A stretch of DNA of 64,000 nucleotides from Marisediminicola antarctica (GCF_009930795.1 NZ_CP017146.1:2976001-3040000), one strand, 5' to 3'. Shown: positions 1 through 64,000, counted from the stretch's first letter. The notes: generated from the sequence alone by a model not told the origin. Made by a program: numbers and translations.

Positions 1-259
1 GGTCAAAATCGAGCAGGCGTGTTGCGTGCTCAATACGCGTTCCCGAGCGGTACTTGTTGAGCACGCGAACTCGGCCCCTGCCGTCGTCGTCGAGGTAGCT
101 CTCCGATTCGCGGAACGGGTAGAGGTACCCGGTCAGCCGGTAATAGCCGACCTCGTGCAGCACTGCAGCTGCGCGGTCCCTGTCGTCCATCTGGATGCCA
201 CGGGCCACGAGCTGGTTGATCTGTTCCTCGATCGATAGCCACGGTTTGGCGTACTCCAC
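1..259 (-). CDS. Abi_2 (AbiD/AbiF-like) abortive-infection protein, N-terminal part only
   Basis: The frame is open from GTG 259 to the window edge, 86 codons, so the gene is cut at its 3' end by the window. The translation begins V-E-Y-A-KPWLSIEEQINQLVARGI and continues through VGYYRLTGYLYPF and RIEHATRLLDFD. These are the characteristic N-terminal blocks of Pfam Abi_2 proteins (AbiD/AbiF), phage-exclusion toxins related to HEPN ribonucleases; the catalytic C-terminal half is not visible. GTG 259 is preferred because a six-G run (265-270 region) sits just upstream; in-frame GTG 265 is the alternative. A strong intrinsic terminator lies immediately upstream (271-311), so the gene is either attenuated or follows a separately terminated small RNA. 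It sits in an accessory block with a serine recombinase beside tRNA-Arg. Family recognition is from sequence memory, not a search. Confidence 0.8.
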   Translation of the reverse strand, partial: MEYAKPWLSIEEQINQLVARGIQMDDRDRAAAVLHEVGYYRLTGYLYPFRESESYLDDDGRGRVRVLNKYRSGTRIEHATRLLDFD

Positions 260-270
260 CAGCACCCCCC

Positions 271-311
271 AAAAAGAAAATCGGCCCGAGCCGTGAGGCG
301 AGCGGGCCGAT
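271..311 (-). terminator. Intrinsic terminator directly upstream of the Abi_2 gene
   Basis: On the minus strand a 9-bp perfect stem (ATCGGCCCG at 303-311 in reverse complement, pairing with 280-288) encloses a 14-nt loop and is followed by a T-rich run TTTTCTTTTT (271-280). This is a textbook Rho-independent terminator. It ends only about 12 nt before the GTG of the Abi_2 gene, unusually close for a terminator of the preceding recombinase gene, which stops more than 200 nt away. Confidence 0.8.
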
Positions 312-467
312 CATGATGAGATCAGCGTAGCAACAATCACAGCTAACAGCGAGATCGGTCGATAGGGGGATCAGCTTCTGAATGATGCAGCGTCGCACTT
401 GTGGTTCTTCCCTTGTGACACGGCTCGACCATCGAAATGACTGCTGCAGGTCTCTGGGTTCGGCTGT
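271..467 (-). ncRNA. Candidate small RNA / leader of the AbiF-like gene
   Basis: The roughly 200-nt gap between the recombinase stop and the Abi_2 gene has no credible ORF and ends in a strong intrinsic terminator on the Abi_2 strand. An AbiF RNA motif has been described next to abiF-type genes, and AbiF proteins have been linked to Cas13 ancestry with an associated non-coding RNA. The position and terminated end fit such an RNA here. I could not recall the consensus well enough to match it, and no convincing promoter is visible, so the 5' end is only a guess. Confidence 0.35.
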
Positions 468-499
468 CCCGTTGCTGAGTTGTTTGGCTCGGCAACGGG
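468..499 (-). terminator. 8-bp inverted repeat after the recombinase gene
   Basis: CCCGTTGC (468-475) and GCAACGGG (492-499) form a perfect 8-bp stem with a 16-nt loop, beginning 18 nt after the recombinase stop codon. No T-run follows on either strand, so it may be a weak terminator, an RNA-stabilising hairpin or the 5' structure of the downstream candidate RNA. Confidence 0.35.
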
Positions 500-517
500 A
501 GCCGGCGGGTGTGTCTT

Positions 518-1099
518 TCAGCGGTCGACCGACTGTCGTTGAACGGTTCGGTACACGGTGGAGCGAGCAACGTTGAACAGCTCGGCAAGCTCGCTCGTGG
601 AATGCGTCCCCGCCCGATGAACTTCCATCAGGTGGCGTTGCTGGGCCGTCGATAACTTCGGTTGCTTGCCGCGCAAATGGCCCTTCGCTTTGGCCACCTG
701 CATCCCTTCGCGTGTTCGGGCGCGGATGAGGTCGGATTCGAACTCTGCCACCATCGCCAGAACGTTGAACAGCAGACGCCCGACCGGATCAGTCGGGTCG
801 TGCACGGATCCGCCGATGCTGAGTTTGACACCCTTGACGGTCAGTTCGTCGATGATGTCTTTCGCATCCCGAAGCGAACGGGCTAGTCGGTCGAGTTTGG
901 CGACCACGAGGGTGTCGCCGTTCCGACAAGCGGCGAGGGCTTCGCGGAGACCCGGGCGTGCCCGGTTGGTGCCGGTGAGTCCATGGTCGGTGTAGATCAG
1001 GTTCGATCTAACGCCGAGGGCTTCCAGGGCGTTTCGTTGGGCGGTGAGATCTTGCTCGTTCGTGGATACGCGTGCGTATCCGATCAGGAGTTCATTCAT
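518..1099 (-). CDS. Serine recombinase (resolvase/invertase, Tn3/Hin type)
   Basis: The 193-residue product starts MNELLIGYARVST, with the nucleophilic serine in the YARVST motif. LDRLARS and the GRLLFNVLAMVAEFESDLIRART stretch (split here by helix E) are typical of the small resolvase/invertase family. The C-terminal 45 residues form a helix-turn-helix (LSTAQQRHL, then STSELAELFNVARSTVYRTV). Length matches site-specific resolvases rather than large integrases. It could resolve transposon cointegrates or invert DNA; no res or hix site was recognised nearby and no Tn3 transposase is in view. It belongs to the accessory segment adjoining tRNA-Arg and may be a remnant of its mobility module. Confidence 0.92.
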   Translation of the reverse strand: MNELLIGYARVSTNEQDLTAQRNALEALGVRSNLIYTDHGLTGTNRARPGLREALAACRNGDTLVVAKLDRLARSLRDAKDIIDELTVKGVKLSIGGSVHDPTDPVGRLLFNVLAMVAEFESDLIRARTREGMQVAKAKGHLRGKQPKLSTAQQRHLMEVHRAGTHSTSELAELFNVARSTVYRTVQRQSVDR

Positions 1100-1286
1100 A
1101 ACTGGAACGCTGCTCGTCGGCTGAGCCAGAGGTCAAGAAAGGTCCCGTAAGCGGCACCCAACCGGGCACCCGTCCGAGGCTGCCAACCCCGACAATGCGC
1201 CCCTCAGGAAAAACCCATTTGCCGTCCGGTGAGGGTCCCCCAAACGGGCCGTTGATCGGCCAGAGCGGATGGGGCACCGTTGGGAT

Positions 1287-1700
1287 ATGAAGTGGAGGCT
1301 GGTTGCATTCGGAGCTGTGGCGGCGTGCTCTCTCGCGGGCTGTTCCGTTTCCGTGCCTACAGGTTCGGTATCGATTGAGATCGGCGCAGACGCGGATGCC
1401 CGCCTAGGTACTCAGTTTCCGGTCACCATCACGAGTTCGGATGACCAGGCCGTGGTTGACGAGGTTATGGTCCGCGGTGACTTCCCCACGTTCGAGGACA
1501 TTCTTCTTGGTGAAGTCACGATAGACATCGGCGGAGCATGCCTTTTCAAAACGGACCTGACGGTGGCGGGCGCCTCGGTGACTGTTCACCAGATGAACTG
1601 TTCGCTTTGGATAGCAGCTGATACCCGTAAGACAATCCCGTTTCGGAAACTACTTCTGAAGGCGGGCCGTGCTGCCGGCCCTCAATACGTTGATGCCTGA
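1287..1700 (+). CDS. Hypothetical lipoprotein
   Basis: From ATG 1287 the product is 137 residues with a short signal peptide (MKWRLVAFGAVAACSLAGC) whose lipobox LAGC places the lipidated cysteine at residue 19. The mature part is small, acidic and apparently beta-rich (repeated T/V alternation), with later Cys in GGACLF and HQMNCS that could pair once exported. I chose 1287 rather than the upstream ATG 1269 because it puts the charged n-region directly before the hydrophobic core. No family was recognised. It lies in the accessory segment and its 3' end overlaps a convergent small membrane protein gene. Confidence 0.65.
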   Translation: MKWRLVAFGAVAACSLAGCSVSVPTGSVSIEIGADADARLGTQFPVTITSSDDQAVVDEVMVRGDFPTFEDILLGEVTIDIGGACLFKTDLTVAGASVTVHQMNCSLWIAADTRKTIPFRKLLLKAGRAAGPQYVDA

Positions 1701-1871
1701 TGCAACTATGGCTGCAATCAGGAATATCTCACCTGCGGCCGCAAGCCATGAGAACCAGGTTTGGCCAATCCCTCGTTCGAGAGTTGCTAAGAGCAAGATT
1801 AGGAAAAGTCCGGCGCCTAGGGCATAGACAAACGCCAGCGGCGTGCGAATCCGTGCCAAGATTCTGATCAT
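1650..1871 (-). CDS. Small hypothetical membrane protein
   Basis: The product, 73 residues from ATG 1871, has two predicted membrane helices (LAFVYALGAGLFLILLLATL and WLAAAGEIFLIAAIVASGI) separated by a short loop, with basic residues at both ends. An in-frame GTG at 1952 would add 27 polar residues without a visible ribosome site; ATG 1871 has AAGGAA immediately before it, so neither start is ideal. Its 3' end overlaps the convergent lipoprotein gene by about 50 nt. No family recognised. Confidence 0.45.
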   Translation of the reverse strand: MIRILARIRTPLAFVYALGAGLFLILLLATLERGIGQTWFSWLAAAGEIFLIAAIVASGINVLRAGSTARLQK

Positions 1872-1971
1872 TTCCTTAACCTGTCGCTTCCAACGGTGCG
1901 GTTTTTGAGTACTCCCCAATCTTACAAGCTCACGGCCTTCCGCTTGTGGCACCGTGTTTCGCTATCGAACG

Positions 1972-2397
1972 TTAGCGAAAAAGCATGAAGGCTCGTATTG
2001 GTTTCGGTTTGTTGTCTCCGCCTTTCATGAAGCCGAGCGATTCGTAAAATACTCGTTGAGAGGGCTCGTCATCCGTTATGAGCACCGTCTGACGAACGTG
2101 TTGATACTTGGCCTTCACATGCTCGAGTAGTGCGCGGCCAATGCCGGCACGCTGGATGTCCGGACGGACGAGAATATCCTGCAAATAGCAGATAGTTACG
2201 TCGTCAGAAATCGCGCGAGCAAGGCCCCAGAGCTCTCGCTCGGGACCACGAGCGGTCACCAAGAACGAGGATCCGCGGATCGCGCGCATCAGCACGTCCG
2301 GATCACGCGTGTACGTAGTCCCACCCACTGATTCGTAAAGGGACAGCGCCTCTTCAGCAGTGACGGAGTCACTGCTGGAGATCGAGAACTCACTCAT
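1972..2397 (-). CDS. GNAT family N-acetyltransferase
   Basis: The 141-residue protein carries the GNAT core: the beta4 strand ICYLQDILVRPDIQRAGIGRALL with the acetyl-CoA pyrophosphate-binding Q-R-A-G-I-G (motif A), then the C-terminal FYESLGF block (motif B). ATG 2397 is chosen because GGAGGG lies 8 nt upstream; the open frame extends further upstream without such a site. Substrate unknown. It is a stand-alone gene in the accessory segment, divergent from the membrane-anchored protein at 2608. Confidence 0.85.
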   Translation of the reverse strand: MSEFSISSSDSVTAEEALSLYESVGGTTYTRDPDVLMRAIRGSSFLVTARGPERELWGLARAISDDVTICYLQDILVRPDIQRAGIGRALLEHVKAKYQHVRQTVLITDDEPSQRVFYESLGFMKGGDNKPKPIRAFMLFR

Positions 2398-2607
2398 CCT
2401 GACACCCTCCCATATCAGCGAGAATTGCCCGCTGATCGTCCCACTTGCGGGCACCGTAACCAAATTCCTTTGGAGCGCATGAGGGTCGGATCGTGGCGCG
2501 ATGCAGGGTCAAGACGATCTCGGGATGATGTCTGGATCGATGCAACGTTTGAGCCATTGTCGGCCACGTACTAGATGAATGCCTACTTGACTACGGAGGA
2601 TGATCTT

Positions 2608-3273
2608 ATGACCAAGCCGACAATTGACGATCTGCTTGCACGCAGTGCCCCGCCAACCGGGGTGGGGGTGTCGAGGGTTCAGAGCATGCTTCGGGCGCTC
2701 GCAGAAGAGTCACGCGTCACCGCCAAGTCTGCTGTTCGTCATCCGCGGCGTCGATTGTGGTGGCTAGCTGCGCCGCTCATCGCTGTTCCGGCCATCGCGT
2801 TGGCGACGACCGGAGGAACCGAGCCTCGCATGGTTCCCGATTTCACCATTCCGATCAGTTTTACGACCGATACGGGCAATGCCGTGACGTGTTCGATCGA
2901 CCTGTTCAATGGTGAAACGAATTACGCGGAGACCGGCACCGCCGCTGTTGACTACCTCCGAGCCCAGGGCTGGACAGGAGTCGGGCAAAGTATCTACAGC
3001 GCGGCCATTAATTACGAGAATGACCCGGCGTGGGTGGCGTCATACAAGGAAGGTTGGGCACCAGTTTCGTCTGCAGAAATCCAGCGGGGTGCGTGGTTGC
3101 GCGCAACGGATGCTCTGACCCACGACCAGTCCGGTCAACCGGACAAGCCCCCCGCGAAGTTGCCCGCGTGGGCCGAGGACCTGCCCGGCCTGGTGCCCGA
3201 CGTCACGGAAGGGACCCCGTGCTCGGAAATCACCGGCGAACCCGGATCAAAACCGCGCAATTTTCCGAACTAG
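2608..3273 (+). CDS. Hypothetical membrane-anchored protein
   Basis: ATG 2608 follows GGAGG by 8 nt. The 221-residue product begins MTKPTIDDLLARSAPP, has a basic cytosolic N-terminus of about 45 residues, one membrane helix (WWLAAPLIAVPAIALATTG, residues about 50-68) and an extracytoplasmic domain with two Cys (VTCSIDLF and TPCSEI) that could form a disulfide. The layout resembles membrane-anchored anti-sigma-like partners, but no sigma factor gene precedes it, so function is open. Its last codons are part of a 16-bp direct repeat that runs through the stop codon. Confidence 0.6.
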   Translation: MTKPTIDDLLARSAPPTGVGVSRVQSMLRALAEESRVTAKSAVRHPRRRLWWLAAPLIAVPAIALATTGGTEPRMVPDFTIPISFTTDTGNAVTCSIDLFNGETNYAETGTAAVDYLRAQGWTGVGQSIYSAAINYENDPAWVASYKEGWAPVSSAEIQRGAWLRATDALTHDQSGQPDKPPAKLPAWAEDLPGLVPDVTEGTPCSEITGEPGSKPRNFPN

Positions 3274-3293
3274 ATGTCAATTTTCCGAACTAG
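3258..3293. repeat. 16-bp direct repeat containing a stop codon
   Basis: CAATTTTCCGAACTAG occurs at 3258-3273 and again at 3278-3293 with 4 nt between. The first copy encodes the last residues and TAG stop of the upstream ORF; the second is non-coding. It lies 17 nt from the 3' end of tRNA-Arg, at the edge of the accessory segment. Confidence 0.85.
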
Positions 3294-3309
3294 CGTGACA
3301 AGTCACACG

Positions 3310-3382
3310 TGCCCCCGGCAGGATTCGAACCTGCGACCAAGAGATTAGAAGGCTCCTGCTCTATCCCCTGAGCTACGGAGGC
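3310..3382 (-). tRNA. tRNA-Arg(UCU)
   Basis: Cloverleaf on the minus strand: acceptor GCCTCCG/CGGGGGC, D-arm GCTC/GAGC, anticodon loop CTTCTAA (anticodon TCT), T-arm GCAGG-TTCGAAT-CCTGC, discriminator A, 73 nt, no encoded CCA. The anticodon stem GGAGC/TCTCT has a C-U mismatch at 31-39 and a G-U pair at 27-43, weaker than usual. Its 3' end faces the accessory segment at 1-3300, the arrangement expected when an element integrated at the tRNA. Confidence 0.95.
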
Positions 3383-3435
3383 GTGAAGGGCAGTTCAACG
3401 ATACCGCAAGGGCCCTTTCGGGCCCTCGCCGGTGG

Positions 3436-3714
3436 CTACTGGCGACCGCCGCGGTCCTCGGGGTCGGCGGAGGGCTCGCTCTCGGCCTTGTCCCAGACGT
3501 AGGTGACGTGCACGGTGCCGCCAATCTCTTTCCAGGACACGACGTCGTAGTTCTCGAGCGTCTCCTTGCCGTCGACGGCGGCGAGAACGGTGACTTCCTT
3601 GTCCCAGGATCCGTCTGTGCTGATTCGACGGTCGGTCTGGCCATCGTTCGGTCCGCCGGTGTAAATCACGACGTACTCGTCGCCGTGCGCGAGCGTGGGA
3701 ATGTTCTCAGTCAT
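3436..3714 (-). CDS. Conserved hypothetical protein
   Basis: The 92-residue soluble acidic protein has no signal or membrane segment. It reads MTENIPTLAHGDEYVVIYTGG then a short charged beta-rich domain ending VHVTYVWDKAESEP and an acidic/polar tail. A TAGTAAT element sits about 5 nt upstream of the ATG, consistent with leaderless or short-leader transcription. It is next to the SCO4848-type membrane protein and orn; I recognise it only as a small actinobacterial hypothetical. Confidence 0.65.
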   Translation of the reverse strand: MTENIPTLAHGDEYVVIYTGGPNDGQTDRRISTDGSWDKEVTVLAAVDGKETLENYDVVSWKEIGGTVHVTYVWDKAESEPSADPEDRGGRQ

Positions 3715-3723
3715 GCTGCATTA

Positions 3724-3945
3724 CTACCACGCGCCGACGAGAGAAGCGATTGCAGCCACGGTCGACACGGCGGCAATGACGAGCGCCAGTCCGATCAGCA
3801 CTGCGTGCACTTTGAGGAAGCGGGTCGCCCGCCCCGCGGCATCCCGCGCCCGCGAGTCGCGCGCGACGCGACGGTAGAACGTGGGCCACACGAGCGCGTT
3901 GAATGCCGCATTGATGAGCAGGAGAACCGCGAGGGTGGTCGTCAT
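3724..3945 (-). CDS. SCO4848-family small membrane protein
   Basis: The 73-residue protein has two hydrophobic helices (residues 3-20 and 46-70) and a central basic stretch FYRRVARDSRARDAAGRATRF, ending KVHAVLIGLALVIAAVS. The N-terminal LINAAFNALVWPTFYRRV block resembles the SCO4848 family, found in actinobacteria beside oligoribonuclease genes, as here (divergent from orn, 72 nt apart). The start has TAGGCT ending exactly 6 nt before ATG, suggesting a leaderless mRNA. Function unknown. Confidence 0.75.
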   Translation of the reverse strand: MTTTLAVLLLINAAFNALVWPTFYRRVARDSRARDAAGRATRFLKVHAVLIGLALVIAAVSTVAAIASLVGAW

Positions 3946-4005
3946 GGCACCAGCCTAGGCAGCAGCAGGGGTGCCATGCCCGCCTCGGATGCCGGTGGTC
4001 GCCGG

Positions 4006-4011
4006 TAGACT
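4006..4011 (+). promoter_or_regulatory. -10 box of orn, leaderless arrangement
   Basis: TAGACT lies 6 nt before the orn ATG (4018), so transcription would start at or next to the A of the start codon. No Shine-Dalgarno sequence is present. It is one of 19 such sites in the window. Confidence 0.55.
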
Positions 4012-4017
4012 CGGTCT

Positions 4018-4641
4018 ATGGCTTCTGTTACCGATCGTCTCGTCTGGATCGACTGCGAAATGACCGGGCTCGACCTCGCCATTGACGAACTCGTGGAGGT
4101 CGCGGTGGTCATCACCGATTTCGATCTCACCCCCATCGCCCCCGGGCTCGCCGTCGTGATCAAGCCCGACCGCTCCGCCTGGGAGAACATGGGCGACTTC
4201 GTGCGCGAGATGCACACCTCATCCGGGCTCATCGACGAGGTGCCGAACGGGGTCAGCCTCGCCGACGCCGAGTTCGCGATCCTTGAGCACATCCTCAAGT
4301 ACGTGCCGACCGCGCAACAGGCTCCCATCGCCGGCAACTCGATCGGTACCGACCGCGCGTTCCTCGCGAAGTTCATGCCGCGTGTCGATGCCCACCTCCA
4401 CTACCGCAGCATCGACGTCTCGTCGATCAAGGAGCTGGCCCGCCGCTGGTTCCCGCGCGTCTACTTCAACGCGCCGGCCAAGAATGGCGGGCATCGCGCG
4501 CTCGCCGACATCCTCGAGTCGATCCGCGAACTCCAGTACTACCGCCTCGCAGTCTTCGTGCCGGAGCCCGGCCCGACGACCGAGCAGGTGCAGCTGATCT
4601 CCTCGACCGTCACCGACGGCTTTGCGACGCAACTCGACTGA
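4018..4641 (+). CDS. orn: Oligoribonuclease
   Basis: The 207-residue DEDDh 3'-5' exonuclease degrades 2-5-nt RNA oligonucleotides (including pGpG) to mononucleotides. The Exo I motif WIDCEMTGLD carries the first Asp and Glu, IAGNSIGTDRAFL holds Exo II, and HRALADILESI supplies the Exo III His/Asp. Length and order match E. coli Orn. The start is leaderless-like. Downstream is tRNA-His. Confidence 0.97.
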   Translation: MASVTDRLVWIDCEMTGLDLAIDELVEVAVVITDFDLTPIAPGLAVVIKPDRSAWENMGDFVREMHTSSGLIDEVPNGVSLADAEFAILEHILKYVPTAQQAPIAGNSIGTDRAFLAKFMPRVDAHLHYRSIDVSSIKELARRWFPRVYFNAPAKNGGHRALADILESIRELQYYRLAVFVPEPGPTTEQVQLISSTVTDGFATQLD

Positions 4642-4739
4642 CCTCTAGTCGCACAATTCGCGAGACGCGTGCACACCGGCGCCTCGCGTGTAATACGATG
4701 GTCAAGTTGTCACGAACGCGAAAGCGATCACGACGCATG

Positions 4740-4812
4740 GTGGGCGTAGCTCAGTTGGTAGAGCGCTGGCTTGTGGAGCCGGAAGTCGCGGGTTCGAGCC
4801 CCGTCGTTCACC
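4740..4812 (+). tRNA. tRNA-His(GUG)
   Basis: Acceptor GTGGGCG/CGTTCAC, D-arm GCTC/GAGC, anticodon loop TTGTGGA (anticodon GTG), T-arm GCGGG-TTCGAGC-CCCGT, discriminator C73 opposite an encoded G at 4739 (the G-1 identity element of tRNA-His). No encoded CCA. A TAATAC at 4691-4696 is a plausible -10 box. Confidence 0.96.
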
Positions 4813-4819
4813 CCAATCG

Positions 4820-4847
4820 AAATGGCCCCGCTTCGGTGGGGCCATTT
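4820..4847 (+). terminator. Terminator hairpin after tRNA-His
   Basis: AAATGGCCCC (4820-4829) pairs perfectly with GGGGCCATTT (4838-4847) around an 8-nt loop, 8 nt after the tRNA. The T-rich end of the stem supplies part of the U-tract. clpS begins 23 nt later. Confidence 0.8.
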
Positions 4848-4870
4848 CGCTGTTCTGAAAGGGTTCGAGC

Positions 4871-5155
4871 ATGACCCTCACCGCCGAGTCCGTCGACACG
4901 AACGTGACGACCGCGCTCGACTCCCCGTGGGTCACGATCGTCTGGAACGACCCGGTGAACCTCATGTCGTACGTCGCGTGGGTCTTCCGCAGCTATTTCG
5001 GGTTCAGCCGTGACGAAGCCGAGATCCGGATGCTGCGCGTGCACAACGACGGCCGCGCGGTTGTCGCGACGGGCAGCCGCGAGGAGATGGAACGGCACGT
5101 CGAGGCCATGCACGACTTCGGGCTGTGGGCGACCCTGACGAAGGCCGACGCGTGA
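4871..5155 (+). CDS. clpS: ATP-dependent Clp protease adaptor ClpS
   Basis: The 94-residue adaptor delivers N-degron substrates to ClpAP/ClpCP. The core [20 protein letters not shown] contains the conserved NDP...M motif of the substrate pocket, followed by [12 protein letters not shown] and [24 protein letters not shown]-containing ribosome site (AAAGGG) precedes ATG 4871. Its TGA overlaps the GTG of the DUF2017 gene by 4 nt, so the next two genes are translationally coupled; clpS-DUF2017-metallopeptidase is a conserved actinobacterial order. Confidence 0.96.
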
Positions 5156-5649
5156 GGGCGTTCGAGCCGGACGGCGACGGCAGCGTGCACGCCGTCCTCG
5201 AACCGGTCGAGGCAGCGCTGCTTGCCCAACTCGCCGGTCAGGTCGCGGGGCTCCTCGCCGAGCAGCGCGGCGGCGCAGCTGCCGACCTCGCGATCCTGCG
5301 CCTGCTGCCGGACGCCTACCCCGACGATTCGGAGGCCTCGGCAGAGTTCCGCCGGTTCACCGCCGACGAGCTCACCGAGAAGAAGCTGCGCAACGCCCGC
5401 ATCCTGATCTCCGACTGCGCCGGAGCGGCGGATGCCGACGGACCGTCCACGGTCCACCTCGACACGGCCTCGATCGGCGCTTGGCTGCGGTCGCTCACCG
5501 ACGTGAGGCTGGTGCTCGCAACCCGGCTGGGTATCACCGAAGACGGCGACCTCGGGCCGGACGACGACGAGGAGGCCCTGATGCTCTCAGATGTGTACGA
5601 CTGGCTCGGTTTCGTGCAGGACTCACTCGTGAACGCGCTGGAGGACTGA
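5152..5649 (+). CDS. DUF2017 domain-containing protein
   Basis: The 165-residue acidic cytosolic protein reads [43 protein letters not shown] and [18 protein letters not shown], the blocks of the DUF2017 family that accompanies clpS in actinobacteria. GTG 5152 is chosen because it overlaps the clpS stop as GTGA; the frame stays open a little upstream inside clpS. Biochemical role unknown; gene order suggests a link to proteolysis. Confidence 0.88.
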
Positions 5650-6062
5650 TGGCCGACGAGACCGAGCACGGGCACGACGAGTTCGACGAGCGGGAGCACG
5701 GCTCGATCGACCCGGCGACGATCGATGCGGCAGCATTCGAAGTGCTCGTCATCGCCGAGCTCGACGAGCTTCCCGACGACATGGTCGACGGGCTTGAGAA
5801 CGTCATCTTCGTCACCGACGACCGGCCAGAGGACGGCTCCCTCGACATCCTCGGACTCTATGACGGCGTCGCCCTCACCGAGCGCGACCGCTACGGCTTC
5901 GGCGAGCTGCCCGACCGGATCATCCTCTACCGCGAGCCCCTGCTCGCGGCCTGCGCCGATCTCGACGAGCTGAAGGACCAGATCCACGTGACGCTGGTGC
6001 ACGAGATCGCACACTTTTACGGGATCGACGACGACCAGCTGCACGAGCTCGGCTGGGCCTGA
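5649..6062 (+). CDS. Zincin-type metallopeptidase family protein
   Basis: ATG 5649 overlaps the DUF2017 stop as TGATG. The 137-residue product has an acidic N-terminus, then VTLVHEIAHFYGIDDDQLHELGW, i.e. the HExxHxxGxxD zinc-binding signature of the minigluzincin-like family (COG3824), common next to clpS-DUF2017. The Glu in HEIAH is the predicted catalytic base. Substrate unknown. It is the last gene of the clpS operon and meets the convergent rhodanese operon 23 nt later. Confidence 0.9.
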   Translation: MADETEHGHDEFDEREHGSIDPATIDAAAFEVLVIAELDELPDDMVDGLENVIFVTDDRPEDGSLDILGLYDGVALTERDRYGFGELPDRIILYREPLLAACADLDELKDQIHVTLVHEIAHFYGIDDDQLHELGWA

Positions 6063-6071
6063 GCCTCCCCG

Positions 6072-6090
6072 GGCTGACCGCGGGTCAGCC
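6072..6090. terminator. Convergent-gene hairpin
   Basis: GGCTGACC (6072-6079) and GGTCAGCC (6083-6090) form an 8-bp perfect stem with a 3-nt loop between the convergent metallopeptidase and rhodanese genes. No T-run is present; it may act as a bidirectional terminator or stabilise 3' ends. It overlaps the rhodanese stop codon. Confidence 0.4.
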
Positions 6091-6954
6091 GAGGTCGAGC
6101 GGCAGGGCCGGGTCGGCCGACCACTCCTCGAGTGATCCGTCGTAGACGCGAACGGCGGTGACACCGAGCTCGGCGAGGGTCAGCGCATTCGCGGTCGCGG
6201 AGATGCCTCCGCCGCAATACAGCAGCACCTCGCCCTCCCCCGTGACACCCTCGGCGATGTACGCCTCACGCAGCTCCTTCTCGCCTCGCACGGTGCCGTC
6301 GGCGGCGAACAGGTCGCGGGACGACACGTTGATGCTCCCCGGGATGCGCCCCCGGCGGGCGTACCGCGAGGTGTCGGCACCCGTGAAGCTCGCCGACGGC
6401 AGCCCGCAGACGAGCGGGCGGGAGTCGGTCTCGCTGCGCTCCGCCAGCTCCTTCTTGGTGACCCAGGCGGCCCCCTCCCCGCTGACCAGCCAGCGCTCGA
6501 CAGGCTCGGCAGCCGCCCCGGGTCCGGATTGCACGGGAAGGTCCGCCGCCCGCCACGCGTCGAGGCCGCCGTCGAGAACCCGGGCATCCACCCCGATCCA
6601 GCGGAGCAGGTACCACAGGCGCGCGGCGAACATCGTCTGGGTCTGGTCGTAGACGACCACAGGGGTATGCCGTGCGACGCCGAGGCGGGCGAGCTCGTCG
6701 GCGATCGCCTGGGGCTCAGGATGCGTGAAGTGAGTTGCGCCTCGAGGGTCGGAGAACTGCCGTGCGATGTCGACGTAGGTCGACCCGGGTATGTGGGCCT
6801 CGAGCCAGTCCGACTCGGCGGGTCCGGAGCTGTAATCGCCGTCGAACGCGGGCTTCGCGAGCAGGTAGCTCGCGTCGAAGACCGCCGGTCGGGTGTCGGG
6901 TGCCTGGAGCGCGAGGGCGAGCTGGCCGGTGGTGATGAACGGTGAAGGGGTCAC
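6085..6954 (-). CDS. sseA: Thiosulfate/3-mercaptopyruvate sulfurtransferase (two-domain rhodanese)
   Basis: The 289-residue protein has two rhodanese domains. The N-terminal inactive domain includes IPGSTYVDI and VVVYDQTQTMFAARLWYLLRW; the C-terminal catalytic domain has RIPGSINVS and LLYCGGGISATANALTLAELG, where the Cys of YCGGGISA is the persulfide carrier. The GTG start overlaps the kinase stop as GTGA, so it is the last cistron of the TPP-riboswitch operon. That location suggests sulfur supply to thiazole/thiamine chemistry, an inference; the same family also detoxifies cyanide and serves general sulfur trafficking. Confidence 0.9.
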   Translation of the reverse strand: MTPSPFITTGQLALALQAPDTRPAVFDASYLLAKPAFDGDYSSGPAESDWLEAHIPGSTYVDIARQFSDPRGATHFTHPEPQAIADELARLGVARHTPVVVYDQTQTMFAARLWYLLRWIGVDARVLDGGLDAWRAADLPVQSGPGAAAEPVERWLVSGEGAAWVTKKELAERSETDSRPLVCGLPSASFTGADTSRYARRGRIPGSINVSSRDLFAADGTVRGEKELREAYIAEGVTGEGEVLLYCGGGISATANALTLAELGVTAVRVYDGSLEEWSADPALPLDLG

Positions 6955-7526
6955 TGGGTAATGCTACGACCGTCGATCACGACGTCGGCCAGACGGTCGG
7001 GGTGCTCCCGCGCGGCGAACCGCGCCTCCTGCTCGGCCCAGCGATCCCAATTCGACTCGTACAGCTCGCCGTCCCTCGCTATCGCCCGCCGGCGGCGTTC
7101 GGTGGCATCCAGCTCGACCCAGACGCCGAGGGTGGCGAGCGCGCGGCTCGTGCGGCCGAGGGCGCCGGAGCCCTCCACCACGAGAGCCGTCGCCGGATCG
7201 ACTTCGTGCCACTCGGCGGGCGCCCCGGTCGTCCAGTCCCAGCGGCGCCAGCGGCCAGGCTGGCCGGCTGCCAACGGCACCAGAAGGTCGTCGCTGAGCT
7301 GCAGGGCTGCGACCTCGAGGCCGTCCCAGCCGGGGTAGATGTCGTCGAGCCGCACGAGGGAGACCTCCTCCCCCGGTCGATTCGCGGCCCACTGCGCGAC
7401 GATTGACCGCGCAAACGTGCTCTTGCCGGAGCCGGAGCCGCCGTCGACCAGCACGACGGGCAGCCGGGCCGGCGTCGCGGCGGCCGCGAGAGCGGAGAAG
7501 ACGGCCGCGGTCGGCTCGGCCCTCAA
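6951..7526 (-). CDS. P-loop ATP-binding protein, uridine-kinase-like
   Basis: The 191-residue protein has a Walker A GGSGSGKSTFA near residue 30, a LVRLDDIYPGWDG block typical of uridine kinase/phosphoribulokinase-like P-loop kinases, and a VVEGSGAL motif replacing the usual VEG. TTG 7526 is inferred as start because it is the first initiation codon after the ykoC stop (5 nt away) and the P-loop sits near the N-terminus; the upstream frame is antisense-free only inside ykoC. It is cistron 4 of the TPP-regulated operon. The substrate is unknown; a thiamine precursor (HMP, thiazole alcohol or thiamine) is an attractive but unproven idea. Confidence 0.75.
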   Translation of the reverse strand: MRAEPTAAVFSALAAAATPARLPVVLVDGGSGSGKSTFARSIVAQWAANRPGEEVSLVRLDDIYPGWDGLEVAALQLSDDLLVPLAAGQPGRWRRWDWTTGAPAEWHEVDPATALVVEGSGALGRTSRALATLGVWVELDATERRRRAIARDGELYESNWDRWAEQEARFAAREHPDRLADVVIDGRSITQ

Positions 7527-7530
7527 GGGC

Positions 7531-8316
7531 TCACCCGCCGACAATGAAATTCCAGTTTCCGGTCGCGACCGACACCGTGACGGACACCGCGGCGACGACA
7601 ACGCCGATGACGAGCAGCGCGACCTCGGCGGCGCCAAACCGCGACTCGCGGGCCCAGCTCCGCCGGTTGGAGGCGCCGAAGCCGCGCGCCTCCATTGCCG
7701 TCGCAAGTTTGGAGCCGCGGCGGATCGAGAGCACGAGCAACGCGAACGCCTGTCCCGCGAAGCGGCGCAGCCGGCCCCGGTCGGCGATGCCCCGAGCCCG
7801 GCGGGCCAGCTCCAGCGACTTCCAATCGTCAATGAACAGGCCCACGAGGCGCAGCCCACCGAGGGCGCCGATCACGAACCGGGAGGGCAGGTGGAGCACC
7901 TGGGCGAGGCCGTCGGCGAGGTCGGTGGGATCGACCGTGACGAACAGCACGACCGCGGGCAGCCCGATCGCGAGCACGCGCAGGAGAGTGGCGATCGCGA
8001 GCTCGATCGAGCCGTCGCTCACGTTGATGAGGAGGAACTGCAGGTAGCTCTGCCCAGAGGGCTGGCCGTAGAGCAGGATCGTGACGGCGCTGAAGAACGC
8101 GGCGATCGTCACGGGGAGGGTGCGCAGGGCGAAGCGGCGCAGCGAGAGCCCGGCGAAGAGGAACAGCACGCTCTCGAACGCGAGGGCGACGGCGGCCGAC
8201 ACCCAGTCGATGCTCAGCACGAGCGCGATGCTGATGATCGCGGTGGCCCCGAGCTTGGCGACCGGGTTCACCCGATAGATGGCCTGGGTGCCCGCCTGGG
8301 GGGTGAGCACGCTCAC
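7531..8316 (-). CDS. ykoC: ECF transporter transmembrane (T) subunit, YkoC type
   Basis: The 261-residue integral membrane protein has about six hydrophobic segments and the two Ala-Arg-Gly coupling motifs of EcfT proteins: ELARRARGIA (about residue 177) and TAMEARGFG (about 212), which contact the ATPase grooves. The ATG overlaps the ykoD stop as ATGA. With YkoE and the double ATPase it forms a complete dedicated (group I) ECF importer. Confidence 0.9.
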   Translation of the reverse strand: MSVLTPQAGTQAIYRVNPVAKLGATAIISIALVLSIDWVSAAVALAFESVLFLFAGLSLRRFALRTLPVTIAAFFSAVTILLYGQPSGQSYLQFLLINVSDGSIELAIATLLRVLAIGLPAVVLFVTVDPTDLADGLAQVLHLPSRFVIGALGGLRLVGLFIDDWKSLELARRARGIADRGRLRRFAGQAFALLVLSIRRGSKLATAMEARGFGASNRRSWARESRFGAAEVALLVIGVVVAAVSVTVSVATGNWNFIVGG

Positions 8317-9884
8317 GATCGCGCCTCCAGCCGTAACTCGTCGTCGGCGAGCGCGTCGACGAGCCTCGTGTCATGGGTCACGGCGACGACCCCGCTGCCC
8401 GCGTCGAGCAGCTCGGCAAGAAAGGCGACGAGTTCGCGCCAGGTGCGGGCATCCTGGCCGAAGGTCGGCTCGTCGAGCACGAGCAGCCGGGGCCGCGTGA
8501 CGAGCACCGTGGCGACCGACAGTCGACGCTTCTCGCCGCCGGAGAGGGTGAAGGGGTTTGCGTTTGCGAGGCTGCCGAGCCGCAGCCGCTCGAGTAGCGG
8601 GTCGATGCGACGCGCCGTCTGCGCGGCATCCAGCCCGATCGCGCGGGCACCGACGGCGAGTTCATCGCGCACGGTGCCGGCGACGAATTGATGCTCCGGG
8701 TCCTGGAACACCGTTCCGATCCGGGTGACGAGCTCGCGCGACTTCCACGAGAGGGGAGCCGAACCGAGTCCGTCGGCGATGCCGCCCGCATCCACGGTGC
8801 CGGCGGCGGGCCGGATCAGCCCGGCGAGGGTGAGCCCCGTCGTCGACTTGCCTGTGCCGTTTGGGCCGGTGATTGCGAGGCAGCGTCCCGCGTCGATCCG
8901 CAGGTCGATGCCCGAGCGGAGCACGACGCCCGGTCGGCGCCCGACGGCGAGGCCCTCGGTTCGCACGAGCTCGCGTCCCCTCACCCCTGTGCGGGCCGGC
9001 GGCTCCGGCGCGTGCCCGGGCACCCAGACGCCGGATGCGGCCAGCGCGGCGCCCTCGCGCGCCAGCACCTCGTCGGGACGGCCGTCGGCGAGAACTCCGC
9101 CGCCGGGCGAGAGCACGATCACGCGGTCGACAAGCTTCCACCACACCTCAACGCGGTGCTCGATCACAATGAGGGTGGCATCCGACCCGGCGAGCACCCG
9201 CGCGACGGCGTCCCTCACCTCGATCACCCCCTCAGGGTCGAGGTTCGCGGTCGGCTCGTCGAGCAGCAGGAGCCCGGGGCGCATGGCGAGAACCCCGGCG
9301 AGCGCAAGGCGCTGCTTCTGACCGCCGGACAGCTCGCTTGTCGGATGCCGGAGGGGAAGGTCCAGGCCTACGGCATCCAGCGCGTCGGCCACGCGGCGCC
9401 AGATCTCGTCCCGCGGCAGGCCGAGGTTCTCGCATCCGAACGCCACGTCGTCGCCGACACGGGCGAGAACCACCTGCGAATCCGGATCCTGCAGCACCAG
9501 TCCGGCCCGGCCGCGAGCGCTCTCCGGCTCCGCCCCGTCGATGAGCAGCCGTCCCTCGCTGTCGCCCTCGTCCGGGCCGCCGAGCACACCCGCGAGGGCG
9601 TGCATCAGGGTGGACTTGCCCGCGCCGGATGCGCCGAGTAGCAGCACGCGCTCGCCGGGCTCGATGCGCAGGTCGAGCCCGCGCAGCGCCCACGCCGAGC
9701 GGGTGGCGTGCCGCCAGCCCCAGCCGGTCGTCTCGATGGACGCGCCGCCCGCTGCGCCGCCCGCCGCCCCGACAGAGGCGCCACCGCGCGCGCGCCCGGA
9801 TGCCGGCGCGGCGGTCGGCGCGGCAGCCGTCGCGGCGGTCGGCGCGGCGGTGCCCTCCGGGGGCGTGAGCGGCGAGGCGGTCAT
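8313..9884 (-). CDS. ykoD: ECF transporter double-ATPase subunit, YkoD type
   Basis: The 523-residue protein fuses two ABC domains. Domain 1 has Walker A LLGASGAGKST, signature LSGGQKQRLALAG and Walker B LLLLDEPTANLD. Domain 2 has ITGPNGTGKST, LSGGEKRRLSVATV and LLVLDEPTFGQD. The first ~50 residues are an unusual Ala/Gly/Pro/Thr low-complexity tail (TAAPTAATAAAPTAAP). It energises uptake through YkoC and YkoE; start ATG 9884 lies 9 nt after the ykoE stop. Confidence 0.93.
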   Translation of the reverse strand: MTASPLTPPEGTAAPTAATAAAPTAAPASGRARGGASVGAAGGAAGGASIETTGWGWRHATRSAWALRGLDLRIEPGERVLLLGASGAGKSTLMHALAGVLGGPDEGDSEGRLLIDGAEPESARGRAGLVLQDPDSQVVLARVGDDVAFGCENLGLPRDEIWRRVADALDAVGLDLPLRHPTSELSGGQKQRLALAGVLAMRPGLLLLDEPTANLDPEGVIEVRDAVARVLAGSDATLIVIEHRVEVWWKLVDRVIVLSPGGGVLADGRPDEVLAREGAALAASGVWVPGHAPEPPARTGVRGRELVRTEGLAVGRRPGVVLRSGIDLRIDAGRCLAITGPNGTGKSTTGLTLAGLIRPAAGTVDAGGIADGLGSAPLSWKSRELVTRIGTVFQDPEHQFVAGTVRDELAVGARAIGLDAAQTARRIDPLLERLRLGSLANANPFTLSGGEKRRLSVATVLVTRPRLLVLDEPTFGQDARTWRELVAFLAELLDAGSGVVAVTHDTRLVDALADDELRLEARS

Positions 9885-9892
9885 GCGCGTTC

Positions 9893-10519
9893 TCAGGCGC
9901 GCGCGGTCTGGACCCGGCCCGACGCAAACCGGCTGAGCACACCCGTCTTCGCGAGGGCGCGCACGATCAGCCAGGAGCCGAGGCCCGCGATCACGGCACC
10001 GGAGATGATCGCGGAGACGGTGTAGATCGCCTGGAATGCGGTGTCGGCTCCCGGGTACCAGAGCACGAGGTCGTTGATGGCCATGGCGAGTCCAGCACCG
10101 GCACCCGCGAGGATCGCGACGCCGAGCTTCCAGCTGGAGTAGAGGAATATCAGAAACACGAGCTCTGCGCCGAGCCCCTGCACAAGGCCGGCCTCAATCG
10201 TCAGGAACCCGCCCCACTTGGCCCCGAGCAGTGCCGACACCGTGGCGGCGACGACCTCGGTGTAGAGCGCCGCTCCCGGCTTGCGGATGACGAGCCCTCC
10301 GAGCACGCCCGCAAACAGCCACACCCCGTAGAACAGCGCTTGCGACCCGGGAAGCAGGGCTTCGAAGGGGGCGGTAACCGGGGCGTACAGCTGGTTCCAG
10401 CCGAAGAAGATCAGCGCGGCGGCGACCCCGAGCACGCTCGCGACGACGATATCGACAACTCTCCAGCGGTAGTTGATGCGCTGGAACGAAGCCTTGGTGG
10501 TGATGAGTGTGTTCTGCAC
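9893..10519 (-). CDS. ykoE: ECF transporter substrate-binding (S) component, YkoE family
   Basis: The 208-residue protein has about six membrane helices; the FGWNQLYAPVTAPFEALLPGSQALFYGVW block (helix 1-2 loop, split here) followed by GAKWGGFLTIEAGLVQGLGAELVF is characteristic of YkoE, the S-component associated with thiamine or HMP uptake. GTG 10519 has AGGGC 7 nt upstream. It is the first cistron after a TPP riboswitch, which is the main evidence for thiamine-related specificity. Confidence 0.9.
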   Translation of the reverse strand: MQNTLITTKASFQRINYRWRVVDIVVASVLGVAAALIFFGWNQLYAPVTAPFEALLPGSQALFYGVWLFAGVLGGLVIRKPGAALYTEVVAATVSALLGAKWGGFLTIEAGLVQGLGAELVFLIFLYSSWKLGVAILAGAGAGLAMAINDLVLWYPGADTAFQAIYTVSAIISGAVIAGLGSWLIVRALAKTGVLSRFASGRVQTARA

Positions 10520-10593
10520 TATCGTGCCCTTTCAGTGAAATGAAGTGGGCACGGGTGCGGATCGAGACGGTTGCCTCGACCCGGAGAGAATCT

Positions 10594-10683
10594 GCCTCCC
10601 TGCGCTGGCATGATCCAGATCAGGTTCGACGGTCGAAGCTTGGAGAAGCTTCCTCTCAGCCCGGCTCACCGGACTCCCGTGTT
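10594..10683 (-). ncRNA. TPP riboswitch (THI element)
   Basis: On the minus strand the conserved blocks appear in order: GGGAGTCCGGTGAGCCGG, GCTGAGAGG (thi-box core), ACCGTCGAACCTGATCTGG, ATGCCAGCGCAGGGAGG. These match the pyrimidine-sensing J3/2 (CUGAGA) and pyrophosphate-sensing helices of TPP aptamers. A P3 hairpin (AAGCTTCTCCAAGCTT) lies between. The aptamer lies 75 nt upstream of ykoE GTG. No clear intrinsic terminator was found, so control is probably at translation initiation or via Rho; that is inferred. Confidence 0.97.
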
Positions 10684-10690
10684 CGAGTCG

Positions 10691-10696
10691 ACTATA
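10691..10696 (-). promoter_or_regulatory. -10 box for the TPP-riboswitch operon
   Basis: TATAGT on the minus strand ends about 7 nt before the first aptamer nucleotides, so the transcript would begin at the riboswitch itself. No strong -35 was seen. It lies just outside the 3' end of the neighbouring acetyltransferase gene. Confidence 0.5.
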
Positions 10697-10713
10697 CGCC
10701 GGTCCGCGGGTGG

Positions 10714-11175
10714 TTACACCTCGAGGAGCATTATCGTGCGGCCGTCGCGGGTGCGCCCGACATCGCCGAAGCCGAACGAGCTGTACAGGGCGAACGCGGC
10801 ATCGTTTCCCGCTCGAACGTTGAGCCCGACCCGGCGAACGCTCGGATGCTCCGACGAGAGCCAGTCGAGAATCGCGGCGACCGCTGCTCGACCGAGCCCT
10901 CGGCCCTGTGCCTCCGCCTGGATCAGTAGGTTGTGCACCCACGCCGACTGCGCGCCACCGAGCCGGTCGTCTCGGTCGATGCTCACGGCGACGATCCCGA
11001 CCGGCTCACCGCGCTCGGCAACCAGGAACGGGTGCCAGACCTGGGCTCCGGGCCGGTCGTGGCACTTCGCGAGCATCAGCGCGGCCGGGGCCACGCGGTG
11101 CGATTCGGCGGGGGTGAGACGCACACCGAGGGCGTCGGGGAGGTTGTCGCGAGTGATGGGCGCGAGAACAAGCAT
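10714..11175 (-). CDS. GNAT family N-acetyltransferase
   Basis: The 153-residue enzyme contains VHNLLIQAEAQGRGLGRAAV, with the Q-G-R-G-L-G acetyl-CoA loop, preceded by the substrate strand FLVAERGEPVGIVAVS and followed by NDAAFALYSSFGF. The arrangement matches RimI/MarR-associated small-molecule acetyltransferases; the substrate is unknown. TAATCT ends 6 nt before the ATG, so the message is probably leaderless. It ends 30 nt from the TPP-riboswitch start and is not part of that operon. Confidence 0.87.
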   Translation of the reverse strand: MLVLAPITRDNLPDALGVRLTPAESHRVAPAALMLAKCHDRPGAQVWHPFLVAERGEPVGIVAVSIDRDDRLGGAQSAWVHNLLIQAEAQGRGLGRAAVAAILDWLSSEHPSVRRVGLNVRAGNDAAFALYSSFGFGDVGRTRDGRTIMLLEV

Positions 11176-11275
11176 CCGCTCAGATTACCGTGCTGTGGAC
11201 TGCTCTGATCAGCCACGCAGCATCCGGTCGGGCGTTTCGGGATACGGTTGACTTCCATTCTGACTAGGAGCTGCA

Positions 11276-13468
11276 TTGGAAACTTGGCCCGGATCGGCTT
11301 ACCCGCTCGGCGCAACGTTCGATGGAAGTGGCACCAATTTCGCCATCTTCAGCGAGGCCGCCGAAAAGGTTGAACTCTGTCTATTTGACGAGGACGGCAC
11401 CGAAACAAAAATTCAAGTCCACGAGGTCGACGCCTACGTGTGGCACTGCTACCTGCCCCAGGTGCAGCCGGGCCAGCGCTATGGCTACCGCATGCACGGC
11501 GCGTACGACCCAGAGAACGGCCAGCGCACCAACGCGAACAAGCTGCTGCTCGACCCCTACGCCACGGCGACCGCCGGGGATTTCGACTGGGATCCGTCTC
11601 TTTTCTCCTACAACTTCGGCGACCCCACCTCGGTCAACAACGACGACTCCGCACCGCACATGATGCTCGGCGTGGTCATGAATCCGTTCTTCGACTGGGC
11701 TGGTGACCGACCACCTCGCATCCCCTACGCCGAGACGGTCATCTACGAGGCGCACGTCAAGGGAATGACCCAGCTGCACCCCGATGTGCCGGAGGAGCAG
11801 CGCGGAACCTATGCCGGCCTCGCGCATCCTTCCGTGATCGAGCACCTCCAGCACATCGGTGCCACCGCGATCGAACTCATGCCGGTCCACCAGTTCGTGC
11901 AGGACAACACCCTGCTCGAGAAGGGCCTGCGCAACTACTGGGGCTACAACACGATCGGCTTCTTTGCGCCGCACAACAGCTACTCCGCGGCGGGCCAGCT
12001 CGGCCAGCAGGTGCAGGAGTTCAAGGGAATGGTGCGCGCGTTCCACGACGCCGGCATCGAGGTCATCCTCGATGTGGTGTACAACCACACGGCCGAGGGA
12101 AACCACCTCGGACCGACGCTGAGTTTCAAGGGCATCGACAACGAGGCGTACTACCGCCTCATGGAAGATGACAAGCAGCACTACATGGACTACACGGGCA
12201 CGGGCAACTCGCTCAACGTGCGCCACCCGCACTCGCTGCAGCTCATCATGGACAGCCTGCGCTACTGGGTCACCGAGATGCACGTCGACGGCTTCCGCTT
12301 CGACCTCGCCTCCGCGCTCGCCCGCGAGTTCTACGACGTCGACAAGCTGTCGACCTTTTTCGAGCTCGTGCAGCAGGATCCGATCGTCTCCCAGGTGAAG
12401 CTCATCGCCGAGCCATGGGATGTCGGGCCCGGCGGCTACCAGGTGGGCAACTTCCCGCCCCAGTGGACCGAGTGGAACGGCAAGTACCGCGACACCGTGC
12501 GCGACTTCTGGCGCGGCGAGCCCTCGACGCTGGGCGAGTTCGCGTCGCGCTTCACCGGCTCGGCCGACCTCTACGAGCAGGACGGCCGACGCCCGGTCGC
12601 GTCGATCAACTTCGTCACCGCCCACGACGGCTTCACCATCGCCGACCTCGTCTCCTACAACGAGAAGCACAACGAAGCCAATGGCGAGGGCAACAACGAC
12701 GGCGAATCGCACAACCGCTCCTGGAACTCGGGCGCCGAGGGTCGGACCGACGATGAGAAGGTGCTGACCCTGCGCGCCCGCCAGCAGCGCAACTTCCTCG
12801 CCACCCTCCTGCTGTCGCAGGGTGTGCCGATGGTGCTGCACGGCGACGAACTCGGCCGCACCCAGCAGGGCAACAACAACACCTACGCGCAGGACTCCGA
12901 GATCGCCTGGGTGCACTGGGACCGCGCGGACACCCCGCTCGTCGAGTTCGTCTCGTCGATCACGCGGCTCCGCAAGGAGCATCCGACCTTCCGCCGCGCG
13001 CGTTTCTTTGACGGGCGCCCCGTGCGACGCGGCGAGGGCGAGCCGCTGCCCGACATCGTTTGGTTGACCCCCGACGGCACCGCGATGAACCCCGAGGACT
13101 GGGATGCCGGATTCGGGCGTGCCATCGGCGTGTTCCTCAACGGCAACGGCATCCGCGGCCGCGATGCGCGCGGTGAATTCATCCACGACCGCAACTTCGT
13201 GTTGTACTTCAACGCCCACGATGACGTCGTCGAGTTCACTCTCCCGGCCGACGAGTACTCGGCCGAATGGGAGACGGTCGTCGACACCGCCGGTTCGTTC
13301 GCGGATGGAGAGCCGATCAAGGCCGGCCAGGTCATCCCGGTCGCCGCAAAGGCCCTCGTGGTCCTGCGCGCATTCACCACAGCGGAGGCCGAGCCCGACC
13401 ACTCCGTCGCCGCGTCCCTGCTCTACCAAATGCAGACCGAAGCTATCACCCTCCCGAAGGTCACCTGA
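11276..13468 (+). CDS. glgX: Glycogen debranching enzyme GlgX/TreX
   Basis: The 730-residue GH13 enzyme hydrolyses alpha-1,6 branches, giving linear maltodextrins. An N-terminal CBM48 domain ([19 protein letters not shown]) precedes the (beta/alpha)8 barrel: [11 protein letters not shown], nucleophile in [10 protein letters not shown], acid/base in LIAEPWDVG, and third Asp in [12 protein letters not shown] 11276 follows AGGAG by 6 nt. Its TGA overlaps the treY ATG, so it is the TreX of a treX-treY-treZ operon that converts glycogen-type glucans to trehalose. Confidence 0.96.
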
Positions 13469-15840
13469 TGCGCCTCCCGATCTCGACCTACCGGCTGCAG
13501 ATCCGGGAGTCGTTCGACCTGCACAAGGCCGCGGGAATCGCGCGCTACGTGCACGATCTCGGCGCCGACTGGCTGTACTTCTCTCCGCTGCTGAAGGCGG
13601 AGGATGGTTCCGACCACGGCTATGACGTGACCGACCACTCGCTCATCGATCCCGCGCGCGGAGGAGCGGCGGGGCTGGATGCCGCGTCGGCCGCCGCGCG
13701 CGCGCTCGGCCTCGGCATCCTCATCGACATCGTGCCGAACCACGTCGGCGTTCAGACACCGGCTCAGAGCGTCTGGTGGTGGGACCTGCTCACCCACGGA
13801 CAGGCCTCACGCTTCGCGGAGGCGTTCGACGTGGACTGGGAATTCGGCGGCGGAAAACTGCGCCTGCCGGTGCTCGGCGACGCCTCCGACGACACGGGCG
13901 AGCAGGGGGAACTGGACAAGCTCACGATCACGAAGGGCGAGCTGCGTTACTACGACAACCGGTTTCCCATTGCACCCGGCACGGCCGACGACGGCGCGAC
14001 ACCGGTCGAGGTGCACGCGCGCCAAAACTACGAGCTCATGAACTGGCGGCGGGCCGACGCCGAGCTCAACTACCGCCGCTTCTTCGCCGTGAACACACTC
14101 GCCGGCATCCGGGTGGAGACCCCCTGGGTCTTCGACGAGTCGCACGTGGAGATCGTCCGGTGGATTAGCGAGGGCCTCGCCGACGGACTCCGCGTCGACC
14201 ACCCCGACGGGCTCGCCGACCCGGCCGGCTACCTCGACGACCTCGCCACCGCCACCGGCGGCACCTACGTGCTCGTGGAGAAGATCCTCGAGGGCGAGGA
14301 ACGGCTGCCGTCGTCGTGGGCCACCGCCGGCACGACCGGCTACGACGCCCTCGCCGACATCGACCGGGTGATGGTCGACCCCGACGGCCGGGCCGCGCTC
14401 GACGCTCTCGACTCGAAGCTGCGCGACCAGTCCGAGGTCGTCTCCTGGACCGATCTCATCCACGGCACCAAGCGCGGCATCGCCGACGGCATCCTGTGCT
14501 CCGAGGTGCTGCGGATCGAACGCGACCTCGGCCGCGCGGTTGACGAGGTCACGGCCGCGGAGGGCTCTGAGATCTCTCGCACCGCTGACGCACTCGCGGA
14601 GCTGCTCGCCTGCTTCCCCGTCTATCGCTCCTACCTCCCGCTCGGGCTCGAGCACCTCCACGAGGCATCCGACCTGGCGAAGAGGCACCGGCCTGAGCTG
14701 GCGGAGGAGATCGACTCCCTGCTCGTCGTCTTGTCGGATGCCGAGCATCCGGCCGCGATCCGGTTCCAGCAGACCTCGGGCATGGTGATGGCGAAGGGTG
14801 TCGAGGACACCGCGTTCTACCGGTACACCCGCCTGGGCTCGCTCACCGAGGTCGGGGCTGACCCAGCCGAGTTCTCGATCGATGTGGCCGAGTTCCACCA
14901 CCGCCAGCAGATGCGCCAGGCCAGCTTCCCCGCGTCTCTCACGACCCTGTCCACGCACGACACCAAGCGTGGCGAGGACGTGCGGGCGCGCATCAACGTG
15001 CTCGCCGAGATGCCCGACGAGTGGGAGGCCACCCTCGGGCAGCTTCGCGAGCAGGTGCCACTCGGCGACGGACCACTCGAGGTGCTGCTCTGGGAGGCCA
15101 TCGTCGGCGCCTGGCCGGCATCGCGCGAACGACTGCACGCGTACGCGGAGAAGGCGGCCCGCGAAGCCGGGGACTCCACCACCTGGACGGCCCCGTCGGA
15201 GGACTTCGAACAGCGGATGCATGCGCTCATCGACAGCGCGTTCGACAACCCCCGCGTGACCGAGCTCATCGAGGGGTTCCTCGCCCAGATCACCGCCGCC
15301 GGCTGGAGCAACTCCCTCTCGGCGAAGTTGATCCAGCTCACGGCTCCCGGTGTGCCGGACGTCTACCAGGGCAGTGAGCTGTGGGAGACCTCCCTCGTCG
15401 ACCCCGACAATCGCCGCGCCGTCGACTTCGACCTGCGGCAGCTGTACCTCGTCGCGATCGACGGCGGGGTACTGCCCGAGATCGATGAGACGGGTGCCGC
15501 GAAACTGCTCGTGGTCGCGCGCGCCCTGCGCCTGCGCCGCGATCATCAGGAGCTCTTCAGCCGGTATGCCCCTCTCGAGGCGCACGGGACCGCCGCGAAG
15601 CACGCCATCGTCTTCGATCGCGGCGATGTCGTGACCGTCGCCACTCGGCTCCCGGTCGGACTCGACCGCGCTGGCGGCTGGGGCGACACCACGGTCATCC
15701 TCGCCGGACGCCCCGTAGTCGACGTCATCAGCGGACGGGTCTTCGACGGCGGCACGATCGCGCTCTCCGACCTGCTCGACCGCTACCCGGTGGCGCTCCT
15801 CGTGCCCACTGACCTCCTCCCGGACGGAGCCGCGCGATGA
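13468..15840 (+). CDS. treY: Maltooligosyl trehalose synthase
   Basis: The 790-residue GH13 enzyme isomerises the terminal alpha-1,4 bond of maltooligosaccharides to alpha,alpha-1,1. The start [11 protein letters not shown] is the family's invariant N-terminus. Barrel motifs include [24 protein letters not shown] (nucleophile Asp), [10 protein letters not shown] (acid/base Glu), and [22 protein letters not shown] 13468 overlaps the glgX stop; the long open frame upstream lies within glgX and is not used. It is coupled by ATGA to treZ. Confidence 0.97.
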
Positions 15841-17549
15841 TCCGCGAGATTTGGGCGCCCAACGCTGGCGCCGTCACACTGCTGGCCGACGGCCAGACGC
15901 ATCCGATGAACGCGGGCGAGAACGGCTGGTGGAGGGTGGACGCGCCCGCCCCGGCATCCGCCTACGGGTTCCTGCTCGACGACGACGCGACCCCGCTGCC
16001 CGATCCGCGCTCCCGCCGTCAGCCGGACGGAGTGCACGCACTCTCGCGCGACTTCGACCCCGCGAGCTTCGCCTGGACCGACGGCTCCTGGACCGGCCGC
16101 CAGCTCGCCGGCGGCATGATCTATGAGCTGCACCTCGGCACGTTCACCCCCGAGGGCACCCTCGACTCTGCAATCGACCGGCTCGACCACCTCGTCTCGA
16201 TCGGCGTCGACTTCGTCGAGCTCCTGCCCGTCAACGGCTTCAACGGCACGCACAACTGGGGCTACGACGGCGTCGCCTGGTTCACGGTCTCCGAGACCTA
16301 CGGCGGACCAGCGGCCTACCAGCGGTTCGTCGACGCGTGCCACTTGCGCGGACTCGCCGTCATCCAGGACGTCGTGCACAACCACCTCGGCCCGAGCGGC
16401 AACTACCTGCCCCGCTTCGGCCCGTACCTGCACGAGGAGAGCGCGAACACCTGGGGATCGTCGGTCAACCTCGACTCCCCCGAGGTGCGCCGCTACATTC
16501 TCGACAACGCGATGATGTGGATGCGCGACTATCACGTCGATGGCCTGCGGCTCGATGCGGTGCACGCGCTCGTCGACAGCTCGCCGAAGCACCTGCTGCA
16601 GGAGATGGCGGAGGAGACGGATGCGCTCTCGGCGTTCCTCGGCCGCCCGCTAAGCCTCATCGCCGAGTCCGACCTCAACGACCCGAAGCTCATCACACCC
16701 CGGGAGGCGGGCGGCTACGGTCTGGCCGCGCAGTGGAGCGACGACTTCCACCATGCCGTGCATGTCTCCCTCACCGGCGAGGTCACCGGCTACTACGCCG
16801 ACTTCGCCAAGCTCGAGTCGCTCGCCAAGGTACTGACGAAGGGTTTCTACCACGACGGCACCTTCTCGTCGTTCCGCGAGCGGAACCACGGCAGCCCGGT
16901 CGACACCGAGAACATGCCGACGTGGCGTCTCGTGGTCGCGAACCAGAACCACGACCAGATCGGAAACCGTGCGATCGGCGACCGGTTGAGCGCGACGCTC
17001 GACTACGGCCAGCTCGCGATCGCCGCCGTGCTCACGCTCGCTGGCCCGTCCACGCCGATGCTGTTCATGGGCGAGGAGTGGGGCGCGTCAACTCCGTGGC
17101 AGTTCTTCACGTCGCATCCGGAGCCCGAGCTCGGCACCGCGACGGCCGAGGGCCGCATCCGCGAGTTCGAGAAGATGGGCTGGGACCCAGCCGTCGTTCC
17201 CGACCCGCAGGCGTCCTCGACGTTCACCGACTCGAAGCTCGACTGGTCCGAGCTGCAATCGGGCGACCATGCGCGGCTGCTGGCCGTGTACCGGGCGCTC
17301 GCGCGGCTTCGCGCTGAGCATCCGGAGTTCACCGACCCTCGTTTCACGGCGATCGATGTGGACTTCGACGAGGACGCACGCTGGTTCGTGCTGCACCGAG
17401 GCACGGCGAGCATCGTGGTCAACTTCGCCGCAACAGAGCAGGAGCTGCCCCTCTCGGGCCGCGTGCTGCTCGCGACGGATGCCGCGACGGCGCTGACCCC
17501 GACCGGGATCTGGCTCCCCGGGCACAGTGCGGTGATCCTCGCCCGCTGA
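15837..17549 (+). CDS. treZ: Maltooligosyl trehalose trehalohydrolase
   Basis: The 570-residue GH13 enzyme releases trehalose from the TreY product. After an N-terminal CBM48-like domain, [15 protein letters not shown] opens the barrel; motifs are [29 protein letters not shown] (nucleophile), [10 protein letters not shown] (acid/base) and [19 protein letters not shown] overlaps treY by 4 nt. It ends the trehalose operon; immediately downstream begins a repeat-rich non-coding block. Confidence 0.97.
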
Positions 17550-17593
17550 AGCCATGAGCCAGGGTCATCCAGTCTCACTGGTCGCACCCCGCA

Positions 17594-17685
17594 CACTCAC
17601 GATCACGCCGAGTACGCAGTAGTGGCTGCTCCCCCACTGCCGCGAGCGACCACAACTCCGTACTCGACGACGAACGAGGTCACGC
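17594..17685. repeat. Palindromic repeat, copy 1 of a 92-bp direct repeat
   Basis: This 92-bp unit is repeated at 17910-18001 with only two differences. It contains an imperfect inverted repeat: CGCCGAGTACGCAGTAGTGG (from 17606) pairs with CCACAACTCCGTACTCGACG (ending 17669), so RNA or single-stranded DNA would fold into a long hairpin. A diverged relative lies at 60873-60936. Confidence 0.85.
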
Positions 17686-17710
17686 CGTCATCCCACCCCG
17701 CCACCGGCAC

Positions 17711-17844
17711 CCCGCACACCGCACCGCACACCGCACACCGCACCGCACCGCACCGCACCGCACCGCACCGCACCGCACCGCACCGCACCGCACCGCACCG
17801 CACCGCACACCGCACCGCACCGCACACCGCACCGCACCGCACCG
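17711..17844. repeat. CCGCA pentanucleotide microsatellite
   Basis: About 134 bp of nearly pure CCGCA units, interrupted by a few CCGCACA variants, lie between the two 92-bp repeats. The uninterrupted run covers roughly 17739-17809. Such tracts mutate by slipped-strand mispairing and often vary in length between isolates. Reading frames through it give Thr/Ala/Pro/His/Arg repeats with no credible coding context. The 480 bp from treZ to dinB holds only this array and the flanking repeats. Confidence 0.95.
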
Positions 17845-17909
17845 CGCACTGCCACCCGGCGAGACGCCGCGCCGACGGGCCCAGCGCAACCGCTCCACGC
17901 GCCGGCAGC

Positions 17910-18001
17910 CACTCACAATCACGCCGAGTACGCAGTAGTGGCTGCTCCCCCACTGCAGCGAGCGACCACAACTCCGTACTCGACGACGAACGAGGTCACG
18001 C
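17910..18001. repeat. Palindromic repeat, copy 2 of a 92-bp direct repeat
   Basis: Same unit as 17594-17685, offset by 316 bp, differing at two bases. The internal inverted repeat (17922-17985) is retained. It ends 29 bp from the dinB stop codon. Confidence 0.85.
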
Positions 18002-18029
18002 GCAGGCCGAGCAGCGGCGACACGGGCAG

Positions 18030-19301
18030 TCAGTCGTCGCTACGGCGGCGCTGTCGTGCGTCGCCGAGCTTGCCGCGCCCCAGCAGGTGGGTGGCCGGTC
18101 CGAGCAGCGACGCGGGCAGGAGCGATCCGCGGCCAAACCTCTCGGCGACCCCGTCCACGGCCCGCTCGGTGTCACGCCAAGTCTCGTCCTCGTCCCAGAG
18201 CGACGCCGCCTGGCCGCCGGCCGGGGTGAGTTGCTCGACGCGCACCCCGATGAGCCGCACCGTGCCGTGCGCCCCGACGGCATCGTAGATCCCGCGCACC
18301 TCCTCGTAGATGCGCCGGCCGAGGTCCGTGGGTTCGGCGATCGTGCGCGACCGGGTGATGGTCGTGAAGTCGGAGTACCGCAGCTTCAACACCACCGTGC
18401 GCGCGACCCAGCCGCCGCGGCGCAGGCGCACGGCCACGGCATCCGCCTGGCGCAGCAGCTCCCGCCGCAGCAGCTCGGCGTCGCTCATATCCACCTCGAA
18501 GGTCACCTCGTGCCCGATGCTCTTCTCGGCGACATCGGGGGTGACGCGTCTGGGGTCGATGCCGTTGGCCAGGTCGTGCAGCTTGTGGCCCGCCGCGTCG
18601 CCGACCGCCCGCTGCAGGTTCGCGAGTGGGGTGGCGGCGATATCGCCGATTGTGCGCAGGCCGCGCTTGATCAGCGTCTCTTCGGTGGTCTGGCCCACGC
18701 CCCAGAGGGCTCCGACGGGTAGCGGATGCAGAAACTGCAGCGTCTCCTCGGCCGGAACGACGAGGAGCCCGTCCGGCTTCGCCCGACCGGAGGCGAGCTT
18801 GGCGATGAACTTGGTCGACGCGGCACCGACCGAGCAGGTGAGCCGGGTCTCCTCCTGCACGCGCCGGCGGATGAGCCGACCGATCTCGGCAGGGCTGCCG
18901 AGCAGCCCGCGCGCGCCCGCGACGTCGAGGAAGGCCTCATCGATGCCGAGGCGCTCGACGATCGGGGTCATGTCGTCGAAGATCGCCATGACCTGGTTGG
19001 AGTAGGCGGCGTATTTTTCCCGATGCGGTTCGAGCACGATCGCGTGCGGGCACAGCCGCAGCGCCTGCGATAGCGGGATCGCCGAGCGAACCCCGAACTT
19101 GCGTGCCGGATAATTCGCGGCGGTCACCACCGACCGCGACGAGCTCCCGGACACGACGACGGGCTTGTCCACGAGGTCGGGGCGGTCGAGCAGCTCAACC
19201 GAGGCGAAGAAGGCGTCGAGGTCGACATGCAGAATCGTCGCGGTCGAGCTGTCGACGCTCTCCGCGCTGACTTGTCGGTCGCTGCCGTCCTGCCTGCTCA
19301 T
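18030..19301 (-). CDS. dinB: DNA polymerase IV (Y-family)
   Basis: The 423-residue translesion polymerase has the catalytic HVDLDAFFASVE (motif I), VVVSGSSSRSVVTAANYPARKFGV fingers region (split here), and RLGIDEAFLDVAG with the second acidic pair. The helix-hairpin-helix LWGVGQTTEETLIKRGLRTIGD and the little-finger domain follow. The C-terminus after about residue 385 is a basic tail without an obvious beta-clamp motif that I could pinpoint. Stand-alone gene; no LexA box identified. Confidence 0.95.
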   Translation of the reverse strand: MSRQDGSDRQVSAESVDSSTATILHVDLDAFFASVELLDRPDLVDKPVVVSGSSSRSVVTAANYPARKFGVRSAIPLSQALRLCPHAIVLEPHREKYAAYSNQVMAIFDDMTPIVERLGIDEAFLDVAGARGLLGSPAEIGRLIRRRVQEETRLTCSVGAASTKFIAKLASGRAKPDGLLVVPAEETLQFLHPLPVGALWGVGQTTEETLIKRGLRTIGDIAATPLANLQRAVGDAAGHKLHDLANGIDPRRVTPDVAEKSIGHEVTFEVDMSDAELLRRELLRQADAVAVRLRRGGWVARTVVLKLRYSDFTTITRSRTIAEPTDLGRRIYEEVRGIYDAVGAHGTVRLIGVRVEQLTPAGGQAASLWDEDETWRDTERAVDGVAERFGRGSLLPASLLGPATHLLGRGKLGDARQRRRSDD

Positions 19302-19322
19302 CGCACTCTCCCGGTGTCGAGC

Positions 19323-20252
19323 CTAAGCCGAGCCGCCCACTTCATGGTCGCGGCGCGGATGCTGGGCGTCGAGGCGCGCGATGCGGACGAGCGCGGCATC
19401 CTCAGAGGTCGACGACTTGCCGAGCAGCAGGCGCACACCACCGAGCACGACGCGGGTGCCCCAGATGACCGGGAGCCGCGACCGCTTGAGCCCGAGCATC
19501 GCCCGGTAGTCCGGCGGGATCGACGCGACGGCGCCGGCGAACATGATGCGGTAGGCCGGCATCATCGAGCGGCGCAGCGGCGGATTGCGGATGAATCGCA
19601 CGGCCTCGGCTACGCGCTCGTCGTTCTTGTAGACGCCGGCGTCGCGGAATGCGTCGAACTGCCCGCGAAGCTCCGCCTCTGACCGTGGCGGGTTCGCCAC
19701 GCCGACGAGTTCACCGGCCTTCGCCCACTCGCGCACGTAGCCGTCGGGGCCGCCCGGGATCTCGCCGTCCCAAATCTTGTGGCAGCTGAGGAACGCGTCG
19801 GTGAACACCACATGCACCCAGGAGAGCAGCTCGGGGTCCCCCGCAGCATACGGACGCTCCTCGCCGTTCGCGTCGAGGTAGGTGCCGGTGACCCTGTCGT
19901 GGAATCGGCCGACCCGGGACGACTCGGCCTCGGCGAGCGTGGTGTCGGCGAAGGTGACGGTGACGAGCCACTGGATCGTGCCGGAGAGGCGCCCGAGCGG
20001 GTCCTCGCGGTAGCGGGACCAGTCGTGTACCCCCGCCATTGCCCCGGGATGAAGGGTCTGCATCAGCAGAGCGCGGATTCCGGCAACCATGGTCGCCATG
20101 CCGCCGTGCACAGCCCATGCCGCCGAGCCCGGCCCGAAGAATCCAGCGTCGTCGCCCTCCTCGATCTTCCCGACCCAGTGCGGACGACCCTCGTGATTGC
20201 CCGACAGGGTCGTCAGCAGGCGCGACCGCCAGGTGTCCGAGAACCGACTCAT
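19323..20252 (-). CDS. Oxygenase MpaB family protein (DUF2236)
   Basis: The 309-residue protein shows the DUF2236/MpaB_C pattern: a GPGSAAWAVHGGMATMVAGIRALLMQTLHPGAMAGVHDWSRY region (split here; conserved HPxxxxGV), GTIQWLVTVTFADT, and WVHVVFTDAFLSCHKIWDG. The family includes latex-clearing proteins and MpaB and is thought to bind heme through conserved histidines; here the physiological substrate is unknown. TAGCCT ends 6 nt before the ATG (leaderless type). Adjacent genes give no pathway. Confidence 0.88.
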   Translation of the reverse strand: MSRFSDTWRSRLLTTLSGNHEGRPHWVGKIEEGDDAGFFGPGSAAWAVHGGMATMVAGIRALLMQTLHPGAMAGVHDWSRYREDPLGRLSGTIQWLVTVTFADTTLAEAESSRVGRFHDRVTGTYLDANGEERPYAAGDPELLSWVHVVFTDAFLSCHKIWDGEIPGGPDGYVREWAKAGELVGVANPPRSEAELRGQFDAFRDAGVYKNDERVAEAVRFIRNPPLRRSMMPAYRIMFAGAVASIPPDYRAMLGLKRSRLPVIWGTRVVLGGVRLLLGKSSTSEDAALVRIARLDAQHPRRDHEVGGSA

Positions 20253-20296
20253 GATGAGAGGCTAACCGCCGGTCGCTGGGCATCCGCCCAGACGAT

Positions 20297-21160
20297 TCAG
20301 GCCACACGCGCGGCGAGGAACGCCGCCGGATCGACGGCAGTGCCGCCGTCCGGACGCACCTCGAAGTGGAGGTGCGCGCCCGTGCAGGATCCCGTGCAGC
20401 CGAGTAGCCCGACGACCTGGCCGGCCGTCACGTAATCGCCGACCTGGAGGCCCATCGACCCCGTCTGCATGTGTGCATAGACGCTCGTGACCATCTGGCC
20501 GTCGATGAGGTGCTGGATGCGCGCGTGCACGCCGAGGGACGCGTAGCCCGGCGCGTTCGTCTCGACGACGACGCCCGCCGCCATCGCCCCGATGGGGGTG
20601 CCGGAGGGTGCATTGAGGTCGATGCCCTGGTGGTCGCTCGAGCACCCCGCGCAGCTCCGGGGGCCGAAGTCGCTGCTCATGCGCGTCGTCGGGGGCAGGG
20701 GCCACCGCACGGCTGGCGGCGCCACCACCCCGTAGGCGTCCCGCGGTGCTGCGGAGATTACCGCGGTCGGCGCGGTCGGCGCGGTTGCCGCGTCGGCGAC
20801 GGAGAACGTCTGCACGCGGCCGGACTGCTGGTTCGCGGCGCTCGCGTCGAACGCGGCTGCGCTCGGAAGGACGAAGGCGACCGACATGACGATCGCGAAG
20901 GCGCCCGCGAGCGCGGACAGGAGGCGCTGGCTCGCGTGGACGGCGCCGAGACCGGGTCTGGTCGCTCGGTGGAAATGGGCGACGGCGGGAGGGGTCGTGA
21001 CGTTCGCTACGGTCGCCGCCTCGGCGGGCTCGGAGGCGCGCAGGATGAATCGTTGTTTCGGCAAGTGGGGGGTCGCTGACTGTTGGCACGCGCGCGGCGT
21101 GGGACTCGCGGAGAGGAGTCCGGGCGGACGCGCGACGGTGAGCGGGGATCGATCGAACAA
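20297..21160 (-). CDS. M23 family metallopeptidase (LytM domain), copy A
   Basis: The 287-residue secreted peptidase has a long basic N-terminus, a hydrophobic export segment (LLSALAGAFAIVMSVAFVLPSAAAF, about residues 82-106, split by nothing else) and a C-terminal LytM domain: DHQGIDLNAPSGTPIGAM (first zinc His and Asp), VYAHMQTGS and GAHLHFEV (HxH). A four-Cys set (SCAGC and GCTGSC) suggests disulfides. The start (TTG 21160) is uncertain. It likely cleaves peptidoglycan cross-links. Tandem paralogue of the gene at 21210. Confidence 0.88.
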   Translation of the reverse strand: MFDRSPLTVARPPGLLSASPTPRACQQSATPHLPKQRFILRASEPAEAATVANVTTPPAVAHFHRATRPGLGAVHASQRLLSALAGAFAIVMSVAFVLPSAAAFDASAANQQSGRVQTFSVADAATAPTAPTAVISAAPRDAYGVVAPPAVRWPLPPTTRMSSDFGPRSCAGCSSDHQGIDLNAPSGTPIGAMAAGVVVETNAPGYASLGVHARIQHLIDGQMVTSVYAHMQTGSMGLQVGDYVTAGQVVGLLGCTGSCTGAHLHFEVRPDGGTAVDPAAFLAARVA

Positions 21161-21209
21161 TGACCCTGCCCGACCCAGCTGGCAGAGTGCTGGGAGCGCG
21201 GCGGGTCGA

Positions 21210-22076
21210 CTACCCGAGACGGGCCCGCATCCAGGACACAGGGTCGACCGCAGCGCCGCCTCCCGGCTGGATCTCGAAATGAAGATGGGTGCCGGAGCAC
21301 GAGCCGGTGCAGCCCATAGCGCCGATCACCTGTCCGGGGGCGACCGTCTGCCCCGTCGCGACCTGAACCGAGCCGGACTGCATGTGGGCGTAAAGAGTCT
21401 CGACCATTTCGCCATTCACCACGCTCTGAATCCGCACGTGCACCCCGTAGGACGAATAGCCCGAACCGAGGGGCGGCAGAACTACCCCGGCCGCCATGGA
21501 CCAGATCGGGGTGCCAGCGCCGGCATTGAGGTCGACTCCCTGGTGGAAGCTCGAGCATCCGCCGCAGCTTCGCGGGCCGTAGGCGCTGCTCATGGGCGTT
21601 CCCGCGGGCACCGGCCACTGCAGGGACGCCGATGACGACGACGGCGTCAGCGACATCTTCATCGGGGACGCAAAGGTCGAGACCACGCGCGGGGGCGGCG
21701 GAGGCGGCGGGGGTGGCGGCGGCGGGGCAGCCGTGACGGTGTAGCCGTCGCGCGCGACCGCGGGACCGGGTACCTCGCCATCGACGGGGGCCATCGCCTG
21801 AACGTCGCCTTGCTCAGCCTGGCCGCCTATCGCGGTCGTCTCGTATGCCTGCGCATTGGGCACGACGGCCGCGATGGATGCCGTGAACGCGAACACCACG
21901 GCGATCATCGCGAGCACCTTGCTCCCGCCGCGAAGCACGGCCATCGCCGACCGGTGTGGCCTGTCCCGCTGCGTCCGGACCTGGCCGGGGGCGGCAGAGA
22001 GAGGGGCGGATGCTGGCGCCTCGACACTTCCGCTGTGGCGGGTCTGCAGGGCGCGGGACATTCGTTGAGGTGGCAC
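21210..22076 (-). CDS. M23 family metallopeptidase (LytM domain), copy B
   Basis: The 288-residue paralogue of copy A has the same plan: basic N-terminus, export segment VLAMIAVVFAFTASIAAVV (about residues 54-72), linker, and LytM domain with SFHQGVDLNAGAGTPIWSM, LYAHMQSGS and GTHLHFEI. The linker contains an uninterrupted run of 12 prolines (about 120-131), absent from copy A, which may span the cell wall. Cys pairs SCGGC and GCTGSC are conserved. GTG 22076 has AGGA about 12 nt upstream; ATG 22061 is an alternative. Confidence 0.88.
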   Translation of the reverse strand: MPPQRMSRALQTRHSGSVEAPASAPLSAAPGQVRTQRDRPHRSAMAVLRGGSKVLAMIAVVFAFTASIAAVVPNAQAYETTAIGGQAEQGDVQAMAPVDGEVPGPAVARDGYTVTAAPPPPPPPPPPPPRVVSTFASPMKMSLTPSSSSASLQWPVPAGTPMSSAYGPRSCGGCSSFHQGVDLNAGAGTPIWSMAAGVVLPPLGSGYSSYGVHVRIQSVVNGEMVETLYAHMQSGSVQVATGQTVAPGQVIGAMGCTGSCSGTHLHFEIQPGGGAAVDPVSWMRARLG

Positions 22077-22344
22077 GAGGAGGAGATTCCTGACGTTCGG
22101 CGCGCAAGTTTCACGCGGTGACGCGCGACGAGTCGCACGCTCATTAGCAGGTATTCGGGTTGCCCGTAATGTGGCCGTTACCTAATTAGGCTAGGGGCCC
22201 AGCGGCGCCGCGTCAAAATTTCACGTTATACGTGTTGCATTCGCGTGTATCCACAGGCCGCCCAAGGCCGAGTCGCGCACCCCTGTCGCGTGCGCCAGCG
22301 CAGCCCACGTGACCGGCCCAGTGCGGGGCAGTAACGTGGGCGTC
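22077..22344. other. Divergent intergenic region, peptidase/aldo-keto reductase
   Basis: This 268-bp region holds no ORF. It is AT-richer than its surroundings and contains two short palindromes: CCTAATTAGG (22181-22190) and CACGTTATACGTG (22222-22234), both plausible operator or promoter sites for the peptidase genes. The -10 box of the aldo/keto reductase (TAACGT, 22332-22337) is at its right end. Confidence 0.45.
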
Positions 22345-23355
22345 ATGGAATTCAGATACCTCGGAAACAGCGGCCTCAAGGTCTCGGCGATCACCTACGG
22401 CAACTGGCTCACGCACGGTTCGCAGGTCGAGAACGAAACGGCGGTCGGCTGCGTCAGGGCGGCCCTCGACTCGGGGATCACGAGCTTCGACACCGCAGAC
22501 GTCTACGCGAACACGGTCGCCGAGAAAGTGCTCGGCAAGGCCCTCAAGGGGCAACGCCGAGAGTCACTCGAGGTCTTCACGAAAGTGTTCGGGCCCACCG
22601 GGCCAAAGGGCCCGAACGACTCCGGGCTCTCCCGCAAGCACATCCTCGAGTCGATCGATGGCTCGCTGCAGCGTCTGAAGACCGATTACGTCGACCTCTA
22701 CCAGGCCCACCGGTACGACGTCGAGACCCCACTCGAGGAGACGATGCAGGCGTTCGCCGACGTCGTGCGCCAGGGGAAGGCGCTCTATATCGGAGTATCC
22801 GAGTGGACGGCCGACCAGCTTCGCGCCGGCCACGCGCTCGCCACGGACCTGAACATCCAGCTCATCTCGAACCAGCCGCAGTACTCGATGCTGTGGCGGG
22901 TCATCGAGGCCGAGGTCGAGCCGGTCTCACGCGAACTCGGCATCAGCCAGATCGTCTGGTCGCCGATCGCCCAGGGCGTGCTCACCGGCAAGTACAAGCC
23001 CGGATCCGCCCTGCCGAAGGGCAGCCGTGCCACCGATGAGAAGGGCGGCGCCAAAATGATCGAGCGGTTCATGACGCCCGAGGTGCTCGCGTCAGTGCAG
23101 GAACTGAATCCCATAGCCAAGGAGCTCGACCTCGACCTGGCGCAGCTCGCCATCGCCTGGGTGCTGCGCAACTCAAACGTGGCATCGGCAATCATCGGAG
23201 CGTCCCGCCCCGAGCAGGTGACCGCGAACGCGAAGGCAGCCGGGGTGACCCTCTCGGAGGAGACTCAGTCCCGCATCGACGCCGTGCTCGGGCATCTGGC
23301 CGAATACAACCCGGCTCGGACCCACGAGCAGTCGCCAAAATCCCGCGAAACCTGA
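22345..23355 (+). CDS. Aldo/keto reductase (potassium-channel beta-subunit-like)
   Basis: The 336-residue NADPH-dependent reductase begins MEFRYLGNSGLKVSAITYGNW, a typical AKR6-like N-terminus, with the catalytic Asp/Tyr in FDTADVYANTVAEKVLGKAL, Lys in REDLEVFTK-like ESLEVFTKVF, and the NADP-binding IIGASRPEQVTANAKA. ATG 22345 is chosen over 22309 because TAACGT ends 7 nt before it (leaderless arrangement) and the protein family starts there. Substrate unknown. Confidence 0.93.
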   Translation: MEFRYLGNSGLKVSAITYGNWLTHGSQVENETAVGCVRAALDSGITSFDTADVYANTVAEKVLGKALKGQRRESLEVFTKVFGPTGPKGPNDSGLSRKHILESIDGSLQRLKTDYVDLYQAHRYDVETPLEETMQAFADVVRQGKALYIGVSEWTADQLRAGHALATDLNIQLISNQPQYSMLWRVIEAEVEPVSRELGISQIVWSPIAQGVLTGKYKPGSALPKGSRATDEKGGAKMIERFMTPEVLASVQELNPIAKELDLDLAQLAIAWVLRNSNVASAIIGASRPEQVTANAKAAGVTLSEETQSRIDAVLGHLAEYNPARTHEQSPKSRET

Positions 23356-23366
23356 CCACTTGGGTG

Positions 23367-23395
23367 ATTCCCGATCGAAATACCGGATCGGGAAT
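23367..23395 (+). terminator. 10-bp inverted repeat after the aldo/keto reductase
   Basis: ATTCCCGATC (23367-23376) pairs perfectly with GATCGGGAAT (23386-23395) around a 9-nt loop, 12 nt after the stop codon. There is no T-run, so termination would be atypical; it could also be an operator for yceI. Confidence 0.45.
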
Positions 23396-23470
23396 AACTC
23401 GCTGATCAATGCGCTTGCATACATCTGAGCCCCGGCTCATCCCTGTCAGCTCGACCAAAGGACGTCAACC

Positions 23471-24031
23471 ATGACCACGCTCAGCGCAGACACCATTCCC
23501 GGATACGTCGCCGGAACCTGGAAGATCGACCCTACCCACTCCGAGATCACCTTCTCGGTGCGCCATCTCGCGATCTCCAAAGTGAAGGGATCGTTCGAAA
23601 CGTTCGACGTCACGGTTGAGACCGGCGAGAACCCGCTCGATACCAAGCTCACCGCCTCGATCGACGTCGCCTCGGTGAACACGCGCCAGAAAGACCGCGA
23701 CAATCACCTCCGTACCGGTGACTTCTTCGCGATCGGCGAACACCCCACCATCGAGTTCGTCTCGAACGCGGTGCGCCAAGACGGCGATGTGCTGCACATC
23801 GACGGCGACCTGACGATGCGCGGCGTGACCAAGCCCGTCACGTTCTCCGGCGAGTTCGGCGGAATCATCGTCAACGGCTACGGTCAGACCGTCGCCGGCG
23901 CGTCGTTCGCGACCAAGATCAACCGCCACGACTTCGGCGTGAGCTGGAACGCGGCCGTCGAGGCCGGTGGACTTACACTCGGCGACACGGTGTCAATCTC
24001 CATCGACGCTCAGGTCGCGCTTCAGGCGTAA
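23471..24031 (+). CDS. YceI family protein
   Basis: The 186-residue lipocalin-like beta-barrel protein reads YVAGTWKIDPTHSEITFSVRH, SIDVASVNTRQKDRDNHLR, FFAIGEHPTIEFVS and DLTMRGVTKPVTF, which are the YceI landmarks. There is no signal peptide, so it is cytosolic, as in many actinobacterial members. Members bind isoprenoid-like lipids; the role here is unknown. AAAGGA precedes the ATG, so unlike many neighbours this gene has a normal ribosome site. Confidence 0.95.
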   Translation: MTTLSADTIPGYVAGTWKIDPTHSEITFSVRHLAISKVKGSFETFDVTVETGENPLDTKLTASIDVASVNTRQKDRDNHLRTGDFFAIGEHPTIEFVSNAVRQDGDVLHIDGDLTMRGVTKPVTFSGEFGGIIVNGYGQTVAGASFATKINRHDFGVSWNAAVEAGGLTLGDTVSISIDAQVALQA

Positions 24032-24109
24032 CCCGCACGTGCGGCGGCCGCGGCGCCAACCCTCACCGGGGTGGGCGCCGCGGCTGTTTCTGCGCCCTAC
24101 GCTTGGACG

Positions 24110-24805
24110 ATGAGCCCCGCCCGCAGACAACGCATCGCGGGCATCGTGCTCCTGTTCGGATTCGTCTACCTGGCCTTCGAGTTCATCACGGCGATGGCCT
24201 GGGTGGATCCGCCGTACGACTGGGCGGCGAACTACATCTCCGACCTCGGCTTCGCCGACTGCGCTGTGATCGACGGGATGCGACTGTGCTCGCCGCTGCA
24301 TCCGCTGATGAACGCGGGCTTCCTCGTTCAGGGCACGGTCTTCACCATCGGCAGCATTCTCGTTGTGCGCCTGATGCTCCCCGCGCGTTGGATGCGCGTG
24401 CTCGTCGGCACTCTGCTCGTACTCTCGGGAGTCGGAACCTTCCTGGTCGGCATCTTCCACCAGAGCCTGGGCCTGTACGAGGCCGGGCTGAACGGCTTCC
24501 ATGTGTTCGCGGCCTTCCTGTCGATCGGGGCGGGGAACATCGGCATCCTGCTGCTCGGGCTTCTCGTGCTCGGCGACCGGGAGTGGCGGGGCTATGGCAT
24601 CGCCGTCGTCGCCATCGGCGTGATCGGGATCGCTGCCAGCCTGCTCCTGCTGGCCGGCAACGACCTCGGGGTCGGCATCGGCGTGGTCGAACGGGTCGCC
24701 GTCTACCCGCTGAACGCATGGACCATCGGCACCGGCGTCGGGCTGCTCGTGAAGGGCATCCGCGACCGGAGGCGACTCGCCCGCGCGCGCGCCGCCGCCG
24801 CCTGA
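24110..24805 (+). CDS. DUF998 domain-containing membrane protein
   Basis: The 231-residue protein has six predicted helices and the DUF998 hallmark YDWAANYISDLGFADC after helix 1, plus SPLHPLMNAGFLVQG. TACGCT ends 6 nt before ATG 24110, supporting this start over the upstream in-frame codon at 24071. DUF998 proteins are of unknown function. Confidence 0.88.
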   Translation: MSPARRQRIAGIVLLFGFVYLAFEFITAMAWVDPPYDWAANYISDLGFADCAVIDGMRLCSPLHPLMNAGFLVQGTVFTIGSILVVRLMLPARWMRVLVGTLLVLSGVGTFLVGIFHQSLGLYEAGLNGFHVFAAFLSIGAGNIGILLLGLLVLGDREWRGYGIAVVAIGVIGIAASLLLLAGNDLGVGIGVVERVAVYPLNAWTIGTGVGLLVKGIRDRRRLARARAAAA

Positions 24806-24871
24806 GGCGGCCGCGTCGATCCTGCGACCGACCCCGTAGTCACCGCGGCACCGGATGCCTAGCATGGGGCC

Positions 24872-24916
24872 ATGAGCGATCTCCCGTTCAGGTTCGGCCC
24901 GTTCGCGGTGTTGTGA
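24872..24916 (+). CDS. 14-codon leader ORF overlapping the next start
   Basis: ATG 24872 opens MSDLPFRFGPFAVL followed by TGA, whose last A is the first base of the downstream ATG 24916 (TGATG). TAGCAT ends exactly 6 nt before ATG 24872, so the mRNA would start at this codon. The downstream gene has no ribosome site, so its translation would depend on termination of the leader peptide. Alternatively this is the true N-terminus separated from the main ORF by a frameshift. Confidence 0.5.
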   Translation: MSDLPFRFGPFAVL

Positions 24917-25926
24917 TGTTCTCGGTCTACTACCGCACTCCCCGCGACGAAGCACTGCGCGTGCTCTTTCTCGTCGAGCAGGATCCGGCGCGCCTAGCCC
25001 GGTTGCGGGAGGTGTACGGCGGCCGTCACGACGTGCTCGACGCGCTCTGGTGGCGGCTTCACCCGCGCGAGACGTCGCCGCGCGGCGTGCCCGATCCGAT
25101 GCTCGAGCGCGACGGCCTCCAGCGGCAGGCGTTCTCGCGCGAGGGCGAGATGGCGCCGACGCTCGAGCAGCGGGACCTGATCACCGGTACCAAGATCAAC
25201 CTGACGGCCGACGAGCACCGCTTGCGCGAGCTCGACGCCCACCTGGCAGAGGAAGCGCGTGCCCTCGACGCGGCCGTCGCGAGGTTCGTCGCGGACTTTC
25301 CCGCGGGCGACGTGGCGGGCATCCATCACGCGGGCGGGAGCGGTGAGGCGCGATCCGATGCCCCGGCGACGCCACTCGCGGCGCCGGCCCGCGCGACGCC
25401 ACCCGCGCCGCCCAGATGGCGCCGTCGGCTCACCGCGGCCCTCGCCGTCGGGCTGGCGGCGCTACTGGCCGTGAACGTCGTCCTGGCGACGCGGCTGGAG
25501 CAAGTTTCAGGACGACTCGATTCGCTCGCACAGCAGGCCATCACCGACCCTCTCGCCCGCTGGGGCGAGGTGGACGCCAGCTCGGCACCCGCCCTGCAGG
25601 TCTTCATCCGCGCGCAGACGATCAACGACGTCTACCCGGTGCAACTGCCGACGGCGTACGACCTGCGCAACGTGCGCAGGCTGACCCCCGAGGTGCGAAC
25701 CGGCGCATTCGGGCTCTACGCCGTGCTCGCCCATCCCGGCGACATCTGCCTCGTCGCGGTGCTCCCCGACCTGTCGAGCTCGAGTACCTGCTCCGCTGTG
25801 AGCGACTTCGCCCAGAACGGGCTCGCCGTCACATCCACCGAGCTGGTCGGCGGTGACGATCGAAATCCGGTCGTCCGCGAGATCACGTGGCGTCCGAACG
25901 GCGCGATCGTGCTCGGCACCGGCTGA
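24916..25926 (+). CDS. Hypothetical protein with one membrane helix
   Basis: The 336-residue protein starts MFSVYYRTPRDEALRVLFLVEQD. Residues 1-125 are charged and probably helical, about 125-160 form an Ala/Pro-rich linker, a membrane helix follows (LTAALAVGLAALLAVNVVLAT, residues about 172-192), and the C-terminal 140 residues appear to be an extracytoplasmic domain with Cys in GDICLVAV and SSTCSAVS. I did not recognise a family. It is downstream of, and apparently coupled to, the leader ORF at 24872; convergent with the glycosyltransferase operon. Confidence 0.7.
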   Translation: MFSVYYRTPRDEALRVLFLVEQDPARLARLREVYGGRHDVLDALWWRLHPRETSPRGVPDPMLERDGLQRQAFSREGEMAPTLEQRDLITGTKINLTADEHRLRELDAHLAEEARALDAAVARFVADFPAGDVAGIHHAGGSGEARSDAPATPLAAPARATPPAPPRWRRRLTAALAVGLAALLAVNVVLATRLEQVSGRLDSLAQQAITDPLARWGEVDASSAPALQVFIRAQTINDVYPVQLPTAYDLRNVRRLTPEVRTGAFGLYAVLAHPGDICLVAVLPDLSSSSTCSAVSDFAQNGLAVTSTELVGGDDRNPVVREITWRPNGAIVLGTG

Positions 25927-25935
25927 CCGCACCCG

Positions 25936-26631
25936 TCAGTAGAAGGCACGCACGTGGGCCGCATATCCGCCGGGCGTGCGCCCCGTGGTACGAGCCGACG
26001 TCTGCACCCAGCACTCGGTGTTCGACAGGATCGCGGCACCCAGCCGGCGGAGGTTCTCGACGAGCGCCACGTCCTCGTGCTCCGGGTAGGGCGGGAATCC
26101 GCCCGCCTCGAGGTAGGCATCCGCCCGCACCCCGAGGTTGGCGCCGTGCACCCGCGTGGTCTCCGGCGCCGCGGCGTGACGTCGCTGCCAATCGCTGTAC
26201 TTCGACGGCGAGAGGTCGCGCGGATCGGGCCGGATCGCGCCGAGCATGACCACCGCGCCCGCCCTGGCAGCCTCGAGGTGATGTGAGATCCACTCCTCCG
26301 GCACCGTCGAGTCTGCGTCTGTATTCGCGAGCCAGAGCCGGGAGGCCGGGGCCTGCGCCTCGTCGATCACGTGTCTGACCCCGTGTTCACGCGCGGCGCC
26401 GACGTTGCGAAAATCGACCTCGAGCGCCTCCACCCCCGGCCAGCGGGTGGCGATTGCCGCAGACCCGTCCGTGCAGGCGTCGAGCACCACAACTACTCGC
26501 AGTCTCAGCAGCGGGTGCCTCAATCGCCCCACCGCCGTGTCAACCGCGGCGAGGCAGGCGGAAAGATGCTGGTCCTCGTTGTTCACCGGGACCACGACGG
26601 CGAACTCGTCGAGGGGCTCCTCCGGGTTCAC
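25936..26631 (-). CDS. Glycosyltransferase family 2 protein
   Basis: The 231-residue GT-A enzyme reads FAVVVPVNNEDQHLSACLAAVD at the nucleotide-sugar site, VVVVLDACTDGSA, and LANTDADSTVPEEWI (DxD metal-binding). GANLGVRADAYLEAGGFPPYPEHEDVAL is the acceptor-side ED motif region. It lacks membrane segments. The GTG start overlaps the stop of the PIG-L/methyltransferase gene (GTGA), making it the third cistron of the operon. It would add a sugar to the product; donor and acceptor are unknown. Confidence 0.9.
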   Translation of the reverse strand: MNPEEPLDEFAVVVPVNNEDQHLSACLAAVDTAVGRLRHPLLRLRVVVVLDACTDGSAAIATRWPGVEALEVDFRNVGAAREHGVRHVIDEAQAPASRLWLANTDADSTVPEEWISHHLEAARAGAVVMLGAIRPDPRDLSPSKYSDWQRRHAAAPETTRVHGANLGVRADAYLEAGGFPPYPEHEDVALVENLRRLGAAILSNTECWVQTSARTTGRTPGGYAAHVRAFY

Positions 26632-27995
26632 GCGTCGTGGCCGAGCAACCCGGTCTCCCGTGCCACGGAGCGCGCGGGAGGGCGAACGAGCACATCGAGA
26701 AGGAAGTCCTCTTCGCGGTGTTCGGAGAGCACCTCGAAGGCCGGATGCGCCCGAAGGGCCGCGTGCACCTCATCGCCCGTCTCCGGGTAGCCCTCCACCG
26801 GATGCCGCCAGTGGCAGGCGACAAGCACCCCGTCGTCAGTGAGCGACGCCTCGATATGTTCGAGCACGAGCTGCAGGTCTTCGGGGCTCCAGTAGTAGGC
26901 GACCTCGGAGAGCACCACAAGGTCGAAGGTGCCCTCGGGCCATTCGAGCGGGGTATCGGCCCGCACCACCGTGACATGCGCCTGCTCGATGAGCCGCTTG
27001 CGGGCGAGGCTGAGCGGCTGCTCGGCGATGTCGGTCGCGATGATCTCGGCGCAGCGTCCGGCGAGTTCGGCGGTGAGCACGCCGATCGAGCATCCGACCT
27101 CGAGGGCCGACGCGAACAACGGTCGGGGCAAGGATGCGACGGTGAGCGCGCGCTTGCGGATCTCGTACCAGCGAGTCTCGAATCCCCAGGGGTCCTCGCT
27201 GCCGGAGTAGAAGCTGTCGAAGAACTCCCGCGTGAGTGTGCGGCTCCCGACGGGTGTGATGAAGACCTCGAACGGTCGGCTGAAGTACTCGTGGAATTGC
27301 TCGCTCAGCAGCCGTTCGTCTCCCGCCGCGTCGGAGAGCGGCGCGTTCTGGCTCTCGTGGGCGGAGATCGCCATGTCCTTGGCGCTGCGTTCGTCACGCT
27401 CGAGCGCGAGCGTGACGAAGCGGCTCCACGGCACGTCGTCGTCGCCCGGCTGTGCCCAGTGCCACATCCAGACCGGGTACTCGAGCAGTTGGGCGCCTCG
27501 AGCGCGCGCGACTCGCGCCGCTACAGCCCCGGCGGCCTCGTGGTCGCCGTGCCGGTCCTGGCGCCATGGTGCGACGACGAGGGTCCCCTCGGAGAACTGG
27601 AGCGACTCCAGGTGGGCGGTCAGCTCGCTCGCGTGCTCTGCCAGCGCACCGTCGGGGAGGTCGAGAAAGTCGACCGTGGCGAGCGGGGCGACCATCTGCA
27701 CCGCCTTGAGCACCTCGCTGCGCCGCAGGAGGACGATCTCCTCGGGCGAGGTTGTCGGCGACGCGGGGTGTGACGCCTCACCGTTGGTCGCGACGACGAG
27801 GTGCACCGGTACACCGAGATGCGTCGCGTGCGCCATCAGGCCGCCCGCACCGAGCGACTCATCGTCGGGATGTGCCGATACGACGACGAGTCTCCGGAAG
27901 TCCGACAGGGTGAGCGCTGGCACCTCCTGCCATCTGGGGGCTGTCAGCCACTCGTCCTCAGGTGTTCCCTTCTGACGATGATCGAATTTCACCAT
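26628..27995 (-). CDS. Fusion of PIG-L deacetylase and SAM-dependent methyltransferase
   Basis: The 455-residue protein has an N-terminal LmbE/PIG-L domain (residues about 35-240) with the zinc motif VVSAHPDDESLGAGGLM and RQDRHGDHEAAG. A class I methyltransferase domain follows (about 270-430): SALEVGCSIGVLTAEL (SAM-binding motif I), IIATDIAEQPLSLARKRL and FDLVVLSEVAYYW. ATG 27995 has AAAGG 7 nt upstream and overlaps the acyl-CoA dehydrogenase stop by 7 nt. The methyltransferase half resembles NodS-type enzymes acting on N-deacetylated sugars, so deacetylation followed by N-methylation is plausible but unproven. Confidence 0.92.
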   Translation of the reverse strand: MVKFDHRQKGTPEDEWLTAPRWQEVPALTLSDFRRLVVVSAHPDDESLGAGGLMAHATHLGVPVHLVVATNGEASHPASPTTSPEEIVLLRRSEVLKAVQMVAPLATVDFLDLPDGALAEHASELTAHLESLQFSEGTLVVAPWRQDRHGDHEAAGAVAARVARARGAQLLEYPVWMWHWAQPGDDDVPWSRFVTLALERDERSAKDMAISAHESQNAPLSDAAGDERLLSEQFHEYFSRPFEVFITPVGSRTLTREFFDSFYSGSEDPWGFETRWYEIRKRALTVASLPRPLFASALEVGCSIGVLTAELAGRCAEIIATDIAEQPLSLARKRLIEQAHVTVVRADTPLEWPEGTFDLVVLSEVAYYWSPEDLQLVLEHIEASLTDDGVLVACHWRHPVEGYPETGDEVHAALRAHPAFEVLSEHREEDFLLDVLVRPPARSVARETGLLGHDA

Positions 27996-29053
27996 GGTCG
28001 TGCCTTTCTCGTGAGCAGCGCGCGGCCGAGTTCTGCCTCGTCCCGCTCGGCGTGGTCCTGACGAAGGTACAACTCCAGGTCGGCGACGCGGCCGGCGTGA
28101 CGGGCGTCGAGGGCGAGCGGTGCTGGCCCCATCGCATGCGCGCACCGTCGGATGATCTCCTCCGCCGAACGGGCGACCATCGAGCGGGTGCGCCCGGCGA
28201 GAATCCGCGTCTCGCCGCGGTCCGGTTGGCCCTGATCGACAATCGCGGCCGCGGCAGACAGCGCGATGCGACCGATCTCGACCTGCACGTCTGTCGCTCC
28301 GAGGTGCATGAGCGCGATCTGGTCGGGATCCCGAGCGCGCACGCCCTCGTCGAGGGCACGGGCGATTCCGATCGAGGCTCCCCACCAGACGGCCGCGACG
28401 CCGATCCCTCCCCACGCGAAGCCCGGTCGGGAGAGATACCACCCGTCGTCCCCGATCGGCACTGCGGGGACCGAGTCCAATTCGATCGGTCCGCTCTCGA
28501 CGCCCGGCAGACCTCGGGCGGACCACTCGCCGTGCCTCAGCCGCACCCCATCGTTCCCGAGGTCGATTGCGAACAGCCGCCGGCCGCCCGGGGTGTGGGC
28601 GGTGACGAGCGCGTGCGACAGCCGCCCCGCGAGCGAACACCACGGTTTGACCCCGTCGAGCACCCACGACCCGCCACGGCCCGTCGCGGTGACCCGCAGA
28701 CCGGCTCCCTCGGCCGCGAACACGCCCCATGCGCTGCCCCCGTGCGCACCGACGGCGCCGAGGTCGGCGGCGACCGGCAACTGTCCGAGGATCGCGAGGG
28801 CGTCGAGGTGCGGCTCGACGACGCGCGCGACCGACACATCGGCGGCCGCGATCGTCGCGAGGGTCGACCACAACGCCGCGGTCTCTCCGACTCCGGGAAG
28901 CGGCGCAGACGACCCGAGTTCGACGGCGAGGTCGATCGCTGTGGCGATGCTGCCGCCAGCGGCCAGCACCCGCGCGTGTACGGCGTCGAGCTCGTTCTCG
29001 AGGGCATCCTGTCTGCGCTCAAGCTGGACGGCTGCGTGGCGGGGGTGAACCAT
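27989..29053 (-). CDS. Acyl-CoA dehydrogenase-like protein
   Basis: The 354-residue product has the helical N-domain, a beta-domain with ATGRGGSWVLDGVKPWCSLAGRLSHALVTA (split by family landmarks; the VLDGxKxW block is typical) and a C-terminal helical bundle, LHLGATDVQVEIGRIALSAAAA-like MHLGATDVQVEIGRI and RTRSMVARSAEEIIRRCAHAMG. The usual catalytic Glu could not be assigned with confidence, so it may be a flavin oxidase/monooxygenase variant rather than a fatty-acyl-CoA enzyme. TAGATT ends 6 nt before ATG (leaderless). First gene of a three-cistron operon. Confidence 0.85.
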   Translation of the reverse strand: MVHPRHAAVQLERRQDALENELDAVHARVLAAGGSIATAIDLAVELGSSAPLPGVGETAALWSTLATIAAADVSVARVVEPHLDALAILGQLPVAADLGAVGAHGGSAWGVFAAEGAGLRVTATGRGGSWVLDGVKPWCSLAGRLSHALVTAHTPGGRRLFAIDLGNDGVRLRHGEWSARGLPGVESGPIELDSVPAVPIGDDGWYLSRPGFAWGGIGVAAVWWGASIGIARALDEGVRARDPDQIALMHLGATDVQVEIGRIALSAAAAIVDQGQPDRGETRILAGRTRSMVARSAEEIIRRCAHAMGPAPLALDARHAGRVADLELYLRQDHAERDEAELGRALLTRKARPW

Positions 29054-29105
29054 GCACCAAATCTAAACTGGCACGCCGCAAAACTCTGCCACGAGATGCA
29101 GCAGG

Positions 29106-30083
29106 TCAGGCGATCGGGATGACCAGGCAGGTGCTGCTTGCCGTCGCAATGAGCTTTCCCTGTGCATCCACGACGGTCCCTTCGGCGAACGCGACGCGGC
29201 GCCCGGGTTTGGTGACCGTGCCCACGGCGGTAAGACGCCCGGTGTCGGCGCGAACCGGACGCAGGTAGCTCACCTTGATCTCAATCGAGGTGTAACCCTG
29301 GTCGGCAGGGAGCGTGGTCTGCACCGCGCATCCGATCGCCGAATCGAGCAGCGTGCAGACGAGCCCGCCGTGCACGGTGCCGATCGGGTTGTAGTGCGAC
29401 TCGTCGGGCAGGCACTCGAAGGTCGTCGTGCCCGCACCTGCGGCGACGGGCGCCATGCGCATGAGCGCGGCCATCGGCGGGGGCGGCACAGTGCCATCGA
29501 TCATGGCCCGGATGTACTCGAGCCCGCTCATCGATTGCGCCGCGCGCGTGCCGATTGTAGGGTCGGCCCACTCGACCACCCGCGAGCGCGCCGGGGCGGC
29601 GAGAAGGGCCACCTGAACGCTGCCGCCCTTGGTGGCCTGTCGACCGATCTCAGCGAAGCCGATTCTCGTGTGGAACGCGAGGGACCGGGGGTTCGGCGGT
29701 TCGACATTGACCTCGCAGGTGACCTCGGAACGGCCCGCGGCGCGCGCGAGCCAGAAGGCGTGGTCATAGAGCAGCCGGCCGAGTCGCTGGCCGCGGCGGT
29801 CCTCATCGACCACGATGCGATCGACGTAGAACGAGTCTCCGCCGCGCTGCTCAAAGAAGCGGTAGTTCTCGCTTGCGTAGTCGCTGCCGGGGTCGAATCC
29901 GATCAGGAATCCGTGCAGTTGCTGGGTCTGGTCGTCGACGACACCGAACGAGTGGTCGCTCAGGGCGATCAGCGCTGCGAGCTCATCCGCCGTCGTGAAC
30001 GGCACGGCCGGCACCGCCGCATTGTTAAACTCCGCCACTCGGGGAAGGTCGTCGGTGAGCAGGTCGCGAATGATTAGAGGCAC
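29106..30083 (-). CDS. GNAT acetyltransferase / hotdog thioesterase fusion
   Basis: The 325-residue protein joins two enzymes. Residues 1-160 are a GNAT domain with FYVDRIVVDEDRRGQRLGRLLYDHAF (motif A, Q-R-L-G). Residues about 185-325 are a PaaI-type hotdog thioesterase domain: ESHYNPIGTVHGGLVCTLLDSAIGCAVQ (HGG and catalytic-helix region) and YTSIEIKVSYLRPV. A GTG start with TAGGGT ending 6 nt upstream suggests leaderless expression. The fusion implies linked use of acyl-CoA or release of acyl groups; substrate unknown. Confidence 0.88.
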   Translation of the reverse strand: MPLIIRDLLTDDLPRVAEFNNAAVPAVPFTTADELAALIALSDHSFGVVDDQTQQLHGFLIGFDPGSDYASENYRFFEQRGGDSFYVDRIVVDEDRRGQRLGRLLYDHAFWLARAAGRSEVTCEVNVEPPNPRSLAFHTRIGFAEIGRQATKGGSVQVALLAAPARSRVVEWADPTIGTRAAQSMSGLEYIRAMIDGTVPPPPMAALMRMAPVAAGAGTTTFECLPDESHYNPIGTVHGGLVCTLLDSAIGCAVQTTLPADQGYTSIEIKVSYLRPVRADTGRLTAVGTVTKPGRRVAFAEGTVVDAQGKLIATASSTCLVIPIA

Positions 30084-30092
30084 ATAACGACC

Positions 30093-30290
30093 CTATCGGC
30101 GCGGGCTTCCCTCGGCGGGAATGATGATCCAGAGCAGCGCGTAGACCACCCACATGGGGCCCGGAAACAGGCTCAGCACGATCCAGAGGATGCGCACGGT
30201 GGTGACGTTCCAGCCGAACGCTTTCGCGAGTGCAGCACAGACGCCGGCCAGGACCCGGCCGGACGTGGGACGTTGGAGAGTAGTAGCCAT
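30093..30290 (-). CDS. PspC domain-containing small membrane protein
   Basis: The 65-residue protein is a single PspC domain: LQRPTSGRVLAGVCAALAKAFGWNVTTVRILWIVLS then a membrane helix PGPMWVVYALLWIIIP. It lacks the N-terminal toast-rack extensions of larger PspC proteins. ATG 30290 is preceded by a G-rich AGGGTGGGGGA. PspC proteins sense envelope stress in other bacteria; no PspA is nearby. Confidence 0.9.
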   Translation of the reverse strand: MATTLQRPTSGRVLAGVCAALAKAFGWNVTTVRILWIVLSLFPGPMWVVYALLWIIIPAEGSPRR

Positions 30291-30355
30291 TCCCCCACCC
30301 TGCCTCACTCGGTGCTCGAGCTGTAATGGGTTAACCCGCCGAACGACCAGTGGTA

Positions 30356-30919
30356 TTAGAAGCCGAAGTCGCCGAACCCGCCGCCGTCGCCGAAACCGCC
30401 GTCGTCGCCGCCGAAGTCGCCACCGGTATCGCCGCCGGCGTCACCGGACTCCGCGGCGGTGGCCTCGCCTCCGACATCCATCGGCAGGAACGCGCTCACG
30501 AGCGCCGAGCCGATGACGTATCCGGCAACGGTGCCGAGCAGGGAGCTGCCGACCATGCCGCCGAAGCTCATCCCTCCCTCACCCGCACCGCCGAAGGTGC
30601 GGGTCAGGGTACCCGGCTGCTGCATCTCGGTGCGCGTCGCCGCCTTCGCGAGCGTGGCCGGTGCGGCATCCGCTGGGCGCTCGCTGGGGTTGGGGTTCTC
30701 GTTCAGCCGCGAGAAGAGCAGGTCACGCTGCTCGTTGGTCAGTCTTCCGAAGGCCTCGGTGTGGACCTGTTCGATCGTCTCGGGCGGGGCGGTGCGAAGG
30801 AGATACTCGTAGCGTTCCACGGCGATCTCGTCGTCGGTGCGCTGAGGGGCGCCCCGCGGGGGCGTGCGTCGCTCCGGTTCCGGCAGCTCGCGGCCGAGGA
30901 TGCGGTCGAGGAATCCCAT
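30356..30919 (-). CDS. Hypothetical protein with Gly/Asp/Phe-rich tail
   Basis: The 187-residue product begins MGFLDRILGRELPEPERR. A short helical domain (residues 28-72: DEIAVERYEYLLRTAPPET, QVHTEAFGRLTNEQRDLLF) is followed by a hydrophobic GMVGSSLLGTVAGYVIGSALVSAF segment and a C-terminus rich in GGDFGGDDGG. It resembles small actinobacterial proteins with a glycine-rich disordered tail. Function unknown. GAAAGAGAG upstream serves as ribosome site. Confidence 0.75.
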   Translation of the reverse strand: MGFLDRILGRELPEPERRTPPRGAPQRTDDEIAVERYEYLLRTAPPETIEQVHTEAFGRLTNEQRDLLFSRLNENPNPSERPADAAPATLAKAATRTEMQQPGTLTRTFGGAGEGGMSFGGMVGSSLLGTVAGYVIGSALVSAFLPMDVGGEATAAESGDAGGDTGGDFGGDDGGFGDGGGFGDFGF

Positions 30920-30983
30920 GTCATGCTCTCTTTCACAAAGTGGTGGACAACGATCGCAGGGCAGGCTGGTGGCGTGCTGGGGG

Positions 30984-31277
30984 TCAGGAATCGTCGCCGT
31001 CCGGGTACCACACGGGCGGCGCCAACTCGAGGAACTTGTCGAGCACCTGCGCGGTGGTGAACGGTCCCTCGCCGTCGGAGCGGAGTTGAGGCTCGTCGAA
31101 CTCGATCCACCACCACTGCCCGCCTCCGGCGGCGCCCCAGACGCCGGCGAGCGCGGAACCCCCCGATCGAAAGACGATTCCGCTGGGTTCGGACGGCCAC
31201 GGCGACCGCTCCGTCTCGGATGCGTCGCGGACGAATACCTGTGCGCCGATTCCGATGGCGCTCGCGCTTGTCGACAT
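30984..31277 (-). CDS. Hypothetical small protein
   Basis: From ATG 31277 the 97-residue soluble product reads MSTSASAIGIGAQVFVRDAS, then a compact beta-rich domain with WGAAGGGQWWWIEFDEPQL and LAPPVWYPDGDDS. The upstream in-frame extension to 31352 overlaps the divergent promoter region and looks non-coding. GGGGA abuts the ATG. No family recognised. Confidence 0.6.
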   Translation of the reverse strand: MSTSASAIGIGAQVFVRDASETERSPWPSEPSGIVFRSGGSALAGVWGAAGGGQWWWIEFDEPQLRSDGEGPFTTAQVLDKFLELAPPVWYPDGDDS

Positions 31278-31360
31278 TCCCCAAGTCAAGCACGCCGGGA
31301 GTCGGCTGGGCGTTTGCCGTGGTTGCCGCCCCGCCGCGGTGCCCCGCGACAAGATGGAGC

Positions 31361-32362
31361 ATGAGTCCGACTAAGCGCGCGTCCAAAGCAGTCACGTTCA
31401 GCAGCCACGGAGGCGTCGACGTTCTCGAACTGGTCGAATCTCCGCCGCCGGCACCGGGGCCAGGCGAGGTTGTCGTCGAGGTACTCGCCGCCGGGATCAA
31501 CCACATCGAGGCCTACGTGCGGCAGGGGCTGTTCGCCGACGATGTGCCCGTCGCCTTCCCCCAGCATCAGGGAACCGACTTCTCCGGCATCGTCACCGCG
31601 ATCGGCGAGGGGGTCACGTCATTCGCGAAGGGCTCCGAGGTGCTCGGTCACGCCGTGATGGCATCGCACGCGAACTACATCGTCGTTCCGCAGTCGAGCC
31701 TCGTCGCGAAGCCGGCGAGCCTCTCCTGGGAGGTTGCGGGAAGCCTGTTCCTCGCGGGGCTCGCCGCGAACGACGCCGTCGAGGCGGTGCGGGTGGCTCC
31801 CGGCGACATCGTCGTGATCTCGGCCGCCGCTGGCGGGGTCGGCAGCATGGAGGCGCATCTCGCAATGGCGAGGGGCGCGAAGGTCATCGGCACCTGCGGC
31901 GAGCGCAACTTCGACTACCTCCGACAGATCGGGGTCAAGCCGGTCGTCTATGGAGATGGGCTGGCCGACCGGATCCGCGAGATCGCCCGCGGCAACGTCA
32001 CCGCCTACCTCGACAACTTCGGCAAGGACAATCCCGCGGTCGCCCAGGAGCTCGAGGTGGCCCCGGCCCGGTTCCGTTCGAGCGAGAATCGCAGGGACAT
32101 CGAGGTGCAGGCGCTGAAGCCCACCGCCGAGCAGTCCGAGGCCCACACGCGGGTGCTCGCGAAGCTCGCCGGTCTCGCTGCCGATCGCACCCTCAACGTG
32201 CTGATCTCCGGGTTCTATCCGTTGGACCGGGTGCACGAAGCCTTCGAGGATCTCGAGCAGCGTCACGCCAGAGGGAAGATCGTGCTCGGCATGCGCCCCG
32301 TCGACAATTCGTTCCACGGCCTCGGCAACCGCAAGGTGCGCGACGAGCACGAACGCACCTGA
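31361..32362 (+). CDS. NADP-dependent zinc-less alcohol dehydrogenase / quinone oxidoreductase
   Basis: The 333-residue medium-chain dehydrogenase has the GroES-like N-domain (PGPGEVVVEVLAAGINHIEAYVRQG, QHQGTDFSGIVTAIGEGV) and Rossmann domain VVISAAAGGVGSMEAHLAMARGAKVIGTCG, where AAAGGVG is the quinone-reductase/leukotriene-hydroxydehydrogenase type NADP loop. The catalytic zinc Cys/His ligands are absent. ATG 31361 chosen by domain start; longer upstream frame overlaps the divergent gene. Confidence 0.9.
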   Translation: MSPTKRASKAVTFSSHGGVDVLELVESPPPAPGPGEVVVEVLAAGINHIEAYVRQGLFADDVPVAFPQHQGTDFSGIVTAIGEGVTSFAKGSEVLGHAVMASHANYIVVPQSSLVAKPASLSWEVAGSLFLAGLAANDAVEAVRVAPGDIVVISAAAGGVGSMEAHLAMARGAKVIGTCGERNFDYLRQIGVKPVVYGDGLADRIREIARGNVTAYLDNFGKDNPAVAQELEVAPARFRSSENRRDIEVQALKPTAEQSEAHTRVLAKLAGLAADRTLNVLISGFYPLDRVHEAFEDLEQRHARGKIVLGMRPVDNSFHGLGNRKVRDEHERT

Positions 32363-32384
32363 CCCGCGGCGGCCAGCGGCGGCC

Positions 32385-33233
32385 TCAGCCGTCGGTCGCG
32401 TCGTCGGTGACGAAGTCGATGAGTTGTTCGACCCGACCGAGCAGAACCGGTTCGAGGTCGGCGAAGGTCGAGACTCTTCCCAGGATCCGCTGCCAAGCAC
32501 GGGCGATGTCCGCCTGTTCCTCGTGTGGCCATCCGAGGGCCTCGCAGATACCGTGCTTCCACTCGACTGACCGGGCAATCTCCGGCCACGCGGCGAGGCC
32601 GACCCTGGCCGGTTTCACCGCCTGCCAGATGTCCACGAACGGATGCCCGACGACGAGCACGTGGGATCCGTGAGGGCCGCGCGCCACGGCATCCGCGATT
32701 CTGCTCTCCTTCGAGCCGGGAACGAGGTGGTCGACGAGCACGCCGATGCGGCGGTCGGCACGCGGCGAGAAGCTCGCGACGATGGCCTCGAGGTCGTCGA
32801 CGCCCTCGAGGTACTCCACGACGACACCCTCGACACGGAGGTCGTGCCCCCACACCTTCTCGACGAGTTCGGCATCGTGCCGGCCCTCCACAAAAATGCG
32901 GCTTGCTCGGGCCACCCTGGCCGTGACGTCGGCGACCGCGAATGAGCCGGATGCCGAGCGCGCGGTTCCGGTCGGTGCACGGCTCGGCAACGTCAGCTGC
33001 ACCGGTTCGCCCTCGAGCAGGAATCCCGGGCCGAGCGGGAATACCCGCACGGCGCCACGGTAGTCCTCGAGGTGCACGAGGCGCCCCTCGATCCGGAGGA
33101 CGGCGCCGCAGAATCCCGTGGCGCTCTCCTCGATGACGAGGTCGCGCACGGCCTCGACCGCGCGAGCGGCCTGTCGGGGCGTGCGCTTCGCGTAGCCCGC
33201 CAGCACGTCGTTGCTATACCTGTCGTCGCTCAT
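32385..33233 (-). CDS. DUF3097 domain-containing protein
   Basis: The 282-residue protein matches the actinobacterial DUF3097 family: SNDVLAGYAKRTPRQ, FCGAVLRIEGRLVHLEDYRG, ASRIFVEGRHDAELVEKVWG (a Toprim-like EGxxD block), IGVLVDHLVPGSKESRIAD and HVLVVGHPFVDIWQAVKP. The EGRHDAEL and D-H-L-V blocks resemble Toprim nucleases such as RNase M5, suggesting nucleic-acid processing, but this is inference. Confidence 0.9.
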   Translation of the reverse strand: MSDDRYSNDVLAGYAKRTPRQAARAVEAVRDLVIEESATGFCGAVLRIEGRLVHLEDYRGAVRVFPLGPGFLLEGEPVQLTLPSRAPTGTARSASGSFAVADVTARVARASRIFVEGRHDAELVEKVWGHDLRVEGVVVEYLEGVDDLEAIVASFSPRADRRIGVLVDHLVPGSKESRIADAVARGPHGSHVLVVGHPFVDIWQAVKPARVGLAAWPEIARSVEWKHGICEALGWPHEEQADIARAWQRILGRVSTFADLEPVLLGRVEQLIDFVTDDATDG

Positions 33234-33329
33234 TTAGTGAGGTTAATAGCGACTTTGGCTCATAGCGAGCAGACACCCCGTGTGTCAATCCTTTGGGCCG
33301 ATGCAAGGGTTTGGCGACTTAGCGGTTAG

Positions 33330-33463
33330 TGTTGGTTTTGAAGTTGAAGTGCATCGCACGTCGCAACGCTTTTCGGAGCGTCTCACAGAGAGAGCGGATG
33401 CGGGCTCCTCGGCGCGAGGCCCCGACGTTCGGGTCCCGCAAAGCACTCCAGGAGGAGCTTGCA
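33330..33463 (+). promoter_or_regulatory. Long 5' leader of cspA
   Basis: About 130-160 nt of non-coding sequence precede cspA, with several inverted short repeats (for example GCAACGCTTTTCGGAGCGT region) and a strong AGGAGGAG ribosome site. Cold-shock genes in many bacteria use long structured leaders as temperature-responsive elements; that role is assumed here. Confidence 0.4.
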
Positions 33464-33667
33464 ATGACTACAGGTACTGTGAAATGGTTCAACGCTGAAA
33501 AGGGCTTCGGCTTCATCTCTCCCGACGACGGAAGCGCCGACGTGTTCGCGCACTTCTCCGCCATCGCGGGCAACGGCTACAAGTCGCTCGACGAGAACCA
33601 GAAGGTCGAGTTCGATGTCGCCCAGGGCCCCAAGGGTCTTCAGGCTGAGAACATCCGCGCTCTCTAA
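33464..33667 (+). CDS. cspA: Cold shock protein CspA family
   Basis: The 67-residue single cold-shock domain has RNP1 KGFGFI and RNP2 VFAHFS, starting [18 protein letters not shown]. It binds single-stranded RNA/DNA. ATG 33464 is preceded by AGGAGGAG. A strong terminator follows. Length and sequence are typical for actinobacterial CspA. Confidence 0.97.
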
Positions 33668-33699
33668 ATCTCACACTCGCGGCCTAGCTGCGATGTAAC

Positions 33700-33736
33700 A
33701 CGAAAGACCCGTTCCCTCGTGGGGCGGGTCTTTCGT
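33700..33736 (+). terminator. Intrinsic terminator of cspA
   Basis: ACGAAAGACCCG (33700-33711) pairs perfectly with CGGGTCTTTCGT (33725-33736) around a 13-nt loop. The stem's T-rich 3' half substitutes for a U-tract. It lies 33 nt downstream of the stop. Confidence 0.85.
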
Positions 33737-33931
33737 CGTTAACGAGCTGCTTTTGCGCTGTTCAGGCGCCGTTGTCGGCGAGGTTGTCGACGGTGGTCGG
33801 GGAGCCCGCCCCGAGAGAGGACGTGATCGAGTCGCCCGCGCGGACGTCCCCGCCAGTAGTCGGCGTCGCACGGGCCAGTCGTCACCGCGCACGGCATCCG
33901 CAGCACACGCCGCCAGAAGCGGCGCCGCCGA

Positions 33932-34105
33932 TCAGCCGTCGACGCGCTTGAGCAAGTGGTACGGAATCGCGACGCCGAGGGAGATGGTTGCGAGACCGCC
34001 GGTGAACATGATCCAGTTGAAGGTCGTGCCGTCCCAGGAGTAGCCCATCAGCACGATGCCGCCGACGAAAAGAGTGAATCCGATCACGAAGGCGACGATG
34101 TTCAT
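33932..34105 (-). CDS. Small two-helix membrane protein
   Basis: This 57-residue ORF reads MNIVAFVIGFTLFVGGIVLM, then GYSWDGTTFNWIMF and a second helix TGGLATISLGVAIPYHLLKRVDG. Two hydrophobic helices separated by a short polar loop and a basic C-terminus indicate an inner-membrane protein. An AGAGGACACC stretch precedes the ATG. The 170 bp between its stop and the cspA terminator show no gene with a start codon. Confidence 0.7.
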   Translation of the reverse strand: MNIVAFVIGFTLFVGGIVLMGYSWDGTTFNWIMFTGGLATISLGVAIPYHLLKRVDG

Positions 34106-34233
34106 TGGTGTCCTCTGTTGTTCGACTGGTGGTCGGTGCCGGTGTCCAGTTTAGCCGCTGCTCCGCAGTGCCGTGTCGCGTTGCGGTCGCGCTGGCGCTG
34201 GGCAAGGCAATCTGCGACGCGTACGGTGGAGGC

Positions 34234-34383
34234 ATGACAAGAACTGACGGCACGAGCGACGCGGATGCCGAGTTGCGCGACGCGATTCGGTCAATCGACG
34301 CGATCGGCGAGGGCGCCTCCGGGCATGAGGATCCGACGGAGGCAGCAGAGCGCAAGCGCGCGGAGCAGGCCGACAAGGAGTGA
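34234..34383 (+). CDS. Small acidic hypothetical protein
   Basis: The 49-residue product MTRTDGTSDADAELRDAIRS continues as a charged helix ending AAERKRAEQADKE. It is entirely hydrophilic and probably disordered or a single helix. GGAGG lies directly upstream of ATG 34234 (spacing about 2 nt), and TACGGT is 9 nt upstream. No family recognised. Confidence 0.55.
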   Translation: MTRTDGTSDADAELRDAIRSIDAIGEGASGHEDPTEAAERKRAEQADKE

Positions 34384-34433
34384 CGGCGAGGGGCATCCTG
34401 CTGCCATGACGTCACCGCGCTGAACTGACGCGA

Positions 34434-35957
34434 CTACGGCGCGAGAAACCCGGTCGCAGCGAGGTCCCGGATGCGTGGGTCGAGTTCGGCGCGCAGCGCC
34501 CGCTCGTCGGCGTCGAGCAGATCGGCAAGCGCCGCGACGATCGCCGCAACGCTCAGGTCGCCGTCGCATGCGCCCACGAACGCGGCGAGCGCAGTGCCGA
34601 GCGGCACCGAACGGCCGAACCCCCCGCCCTGGCGCAGGGTCATCACGGTCGGGTCCACTGCTCCCGGCCAGTAGTGCCTTTCCTCGGTGACGTCGCCGGC
34701 GACGATCAGCCGGGCGCGGCCGAAGTCGTCGCTGGTGAGGGTCGACTGCCAGTCGTGCGCCGCGAGGCAGTCGGCGAGGTGCGCGCCGAGACCCGTCGGA
34801 TTGTGCCCGAGTGGGCCGGAGAGCCTTTCGAGCCGGTGGAGGGTGGGTGCGGATGCCGGGCGGCGCAGCGTCACGTATCCGAAGCCGACCGAACGCACAT
34901 CACGGGTGGCGAAGTCGTCGAGCCAGACGTCGAGGAGATCGTCGAACTTGCGACCGGGGGTCGTGCCCCCGTCGCGAATCCAGGTCTCCGCATACAGCGC
35001 GGCATCCTGCACCTCCCGTTCGATGATCCAGGCGTCGAGCGGTTCGGCTTCAGGGGGCGCGTCGAGCCACCCCGTGATGCGCTCGAACGCGCTGGTGTTG
35101 CCCCGGTACTCCCAGTTGCCCAGGAGCTGCGCGACTCCGCCGACCGTGAGGTGTCCGGCTGCGCCACGGATGACCGCCTCGACGAGCTCGTCGCCGACCA
35201 TGCCTCCGTCGCGATACTCGTACACGGGCACGTCGCCCAAGCGCGGGGTGATCACAAACGGCGGGTTAGACACGATGTGGTCGAACCGCTCGCCCGCGAC
35301 GGGCTCGAACAGGCTGCCGAGCCGGAACTCGATGTTGGTGACGCCGTTGAGCGCGGCATTGAGACGCGCGAGGTCGAGTGCGCGCTCAGAGATGTCGGTC
35401 GCGACGACCCGTCGGGCGTGCCGGGATGCGTGCAGGGCCTGGATGCCGCAGCCGGTGCCGAGGTCGAGTGCGGTGTCTACCGGGAGCGGGATCATCAGCG
35501 CGCTGAGGGTCGACGAGGCGCCGCCCACCCCAAGCACGTGATCCTCGCGCAGCGGGCCGCCGGTCGCGGTCTCGCCGAGGTCGGAGACGATCCACCAGGC
35601 ACCCACGCCGTGGCTGTCGACAAAGCTGTGCTGGCGCAGCTCCAGCAGGGGCACGACCAGGTGCGCCTCAGCCTCCGCCAGTCCGAGAGCGATCGCCCCA
35701 TCGACGCCGAGCGACGGGAGGGCGGCGGCGAGCTCGTGCCTCGGCACGGCAACGCCCAGCATGAGGAATTGCGCCAGTACGCTCAGCGGGTCGGCGGCGC
35801 GGAGGGCACGGAGGGCCGGAACGCGCTGCCCGCGGCGGAGCGCCGCCGCGGCATCCGTTCCCCACAGGGCCGTGAGGGCCTCGTCGCCGAACCGGGCGGC
35901 CGAGAGGTCGCCCCGCAGCCGGTCGATGAGCACGGGATCGATCACAACCCCGGTCAC
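34434..35957 (-). CDS. Class I SAM-dependent methyltransferase (PrmC/RsmC-like)
   Basis: The 507-residue protein has an N-terminal helical region of about 150 residues, a methyltransferase domain with ALDLGTGCGIQALHASRHA (motif I), VVATDISERALDLARLNAAL, and FDHIVSNPPFVITP (the NPPF catalytic motif of N-methyltransferases acting on planar nitrogens), then a C-terminal domain of about 180 residues. Likely substrates are a ribosomal RNA base or a glutamine side chain. GTG 35957 overlaps the VOC gene stop as GTGA. The architecture matches the actinobacterial DUF7059-type methyltransferases. Confidence 0.9.
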   Translation of the reverse strand: MTGVVIDPVLIDRLRGDLSAARFGDEALTALWGTDAAAALRRGQRVPALRALRAADPLSVLAQFLMLGVAVPRHELAAALPSLGVDGAIALGLAEAEAHLVVPLLELRQHSFVDSHGVGAWWIVSDLGETATGGPLREDHVLGVGGASSTLSALMIPLPVDTALDLGTGCGIQALHASRHARRVVATDISERALDLARLNAALNGVTNIEFRLGSLFEPVAGERFDHIVSNPPFVITPRLGDVPVYEYRDGGMVGDELVEAVIRGAAGHLTVGGVAQLLGNWEYRGNTSAFERITGWLDAPPEAEPLDAWIIEREVQDAALYAETWIRDGGTTPGRKFDDLLDVWLDDFATRDVRSVGFGYVTLRRPASAPTLHRLERLSGPLGHNPTGLGAHLADCLAAHDWQSTLTSDDFGRARLIVAGDVTEERHYWPGAVDPTVMTLRQGGGFGRSVPLGTALAAFVGACDGDLSVAAIVAALADLLDADERALRAELDPRIRDLAATGFLAP

Positions 35958-36331
35958 TCGCTGTGCACGGCGATGACGTTGCCTGCCGGGTCCTTGAACC
36001 ACGCGATGTCGGGACCGTGGCCGCGCATGATGCCCTTGGCATCAGTGCGGATCTCGTCGTCGGAGTAGATCTTGGTCGCGACGCCGAGCGCGGCGAGCTC
36101 GTCGACCGCCGCGTCGACGTCGGCCACAGGGAAATTCAGGATCGTGAACGACGCTGGGGTGTGGTTGGCCTTCGCATAGGCGAAAACGGCTGCGCCGCTG
36201 GCAAGGCGGATCTCGAGGAACCCGGTCGAGCCGTCGGACACGTCGAGCCCGAGAGTCTCGCCATAGAAGCGGCGCGCCGTCGCGAGGTCGTCGACGGAGA
36301 AAGTGCCGTAGGCCTTTGTGGTATCGAACAT
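35954..36331 (-). CDS. VOC (glyoxalase/bleomycin-resistance) family protein
   Basis: The 125-residue VOC-fold protein reads AYGTFSVDDLATARRFYGETLGLDV at the first beta-alpha-beta module and HGPDIAWFKDPAGNVIAVHSE at the second. Metal-ligand His/Glu of true glyoxalase I are only partly present, so function cannot be assigned. It is translationally coupled to the methyltransferase gene. Confidence 0.88.
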   Translation of the reverse strand: MFDTTKAYGTFSVDDLATARRFYGETLGLDVSDGSTGFLEIRLASGAAVFAYAKANHTPASFTILNFPVADVDAAVDELAALGVATKIYSDDEIRTDAKGIMRGHGPDIAWFKDPAGNVIAVHSE

Positions 36332-36418
36332 GGTGTGCTCCCGATTCGTCGCCGAGACTCCAGAATCTCACGAAGCGGCGGATAGGCTCTAACGCGTCCG
36401 TCCGTCGAGGGGAGAGTA

Positions 36419-36916
36419 GTGAAGCCGCTCAGCGCAGACGATATCCGCGAGTGCATCGTCAATGCGTCCCGCGGGGAGGTCGAGCGGATGCCGCTTCCCG
36501 GCCTGCACGAGGTGATGTGGGAGCAGCGGGAGTATCTGGGATGGCGCGACCCCCGGGCCCCGCTCCGCGGCTACCTCGTGCACTGGGTCGGCGACCGCCC
36601 CGTCGGAATCGTGCTGCGCGCGTCGAGCGGGCGGATGTCGCCGGGCATCTCGGCGATGTGCTCGCTGTGCCGCACCGCGCAGCCGTCCGACCAGGTGCGG
36701 CTGTACACGGCGCCCCTCGCCGGCCAGGCTGGCCGCGACGGCAGCACGATCGGCACCTATATCTGCGCCGACCTCGCCTGCTCGCTCATCATCCGGATCG
36801 TGCCGCCGCCGTCGGCCGTGCAGCCCGACCCCGCCGCCGTAGTTGAGGCGCGGGCCGAGGGGCTACTCGAGCGAGTGCGCTCGTTCACCGCCGGAGTCGC
36901 GAAGACCGCAGGCTGA
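36419..36916 (+). CDS. FBP-domain (treble-clef zinc finger, FusB/EF-G-binding-like) protein
   Basis: The 165-residue protein has an N-terminal helical part and a C-terminal treble clef: ISAMCSLCRT supplies the first Cys pair, and YICADLACSLIIRI the second. This matches the FBP family related to FusB, which binds elongation factor G. Whether it confers fusidic acid tolerance or is a translation factor is unknown. GTG 36419 is preceded by GGGGAG. Confidence 0.85.
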   Translation: MKPLSADDIRECIVNASRGEVERMPLPGLHEVMWEQREYLGWRDPRAPLRGYLVHWVGDRPVGIVLRASSGRMSPGISAMCSLCRTAQPSDQVRLYTAPLAGQAGRDGSTIGTYICADLACSLIIRIVPPPSAVQPDPAAVVEARAEGLLERVRSFTAGVAKTAG

Positions 36917-37292
36917 CTGCTCCGCGCCAGCCGAGCAGGAATGCCGCGAGAACCAGGGCCGTGACGGCGACGAAGCCCGACTGAACCCCGTCTCCCGCCG
37001 TCGCTCGCAGCAGCAGGCCGACGATGACCGTCGTGGCCCAGACCGTCAGGCCCGGCGCAACGGCGAACGGTCGGCGCCACGCGCGGGCCAGCGCCCAGCC
37101 CGCAGCGAGACCGACCAGGAACGGCCAGGCGGTGCCGAGCACACCCGCCGGCGTGATGCCCTCGGAGTGGCTGCTCCGCCCGATCAGCACGAATGCGACC
37201 ACCAGCGCGACATCGATGGCGACCGCCAGAACGACACGCCTCGAATGAGAAATCGTCGACGGAACGACGGTGGCGCGAGAGGATGAGGTCAT
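36885..37292 (-). CDS. DUF3054 membrane protein, copy A
   Basis: The 135-residue protein has four helices, with the family blocks VLIGRSSHSEGITPAGVLGTAWPFLVGLAAGWALAR (split by helix boundary) and GVQSGFVAVTALVLAAFLLGWR. TAGCGT ends 6 nt before ATG 37292 (leaderless). A paralogue lies at 59447-59860. It overlaps the 3' end of the convergent FBP gene by about 30 nt. Confidence 0.88.
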   Translation of the reverse strand: MTSSSRATVVPSTISHSRRVVLAVAIDVALVVAFVLIGRSSHSEGITPAGVLGTAWPFLVGLAAGWALARAWRRPFAVAPGLTVWATTVIVGLLLRATAGDGVQSGFVAVTALVLAAFLLGWRGAVSLRSSRLRR

Positions 37293-37387
37293 GGCTCCAC
37301 GCTAGCCCCGACAAATGGGCCGCGGCGATGCGCGGACCGCGCCCCGCTGAGCGGTTTCTCGCGAACGCCCGATACGCTTCATGCTGG

Positions 37388-38467
37388 ATGAACGTCTTTT
37401 TCGATTGCAGATACGTACGCTGGACAACCCACGATGGCGTGAGTCGCTACTCGGTAGGGGTCGTCACCGCGCTCGCAAAGCTGACCGCCGTCACGATGCT
37501 GATCAACGACGAGAGGCAGCTCACCCAGCTGCCGGATGTGCCGTGGGTCAAGGTTCCGGCGGCGGCCGACCTGCGCGAGGTCGCGATGGCGAGATACCTC
37601 AATCGTCTGCATCCCGACGTCGTCGTCTCGCCGATGCAGACGATGAGTTCGATCGGGCGCAACTTCCCGCTGGTGCTGACGGTGCATGACCTCATTTACT
37701 ATCGCCACCGCACTCCCCCGCCGGACCTGCCGCTGTGGCTGCGGCTGCTCTGGCGCACCTACCACCTGATGTGGTGGCCGCAGAAGGTGCTCCTCAACCG
37801 GGCTGATGCAGTCGCCGTCGTCTCCGAGACGACCCGCGCCCTCGTGTTGAAACATGCCCTGACGCGGCGCCCGCTCATCCTGGCCCCCAACGCGAGCTCG
37901 CTCGTTCCCGGGCCCGGTTTCGAGCCGATCCCGCACGCGCAGCGCACCCCCAACCTTGTCTACATGGGCTCGTTCATGCCGTACAAGAACGTCGAGCTGC
38001 TCGTGCGGGCGATGGACGAGCTACCCGGTTACCGGCTGCACCTGCTGAGTCCGATCGCCCCGGAGGTACGCGACCGGCTCGAGGAGCTGGGCGTCAGCGG
38101 CACCGCCCTGATCTTCCACGAGGGGGTCTCCGACGACGAGTACGTCTCCCTGCTCACCAACGCGACCGCGCTCGTCACGGCATCCTTCGACGAGGGGTTC
38201 GGCATTCCGCTGGTCGAGGCGCTGGCGCTCGGGACCCCGGTGATCGTGAGCGACATCGACATCTTCCGCGAGGTCGCTGGGGAGGCCGGGACCTATTTCG
38301 ACCCGCGCGACCGGGGCGGCTTCGTCACGGCCGTGCGCACCCTCGAGAGCGAGGAGCGGTGGTCGGAACTCTCAGCCGAAAGCGTCGACCAGGCGGCACG
38401 CTGGAACTGGACCCGATCGGCACGGCAACTCTTCGACGGGCTGACCGAGCTCCTGGAGAAGCGGTAG
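37388..38467 (+). CDS. Glycosyltransferase family 4-like protein (GT-B)
   Basis: The 359-residue protein begins MNVFFDCRYVRWTTHDGVSRY, a GT4 start, with SPMQTMSSIGRNFPLVLTVHDLIYY (acceptor side) and, in the C-terminal half, PNLVYMGSFMPYKNVELLVRAM, ASFDEGFGIPLVEALALGTPVIVSD (the E-x7-E sugar-nucleotide motif). ATG 37388 is in frame at the domain start; TACGCT lies 9 nt upstream. Likely mannosyl- or glucosyltransferase; acceptor unknown. Confidence 0.92.
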   Translation: MNVFFDCRYVRWTTHDGVSRYSVGVVTALAKLTAVTMLINDERQLTQLPDVPWVKVPAAADLREVAMARYLNRLHPDVVVSPMQTMSSIGRNFPLVLTVHDLIYYRHRTPPPDLPLWLRLLWRTYHLMWWPQKVLLNRADAVAVVSETTRALVLKHALTRRPLILAPNASSLVPGPGFEPIPHAQRTPNLVYMGSFMPYKNVELLVRAMDELPGYRLHLLSPIAPEVRDRLEELGVSGTALIFHEGVSDDEYVSLLTNATALVTASFDEGFGIPLVEALALGTPVIVSDIDIFREVAGEAGTYFDPRDRGGFVTAVRTLESEERWSELSAESVDQAARWNWTRSARQLFDGLTELLEKR

Positions 38468-38473
38468 CGTCGG

Positions 38474-39259
38474 CTAGGAGCGCTCCTCGGCGACACTGTT
38501 GCCGCCGTCGACAACGATCACCTGCCCGGTCACGTACGAGGCGCCCGGAGTCACGAGCCACGCGATCGCCGCCGCCACCTCCTCGGCCGTGCCGCTGCGC
38601 CCGATCGGCACGCGCAGTCCCTCTGCCGCCTCGCTCGCAAGCTGCGAGCCCGTGGCGATCCAGCCCGGCGCGACTGCGTTCACAGTGATCCCCGCCGCCG
38701 CCTCGTCGACCGCGAGCGCGCGGGTGAGGCCGACCATGCCCGCCTTCGCCGCCGCGTAGGCGACGTCCGCGCGAGCGGCCATGACGGCACCGGTGACGCT
38801 CGAGACGTTGACGACGCGCCCCCAGCCCGCGGCCCGCATGCCCGCAATGAGCTCGCGGGTCAGCAGGAACGCGCTCGTGAGGTTGACGGCGACGCCGCGC
38901 TCCCAGTCGGCGACGGGCATCGTGGCGTCGCCCGACGGCATCCCCTCATCGCCAACACTCACCATGCCGGCGTTGTTCACCAGGATCTCCGGAACGATGG
39001 ATGCCGCGGCGAGGCGTTCGGCGAGCGCGGCGGCGTGGGTCTCGGAGTCGAGCCGCGCGACGAACCCGGTCGCGTCGATCCCCAGGGTCCGAAGCTCCTC
39101 GGCCCGATCGTGCACTCTCACCGTCGTCGCGGTGATCACGACGCGGGCGCCGAGCGAGCCGATCGCCCGGGCGGAGGCGAAGCCGATCCCACTGGGGCTG
39201 CCCGCTCCGCTCACGAGCGCGGTTCGTCCCGCGAGGTTCCAGGCTACCGGGAGTGTCAT
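38474..39259 (-). CDS. Short-chain dehydrogenase/reductase
   Basis: The 261-residue SDR has ALVSGAGSPSGIGFASARAIG (TGxxxGIG cofactor loop), LVNNAGMVSVG, catalytic Ser in VVNVSSVTGAV, the YAAAKAG catalytic Tyr/Lys, and VNAVAPGWIATG. TACGCT ends 6 nt before ATG 39259 (leaderless). It is probably FabG-like in fold; substrate unknown. Confidence 0.95.
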   Translation of the reverse strand: MTLPVAWNLAGRTALVSGAGSPSGIGFASARAIGSLGARVVITATTVRVHDRAEELRTLGIDATGFVARLDSETHAAALAERLAAASIVPEILVNNAGMVSVGDEGMPSGDATMPVADWERGVAVNLTSAFLLTRELIAGMRAAGWGRVVNVSSVTGAVMAARADVAYAAAKAGMVGLTRALAVDEAAAGITVNAVAPGWIATGSQLASEAAEGLRVPIGRSGTAEEVAAAIAWLVTPGASYVTGQVIVVDGGNSVAEERS

Positions 39260-39280
39260 TGCCCCAGCGTATCGATCGGG

Positions 39281-39601
39281 CTATTTCTTGATGACCTTGA
39301 GGATGCGCGCGAAGGCGTGACTGCCGACCCAGAGCACCGGAATCAGCACGACCAGCAGGCTGATGATGTTGGGCCGAAAGGTCGGTCCATCCGGCCCCTT
39401 CAGGTAGATGCCGAGCGGGATGCTCATGCCGCCCCCGCCGCCGCCCGCGTTGTCCTTATCGTCGCTGCCGCCGCCGAAGCCGTACTGCACCCAGGCCACC
39501 GGGACGACCTCGACACCGCCGATCATCACCGGATCGCCGTAGCTCGCCTTGATCCCGAGCGAGCTCATCTTCTCGGCCAGATTTTCCACTAGATTCGCCA
39601 T
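39281..39601 (-). CDS. GerW (YtfJ)-family sporulation-protein-like protein
   Basis: The 106-residue protein has an N-terminal beta region VENLAEKMSSLGIKASYGDPVMIGGVEVVPVAWVQYGFGGGSDD (split by family blocks), a Gly run, and a C-terminal helix IISLLVVLIPVLWVGSHAFA that may insert in the membrane. GerW-like proteins occur in non-sporulating actinobacteria; role unknown. TAGTGT ends 7 nt before ATG. Confidence 0.75.
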   Translation of the reverse strand: MANLVENLAEKMSSLGIKASYGDPVMIGGVEVVPVAWVQYGFGGGSDDKDNAGGGGGGMSIPLGIYLKGPDGPTFRPNIISLLVVLIPVLWVGSHAFARILKVIKK

Positions 39602-39734
39602 GCCGCCGACACTATCCCGGCGGGCTCAGGGCCGGTCAACGCCTTGCGCTCAAGAATCCGGAGCGCATTCACGGCCAACAAGGCGTAGTGTTCGGGTATT
39701 GAAGCCGTCCGTGCTTCCGAGGGAGGGATGCCCT

Positions 39735-39848
39735 ATGGCAGACAAATCACCGAAGAAGAGCAGCGGCAAGACCGTTGCTGCGAAATCCCTCAAGGAGAAG
39801 CGCGCCGACAAGAAGTCGAAGTCCAACTCCAAGAGCAACGCGGCGTAA
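39735..39848 (+). CDS. Small lysine/serine-rich protein
   Basis: The 37-residue product MADKSPKKSSGKTVAAKSLK and RADKKSKSNSKSNAA is almost purely Lys/Ser/Ala/Asn, probably disordered and nucleic-acid or ribosome associated. GGGAGGG lies 7-10 nt upstream of ATG 39735, and an excellent terminator follows, so it is a discrete transcription unit. Similar basic micro-proteins occur in other actinobacteria; function unknown. Confidence 0.7.
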   Translation: MADKSPKKSSGKTVAAKSLKEKRADKKSKSNSKSNAA

Positions 39849-39866
39849 TCGGTCTTAGTCGTACAG

Positions 39867-39899
39867 GAGGGGCCGGGCACATGTGCCCGGCCCCTTTCT
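39867..39899 (+). terminator. Intrinsic terminator
   Basis: GGGGCCGGGCAC (39869-39880) pairs perfectly with GTGCCCGGCCCC (39883-39894), loop AT, followed by TTTCT. Very stable 12-bp stem ending the small basic protein gene. Confidence 0.92.
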
Positions 39900-39956
39900 C
39901 GTGCCGCGGCCCGCAGCTGGTTGACTCTCTTGTTACAGCAGACTCGACCGCTGGCG

Positions 39957-41753
39957 TCAGTGCGTGTAGTGCGACTCCTGGAGCTCGTACACCGGCGTGT
40001 CCAAGCCCTCCATCCGGGCCTTGATCTGCATGGCCAGATAGTTGGAGTAGTGCCGGCTTTGGTGCAGGTTGCCGCCGTGGATCCAGAGGCTCTCCACATT
40101 GGTCGGCTTCCACATATTGCGCAACTCGCCCTCCCACGGCCCCGGGTCCTTCGGCGTGTCCGAGCCATAGCCCCAGCACCGGCCCACTTGGTCGGCGACC
40201 TCCGGCGACACCAGGTCGGCCAGCCATCCGTTCATTGACCCGTAGCCGGTGGCGTAAACGATCAGGTCCGCCTCCAGTGCGGTGCCGTCGTCGAGCGTCA
40301 CGGAGTGACTCGTGATGCTCACGATCTGACCGGATCTGACCTTCACCCGGCCGTCGATGAGCAGCTGGGACGCACCCACATCAATGTAGTAGCCGGACCC
40401 CCGCCGCAGGTACTTCAGGAACAGGCCCGACCCGTCGGTACCGAAGTCCAGGTCGAACCCGACCGCCGCGAGCTTCTCGTAGAAGTCGGCGTCACGCCGG
40501 GCCATCTCCGCGTAGACCGGGATCTGTGCCGCGGGAAGGATGCGGTACGGCAGCGACGCGAAGAGCAGGTCGGCCTTCTCGGTGGTCACCCCGCCGGCCA
40601 GCGCCCGCTCCGAGTAGAGGTCGCCCAGCGCCAGGTCCATCAACGCATCGCTGCGAGCGATGTGCGTGGAGGATCGCTGCACCATCGTGACCTCGGCGCC
40701 GTGCTCCCACAGATCCGCGCAGATGTCGTGGGCCGAGTTGTTGGACCCGATCACCACGGCCTTCTTGCCGACCCAGTCACCGCCGCCCGCGTGCTGGGAT
40801 GAGTGATGCTGCTGGCCGAGGAACGTTTCGGCCCCATCGAAGACCGGGGTGTTCGGATAGCCGGACACACCGAGGGCGAAGACAAGCTGCTTGGGCCGCA
40901 GCGTGACCTTCTGCCCCTCGCGAACAACCTCGACCACCCACTCCTGGGCTTGCTCATCGAAGGCGGCCTTGGTGCACTCCGTGCTCGACCAGTAGTTGAG
41001 CTCCATGATGCGGGTGTAGTGCTCCAGCCAGTCCCCGATCTTGTCCTTGGAGGCGAACACGGGCCAGTCCTCCGGGAACTTCAGGTAGGGCAGGTGGTCG
41101 TACCAGACCGGGTCGTGCAGGTGGAGGGACTTGTAGCGGTTGCGCCACGAGTCACCGGGGCGCGCGTTCTTCTCGATCACGATCGTGGGAACGCCCAGCC
41201 GACGCATCCGCGCAGCCAGCCCGATGCCGCCTTGACCACCGCCGACGATGACACAGTACGGCTGCTCGTCATAGCCCAGCGAGGCCTCCTGGGCGGTCTT
41301 CTTCTCGAGCCACGACAAGCGGCCCTTCTCGATGGTGTGGGCCACCCCCTGCTCGCGGTTGACCCCCTTCTTCTCCTCGAACCCCTTGAGCTCCTTCATG
41401 GTGGTGAGCAGGGTCCAGCACCGGCCGTTCCGCAACCGGAGATGCGCGTAACCGCGAGCCTGGCCAGTCTCGAAATTGACCCAGGCCTCGGTGGCCTCGG
41501 AGTCACCGGTCGCGTCTTCGGCGCGCACCCAGCCGCTCGGTTGCACGTGGTCCAGCTGGGCCTCGAGCATCCGTCGGATCTCGGCCTTGCCCTCGGAGGT
41601 CTTGAGGTTCCACGTGAACGACACGAAGTCCCGCCAGTAGGATTCCTCCTCGAACAGCTCGAGGGCGGCGTCGATGTCCCGATTCTGCAGGGAGTCATCC
41701 AGCTGGCCCAGCCAGCGGTCGACAATGACATTGGGGGATTCAGGCAATTTCAC
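39957..41753 (-). CDS. Flavin-containing monooxygenase with N-terminal SnoaL-like domain
   Basis: The 598-residue protein has an NTF2/SnoaL-like N-domain (residues 10-130, for example LDDSLQNRDIDAALELFEEESYWRDF). The monooxygenase part has FAD loop CVIVGGGQGGIGLAARMRRLG, the FxGxxxH motif in ETFLGQQHHSSQH, NADPH loop AVVIGSNNSAHDICADL and the ATGYGSMNGW block. Class B flavoprotein monooxygenases oxygenate soft nucleophiles or ketones with NADPH. It diverges from the GAF regulator, which likely controls it. The open-reading-frame length agrees with similar SnoaL-FMO fusions. Confidence 0.93.
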   Translation of the reverse strand: MKLPESPNVIVDRWLGQLDDSLQNRDIDAALELFEEESYWRDFVSFTWNLKTSEGKAEIRRMLEAQLDHVQPSGWVRAEDATGDSEATEAWVNFETGQARGYAHLRLRNGRCWTLLTTMKELKGFEEKKGVNREQGVAHTIEKGRLSWLEKKTAQEASLGYDEQPYCVIVGGGQGGIGLAARMRRLGVPTIVIEKNARPGDSWRNRYKSLHLHDPVWYDHLPYLKFPEDWPVFASKDKIGDWLEHYTRIMELNYWSSTECTKAAFDEQAQEWVVEVVREGQKVTLRPKQLVFALGVSGYPNTPVFDGAETFLGQQHHSSQHAGGGDWVGKKAVVIGSNNSAHDICADLWEHGAEVTMVQRSSTHIARSDALMDLALGDLYSERALAGGVTTEKADLLFASLPYRILPAAQIPVYAEMARRDADFYEKLAAVGFDLDFGTDGSGLFLKYLRRGSGYYIDVGASQLLIDGRVKVRSGQIVSITSHSVTLDDGTALEADLIVYATGYGSMNGWLADLVSPEVADQVGRCWGYGSDTPKDPGPWEGELRNMWKPTNVESLWIHGGNLHQSRHYSNYLAMQIKARMEGLDTPVYELQESHYTH

Positions 41754-41852
41754 TCCTTTGTGTGCGCTGATTGAGGTCTGCCCGGGCGCCGGATAGGGTT
41801 TCCCCCATACTGTTCCGGGCGTAATCTCACGCTCAAGTAGAAACCCGCGGGG

Positions 41853-41869
41853 GTTACAAGGGCGTTACA
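41853..41869. promoter_or_regulatory. GTTACA direct repeat, candidate operator
   Basis: GTTACA occurs at 41853-41858 and 41864-41869, 11 bp apart, so the two copies face the same side of the helix. It lies in the 160-bp divergent promoter region between the monooxygenase and the GAF regulator and is a reasonable binding site for that regulator. Confidence 0.35.
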
Positions 41870-41913
41870 CCCACTGCGGCCGACTTCGGCCGGGTCACCT
41901 AGGGAGATCGCAC

Positions 41914-43206
41914 ATGCGGCACGGACAGCCGGGATCCGTGGGATTGCCCTCCCTGCACGCGGTACCTGACCTGCGGTTCTCCTCACCCGGTGAGTATGCG
42001 GCGCTGCTGCGGCGAGCCCACGAACTTGCCTTGTCGGGCGTGGCCCAGGCAAAGGTCGCCCCTGCGCTGTGGGCGTCTTGGCAGCGCGCCCTGGCGGCCG
42101 GGGTCAACCCGGATGACCACGTACCGCGGCACCTGCATGAGGTTGCCGACGTCGTCATGCTGCGCCGCGAACATACCTTGGCGACTGTTGTACCGGCCCT
42201 CAGCGAGCTGCTCGCGGACGAGGGTGGTTCAGGGCGGCACCTGCTCGTGCTCGCAGGCGCCGAGGGCGAGGTCTTGTGGCGGTTGGGCAGCCCCGCTGTG
42301 CTGCGCCAGGCCGAGAGGCTGGAGTTCGTGGAGGGCGCCGACTGGTCCGAGGCGGGGATCGGCACCAACGCGATCAGCGAGGTCGTAGTGAGCGGGAGGC
42401 CCGCCCAGCTCTTCTCCGCCGAGCACCTGGTGCGAACGCACCATGACTGGGCCTGCACGGCCTCGCCTATCCGCGACCCGCACACCGGGCACATCGTGGG
42501 AATCCTGAACGTATCCGGGCCGCTCGACACCGTGACCGTCGACAGCATGCGCATGGTCCAGTGCGGCGTGCGGCTGGCCGAGGAACTGCTGAAGCAGCGC
42601 CCGGCCGGCACACCCTGCACCGAGATCTCGCTCGAGCTGCTGGGCGACCATCCGGCGGTGGTTTTCGCGGGGGGCCGCCGGGTGTCTCTGACGCTCCGGC
42701 GGGCGGAGATTTTAGCGCTGCTGGACTCGCGCAATCGCGGCTGGAGCGCCGAGGAGCTCGCCTATGAGGTGCATGGCGAAACCGGGGCCGCCTCGAGCAT
42801 CCGGATCGAAATGCACCGCATTCGTGCGGCAGCGGCGGGCCTGCTGGAATCGAACCCCTACCGACTGACGGATGCTGCGCAGGGCACCTCGGATGTCGGC
42901 CGGGTGCTGCGGGCGCTGCGGAACGGGAACCTCACGGAGGCACTCGATGCGTATGCCGCCCCGCTGCTCAGCCGATCTGCGACGTTCGCCATCGACTCCC
43001 TGCGAGTGGAACTCAACAGTGCCATGGGCGCCGCACTCCGCGCGAGTGGGAGCGCCAAGCTGATCAAGCGGTGGTGCGCGACCGACATGGGCAGCACCGA
43101 CGAGGAGGCCGTACGCGAGCTGCGGCGTCTGCTCGGGCCGCTGGACGCCGGATACCTCTCGTTCCGGGCGCGGTCCGACAGGCTCGACCGCGAGTTCGGC
43201 CTGTAA
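41914..43206 (+). CDS. GAF-domain transcriptional regulator (AcoR-like N-terminus)
   Basis: The 430-residue protein has an AcoR-type sensor: [55 protein letters not shown] and [26 protein letters not shown] (GAF domain, residues about 60-220). There is no sigma-54 AAA+ domain; instead a C-terminal winged helix-turn-helix ([30 protein letters not shown], about 250-310, split here) binds DNA. GGGAG precedes ATG. Likely a ligand-responsive activator of the divergent monooxygenase. Confidence 0.85.
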
Positions 43207-43268
43207 GGAGCGTGCGGCACTCTGAGTCCGCGGAAATAATCCGGAGTGTCCGACACGTTGAGGGTGAC

Positions 43269-43709
43269 ATGCCACTTTCCGGAGTTTACGAACCGAGCAC
43301 GTCTGATTGGGCCCGCAACCAGGCTGAGCTCTCCGAGCGCTCGGGCGGCACCGAGGGCACGACTATGCGCGGCATGCCCGTGATCATCCTCACCACGGTC
43401 GGCGCGAAGTCGGGCAAGCTGCGCAAGACCGCGCTGATGCGGGTCGAGCACACGGGCGAGTATGCGGTCGTCGCGTCTCTGGGCGGGGCTGCGAAGCACC
43501 CGGTCTGGTATTTCAATATCGTCGCCCACCCCCATGTCGAGCTGCAGGACGGCCCGGTCAAGCGGGACTACCTCGCCCGTGAGGTCGCCGGCGAGGAGAA
43601 AGCCCTCTGGTGGGAGCGATCCGTCGCGGCGTACCCCGACTATGCGGACTATCAGGCCGGCACAGACCGGGAGATCCCGGTCTTCGTGCTGACGCCGTTC
43701 GCCGACTAG
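43269..43709 (+). CDS. Deazaflavin (F420)-dependent nitroreductase-family protein
   Basis: The 146-residue split-beta-barrel protein reads [35 protein letters not shown] (landmarks GKxRKTxL; split as helix/strand), [20 protein letters not shown] and [18 protein letters not shown], matching the Ddn/F420H2-dependent reductase family. These enzymes reduce quinones and nitro compounds using F420H2. GAGGG precedes ATG 43269. It ends at the left margin of the IS110 neighbourhood. Confidence 0.9.
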
Positions 43710-43716
43710 CCCGACC

Positions 43717-43808
43717 CTGTCATTATGCAGGAGCAGGCCGGTCACTGAGTCTCTGCCGGCCAAGTAGCTCCAGTAACTTCTGTAGTTGCTTCTGTCATTA
43801 TTCAGGAG
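43717..43808. repeat. Two CTGTCATTATTCAGGAG-type repeats left of the IS
   Basis: CTGTCATTATGCAGGAG (43717-43733) and CTGTCATTATTCAGGAG (43792-43808) lie in the gap after the F420 enzyme gene. The second has an exact inverted copy at 45554-45570 on the far side of the IS. The remaining 225 bp of this gap hold no gene. These look like a family of short intergenic repeats that the IS targets. Confidence 0.75.
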
Positions 43809-43959
43809 CCACGCGGAGGCGTCACGATGCTGCGCGCAACACCGTTGCGTTGGGCGCTGGAATCGTGCGGCAGAGGAGGTTTGGTGTGCCATCCGCAGCA
43901 TCCGCTCGACAAATCTCGTGGCTACCCCATCACCGCTCCTGACACGTGAATACCGGTTT

Positions 43960-45195
43960 TTAGGCTGCGGTGGGGGTGAGGGTCACCTGGTATCCGAGGG
44001 TGCGGAGCTGGTTGATGGCGTTGGATTTTGTTCGGTCGGGGTGGCGGTTGGAGTAGTAGTTCGGTCCGAGTTCGGTGAAGGCTTCCCCGGTGGTGCCCAT
44101 CTTCCAGACGGCGACAAGGATGCTGTGCTCGAGGGCGACGATCGCCTTGATGCTGCCGCGCCGAGCGGCGATCCGTCGGTATTTCACGGCGAGGTGCGTG
44201 TTCTTCTGTCGGGTGATGACCAGGGCGGAGATCCCGAGGGCGGCCTTCAGGTGCGCATTACCGGGGCGCGTTTTGGTCGATTTCACTCGTCCCGCGGACT
44301 CGTTCGATCCCGGACAGACCCCGGCCCAGGACGCAAGATGTCCGGGGCTGGGGAAAATATGCATGTTCCCGCCGGTCTCGGCGATGATCACGTCCGCAAC
44401 ACGAACAGAGACCCCCGGAATGGTGGTGAGGGTCTCTCGAAAGACCCGAAAGGGTTCCATCACCACCTCGATTCGGGCGGTGATCTCATCGATCAGGGTC
44501 GCACTGTGATCGAGTTGGGTGAGGTGCAGGTTCACCATGAACGCGTGGTGGTCCCTAAACCGTCCGGTGAGGGCTTCGACCAGTTCCGGGATCTTCGCCC
44601 GCAGCCGGCCCTTGGCCAGAGCGGCAAGTTTCACGGGGTCGCGTTCCCCGGCGACCAGGGCATCGAGGATGCTGCGCGCCGAGACCCCGTTCAGCTGGGA
44701 CACCACCGAGGACAGCTTGATCCCGGCGTCCTCGAGGATCTTCTCGATCCGCTGGATATGCCGGCTGCGCTCCTGCACGATCGTGGCCCGGGTCCGGGTC
44801 AGATCCCGCAACTCCCGGATCGGTTCCGGTGGCACGAACGAGGCCCGCACCAGTCCGTGAGCGGCCAGTTGGGCCAGCCAGCCCGCGTCCGAGACATCCG
44901 TTTTCCGGCCCGGGAAATTACGCACATCCCGCGCGTTGACAAGCGTCACCGGCAGCACCGATTCCAACAGATAGTAGAACGGCTTCCAATAATCACCGGT
45001 CGCCTCCATCACAACCGTTGTCACCCGGTTCGCGAGGAGATGCTCCCGCAACTCCAGCACCTGCGACGTTGTTGCACCCCAGGTAGTAACTTTCTGCTCG
45101 AACGTCCCGGGCCGTTTCCCAGGCACTCGAACACAGACCTTCACGTCCCGCTTGGAGATATCCATCCCCGCAGCACGCTCATGGACCACGTCCAT
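43960..45195 (-). CDS. IS110-family transposase (recombinase)
   Basis: The 411-residue protein begins MDVVHERAAGMDISKRDVKV, with the RuvC-like DEDD nuclease motifs in GMDISK, VVMEATGDYW and KTDVSDAGWLAQL. The C-terminal Tnp_20 domain has TIPGVSVRVADVIIAETGG and WAGVCPGSNESAGR, the latter with the conserved nucleophilic Ser. ATG 45195 is chosen because AGGAGGA lies 5 nt upstream; upstream in-frame codons extend into the non-coding end. The frame is intact, so the element may be active. IS110 recombinases are guided by a bridge RNA from the element's non-coding end. Confidence 0.95.
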   Translation of the reverse strand: MDVVHERAAGMDISKRDVKVCVRVPGKRPGTFEQKVTTWGATTSQVLELREHLLANRVTTVVMEATGDYWKPFYYLLESVLPVTLVNARDVRNFPGRKTDVSDAGWLAQLAAHGLVRASFVPPEPIRELRDLTRTRATIVQERSRHIQRIEKILEDAGIKLSSVVSQLNGVSARSILDALVAGERDPVKLAALAKGRLRAKIPELVEALTGRFRDHHAFMVNLHLTQLDHSATLIDEITARIEVVMEPFRVFRETLTTIPGVSVRVADVIIAETGGNMHIFPSPGHLASWAGVCPGSNESAGRVKSTKTRPGNAHLKAALGISALVITRQKNTHLAVKYRRIAARRGSIKAIVALEHSILVAVWKMGTTGEAFTELGPNYYSNRHPDRTKSNAINQLRTLGYQVTLTPTAA

Positions 45196-45234
45196 CATTT
45201 TCCTCCTCATCCCATATATTGACGGGCCCACCAC

Positions 45235-45553
45235 GGAAGAGGTTAGGAAAAATCAGAAATCTGACACACGTGCTCGGAGCAACAATCCACAGTTCTCGTA
45301 AGAAAACCCCTCCTGCCACGCTGAATAACAAGCTCTCAGCATCAAGGAAAAACCGGCATCCCCGTGGCGAGCACCTCCATCATCCGTCCGAGCACGACGC
45401 CGCGCCAGACCCGCAACGCGACCCAACCCGAAATTCAGCAACCACCACGGAGGGGCAACGCCCCTGAGACGCTGAATAATGACAGCGCCCCCGGCCGCCG
45501 GTTTGCCTTCCACTCCTGAATGATGGAAGCCACCCCCAGCCACCCCATCACCA
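45235..45553 (-). ncRNA. Candidate IS110 bridge RNA region (left end)
   Basis: The 355-nt gap upstream of the transposase, on the transposase strand, has several hairpins. CTTCC/GGAAG (45525-45529 with 45507-45511) displays loop ATCATTCAGGAGT; CGCTG/CAGCG (45470-45487) displays TCATTATT; AGGGGC/GCCCCT (45451-45465) is a tight stem. The first loop repeats a 12-nt stretch of the flanking target (ATTCAGGAGTGG), as expected of a guide loop. IS110-group bridge RNAs are known to be encoded here; exact ends and guide assignment are not determined. Confidence 0.5.
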
Positions 45554-45570
45554 CTCCTGAATAATGACAG
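45470..45570. repeat. CCTGAATAATGACAG-type repeats right of the transposase
   Basis: Three degenerate copies occur: GCTGAATAATGACAG (45471-45485), CTCCTGAATGATGGAAG (45513-45529) and CTCCTGAATAATGACAG (45554-45570). The first two lie inside the element's end; the third is the flanking chromosome, just before the S9 peptidase stop, and is an exact inverted copy of 43792-43808. Confidence 0.75.
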
Positions 45571-45573
45571 CGA

Positions 45574-47487
45574 TCAGTCGAGAGGCAGCGTCGGCACGTC
45601 TGCCGGCTCGAACCGCATCACCTGGCCGTAGAACGAGAGCTCGGCCTCGGTTGCGCTGACGATCGTCGAGGCGCGGCGGAACCCGTGCGACTCCCCCTCG
45701 AAGGCGAGATAGGCGTGCGGGATGCCCTTCGCCACGAGGGCGTCGCGGAACAGCTCCGCCTGGGACGGCGGCACGATCGGGTCATCGAGGCCCTGCAGCA
45801 GCAGCACCGGGGTGGAGAGCCTGTGCACGTTATTGAGGGGCGCCCTGGATTCGTAGAGGTCGGCTGCAGCCGGGAGGGCGCCGATCAGCCCATCAAGGTA
45901 GCGCGACTCGAAGTCGTGGGTGTCGAGTGCGAACTGGGAGAGCTCCGCGACTCCGTAGTACGAGGCGCCGGCAGCGAAGACCTCCGACCCGGTGAGCGCC
46001 GAGAGCACAGTCCAGCCTCCGGCCGAGCCGCCGCGGATCGCGAGGCGGGCGCGGTCGGCGAGTCCTGCATCCGCAAGGCCGAGCACCGCCGCGATGGTGT
46101 CCTCGACGTCGACGACGCCCCACTGGCCTCGGAGCCGCTCGCGGTATTCGCGCCCGTAGCCGGTCGATCCGCCGTAGTTCACGTCGACGACACCGATGCC
46201 GCGGCTCGTGAAGTAGGCGACCGTAAGCGAGACCGCCGCCGAGACCCGCGAGGTCGGGCCGCCGTGCACGAAGGCGATGTAGGGCGGCAGCTCGCCCTCC
46301 GGCGCCTCGAAGTCGGGGTTGCGGGGCGGGTACACGAACGTGTGCACGTCGCGGTTGGCGGTGAAGGTGCGGCTCTCGGCGAGCGGCAGGTAGGCGGCAT
46401 CCGGCAAGGCGTCGACCCCGAGCCGCACGTCCTCGAGCGCGCCGGTGCCGAGGTCGAGGATGCGGAGCCCGGCGGGGAGCACGGAGCTGCCGCCCGTGAG
46501 CAGCACGCGATCGCCGTTGCGGGCGCCGAGCGAGATCGTCGTGAGCCCGGTATCGAGCGGCTCGATCGTGCCAGAGGCCCGGTCGATCAGCACGAGGCTG
46601 TCGTCGCCCTGGGTGCGCGCGGCGAGGATGCGATCGCCCTGCAGATCGAACCAGCACAAGCCGAGCGTCCAGAGGGCGCCACCGTATTCGGCCTCGTCCG
46701 TGAGCACGTCCGTGCGGGCACCGTCAACGGCGACGGCGACGAGGTTCCACCAGCCGTCGCGGTCGGAAACGACGAGGAGGGAGTCATCGTCCGCCCACTC
46801 CGGCTGGAGAACGGACTCGGTCGCCGACCCGGCGATCGTGCGCACATTCCGCGCGGTGCCGTCATCGGCGAGGTCGGCGAGGCGTAGCTCGGTGCCGTCC
46901 CACGGCATCTGCGGGTGGTCCCAGGCGACGAAGGCGAGGCGGCGCCCATCGGGCGAGAAACGCGGATAGGCGAAGAAGTGGGCGCCCGAGACGATAGAGC
47001 GGATGTCCCCGGCCGCATCGGCGGCCGAGCCGTCGAGCGGAACCGCGACGATATCCCGGGTGAGGCTCTCTCCGTGGGTCTCGCGCACCGCGATGACCTC
47101 GTCCCCGCGGATCGAGAGCTCGCCGAAGCGGAAGCCTCCCTCAGCCGGCGTGAGCGGCATCGGCACCTCGCTGCCCGCGTCGAGGCGGTAGAGGCGCTGG
47201 TCGGTGAACTCGGCGAAGACGAGAGCGCGATCGGCGGCCACCGTCCAGGCGCCGCCGCCGTATTCGTGCACCCGGGTGCGCGCATTCCACGGCGCTGGCA
47301 GCACGTCGACGGGGGCGCCGTCGTCGCCGTTGGTGCGCACGGCAAGCCGGCCGCCCTCGCTTGGGCGCAGTTCGAGCCACCAGACGTCGTCGCCGACCCA
47401 CACCCCTCCGCTCACCGGATGCCCGCTCGCGGCGAGGTCGTGGGCGGAGATCGGCGAGCGCCAGGACCCGTACGGAGATATCGTCAT
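45574..47487 (-). CDS. S9 family peptidase (prolyl oligopeptidase-like)
   Basis: The 637-residue enzyme has an N-terminal beta-propeller (WD/TolB-like repeats such as GGAWTVAADRALVFAEF and FAYPRFSPDGRRLAFVAWD) and a C-terminal alpha/beta hydrolase: LAIRGGSAGGWTVLSAL (nucleophile Ser in GGSAGG), LLLQGLDDPIVPPSQ (Asp) and FEGESHGFRR (His). No signal peptide, so cytosolic. CAGAAT ends 6 nt before ATG (leaderless). It probably trims small peptides; acylaminoacyl-peptidase activity is also possible. Confidence 0.95.
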   Translation of the reverse strand: MTISPYGSWRSPISAHDLAASGHPVSGGVWVGDDVWWLELRPSEGGRLAVRTNGDDGAPVDVLPAPWNARTRVHEYGGGAWTVAADRALVFAEFTDQRLYRLDAGSEVPMPLTPAEGGFRFGELSIRGDEVIAVRETHGESLTRDIVAVPLDGSAADAAGDIRSIVSGAHFFAYPRFSPDGRRLAFVAWDHPQMPWDGTELRLADLADDGTARNVRTIAGSATESVLQPEWADDDSLLVVSDRDGWWNLVAVAVDGARTDVLTDEAEYGGALWTLGLCWFDLQGDRILAARTQGDDSLVLIDRASGTIEPLDTGLTTISLGARNGDRVLLTGGSSVLPAGLRILDLGTGALEDVRLGVDALPDAAYLPLAESRTFTANRDVHTFVYPPRNPDFEAPEGELPPYIAFVHGGPTSRVSAAVSLTVAYFTSRGIGVVDVNYGGSTGYGREYRERLRGQWGVVDVEDTIAAVLGLADAGLADRARLAIRGGSAGGWTVLSALTGSEVFAAGASYYGVAELSQFALDTHDFESRYLDGLIGALPAAADLYESRAPLNNVHRLSTPVLLLQGLDDPIVPPSQAELFRDALVAKGIPHAYLAFEGESHGFRRASTIVSATEAELSFYGQVMRFEPADVPTLPLD

Positions 47488-47547
47488 GGCTCCATTCTGC
47501 CGCGCCCCGTTTCACGCCCGCAGCCGATCGGTTCGTATGCTGGCCGA

Positions 47548-48537
47548 ATGCGATTCGGACTCTTCATTCCCCAGGGCTGGCGGCACGACCTCGTCGGCAT
47601 CGATTCTGCCGAGCAGTGGTCGGTGATGAACTCCCTCGCGCAGCACGCCGATGCCGGCGCGTGGGAGTCGATCTGGGTCTACGACCACTTCCACACTGTG
47701 CCGGTGCCCTCGGAAGAGGCCACCCACGAGGCGTGGACGCTCATGGCCGCCTTCGCCGCAACCACCTCGCGGGTGCGGATCGGCCAGATGTGCACCTGCA
47801 TGAGCTACCGCAGCCCCGCCTACCTGGCCAAGGTCGCCGCGACGGTCGACATCGTCTCGGGCGGACGCACCGAGATGGGCATCGGCGGCGGCTGGTACGA
47901 GCACGAGTGGAAGGCCTACGGCTACGGCTTCCCGAGCGCGGGAACCCGCCTCGGCCGCCTGCGCGAGGGCGTCGACATCATGCGCCAGGCGTGGACCACC
48001 GGATCGGTGAAGCTCGACGGCACGCACTACCAGGTCGACGGCGCCATCGTGCGTCCGCTCCCGCTGCAGCCCGGCGGCATCCCGCTCTGGGTCGCGGGCG
48101 GCGGCGAGAAGGTCACTCTCAAGATCGCGGCGGAGTACGCGCAGTACACGAACTTCGCCGGCGCGCCGGCCGAGTTCGACCATAAGAGCGAAATCCTGCG
48201 CAAGCACTGCGCCGAGGTGGGCACGGACTTCGACGCGATCGTGCGCTCCGCGAACTACAACGTGATCATCGCCGACACCGAAGCGGAGGTCGCCGAGCGC
48301 ATCGCCGCGGTGCGCGCGCGGGTGCTCCCCTACCTCGGCGCGGAGCGGGCGGATGCCTTTGTGGCCGAGTACGCGGCGGGCGCGCTGGTGGTCGGCACGC
48401 CGGAACAGGTCGTCGAGCGGCTGCGCGACATGCAGGACCGAGGCCTCGGCTACGGCATCTTCTACTTCCCCGAGGCCGCCTACGACCGCTCCGGCATCGA
48501 GCTGTTCGAGCGCGCCGTCATGCCCGCGCTCTCCTAG
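47548..48537 (+). CDS. LLM-class F420-dependent oxidoreductase
   Basis: The 329-residue TIM-barrel protein starts MRFGLFIPQGWRHDLVGI, then ESIWVYDHFHTVPVPSEEATHEAWTLMAAFAATTSRVRIG (family blocks), IVSGGRTEMGIGGGWYEHEW and IPLWVAGGGEKVTLKIAAEYA. These are the luciferase-like, F420-binding signatures. TATGCT ends 6 nt before ATG 47548 (leaderless). Substrate unknown. With the Ddn-like protein it shows the organism uses F420. Confidence 0.93.
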   Translation: MRFGLFIPQGWRHDLVGIDSAEQWSVMNSLAQHADAGAWESIWVYDHFHTVPVPSEEATHEAWTLMAAFAATTSRVRIGQMCTCMSYRSPAYLAKVAATVDIVSGGRTEMGIGGGWYEHEWKAYGYGFPSAGTRLGRLREGVDIMRQAWTTGSVKLDGTHYQVDGAIVRPLPLQPGGIPLWVAGGGEKVTLKIAAEYAQYTNFAGAPAEFDHKSEILRKHCAEVGTDFDAIVRSANYNVIIADTEAEVAERIAAVRARVLPYLGAERADAFVAEYAAGALVVGTPEQVVERLRDMQDRGLGYGIFYFPEAAYDRSGIELFERAVMPALS

Positions 48538-48541
48538 CCCG

Positions 48542-50038
48542 ATGCCGCCGACCCCGCTCCCCCGGAGCACCCCCGAGGCGCAGGGCGTTCCCTCGCGCGC
48601 CATCCGCGACTTCCTCTCCGCCGTCGCCGCCGGTGGGCAGGAGCTGCACAGCATCATGCTGCTCCGGCACGGGCACGTCATCGCCGAGGGCTGGTGGACA
48701 CCGTTCGCCCCCACCCTCCGGCATGAGCTGTTCTCGGTCAGCAAGAGCTTCACCGCGACAGCGGTCGGTATCGCGATCAACGAGGGCCTGCTCGGCCTCG
48801 ACGACCGGGTCGTCGCCCTGCTGCCCGACGATGCCCCGGCCGAGGTGAGCGACAATCTGCTGGCGATGCGGGTGCGGCACCTGCTCGCCATGAACACGGG
48901 ACACGCCGAGGACACCCTCGGCGCGCTGCACTCGCCCGAGCGGAACTGGGCGCGCGCCATCCTGCGCCGGCCGGTCGAAAACCCGCCCGGCGGAGCCTTC
49001 GTCTACAACACCGGTGCAACCTACCTGTTGTCGGCGATCCTGCAACGCCTCACTGGGCAGCGGCTGCTCGATTACCTGACTCCCCGCCTGCTGCAGCCGC
49101 TCGACATCGAGGACGCCAGCTGGGAGGTCTGCCCGCGGGGAATCGACGTGGGCGGCTGGGGCCTCGCGATCACCACGGAGGACCTCGCGAAGTTCGGCCA
49201 GCTCTACCTGCAGCGTGGACAGTGGAACGGCTCGCAACTGGTGCCGACCGTGTGGGCGGATGCCGTGCACGAGCGCCAGGTGTCGAACGGTGACCCGAGG
49301 GAGGACGACGACTGGACGCAGGGCTACGGCTACCAGTTTTGGCTCTGCCGCCACGGGGCATACCGGGCGGACGGCGCGTTCGGCCAGCTGGCAATCGTTA
49401 TGCCCGAACAGGATGCAGTGCTTGCGCTGACGAGCGCGCTGAGCGACACCGCGGCCGTCGTCACCGCGGCCTGGGACCATCTGCTCGCGGGTCTCTCCAC
49501 GCGGGGGCCGCTGCCGGAGAACCCCGCCGAACACTCAGAACTCGGCGCCGCGCTCGCGGGACTGGCGATCGCGCACCCCGCCGGGTCCTCGGTGTCGCCG
49601 ATGGCGGCATCCGTCTCCGGGCGCGACTACGATCTCGCCCGCAACGTCGCCCACCTCGAGGGGGTCCGCGTCGTGTTCGCCGCCGACCGCGTCGAGCTGA
49701 CCCTGCGCGACGAAACAGGCGAGCACCGCATCGACTGCGGACTCGGCGCGTGGATCACCGGAACTGCGGCCGTTCCCGAGGCGGGCAGCTTCCGCCGCAC
49801 ACGGCGGGCGGCGGTTGCGGCGTCCGGCGCCTGGGCGGACGAGTCGACCTTTGTCGCCCGCCTGCAGGTCTACGAGACGCCCATCGCACTCCTGGTCGAG
49901 CTGGTGTTCTCGGCCGACGAGGTGACGGTGCGGCTCAGCCAGAACGTGTCGTTCGGGCCGACGGAGCTCGCCCGCAGTGTTGGGGTCGCGCGCGACTCGC
50001 GCCACGCCGCCGCAACCGAGGCTCGTCGGGCGGAATAA
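48542..50038 (+). CDS. Serine hydrolase (class C beta-lactamase/esterase fold)
   Basis: The 498-residue cytosolic protein has the SxxK catalytic motif in ELFSVSKSFTATAVGIAINEG, a YNTGA motif in VYNTGATYLLSAIL (Tyr of the YxN class), and GYGYQFWLCRHGAYRADGAFGQ near the third box. A C-terminal domain of about 130 residues follows. There is no signal peptide, arguing against an antibiotic-destroying role and for an intracellular esterase or peptidase. It starts 4 nt after the LLM gene stop, so the two are probably co-transcribed. Confidence 0.9.
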   Translation: MPPTPLPRSTPEAQGVPSRAIRDFLSAVAAGGQELHSIMLLRHGHVIAEGWWTPFAPTLRHELFSVSKSFTATAVGIAINEGLLGLDDRVVALLPDDAPAEVSDNLLAMRVRHLLAMNTGHAEDTLGALHSPERNWARAILRRPVENPPGGAFVYNTGATYLLSAILQRLTGQRLLDYLTPRLLQPLDIEDASWEVCPRGIDVGGWGLAITTEDLAKFGQLYLQRGQWNGSQLVPTVWADAVHERQVSNGDPREDDDWTQGYGYQFWLCRHGAYRADGAFGQLAIVMPEQDAVLALTSALSDTAAVVTAAWDHLLAGLSTRGPLPENPAEHSELGAALAGLAIAHPAGSSVSPMAASVSGRDYDLARNVAHLEGVRVVFAADRVELTLRDETGEHRIDCGLGAWITGTAAVPEAGSFRRTRRAAVAASGAWADESTFVARLQVYETPIALLVELVFSADEVTVRLSQNVSFGPTELARSVGVARDSRHAAATEARRAE

Positions 50039-50127
50039 AACGGTGCTGCGACGCGCTCCGGTTGACAGCGTCGTCCATTCCGATCATCGAGCCCGCGCCG
50101 TCTCGCACCCCACACCTACGGATTATC

Positions 50128-51603
50128 TTGACCGAAGCTCTCTCGACCACCGCCGCGTCCCCGTCTGACGCGGATGCCGTGACCCGCCGCAACAACCTGG
50201 TCATCCGCCTCCTTCTCGTCTCGGCGTTCGTCGTAATCCTCAACGAGACGATCATGGGCGTCGCGCTGCCGCAGCTCATGAAGGACCTCGACATCACGGC
50301 GAACGCAGCCCAGTGGCTCACGACGGCGTTCATGCTGACCATGGCGGTAGTGATTCCGATCACCGGGTTCCTTCTCCAGCGCTTCAATACCCGGCCGGTC
50401 TTCATGGCCGCAATGTCGCTGTTCAGCGCCGGAACGTTCATCGCGGCGATCGCGCCCGGCTTCGAGGTGCTGCTGGTCGGCCGCGTCGTGCAGGCGACGG
50501 GAACGGCCATCATGATGCCGCTGCTCATGACCACCGTCATGACGCTCGTCCCCGCGGCCTCCCGCGGCCGCACGATGGGCAACATTTCCATCGTCATCTC
50601 GGTCGCCCCGGCAATCGGCCCGACCATCTCCGGCATCATCCTGAGCGTGCTCGACTGGCGTTGGATGTTCATCCTTGTGCTTCCGATCGCCCTCGGCGCG
50701 CTCACCCTCGGCGCCGCCCGCGTGCGCAATGTCAGCACGCCGAGGCGCACCCACTTCGACGTTGCATCCGTGATCCTCTCCGCATTCGCGTTCGGCGGTC
50801 TCGTCTACGGCCTGAGCAGCCTTGGCGGGATCGCTACTGGCGGCAGCCCGCTCGGCGCGTGGGTGCCGCTCGGCGTCGGCGTCGGCGCGCTGGTGGTGTT
50901 CGTGTTTCGACAGACCCGGTTGCAGCACGCCGAACGGGCGCTGCTCGACCTGCGCACCTTCCGCTCGCGCAACTTCACCTTCTCGATCGCGATGTTCTCG
51001 ATGAGCATGATGGCGTTCTTTGGAACGATCGTGCTACTACCGATCTATATGCAGGACGTGCTCGGTCTCGACCCGCTGCAGACCGGACTCCTGCTGCTCC
51101 CCGGCGGGCTGACGATGGGCCTGCTCGCGCCGCTCGTCGGGCGCACCTACGACCGCATCGGTCCGACCGCGCTGCTCGTGACCGGCGCGGTCATCGTCAC
51201 CTCCGTGCTGTGGATCATGACGACGTTCGGGGCGACCACCTCGCCGTTCTCAGTGCTCGCCGCGCACGTCTCGCTGAGCGTGGGACTCGCACTGCTGTTC
51301 ACCCCCCTGTTCTCGGCGAGCCTGGGCTCGCTGCGCCCGCAGCTGTACTCGCACGGAAGCGCGATCGTCGGCACTGTTCAGCAGCTCGCGGGGGCGGCGG
51401 GCACTGCCCTGTTCGTGACGGTGATGGCCGCCCAGGCTGCGATCCTCGTCGCCGATGGGGCGACGGATGTCGCGGCGACGGCCGAGGGGGTCCGCGTCGC
51501 GTTCGTCTACGGCGCGGTCATCTCGATGTTCGCGATTCCGGCCGCGTTCATGATCCGGCGCACCGCGGAGCCCGCGGCGGGAGAGATGCCGATGGCCCAC
51601 TAG
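50128..51603 (+). CDS. MFS transporter, DHA2 (EmrB/QacA) type, 14-helix
   Basis: The 491-residue exporter starts at TTG 50128 with a short cytosolic tail, then helix 1 LLLVSAFVVILNETIMGVALPQLMKDLDITANAAQWL (family motif D1 region) and FLLQRFNTRPVFMAAMSLFSAGTFIAA, RVVQATGTAIMMPLLMTTV (motif C-like), PAIGPTISGIIL. Fourteen helices fit DHA2 drug-proton antiporters. The TTG is selected because it is the first codon before the protein's conserved start and the upstream frame is inside the hydrolase gene. Substrate unknown. Confidence 0.9.
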   Translation: MTEALSTTAASPSDADAVTRRNNLVIRLLLVSAFVVILNETIMGVALPQLMKDLDITANAAQWLTTAFMLTMAVVIPITGFLLQRFNTRPVFMAAMSLFSAGTFIAAIAPGFEVLLVGRVVQATGTAIMMPLLMTTVMTLVPAASRGRTMGNISIVISVAPAIGPTISGIILSVLDWRWMFILVLPIALGALTLGAARVRNVSTPRRTHFDVASVILSAFAFGGLVYGLSSLGGIATGGSPLGAWVPLGVGVGALVVFVFRQTRLQHAERALLDLRTFRSRNFTFSIAMFSMSMMAFFGTIVLLPIYMQDVLGLDPLQTGLLLLPGGLTMGLLAPLVGRTYDRIGPTALLVTGAVIVTSVLWIMTTFGATTSPFSVLAAHVSLSVGLALLFTPLFSASLGSLRPQLYSHGSAIVGTVQQLAGAAGTALFVTVMAAQAAILVADGATDVAATAEGVRVAFVYGAVISMFAIPAAFMIRRTAEPAAGEMPMAH

Positions 51604-51676
51604 GCGCCGACGCGTGGGCGGCGGAAGTCGCGAAACGGGTGGACTCCGAGGGGTCTGAGGGCGCAGAATCTCTCCC

Positions 51677-54277
51677 ATGAACCCATCGACGGGGGGCATC
51701 CGCACGCCCGACCAGCGTCTGCGCGCCTTCGTCAGCTCCACCCTCAAGGAGCTCGCCCCCGAGCGCAGGGCGGCGCGGGTCGCGGTCGAGCGGCTACACC
51801 TCGCACCAGTGATGTTCGAGCTCGGCGCACGGCCGCATCCACCCCGTGACCTCTACCGCGCCTACCTTGAGCAGAGTGACGTGTTCGTAGGGCTCTATTG
51901 GGAGGCCTACGGATGGGTGGCCCCGACCGAGACCGTCTCCGGTCTCGAGGACGAGTACAACCTCTCCACGCGGCTCCCGAAGCTGATTTACATCAAGGAG
52001 TCTGCTGGCGCCCGCGAACCACGCCTGGATGTGCTGCTCGACCGCATCCGCAACGATGACGGCGCGTCGTTCAAGTACTTCTCGACCCCGCAGCAGCTCC
52101 GCAAGCTGCTCGGGGACGACCTCGCGACCCTCCTCGCCGAGCGATTCGACCTGAGCCGGCGTTCGTCGTTTCCGTCGCCGGACCGACCGCGGGCCACCGG
52201 CCCCGACACCGGCGCAATTCCAGCCCCCCTCACCTCGCTCATCGGGCGGGACAAGGAACTGCTCGCCGTCGAGGCCATGCTGCGCAGCGACAGCGTGCGG
52301 CTGGTCACCCTCACGGGTCCGGGCGGCATCGGCAAGAGCAGGCTCGCGATCGGCGTCGCCAAGTTGCTCAACGAGAGGGTGCAGGGCGAGGTCGCCTTTG
52401 TCGACCTCGCGCCGGTGCAGGATGCCGCGCTCGTGCCGAACGCGATCGCGCAGGCCCTCGGGGTGCGTGACACCGGTGATGAGACCCTTCTGGAGAAGCT
52501 CACCACGGCGCTGCGGCAGCGGCGGATGCTCATCGTCGTCGACAACTTCGAGCAGGTGCTCGACGCCGCCACCACCCTCACCAGCCTGCTCAGAGCGGCA
52601 CCGACCCTCAAGTTCCTGGTGACGAGCAGGACGCTGCTGCGGGTCTCGGGCGAGCACGCCTATGAGGTCGGCCCGCTCGCGCTCCCTGGACCGGCGGCGC
52701 GGCTGGATGCCGCGGAGCTGATCGCCTCGCCCTCCGTCGCCTTGTTCGTCGAGCGGGTGCGCGCCGTGAAGCCCGACTTCGAGCTGACGGCCGAGAACAA
52801 GGACGCTGTCGCCGCGATCTGTCGCGAGCTCGACGGTGTGCCGCTCGCGCTCGAGCTCGCAGCCGCACGCATCCGCACCCTCCCTCCGGCCGCGATGCTC
52901 GCCCGGCTCGACCGGCGGCTGCCGCTGCTCTCAGCCGGCGCGAAAGACCTTCCGCCGAGGCAGCAGACCCTCCGCCGTACGATCGAGTGGAGCACACAGC
53001 TTCTCGAACCCGACGAGAAACGCCTCCTCGCTCTTCTCGGGGTGTTCGCGGGCGGCTTCTCGCTCGAGGCCGCCGAGTTCGTCGCCGGCGATGCGGCTCA
53101 CGCCGATCCGCTCACGAGCCTCGGCATTCTCGTCGACAACAGCCTCGTCCGCCAGCAGGACTGCGAGGGCAGGTCGCACTTCTCAATGCTTGCGACGGTG
53201 CGCGAGTACGCGCTCGAACAGCTCGAGGCGAGCGGCACTTTCGAGGCCATTCGCGCCCGGCACGCGGAGTACTTCGTGGAGCTCGCCGAGCGGATCGAGT
53301 TCGACCTTGAGGGCGCGCACCAGCGGGAATGGGTCAGCCGCCTCAACGACGATCGCGACAATCTGCGGGCGGCCGTGCGCTTTCTGCTCGACCACGACGA
53401 CTGGGACACCGCCGCGCGGTTCGCCTGGAACCTGTTCATTTTCTGGTGGGTCGGCGGGCTCCTCGGCGAGGTGCGCGGCTGGATGGAAGAGGTGCTCGCG
53501 GCGAAGGATGCCCATTCCGACCGCACGAGGGCGATCGCGCTCTACTTCACCCGGTCAATCACGCTCTGGCAGGATCCCAACGAGTGGGTCGTCCCTGCGC
53601 TCACCGAGAGCGCGGAGCTGTTCCACCGGGTGCACGATCGCTCGGGGGAGGGCCTGAGCCTCATCTCGGTGGCCCTCGCCCTGCTCGCCGATGAGAAGCC
53701 CGACCCGGCCCATGCGGATGAGGCTCTGCTGAAGAGCCTGGAGCTGTTCCGCGAGCAAGGCGACGGCTGGGGCGAGGCGATGGCGCTCGTGACCCTCGGC
53801 CGGGTCGCGCTCATGGACCAGAAGATCCACCGCGCGGTGCACCGCTTCCAGGAGAGCCTGTCGCTGGCCCGCGACCGGCACGAAGAGCTCGGCACCGCGA
53901 TCGCACTGCATCATCTGGGCTGGGCAAAACTCGTGGCGGGGTCGATCGACGAGGCCCGCGACGCGTTCAACGAGAGCCTCGCCACGTCGGCGAAGCTCGG
54001 GCACGCCGAGGGCGTCGCCTACGGGCTCGAGGGGCTCATCGCGATCGCCGCGGCCCGACGGGAGATCCAGCGCGCCGGTCGGCTTCTGCGGGCAGCCGAG
54101 GCGCTCAGGAAACAGACCGGGCTGTACAACGCCGCGAGCTTCTCGTTCCACCAGCGCTACCTCGCCCCGATCCTCGCCGGGGACGACGCCTCCGCCCTGG
54201 AGGCGGCCCGCACCGAGGGGCGGGACATGTCGATGGACGATGTCGTCGCGTTCGCACTGGCGGGGAACGCTCCGTGA
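51677..54277 (+). CDS. DUF4062 - STAND/NB-ARC-like ATPase - TPR protein
   Basis: The 866-residue protein has three parts. Residues 15-150 are DUF4062 (RLRAFVSSTLKELAPERRAA, EQSDVFVGLYWEAYGW), a TIR-like predicted effector or sensor. Residues about 180-500 are an AAA/STAND ATPase: Walker A LTGPGGIGKSRLA, Walker B MLIVVDNFEQVLD, sensor FLVTSRTLLRV, GVPLALELAAARIRTL, then a winged helix (LLGVFAGGFSLEAAEFVAG). From about 560 to 860 are TPR-like helical repeats. This NLR-like plan occurs in phage-sensing Avs/bNACHT systems and also in signalling ATPases. CAGAAT ends 7 nt before ATG. It overlaps the next gene by 4 nt. Confidence 0.9.
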   Translation: MNPSTGGIRTPDQRLRAFVSSTLKELAPERRAARVAVERLHLAPVMFELGARPHPPRDLYRAYLEQSDVFVGLYWEAYGWVAPTETVSGLEDEYNLSTRLPKLIYIKESAGAREPRLDVLLDRIRNDDGASFKYFSTPQQLRKLLGDDLATLLAERFDLSRRSSFPSPDRPRATGPDTGAIPAPLTSLIGRDKELLAVEAMLRSDSVRLVTLTGPGGIGKSRLAIGVAKLLNERVQGEVAFVDLAPVQDAALVPNAIAQALGVRDTGDETLLEKLTTALRQRRMLIVVDNFEQVLDAATTLTSLLRAAPTLKFLVTSRTLLRVSGEHAYEVGPLALPGPAARLDAAELIASPSVALFVERVRAVKPDFELTAENKDAVAAICRELDGVPLALELAAARIRTLPPAAMLARLDRRLPLLSAGAKDLPPRQQTLRRTIEWSTQLLEPDEKRLLALLGVFAGGFSLEAAEFVAGDAAHADPLTSLGILVDNSLVRQQDCEGRSHFSMLATVREYALEQLEASGTFEAIRARHAEYFVELAERIEFDLEGAHQREWVSRLNDDRDNLRAAVRFLLDHDDWDTAARFAWNLFIFWWVGGLLGEVRGWMEEVLAAKDAHSDRTRAIALYFTRSITLWQDPNEWVVPALTESAELFHRVHDRSGEGLSLISVALALLADEKPDPAHADEALLKSLELFREQGDGWGEAMALVTLGRVALMDQKIHRAVHRFQESLSLARDRHEELGTAIALHHLGWAKLVAGSIDEARDAFNESLATSAKLGHAEGVAYGLEGLIAIAAARREIQRAGRLLRAAEALRKQTGLYNAASFSFHQRYLAPILAGDDASALEAARTEGRDMSMDDVVAFALAGNAP

Positions 54278-55143
54278 CCGGGCGGGCGCGGGACGAGATG
54301 GCGCCGTTCACGAAGTGGCTCGCGCTGCTGATCCTGCCGTTCCTTGTCGTCGCGAGCGTGCTGCTCTACCTGCTTCCCACCGAGACGGAGCTTCTGTTCG
54401 CCTGGACGATCCAGCCCACGCTCACTGCGATGCTGCTCGGCTCGGCCTATCTCGGCGGCATCTGGTTCTTCGTGCACGTTGTCTGGCAGATCCGCTGGCA
54501 CCGCGTCCGGCACGGGTTCCCCGCCATCGTCGTCTTCGCGAGCCTCGCGGGCGTAGCGACGCTGCTGCACATCGATCGCTTCCACGCTGGGCACGTCTCG
54601 TTCATCACTTGGCTCGTTCTGTATCTGGTGACTCCCTTCCTCGTGCTTGGCGCCCTGCTCGCGAACCGCCAGTCCGACGACGGCCTCGCCGAGGAAGGCG
54701 ACTTCCGCATCCCCTTCCGGGTGCGGGTCATGCTCGGGTCGCTCGGCGTGCTCGCCCTGCTCGTCGGCCTCGCGTTGTTCCTCGTCCCGCAGGCGTTCCT
54801 GTCGACCTGGGCTTGGGATCTCACCCCGTTGACCGGGCGCATCGTCGGCGCGGTGCTCACGCTGCCCGGGATGGTGAACCTCTGGCTGTTCTTCGACGAA
54901 CGCTGGAGTGCGTTCCGGTGGATCTACCAAGCTCACTTGTTCAGCCTGTCGTTCATCGCCCTCGCGCTCGTGTTCGCCCGGGGCGACCTCGAGTGGTCGA
55001 GGCCCGCCGCGCCGCTCTTCGTCACTGGGATCGTGCTGTCTCTGCTCGGGTACGCGGCGTTCTACTGGTGGTGCGATCGCCACTCGAACCTGCGCGAGGA
55101 GGGCGAGCCCGGGTCGAGGGTGCGCAGCGAGGACGTCGTCTAG
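54274..55143 (+). CDS. Multi-pass membrane protein coupled to the STAND ATPase
   Basis: The GTG start overlaps the DUF4062-STAND stop as GTGA, so the pair is co-translated. The 289-residue product has about eight helices (for example LALLILPFLVVASVLLYLLP, FITWLVLYLVTPFLVLGALL, MLGSLGVLALLVGLALFLVP and a late LFVTGIVLSLLGYAAFYWW). Polar loops contain FFDERWSAFRWIYQAHLFS. I recognise no family. If the pair is a defence system, this could be the membrane effector; otherwise it may be a membrane partner of a signalling ATPase. Its stop overlaps the convergent antiporter gene stop. Confidence 0.8.
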   Translation: MTGRARDEMAPFTKWLALLILPFLVVASVLLYLLPTETELLFAWTIQPTLTAMLLGSAYLGGIWFFVHVVWQIRWHRVRHGFPAIVVFASLAGVATLLHIDRFHAGHVSFITWLVLYLVTPFLVLGALLANRQSDDGLAEEGDFRIPFRVRVMLGSLGVLALLVGLALFLVPQAFLSTWAWDLTPLTGRIVGAVLTLPGMVNLWLFFDERWSAFRWIYQAHLFSLSFIALALVFARGDLEWSRPAAPLFVTGIVLSLLGYAAFYWWCDRHSNLREEGEPGSRVRSEDVV

Positions 55144-56447
55144 ACCGGCGTCTCCGCGACGTCGGATGCTCCGCTGCCGCGCCTGTCCGCCTCGCGGTGG
55201 CGCGAACGGTCGAGAAGCGCCATGACGGGGGTGGCGGCGATGCCGTGGATGAGGATCGATCCGACGACGACGAGTCCGACGATGGCCCAGAGCCGTTCGG
55301 CGTCGGGGAAGTCTCCGGCGTTGAGTGCGTAGGCGACGTAGAACAGCGAGCCGATACCGCGAACACCGAAGAACGCGATCACGCCGCGCTCGCGTGGGCC
55401 CGACTTGCCCAGGCTCAGACCGATCCAGCCGGCGATCGGACGGATGACGAGCAGGAACGCGGCCGCGATGGAGATCTCGGCCCAGCCGATATCGGAGAAC
55501 AGGCCCCGGGCGACGGCCCCGCCGAGCAGGATCAGCACGGTGATGGTCAGTATCCGTTCGATCTGCTCGACGAACTTGTGCAGTACACCGTGGTATCCGT
55601 TGGTGCGCTCCGCCGCGCGAACTGTGACGGCGCAGACGAACACGGCGATGAAGCCGTAGCCCTCTGCGAGCTCGGCGATCCCGTAGGCGAGGAAGGTGGC
55701 GGAGAGGGCCACGAACCCCTCCGCCTGTTCGGCGAGCGCGAACCGGCCGGCCCTGCCTGAGAAGAAAGCCTTGCTCAGCAGCCAGCCGACGACGAGTCCG
55801 ACGATCACCCCGACGGTGAGCCGCCAGGCGACGTCGATGAGCACCCAGTCGAGCAGCCAGGCGGCCGGGGCGACTCCGACGAGGCTGATGGCGACCGCCG
55901 CATAGGTGAAGGGGAACGCGAGCCCATCGTTGAGGCCGGCCTCCGAGGTGAGCGCGAACCTGGCCTCGTCGTCGTCGTGGCCGGGGTCGGACTGGGGCTT
56001 GCTCACCTGAACCTCGGTCGCGAGCACCGGGTCGGTGGGGGCGAGTGCCGCGGCCAGCAGCACGGCGCTCGCCGCACCGAGACCGAGGGAAGCCCAGCCG
56101 AGGATGCCGACGGCGAGCATCGACAGTGGCATGGTAATCGCGAGAAGCCGCCAGGTAGTCGACCAGCTCCGCCAGCCGACCGGCCGGTTGAGTGCCAGGC
56201 CGGCCCCCATCAGGGAGATGATCACACACACCTCGGTGAGGTGAAGGGCGATCGTGTTGTTGTCGATCGGGTCCGGATCGGGGAGGTCGGGCAGCAGCAC
56301 GAAGGCGAGCATGCCGGCGCCGAGGAACACCATAGGCATTGAGATTGGCACCGTGCCGAGGAGGCGCGGAAGCAGCGCCGCGGCAAGGGTGGCGACGCCG
56401 ATGGCCGCAAAAATGGCGCTTGCGCCGTCGAACTCGATCACTGACAC
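55140..56447 (-). CDS. Cation:proton antiporter (CPA1/NhaP-like)
   Basis: The 435-residue protein has about 12-13 helices. LAPTDPVLATEVQVS is the TDPV ion-binding-type motif, followed by FALTSEAGLNDGLAFPF (ND motif), and GVIAFFGVRGIGSLFYVAYAL near the end. It most likely exchanges Na+ or K+ for H+. The start is uncertain: GTG 56447 and GTG 56441 both precede IEFDGASAIFAAIG; the region upstream overlaps the divergent EamA start. The two stop codons at 55140-55143 overlap convergently with the membrane protein gene. Confidence 0.9.
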   Translation of the reverse strand: MSVIEFDGASAIFAAIGVATLAAALLPRLLGTVPISMPMVFLGAGMLAFVLLPDLPDPDPIDNNTIALHLTEVCVIISLMGAGLALNRPVGWRSWSTTWRLLAITMPLSMLAVGILGWASLGLGAASAVLLAAALAPTDPVLATEVQVSKPQSDPGHDDDEARFALTSEAGLNDGLAFPFTYAAVAISLVGVAPAAWLLDWVLIDVAWRLTVGVIVGLVVGWLLSKAFFSGRAGRFALAEQAEGFVALSATFLAYGIAELAEGYGFIAVFVCAVTVRAAERTNGYHGVLHKFVEQIERILTITVLILLGGAVARGLFSDIGWAEISIAAAFLLVIRPIAGWIGLSLGKSGPRERGVIAFFGVRGIGSLFYVAYALNAGDFPDAERLWAIVGLVVVGSILIHGIAATPVMALLDRSRHREADRRGSGASDVAETPV

Positions 56448-56473
56448 AACTTTATGCTGGCAAGCTAGACCGA

Positions 56474-57403
56474 GTGACCCCACGACACACTTTGCTCGCG
56501 CTGCTCGTCGTCGTCATCTGGGGGCTCAACTTCGTGGTGATCGATGCGGGGCTCGCGGATGTCCCGCCGCTCGTCTTCGTCGCCATCCGGTTTCTGCTCG
56601 TCATCGTGCCCGCCATCTTCTTCATCAGGCCGCCGGCGATCGGCTGGCGCAACATTCTGGCGATCGGCGCGTTTCTGAGCCTCGGGCAGTTCGCGCTGCT
56701 CTACCTCGCACTGGCGCTCGGGATGCCGGCCGGCCTTGCTTCGCTGCTGCTGCAGACCCAGGTCGTGCTCTCGGTGATCGTCTCGGCGATCGTGCTGCGG
56801 GAGCGGCCGACGCGGAGGCAGCTGGTCGGCATCATCGTCGGGATGGCTGGCCTCACCGTCGTTGTCGTTGGGCACAGCGCCGCCGCCCCCTGGCTGCCGC
56901 TCGTGATCACGATGCTCGCCGCGCTGGCCTGGGCGATCGGCAACGTGCTGAGCCGGCGCGCGAAGGCGGCATCCGGTCTCTCGCTCGTCGTCTGGTCGGG
57001 GCTCGTCGTTCCGATTCCGAGCCTCGCGCTCGCTCTCCTCGTCGACACTCCCGCGGTGGTCATCGACTCGATCGTGAACATCTCGCTCGTCGCGATCCTC
57101 AGCACCGTCTACACCGCCGTCGCGGCCTCGCTCATCGGCTACGGCATCTGGAACTCGCTGCTCGCGAGATACCCGACCAGCTCCGTCGTGCCGTTCACGC
57201 TGCTGATCCCCATCATCGGAATCCTCGCCGCGTGGGTCGTGCAGGGCGAAGAGCCCACGGCAAGCGAGCTCATCGGCGGCGCCATCATGCTCGCCGGCCT
57301 AGCTGCTGCCGTGATCACACGCGTGCCGTTCACTCGGGCCGCCCCTGCCCCCGCGCCAGACCCTGTTCCGACAACGCGGGCAGCGCCGCGGCCCGGGCCG
57401 TGA
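56474..57403 (+). CDS. EamA/DMT-family transporter
   Basis: The 309-residue protein has ten helices and two EamA repeats: LLVVVIWGLNFVVIDAGLAD and LSLGQFALLYLALALGMPAG in the first, LAALAWAIGNVLSRRAKAA and FTLLIPIIGILAAWVVQGE in the second, ending in a Pro/Ala-rich tail. GTG 56474 lies at the start of helix 1. YdcZ/RhaT-like metabolite exporters are relatives; substrate unknown. It is divergent from the antiporter with only 26 nt between starts. Confidence 0.9.
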   Translation: MTPRHTLLALLVVVIWGLNFVVIDAGLADVPPLVFVAIRFLLVIVPAIFFIRPPAIGWRNILAIGAFLSLGQFALLYLALALGMPAGLASLLLQTQVVLSVIVSAIVLRERPTRRQLVGIIVGMAGLTVVVVGHSAAAPWLPLVITMLAALAWAIGNVLSRRAKAASGLSLVVWSGLVVPIPSLALALLVDTPAVVIDSIVNISLVAILSTVYTAVAASLIGYGIWNSLLARYPTSSVVPFTLLIPIIGILAAWVVQGEEPTASELIGGAIMLAGLAAAVITRVPFTRAAPAPAPDPVPTTRAAPRPGP

Positions 57404-57418
57404 CCGCCCCGCTGAGCG

Positions 57419-57631
57419 TCAGTCGAACCCGATGGCGGTCGCCGGGGTCGTGATCTGCCAGCGCCCGATGCCTCCGTCGCTCAGGATCGTCTCGATCTCG
57501 CGCCTCTCGGGAAAGATGATCTCCCCCGCGTGGCCGAGTCGATTGTCGATCTCCTGGGTGAGGGTCTTAAGCCGATAGACCAGCGCTGCGTAGGTTGCGA
57601 CGTCGTCGAACTGAAGAGTGAAAATGGCCAT
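57419..57631 (-). CDS. Small hypothetical protein
   Basis: The 70-residue soluble protein reads MAIFTLQFDDVATYAALVYRL, then KTLTQEIDNRLGHAGEIIFPERREIETIL and GRWQITTPATAIGFD. ATG 57631 is preferred over 57697 because the longer form adds only a Pro/Arg-rich tail. The beta-alpha composition suggests a compact fold. No family recognised. Confidence 0.65.
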   Translation of the reverse strand: MAIFTLQFDDVATYAALVYRLKTLTQEIDNRLGHAGEIIFPERREIETILSDGGIGRWQITTPATAIGFD

Positions 57632-57766
57632 GATTGCTCGCTTATGAGGCCGGGTTGATGCGGCGACCCCCGGCCTCGTCGGGGCCGCCTGATCCATTGC
57701 CGACCAGAATAGGCGGGCTGGCCGGCCTCGACAACTCGTCGAGGCGGGCTCGACTGCCGCAGCGAC

Positions 57767-58801
57767 CTACGAGGTTCCGTCAACCCGAATGAGCACCTTG
57801 CCCACGACGCCGCTCTCGACCGCCGCGTGCGCGTCAGGCGTGTGCGCGAGGTCGAAGTGGTGCAGGGGCAGGCCGGCCTGCTCACCCACCGGCAGCGCCC
57901 CGTCGAGCAGCGCGGCGGCAATGTCGGCGGCGGCGGCGTCCAGCGCCTCCTGGCCGACAGAGTAAAGCAGCACAAACTGGTAGCGGATGTTGAGGCTGAA
58001 GTGCGGGCGAACATCGAGGGTCATCGTCTCGCCGCCGTTGTTGGCGTAGACCGATACGGATCCCCGGTTGCGGATGACGGCGAGGTTGAGCGGGGCGTTC
58101 TGGGCCGGGGCCACCTCGACGATCTGGTCGACGCCGTCCGGTGCGATGCGGCGGATCTCCGCCGCGGCATCCGAGTCCCGGTAATCGACGGTGTGGTGGG
58201 CGCCGGCCGCTGTGGCGAGCGCCGCCTTCCCGGGCGAGCTGACGGTTGTGATCACGGTTGCGCCGGCCCAGCGGGCGAGCTGGATCGCGGCATGGCCGAC
58301 CGCGCCCGCGCCGCCGGCGATGAGCACGACCTTGCCCTCCAGCGCACCCGGATGCAGCCGGCTCGGGCCGTCCTCGGCCACTGTGAGCGCGCGGTGCGCC
58401 GTGATCGCCGGCACGCCCAGGCTGGCTCCGACCTCGAAGCTCGCCGCATCCGGCAGCGGGTAGACCCGCTCGGTCGGCAGAACGGTGAACTCCTGGGCTG
58501 TGCCGCTCGCCGCCCGCTCGAAGGCGGCGAGCGCGAGCCACACCCGGTCGCCGACACGCACCCGGTCGACACCGTCACCGACGGCATCCACCGTTCCGGA
58601 ACCGTCCTGGTTCGGCACGACGCTGTCGAACGCGAGTGCCTCCCCCGGGCTGCTGCCTCGGCGCGACTTCCAGTCGGTGGGGTTGACCCCGGACACGGCG
58701 ACGCGCACCCTCACCTCGCCCGGGCCGGGCTCGGCGATCTCGCGCGTGACGAGGTGCAGTACACCGGGGTCACCGGACTGGCTGTAGATGATCGATTTCA
58801 T
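57767..58801 (-). CDS. NADPH:quinone reductase / zinc-less alcohol dehydrogenase
   Basis: The 344-residue medium-chain oxidoreductase has SGVNPTDWKSRRGSSPGEAL, VVPNQDGSGTVDAVGDGVDRV, a Rossmann loop LIAGGAGAVGHAAIQLARWAG and HFDLAHTPDAHAAVESG at the C-terminus. Zinc ligands are absent. ATG 58801 is the family start MKSIIYSQSGDPG; no ribosome site is visible. Substrate unknown. Confidence 0.92.
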   Translation of the reverse strand: MKSIIYSQSGDPGVLHLVTREIAEPGPGEVRVRVAVSGVNPTDWKSRRGSSPGEALAFDSVVPNQDGSGTVDAVGDGVDRVRVGDRVWLALAAFERAASGTAQEFTVLPTERVYPLPDAASFEVGASLGVPAITAHRALTVAEDGPSRLHPGALEGKVVLIAGGAGAVGHAAIQLARWAGATVITTVSSPGKAALATAAGAHHTVDYRDSDAAAEIRRIAPDGVDQIVEVAPAQNAPLNLAVIRNRGSVSVYANNGGETMTLDVRPHFSLNIRYQFVLLYSVGQEALDAAAADIAAALLDGALPVGEQAGLPLHHFDLAHTPDAHAAVESGVVGKVLIRVDGTS

Positions 58802-58878
58802 GGTGGAGGTAACGCCACGCGGTGATGGATGCTTCCGGTTCCGGGTCATCCGGATGATCCCGGCGTAAAGTCGCCGAC

Positions 58879-59424
58879 ATGGGAAGCTCCAGGAGCACGA
58901 CCATCGTCATCGTGGGCGACGACGCGTCCAACGTCATCCACGTGCTCGACGCGTTCGCGAACGTGTGCGGCGAGTCCTTCACCGATGTGCCCGACGACGA
59001 GGTGCAGCGCTGGATCGCCCGCGCCCACTCCCCCTATCTCGTGCACGACCGCGACCCTCTCGAGCATGTCGCTGCGGCGTGGGTCGAGTTCTTCGACGAC
59101 CTCGCCACGCTCGGCACGCTCGACCTCGAGGTCGACCGGGCTGTCGGCGCCCTCGAACGCGGGATTCTGAGCATGCCCGACTACTACGTCGTGATCGATC
59201 CGGAGCAGCTCGCGCCGACCTGGAAGCACTGGTGGCTGGGTGTGCTGCCCGACGTCGCTCCGTCGCGCGTGATCCCGTGGACCGGCGACGGGCGCACCTC
59301 GCTCGATCGCCTGCTGCGCACGCTGCCGACGAGCCGTCAGTGGCCCGAACCCGGCCCGTGGCTGCGCCGTGTCGCGCGGGCGGTGCCCGACCGGATCGGG
59401 CTCGGCGAGCATCCGGCGCTCTGA
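58879..59424 (+). CDS. Hypothetical protein
   Basis: The 181-residue soluble acidic protein starts MGSSRSTTIVIVGDDASNVI and has a LEHVAAAWVEFFDDLATLGTLDLEVDRAVGALERG helical region (two segments), then YYVVIDPEQLAPTWKHWWLGVLPDVAP and RVIPWTGDGRTSLDRLLRTLPTSRQWPEPGPWLR. TAAAGT ends 7 nt before ATG (leaderless). No family recognised. Confidence 0.75.
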   Translation: MGSSRSTTIVIVGDDASNVIHVLDAFANVCGESFTDVPDDEVQRWIARAHSPYLVHDRDPLEHVAAAWVEFFDDLATLGTLDLEVDRAVGALERGILSMPDYYVVIDPEQLAPTWKHWWLGVLPDVAPSRVIPWTGDGRTSLDRLLRTLPTSRQWPEPGPWLRRVARAVPDRIGLGEHPAL

Positions 59425-59446
59425 GCGGCGTCGTGCCGGCTTCTCG

Positions 59447-59860
59447 CTACTTGCGGTATTTCTCGTCGACGACCTTGGGGAATACCCGACCGAACAGCAC
59501 GTCGAGCACCCAGGCCGCGCCGCGCCAGCCGATCAGGAAGACGCCGAGCGCGATGAAGGTGATGAAGACGAATCGCGAGTCGGTCGGCTCCCCGGTCACC
59601 AGGCGCAGCAGCATCCCGACCGCAGCTGTGGAGCCCCAGACGATGATGCCCTTCCACAGCACGGCGCGAGGCGCCTGCCAGACCCGCCCGGCGGCCCAGC
59701 CGACGAGCACGCCGATGAAGAAGGGAAGCCCCGCGACGAGCCGCTCCCCGAGACCGGCGCCGCGCGTCTCCCGGCCGGCGTAGATGAAAAGGAACACGAC
59801 AACGAGATCGAGCAGGAGGTACGCGATGACGGATGCGGCGCGGGCCCGCTTCGGTTCCAT
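59447..59860 (-). CDS. DUF3054 membrane protein, copy B
   Basis: The 137-residue paralogue of 36885-37292 has four helices (VIAYLLLDLVVVFLFIYAGR, RLVAGLPFFIGVLVGWAAGRVW, IIVWGSTAAVGMLLRLVTG, FVFITFIALGVFLIGWRGAAWV). ATG 59860 is supported by TACGCT ending 6 nt upstream; the longer ORF from 59923 is spurious. Confidence 0.85.
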   Translation of the reverse strand: MEPKRARAASVIAYLLLDLVVVFLFIYAGRETRGAGLGERLVAGLPFFIGVLVGWAAGRVWQAPRAVLWKGIIVWGSTAAVGMLLRLVTGEPTDSRFVFITFIALGVFLIGWRGAAWVLDVLFGRVFPKVVDEKYRK

Positions 59861-59961
59861 GCAGCCAGCGTAGGCCTGCTTCGCGAAAAGAGCCTGCGCG
59901 CGAGAATTCGGGGCAGCCGCCACGGCCGCAAGGGAGTAAATTCGAACCGTTGGAGGGCGTC

Positions 59962-60360
59962 ATGCCGATATTCGCGGACGATGAGCACCCGGAATCGGGT
60001 GCCTTTGAGGGTACCTTTGCCGACGGCAAGCCAGAGAGCATGGGCCAGCTGCGCGGCGGGATGAAACAGGGCGAGTGGAAGTTCTTCTACCGCAACGGCC
60101 GGCTGAAAGCCCTCGGCGTCTATGACGACGGCAAGCTGACCGGGCACTGGGTGTGGTGGCGGCAGAACGGCGAACGCCTTCAGGAGGGTGCCTTCACCGA
60201 CAACCTTCAGGTGGGGCTGTGGAAGCGCTGGTTCGACAACGGACAACTCTGGGACGAGGGCACGTACAACAACAACGGAAAAAGGGTCGGGGAGTGGACG
60301 ACCTACGACCGCGACGGTGCGGTGAAGTCGACGAGGATCCACCGGGGCCCGCGCAGCTGA
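59962..60360 (+). CDS. MORN-repeat protein (YwqK-like)
   Basis: The 132-residue protein contains five to six MORN-type repeats, for example GMKQGEWKFFYRNGRLKALG, GKLTGHWVWWRQNGERLQEG, NLQVGLWKRWFDNGQLWDEG and GKRVGEWTTYDRDGAVK. GGAGG precedes ATG 59962. YwqK proteins are named as antitoxin-like, but MORN repeats are general scaffolds and no toxin partner lies alongside. It is divergent from DUF3054 copy B. Confidence 0.88.
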   Translation: MPIFADDEHPESGAFEGTFADGKPESMGQLRGGMKQGEWKFFYRNGRLKALGVYDDGKLTGHWVWWRQNGERLQEGAFTDNLQVGLWKRWFDNGQLWDEGTYNNNGKRVGEWTTYDRDGAVKSTRIHRGPRS

Positions 60361-60429
60361 TCGGCGCCGGGGCGCGCACGTCGGGCGGCCTCGGTGAGCC
60401 TGCCGCCACCGCAGCGTGACGCCCACTGC

Positions 60430-60828
60430 ACCACGGGTGCACAAGCACAACGCAGAGAGAGTCGAAAGCCGAGCCGATCGTCGCGCGTTCGATGGGGCGG
60501 GGAATCCGGCGGTACACGACATCCGCGATGATCAGCAGACCCGCGCTGATCGCGACGACGACGACGGGCGTTCCCCCGAACCGATGCCGAACGGGCTGAA
60601 GGCGAGCTGCGGCCCGATCAGGTAGCCGGCGATTAGCCCGGCGGCGGCGAGCCACACGAAAGGAAGCGGCAGCGCCATCACCAGTCGCAACAGCAGCAGG
60701 GAAGACAGCAGGACCGACATGAACCAGAACGCGGTGAACGGTTCGTTCGCGTTCGCCCCGCCGAGCAGTGTGCGCTGGGGCCGGCATCCGCGCTCCTTCG
60801 TGTCAATGCACGTTGGTGGAGTCGCCAG
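60430..60828 (-). pseudogene. Decayed multi-pass membrane protein gene
   Basis: Minus-strand frames give TLLGGANANEPFTAFWFMSV, SLLLLRLVMALPLPFVWLAA and GLIAGYLIGPQLAFSPFGIG in one frame, then TPVVVVAISAGLLIIADVVY and RRIPRPIERATIGSAFDSL in the next. The switch falls at a C5/G5 tract (60573-60577); one extra G would join the frames, so a 1-nt deletion (or sequencing indel) is implied. The 5' end is missing: a stop lies upstream at 60829-60831. The helices and FWFxSV block resemble an acyltransferase-3-like membrane protein, weakly. A fragment rather than a working gene. Confidence 0.55.
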
Positions 60829-60872
60829 TCAGGTTTCATCCGGTCAAACTCGGCCAGATTGCGCGACCATCA

Positions 60873-60936
60873 CGCCGAATACGGAGTAGTGGCTCTTCTC
60901 ATCCGTCTGGCAGCGACCGCTACTCCGTACTCGGCG
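60873..60936. repeat. Palindromic repeat, diverged third copy
   Basis: CGCCGAATACGGAGTAGTGG (60873-60892) pairs with CCGCTACTCCGTACTCGGCG (60917-60936). The same arms, with a few changes, form the inverted repeat in the 92-bp repeats at 17594-17685 and 17910-18001. All three copies are intergenic. The gap 60829-61030 has no gene. Confidence 0.8.
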
Positions 60937-60976
60937 CACCTCCGACTGCGGGACCTGCTCCACCAGCAGAAACCGC

Positions 60977-61025
60977 AACGCGACCGGCTCAACGCGACCG
61001 GCTCAACGCGACCGGCTCAACGCGA
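60977..61025. repeat. 14-bp tandem repeat, 3.5 copies
   Basis: AACGCGACCGGCTC is repeated three times exactly (60977-60990, 60991-61004, 61005-61018) with a half copy to 61025. It sits right after the third palindromic element and ends 6 nt before the OsmC stop codon. Confidence 0.92.
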
Positions 61026-61030
61026 AGAAG

Positions 61031-61597
61031 CTACCCCTTGGCGACCGTGACGCTCACCGGGGTCGGGTTCTGGAACAGGTCGAGCACGGGGCAGTGCTCG
61101 TCGACGGCCTCGCGAAGCTCCTGGTAACGCGCCTCCGACTCCGGGCCGGTGATCGTGATCGCGAGGCGCACATCGGTGAACCCGGCGCGCACGGACTCGT
61201 CGAGACCGAAGAGGCGACGCGCATCCAGATCGCCCTCCGCGTCGACTGTGATCTCGTCCACCCGGATGCCGAGCGCCTGCGCGTAGAGGCGGTAGACGAC
61301 GACCTGGCAGGAGATGAGAGCGCCGAGGGCGTACTCGACGGGGCTCGCCGCGACGTCATCCCCGGCGAGAGCGGCGGGCTCGTCGACGACGAAGTTGTGC
61401 TTTCCCGCGGTGACGGCGGTCGCGACCGACCCCTCGCCGGCCGCGCGCACACGGTAGGTGAGCTGGGCGCTCGCCGGGTTCGCCGCGATGCGGTCGCCCC
61501 AGGCGGAACCCGCATCGAGAAGCCGTGTCGCGCGCACGTCGGCGCTGACGCTGGGAATGGACACGGCGGGCTGAGAGATGGTGGGGATCAATGTCAT
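61031..61597 (-). CDS. OsmC family protein (peroxiredoxin-like)
   Basis: The 188-residue protein has the OsmC/Ohr signature AASPVEYALGALISCQVVVYRLYAQALGI, with one redox Cys in ISCQ and a second in EHCPVLDLF near the C-terminus. These two Cys would reduce organic hydroperoxides with thiols. TATCGT ends 6 nt before ATG (leaderless). Typical length for the family (short-chain OsmC). Confidence 0.92.
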   Translation of the reverse strand: MTLIPTISQPAVSIPSVSADVRATRLLDAGSAWGDRIAANPASAQLTYRVRAAGEGSVATAVTAGKHNFVVDEPAALAGDDVAASPVEYALGALISCQVVVYRLYAQALGIRVDEITVDAEGDLDARRLFGLDESVRAGFTDVRLAITITGPESEARYQELREAVDEHCPVLDLFQNPTPVSVTVAKG

Positions 61598-61671
61598 GGC
61601 CCGACGATAGAACGGATGCCGCCACGGGCGTCGGGCGGAACGTCACGCAGGGACACAGTGCGTAACCTGCG

Positions 61672-61910
61672 CTACTCGAGCAGCTTGCGGCTCACACCCA
61701 CGACGTCGCCGGGCGCCACCCGTTCGCGAGCACGAATGGACCCCTTGACCGGCAGCAGGAAGGTGCCGGACTTCGAGTCGGGGAAGATCGACGTCAGCCA
61801 GGTCGAGCCGCCGAGGGTCACACTCACCCGGATCGACCCGAAACCAGGCCTCGGCGCGCTGCAGCTCGACCGTCGTGAAGAAGGCGCATACCAAATCCAC
61901 GGATGGGTTT
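61672..61910 (-). pseudogene. DUF1905 gene with an internal deletion
   Basis: The C-terminal half is intact in one frame: GFGSIRVSVTLGGSTWLTSI, then LLPVKGSIRARERVAPGDVVGV, matching DUF1905. The expected N-terminus (FFTTVELQRAEAWFRV) is readable only in another frame. The two frames meet at a GAGGCCTGGTTTCGGG junction with roughly 20 residues missing. I infer a deletion with frameshift, leaving a pseudogene; a 161-codon ORF (61672-62154) spans it but antisense to the next gene upstream. Confidence 0.55.
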
Positions 61911-61971
61911 GTGTGCGGTAGTGGCCTACCATGACGTGAAAACGCCGTATCTCCACCCAGGGAGTTGCATC

Positions 61972-62472
61972 ATGGTCCAGGTTCGCGTTGTCGCCCTCGC
62001 TGTTGATTCCGGGTCGCAGCCCGTGGTTCTTCTGAAGCCGATTCTGGACGAGCCCGGCTCGGGCAAGATACTGCCGATCTGGATCGGCACCCAGGAGGCA
62101 ACCTCCATCCTCATTGCCACCGAGGGTGCTCAGGCCCCCAGGCCCCTCACGCACGACCTCATGAAGAGCTTGCTCGAGGCGGTGCAGGCCGAGCTGGAAC
62201 GCGTCGATATCACCCGCATCGAGGAAGGCACCTTCTACGCCGAGCTGACGCTACAGACGGGGAAAGGGCGACTGGTGCTCGACGCCCGCCCGTCAGACGC
62301 CATCGCACTTGCCGCCCGTGTCGACGCGCCCATCTGGGTCAACGATGACGTGCTCGAGGCCGCGGGAGTCGCCGACCAGACCGAGATGACAGGCACCCCC
62401 GGCGAGGAGGCGCAGCTCGACGAGTTCAAGCGGTTCCTCGAGGAGGTCGACCCCGAGGACTTCCAGGGTTGA
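61972..62472 (+). CDS. Bifunctional nuclease family protein (DUF151/BFN)
   Basis: The 166-residue protein reads VQVRVVALAVDSGSQPVVLLKP, LPIWIGTQEATSILIATEG, RPLTHDLMKSLLEAV and LDARPSDAIALAARVDAPIWVNDDVLE, the BFN-domain landmarks (conserved RPSDAIALA). In plants and mycobacteria the family has nuclease or stress-related roles. GGGAG precedes ATG 61972. Stand-alone gene. Confidence 0.93.
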   Translation: MVQVRVVALAVDSGSQPVVLLKPILDEPGSGKILPIWIGTQEATSILIATEGAQAPRPLTHDLMKSLLEAVQAELERVDITRIEEGTFYAELTLQTGKGRLVLDARPSDAIALAARVDAPIWVNDDVLEAAGVADQTEMTGTPGEEAQLDEFKRFLEEVDPEDFQG

Positions 62473-62516
62473 CAGGCCCCTTACGCAGCCGCCGTCGGCA
62501 GGGCTAACGTTGCGCT

Positions 62517-63902
62517 ATGTCAGCGGAACCGGATGACTATCGCGCCGCCCTCGAACACGCCCTCGCCCACTCGCTCGACTGGCTCGCATCCATTGCCACC
62601 CGGCCCGTCGGCCCACGGATGAACGCCGACGAGCTCGCCGCCTCCTTCGCGGCGCCGCTACCCGACGGCCCGACCGACCCGGTGACGGTCGTCGACGAGC
62701 TCGCCGCGATCGCCGACCCCGGGCTCATGGCGATGCCGTCCGGCCGCTTCTTCGGCTGGGTCATCGGCGGCACGCTGCCCGCCGCCCTCGCCGCCGACTG
62801 GATGGTGAGTGCCTGGGACCAGAACGCGGGCATGCGGTACGCGACGCCCGCCGTGGTGGCCGCCGAGGAAGCGGCCGGAGGGTGGCTGCTCGACCTGCTC
62901 GGGCTCCCCGCCGGAAGCGACGTGGGATTCACGACGGGCGCGACGATGGCGAATTTCGTCGGCCTCGCCGCCGCCCGCAAGTGGACACTCGACCGCGTCG
63001 GCTGGGACCTCGACACCCTGGGCCTCGGTGGATCGCCGCGCATCACAGTATTCGCCGGGGCCGACCGGCACGTGACGATCGACCTTGTGCTGCGCTACCT
63101 CGGGCTCGCCGCCCCCGTCGAGATCGGCGTCGACGCCGAGGGACGGCTCGACCCGGATGCCCTCGGCCGGGCCCTCGACGGCCACACCGGCCTCGCGATC
63201 GTCTGCCTTCAGGCGGGCAACCTGCACTCGGGCGCCTTCGATCCGATCGAAGAGGCCACAACGATCGCGCACGCGCACGATGCGTGGGTGCACGTCGACG
63301 GTGCGTTCGGTCTGTGGGCCGCCGCGAGCCCGACCCTCCGACCGCAGTTGGCCGGACTCGAGACGGCCGACTCCTGGGCGACGGATGCCCACAAAACACT
63401 CAATGTTCCCTACGACAGCGGGTTCGCGATCGTCTCCCGGCCCGAGGTACTCCGGTCGGTGTTCGCGGTGCACACGAGCTATCTCATCGGCGCAGACGCG
63501 GGCCCGGGTGACCCGTTCGAGAAGGTGCCGGAGCTGTCCCGCCGCGCCCGCGGCATCCCGGTCTGGGCAGCACTGCGCTCGCTCGGGCGGTCGGGCACGA
63601 TCGACCTCATCGACGGCCTCGCTCACAACGCGAAAGCCCTCGCGGAGGGGCTCGCCCGGATGCCCGGGGTCGAGATCCTCAACGACCTGGTTTTCACCCA
63701 GGTCTGCATCAGCTTCGGCGACGACGAGCGCACCCGCCGTGTCACCGCCGCGCTCATCGCGGACGGCACCGCGTGGATGTCGGGTTCCCGCTGGCACGAC
63801 CAGGACATCCTGCGCATCTCGGTGAGCAACTGGTCCACGGATGCCAACGACGTGGCGGCATCTCTCGCGGCGGTGGAGCGGGCGATCGCGGCGGTGCGTT
63901 AG
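62517..63902 (+). CDS. PLP-dependent decarboxylase / aminotransferase-fold enzyme (group II)
   Basis: The 461-residue enzyme has the group II decarboxylase (DOPA/tyrosine/glutamate decarboxylase) plan: GFTTGATMANFVGLAAARKWTLD, VDAEGRLDPDALGRAL, WVHVDGAFGLWAAASPTLRPQL (Asp), and SWATDAHKTLNVPYDSGFAI with the PLP-binding Lys in DAHKTLN. TAACGT ends 6 nt before ATG (leaderless). Product is probably an aromatic amine or similar, but the amino acid substrate is not predictable. It overlaps the convergent VOC gene stop by 4 nt. Confidence 0.93.
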   Translation: MSAEPDDYRAALEHALAHSLDWLASIATRPVGPRMNADELAASFAAPLPDGPTDPVTVVDELAAIADPGLMAMPSGRFFGWVIGGTLPAALAADWMVSAWDQNAGMRYATPAVVAAEEAAGGWLLDLLGLPAGSDVGFTTGATMANFVGLAAARKWTLDRVGWDLDTLGLGGSPRITVFAGADRHVTIDLVLRYLGLAAPVEIGVDAEGRLDPDALGRALDGHTGLAIVCLQAGNLHSGAFDPIEEATTIAHAHDAWVHVDGAFGLWAAASPTLRPQLAGLETADSWATDAHKTLNVPYDSGFAIVSRPEVLRSVFAVHTSYLIGADAGPGDPFEKVPELSRRARGIPVWAALRSLGRSGTIDLIDGLAHNAKALAEGLARMPGVEILNDLVFTQVCISFGDDERTRRVTAALIADGTAWMSGSRWHDQDILRISVSNWSTDANDVAASLAAVERAIAAVR

Positions 63903-64000
63903 TCCCGCTCGTCCGGCTCCTCGGCGTGGCCCGGATCCATCCACATGAACTCCCAGATGTGGCCGTCGGGGTCCTGGATGCTGCGCGAATACATGATTCC
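63899..64000 (-). CDS. VOC family protein, C-terminal end only
   Basis: On the minus strand the last 33 codons, GIMYSRSIQDPDGHIWEFMW and MDPGHAEEPDERD, match the C-terminus of a lactoylglutathione-lyase-like VOC protein (DPDGHIWEF with the metal-binding Glu). The rest lies beyond the window. Its stop overlaps the decarboxylase stop on the other strand. Confidence 0.8.
   Translation of the reverse strand, partial: GIMYSRSIQDPDGHIWEFMWMDPGHAEEPDERD

Follow-up and report, generated by a model that had tools for sequence, protein, structure and literature searches.

The three genes on the minus strand at positions 29053-25936 of the window, i.e. the 64,000 nt of Marisediminicola antarctica DNA analysed here (NZ_CP017146.1:2976001-3040000, GCF_009930795.1; the source is a complete chromosome of 3.35 Mb), represent a cassette of four enzymatic functions that occurs in at least four phyla and almost certainly operates as one functional unit. 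We propose, with a probability of about 0.5, that its product is a small, soluble amino-sugar glycoside with a modified nitrogen, formed within the general stress response. The observation underlying the original prediction, a three-gene operon with overlaps of 7 and 4 nt, is confirmed, and its interpretation is partly supported: the domain assignments agree with a glycoconjugate or small sugar metabolite that is assembled step by step and modified at nitrogen, the nature of the flavoenzyme has to be revised, and the stress- and trehalose-gene neighbourhood, which is the main clue to the role of the cassette, had not been part of that reading.

Gene layout and distribution of the cassette

The first gene (27989..29053) encodes a flavoprotein of 354 aa with the ACAD fold, the second (26628..27995) a bifunctional protein of 455 aa in which a PIG-L N-deacetylase is fused to a NodS-like SAM methyltransferase, and the third (25936..26631, GTG start) a GT2 glycosyltransferase (GT) of 231 aa with GT-A fold and a TDADS motif; all three are open reading frames on the minus strand. 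The first two genes share 7 nt (ATGGTGA, 27989..27995), the last two 4 nt (26628..26631), and both overlaps are conserved across genera: in other loci the flavoprotein and fusion genes overlap by 7 nt in 51/78 and by 4 nt in 21/78 cases, and the methyltransferase and GT genes by 4 nt in 55 loci. As identical overlaps recur in other genera the three-gene arrangement is not due to chance, and their conservation argues for translational coupling. A -10-like box, TAGATT (29060..29065, minus strand), lies 6 nt before the ATG of the flavoprotein gene, and TAGATT or TAGGTT is found at this distance in the window and in three relatives (L028, L029, L031), but neither in the congener L030 nor in the more distant loci compared. 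The predicted leaderless start is thus plausible. Upstream, at 29106-30083 on the same strand, a GNAT acetyltransferase is fused to a hotdog (PaaI-like) thioesterase; L030 and L031 match the GNAT part only and the frame is broken in L028. The G+C content is 59-61% at positions 1-4000 and around 63-73% over the remaining window.

At E <= 1e-20 the fusion protein is found in 20 of 60 sampled relatives. In 19 of these an ACAD-like gene adjoins the match, the exception (G011) being a PIG-L match only, and the GT gene nearly always comes next after the fusion gene. A scan of 84,980 species for the flavoprotein yielded at least 541 relatives, with Microbacteriaceae among the nearest named ones. In the best 80 of these at least 541 loci, which served as actinobacterial set, a methyltransferase is present in 79, a PIG-L deacetylase in 78 and a GT in 77, and all four functions lie within 3.5 kb in 77. 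Of 296 genomes sampled from the phylum to which the window belongs, 30 match at 1e-40, but only about 12 fall below 1e-70. In another phylum, searched around a genome labelled Nitrococcus and probably Pseudomonadota as judged from the matches, the flavoprotein was found in 33 of 398 genomes; the 32 loci fetched contain a methyltransferase (32/32), PIG-L (28/32) and GT (26/32), and 25 of them hold the complete set of four within 3.5 kb. The same holds for 13/13 plasmid loci, the plasmid records coming from Acinetobacter, Comamonas, Cupriavidus, Pandoraea, Legionella, Komagataeibacter, Sulfitobacter, Bradyrhizobium, Methylobacterium, Deinococcus, Kitasatospora and Nostoc. Overall, methyltransferase and flavoprotein occur together in 124/125 loci, i.e. 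the genes are not scattered in relatives. Deacetylase and methyltransferase form one open frame in 73 of 78 testable actinobacterial loci; outside Actinobacteria the cassette usually consists of four separate genes. On the basis of this distribution, which comprises chromosomes and plasmids of Actinomycetota, Pseudomonadota, Deinococcota and Cyanobacteriota, the cassette is ancient and partly plasmid-borne rather than a compact local novelty. The mirror-tree correlations are 0.65-0.68 for all gene pairs and therefore reflect no more than shared descent.

Several loci deviate from the common layout. In one congener (L029, G002) the GT gene is gone at 6384-6593 with flavoprotein and fusion gene intact, and orientation and subtype of the GT vary in alphaproteobacteria, Deinococcus and Nostoc. 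In four Pseudomonas-like loci an additional PIG-L gene follows closely after the GT position (L177, 11473-12117; L178, 12082-12732; L179, 6026-6793; L181, 5814-6575), and no GT was detected in L177. A metagenome-assembled genome labelled Nitrococcus (L116/G060) contains an actinobacterial-like copy with 48% identity to the window flavoprotein, probably due to contamination or transfer. An apparent fusion of the GT to a HAD phosphatase in L033 was dismissed: the GT loses its reading frame ahead of the HAD portion, which makes a frameshift artefact most likely, and such a fusion is seen in no other locus.

Deacetylase, methyltransferase and glycosyltransferase

The PIG-L domain comprises residues 37-161 of the fusion protein (27513..27887, minus strand) and scores 85 bits against the Pfam cut-off of 28.2. 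In the deacetylase-METHYLTRANSFERASE fusion the zinc ligands His42, Asp45 and His152 are invariant in alignment A1, and the zinc motifs HPDDE and HxDH are intact in 116 of 119 deacetylases, the three exceptions being one locus with a disrupted frame and two whose PIG-L protein comes from a different subfamily (SPHLDD). The zinc site, on which the predicted deacetylase function depends, is thus present, and deacetylation of an N-acetylhexosaminyl glycoside is very likely. Three more PIG-L genes are located elsewhere in the genome.

The methyltransferase domain, of class I (residues 267-394; 26814..27197, minus strand), matches the Pfam models NodS, Methyltransf_12 and Methyltransf_25, with 45.3 bits for NodS (PF05401; cut-off 24) and slightly higher values for the generic methyltransferase models. 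Its nearest structure is PDB 4ISC (residues 275-436, E 1.7e-41), deposited simply as 'Methyltransferase'. NodS is also the best NCBIfam model for the methyltransferases of the window, Comamonas and Acinetobacter, all far below the equivalog cut-off (58.1 of 300 bits for the window fusion protein). A quick maximum-likelihood tree places the cassette methyltransferases together (SH-aLRT 89) and beside, not within, a group that contains NodS and the methyltransferase domain of trifunctional GT/methyltransferase/deacetylase proteins; the root is unsure as the sole outgroup row is very long. In both neighbouring groups the methyltransferase is thus associated with a GT and with a deacetylase, the latter from two different families. 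Because the nearest named relatives are NodS and these fusions, methylation of a freed amine is the more probable activity; the similarity to NodS is moderate and therefore leaves room for O-methylation.

The GT exceeds the Pfam cut-off for Glycos_transf_2 (46.9 vs 23.3 bits), its DxD-type TDAD motif is invariant in the cassette GTs, and its confident structural model has a GT-A fold with Z ~22 to WrtF. As the fold matches are GT2 enzymes that use UDP-GlcNAc, GDP-fucose and other donors, the fold does not allow the donor to be named. The cassette contains no nucleotide-sugar gene, and the scores for MftF (33.5 of 280 bits) and the arsenosugar GT model TIGR04283 (38.4 of 182 bits) stay below the cut-offs. 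Indeed, the members tested from all four protein families stay below the equivalog cut-offs of the curated NCBIfam models, and no curated model names the cassette.

Fold and active site of the flavoprotein

The window flavoprotein narrowly misses the Pfam cut-off with its matches to the middle and C-terminal ACAD domains. Its AF2 model is confident (pLDDT 89) and exhibits the ACAD fold, superimposing on many ACADs with Z ~32 over ~330 residues (rmsd 2.5-2.9). As dehydrogenases, ColB1 and the monooxygenase TdsC all give Z ~32, the fold alone does not decide on the type of enzyme. The active site is more informative. The catalytic Glu of the C-terminal YEGT-type motif is absent, and the position of the acyl-CoA dehydrogenase base is occupied by Gln332. 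Gln is found here in 14/14 aligned members from several phyla (alignment A4) and in 15/15 members of alignment A2, whereas Glu is found in five of the six further ACADs from this genome that were aligned with the 14 members. Judging from the motif alignment, an invariant Gly appears to occupy the position that isovaleryl-CoA dehydrogenase uses. The wide-family profile (A4) ranks TdsC (65 bits), DszC (61), 5z8t/5gj7 and MsuC (60) on top, followed by 2dvl (55), the amino-sugar N-oxygenase KijD3 (47) and SCAD (46); in the actinobacterial-only profile (A2), where the order is less clear, TdsC falls slightly behind the dehydrogenase 2dvl. Among the models SfnB is hit most often, by 10 of 14 members, with scores (28.6 bits in Comamonas, 20.6 in Acinetobacter) far from its curated cut-off of 430.9 and no match for the window protein. 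No dedicated flavin reductase gene was seen in the cassette.

The replacement of Glu by Gln and the preference of the wide-family profile lead us to favour an oxygenase of the DszC/MsuC type over a dehydrogenase. Thus, the 'acyl-CoA dehydrogenase-like' assignment holds for the fold and fails at the active site, and proteins in this gene context are probably no dehydrogenases even where they are annotated as 'acyl-CoA dehydrogenase family'. If the enzyme were a true dehydrogenase or oxidase after all, acting on an acyl-CoA, an acyl carrier or an amine with Gln332 or another residue in place of the base, the product would be an acylated or unsaturated amino-sugar glycolipid. The equally high similarity to dehydrogenases and to ColB1, which dehydrogenates carrier-bound cysteine, and the top rank of 2dvl in the actinobacterial profile are in line with such an enzyme, but the Glu is missing in all aligned members, the broader profile and the frequency of SfnB matches point the other way, and neither an acyl-CoA ligase nor an ETF gene was seen repeatedly among the neighbours, which makes this alternative unlikely.

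A candidate stress pathway and its relation to known systems

Dps is the commonest extra neighbour in Actinobacteria, located within ~8 kb in 22 of the best 80 of at least 541 loci vs ~0.6 in 80 expected by calculation (~1.8 ferritin-family genes per 4 Mb genome; kinship uncorrected). In the probably pseudomonadotal loci otsA lies within 9 kb in 3/32 vs ~0.1 expected, again uncorrected for kinship. Two Comamonas have the single run otsA-ACAD-PIGL-MT-GT-otsB, otsAB adjoins the cassette in Acinetobacter and two further loci (L188, L195), and otsB and GH65 are near it in Legionella. treY-malQ-glgX is found directly upstream on the same strand in the four Pseudomonas-like loci L177-L179 and L181 and also near the cassette in L189, and malQ/treY in L192. 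Further neighbours outside Actinobacteria are catalases (KatE), Ku, LigD, CsbD and general stress proteins; in the window itself no stress gene adjoins the operon. Dps, catalase and trehalose genes are typical members of regulons for stationary phase or general stress. As these neighbours point to stress physiology, a stress role of the cassette is likely. A gene set that stays together across phyla next to genes for Dps, catalase, DNA-end joining and trehalose would be expected to yield a product with which many bacteria survive stress.

Based on these findings we suggest a cytosolic route of four reactions. The GT2 would transfer an N-acetylhexosamine, most likely GlcNAc, from a nucleotide sugar to a cytosolic acceptor, the zinc-dependent PIG-L domain would remove the N-acetyl group, and the fused NodS-like domain would methylate the freed amine with SAM. 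Finally, the ACAD-fold flavoprotein, devoid of the dehydrogenase base, would oxygenate the product with O2, probably at or next to the nitrogen, using reduced flavin supplied by a general reductase. The resulting compound would be an N-methylated, probably oxygenated amino-sugar glycoside.

Alternatively, the cassette might alter the envelope under stress by placing an N-methylated amino sugar on a polymer or lipid of the cell surface (LPS core, teichoic acid or glycolipid), as the fold matches of the GT include the wall and surface-polysaccharide transferases WrtF, TarS, TarP and RmlT, and Nod factor chemistry yields an exported, lipid-linked oligosaccharide. We regard this as distinctly unlikely: none of the three window proteins has a long hydrophobic, let alone a transmembrane, segment, no transporter, ligase or polymer gene was seen repeatedly beside the cassette, and the cassette is found in monoderm and diderm phyla alike. 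The trehalose genes described above, in particular the arrangement in Comamonas, would fit trehalose or trehalose-6-phosphate as acceptor and an amino-sugar derivative of trehalose as product; most loci, however, have no trehalose gene nearby, and shared stress regulation accounts for these neighbours equally well, as it does for Dps and KatE, so that we consider this acceptor improbable. That the genes are simply co-regulated stress genes with unrelated reactions and no common pathway, as might be read from the loss of the GT in one congener and its varying orientation and subtype, is highly improbable in view of the near-universal pairing of methyltransferase and flavoprotein, the conserved overlaps and the protein fusion.

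No pathway had been assigned to this gene set in the original prediction, and we found no functional account of the cassette in the literature searched, which was mostly non-subscription; it may be described elsewhere. Its sole appearance there is in gene-map legends (PMC9020721), where it lies beside the gene for a BLUF photoreceptor in Acinetobacter nosocomialis, and a BLUF blue-light receptor gene is also located near the cassette in an unrelated genus (L131, 702-1133). Nothing usable on the cassette was contained in PMC10653896, PMC11348943, PMC13130816, PMC12029717 and PMC8069197.

The favoured route, which would yield an N-methylated amino-sugar glycoside, resembles several known systems in part. 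In mycothiol (MshA/MshB) and bacillithiol (BshA/BshB) synthesis a GT forms a GlcNAc glycoside that a PIG-L enzyme then deacetylates, the same logic as proposed here, but the cassette additionally has a methyltransferase and a flavoprotein, and no Cys-ligase-like neighbour was seen. Membership in these thiol pathways was rejected since the fusion protein is far from the equivalog cut-offs of BshB1 (48.3 of 182.5 bits), MshB (27.1 of 224.35) and Mca (23.1 of 277.15). With the ACAD-fold monooxygenases (DszC/TdsC, MsuC, SfnB and the nitrososynthases KijD3/DnmZ) the flavoprotein shares the fold and has its best family-profile matches, and it lacks the dehydrogenase Glu; it differs from them in being shorter (~310-390 aa), in its own YxRQxH motif and in an identity of under ~20%.

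A further close parallel is Nod factor synthesis by NodC, NodB and NodS, where GT2 synthesis, de-N-acetylation and N-methylation of the freed amine follow each other and the methyltransferase belongs to the group neighbouring that of the cassette. In contrast to the Nod enzymes, the cassette uses a PIG-L deacetylase instead of the CE4-type NodB and a short soluble GT, has an additional ACAD-fold flavoprotein, and occurs in non-symbionts beside stress genes; NodA, NodB and NodC are absent from the cassette in the window and the plasmid loci, and, with the cut-offs unmet, it was not assigned to the Nod system. The trifunctional proteins annotated in Sulfitobacter (L211, 2396-5476) and Rhizobium (L212, 2405-5407) likewise unite a GT, a class I SAM-dependent methyltransferase, which groups with NodS next to that of the cassette, and a deacetylase in one chain. 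However, their deacetylase is a CE4-type polysaccharide deacetylase, the genes next to them are annotated as other GTs and an ABC transporter, and they have no flavoprotein. Thus, the Nod-like combination of GT, deacetylase and N-methyltransferase seems to have been assembled with a different deacetylase as well. We tentatively speculate, well aware that this is doubtful, that N-methylated, N-oxygenated amino-sugar glycosides form a new class of stress metabolites in at least four phyla, and that, since no relative nearer to the Nod factor N-methyltransferase than the cassette methyltransferase was found, part of the Nod signal of symbiosis may have been recruited from such a route.
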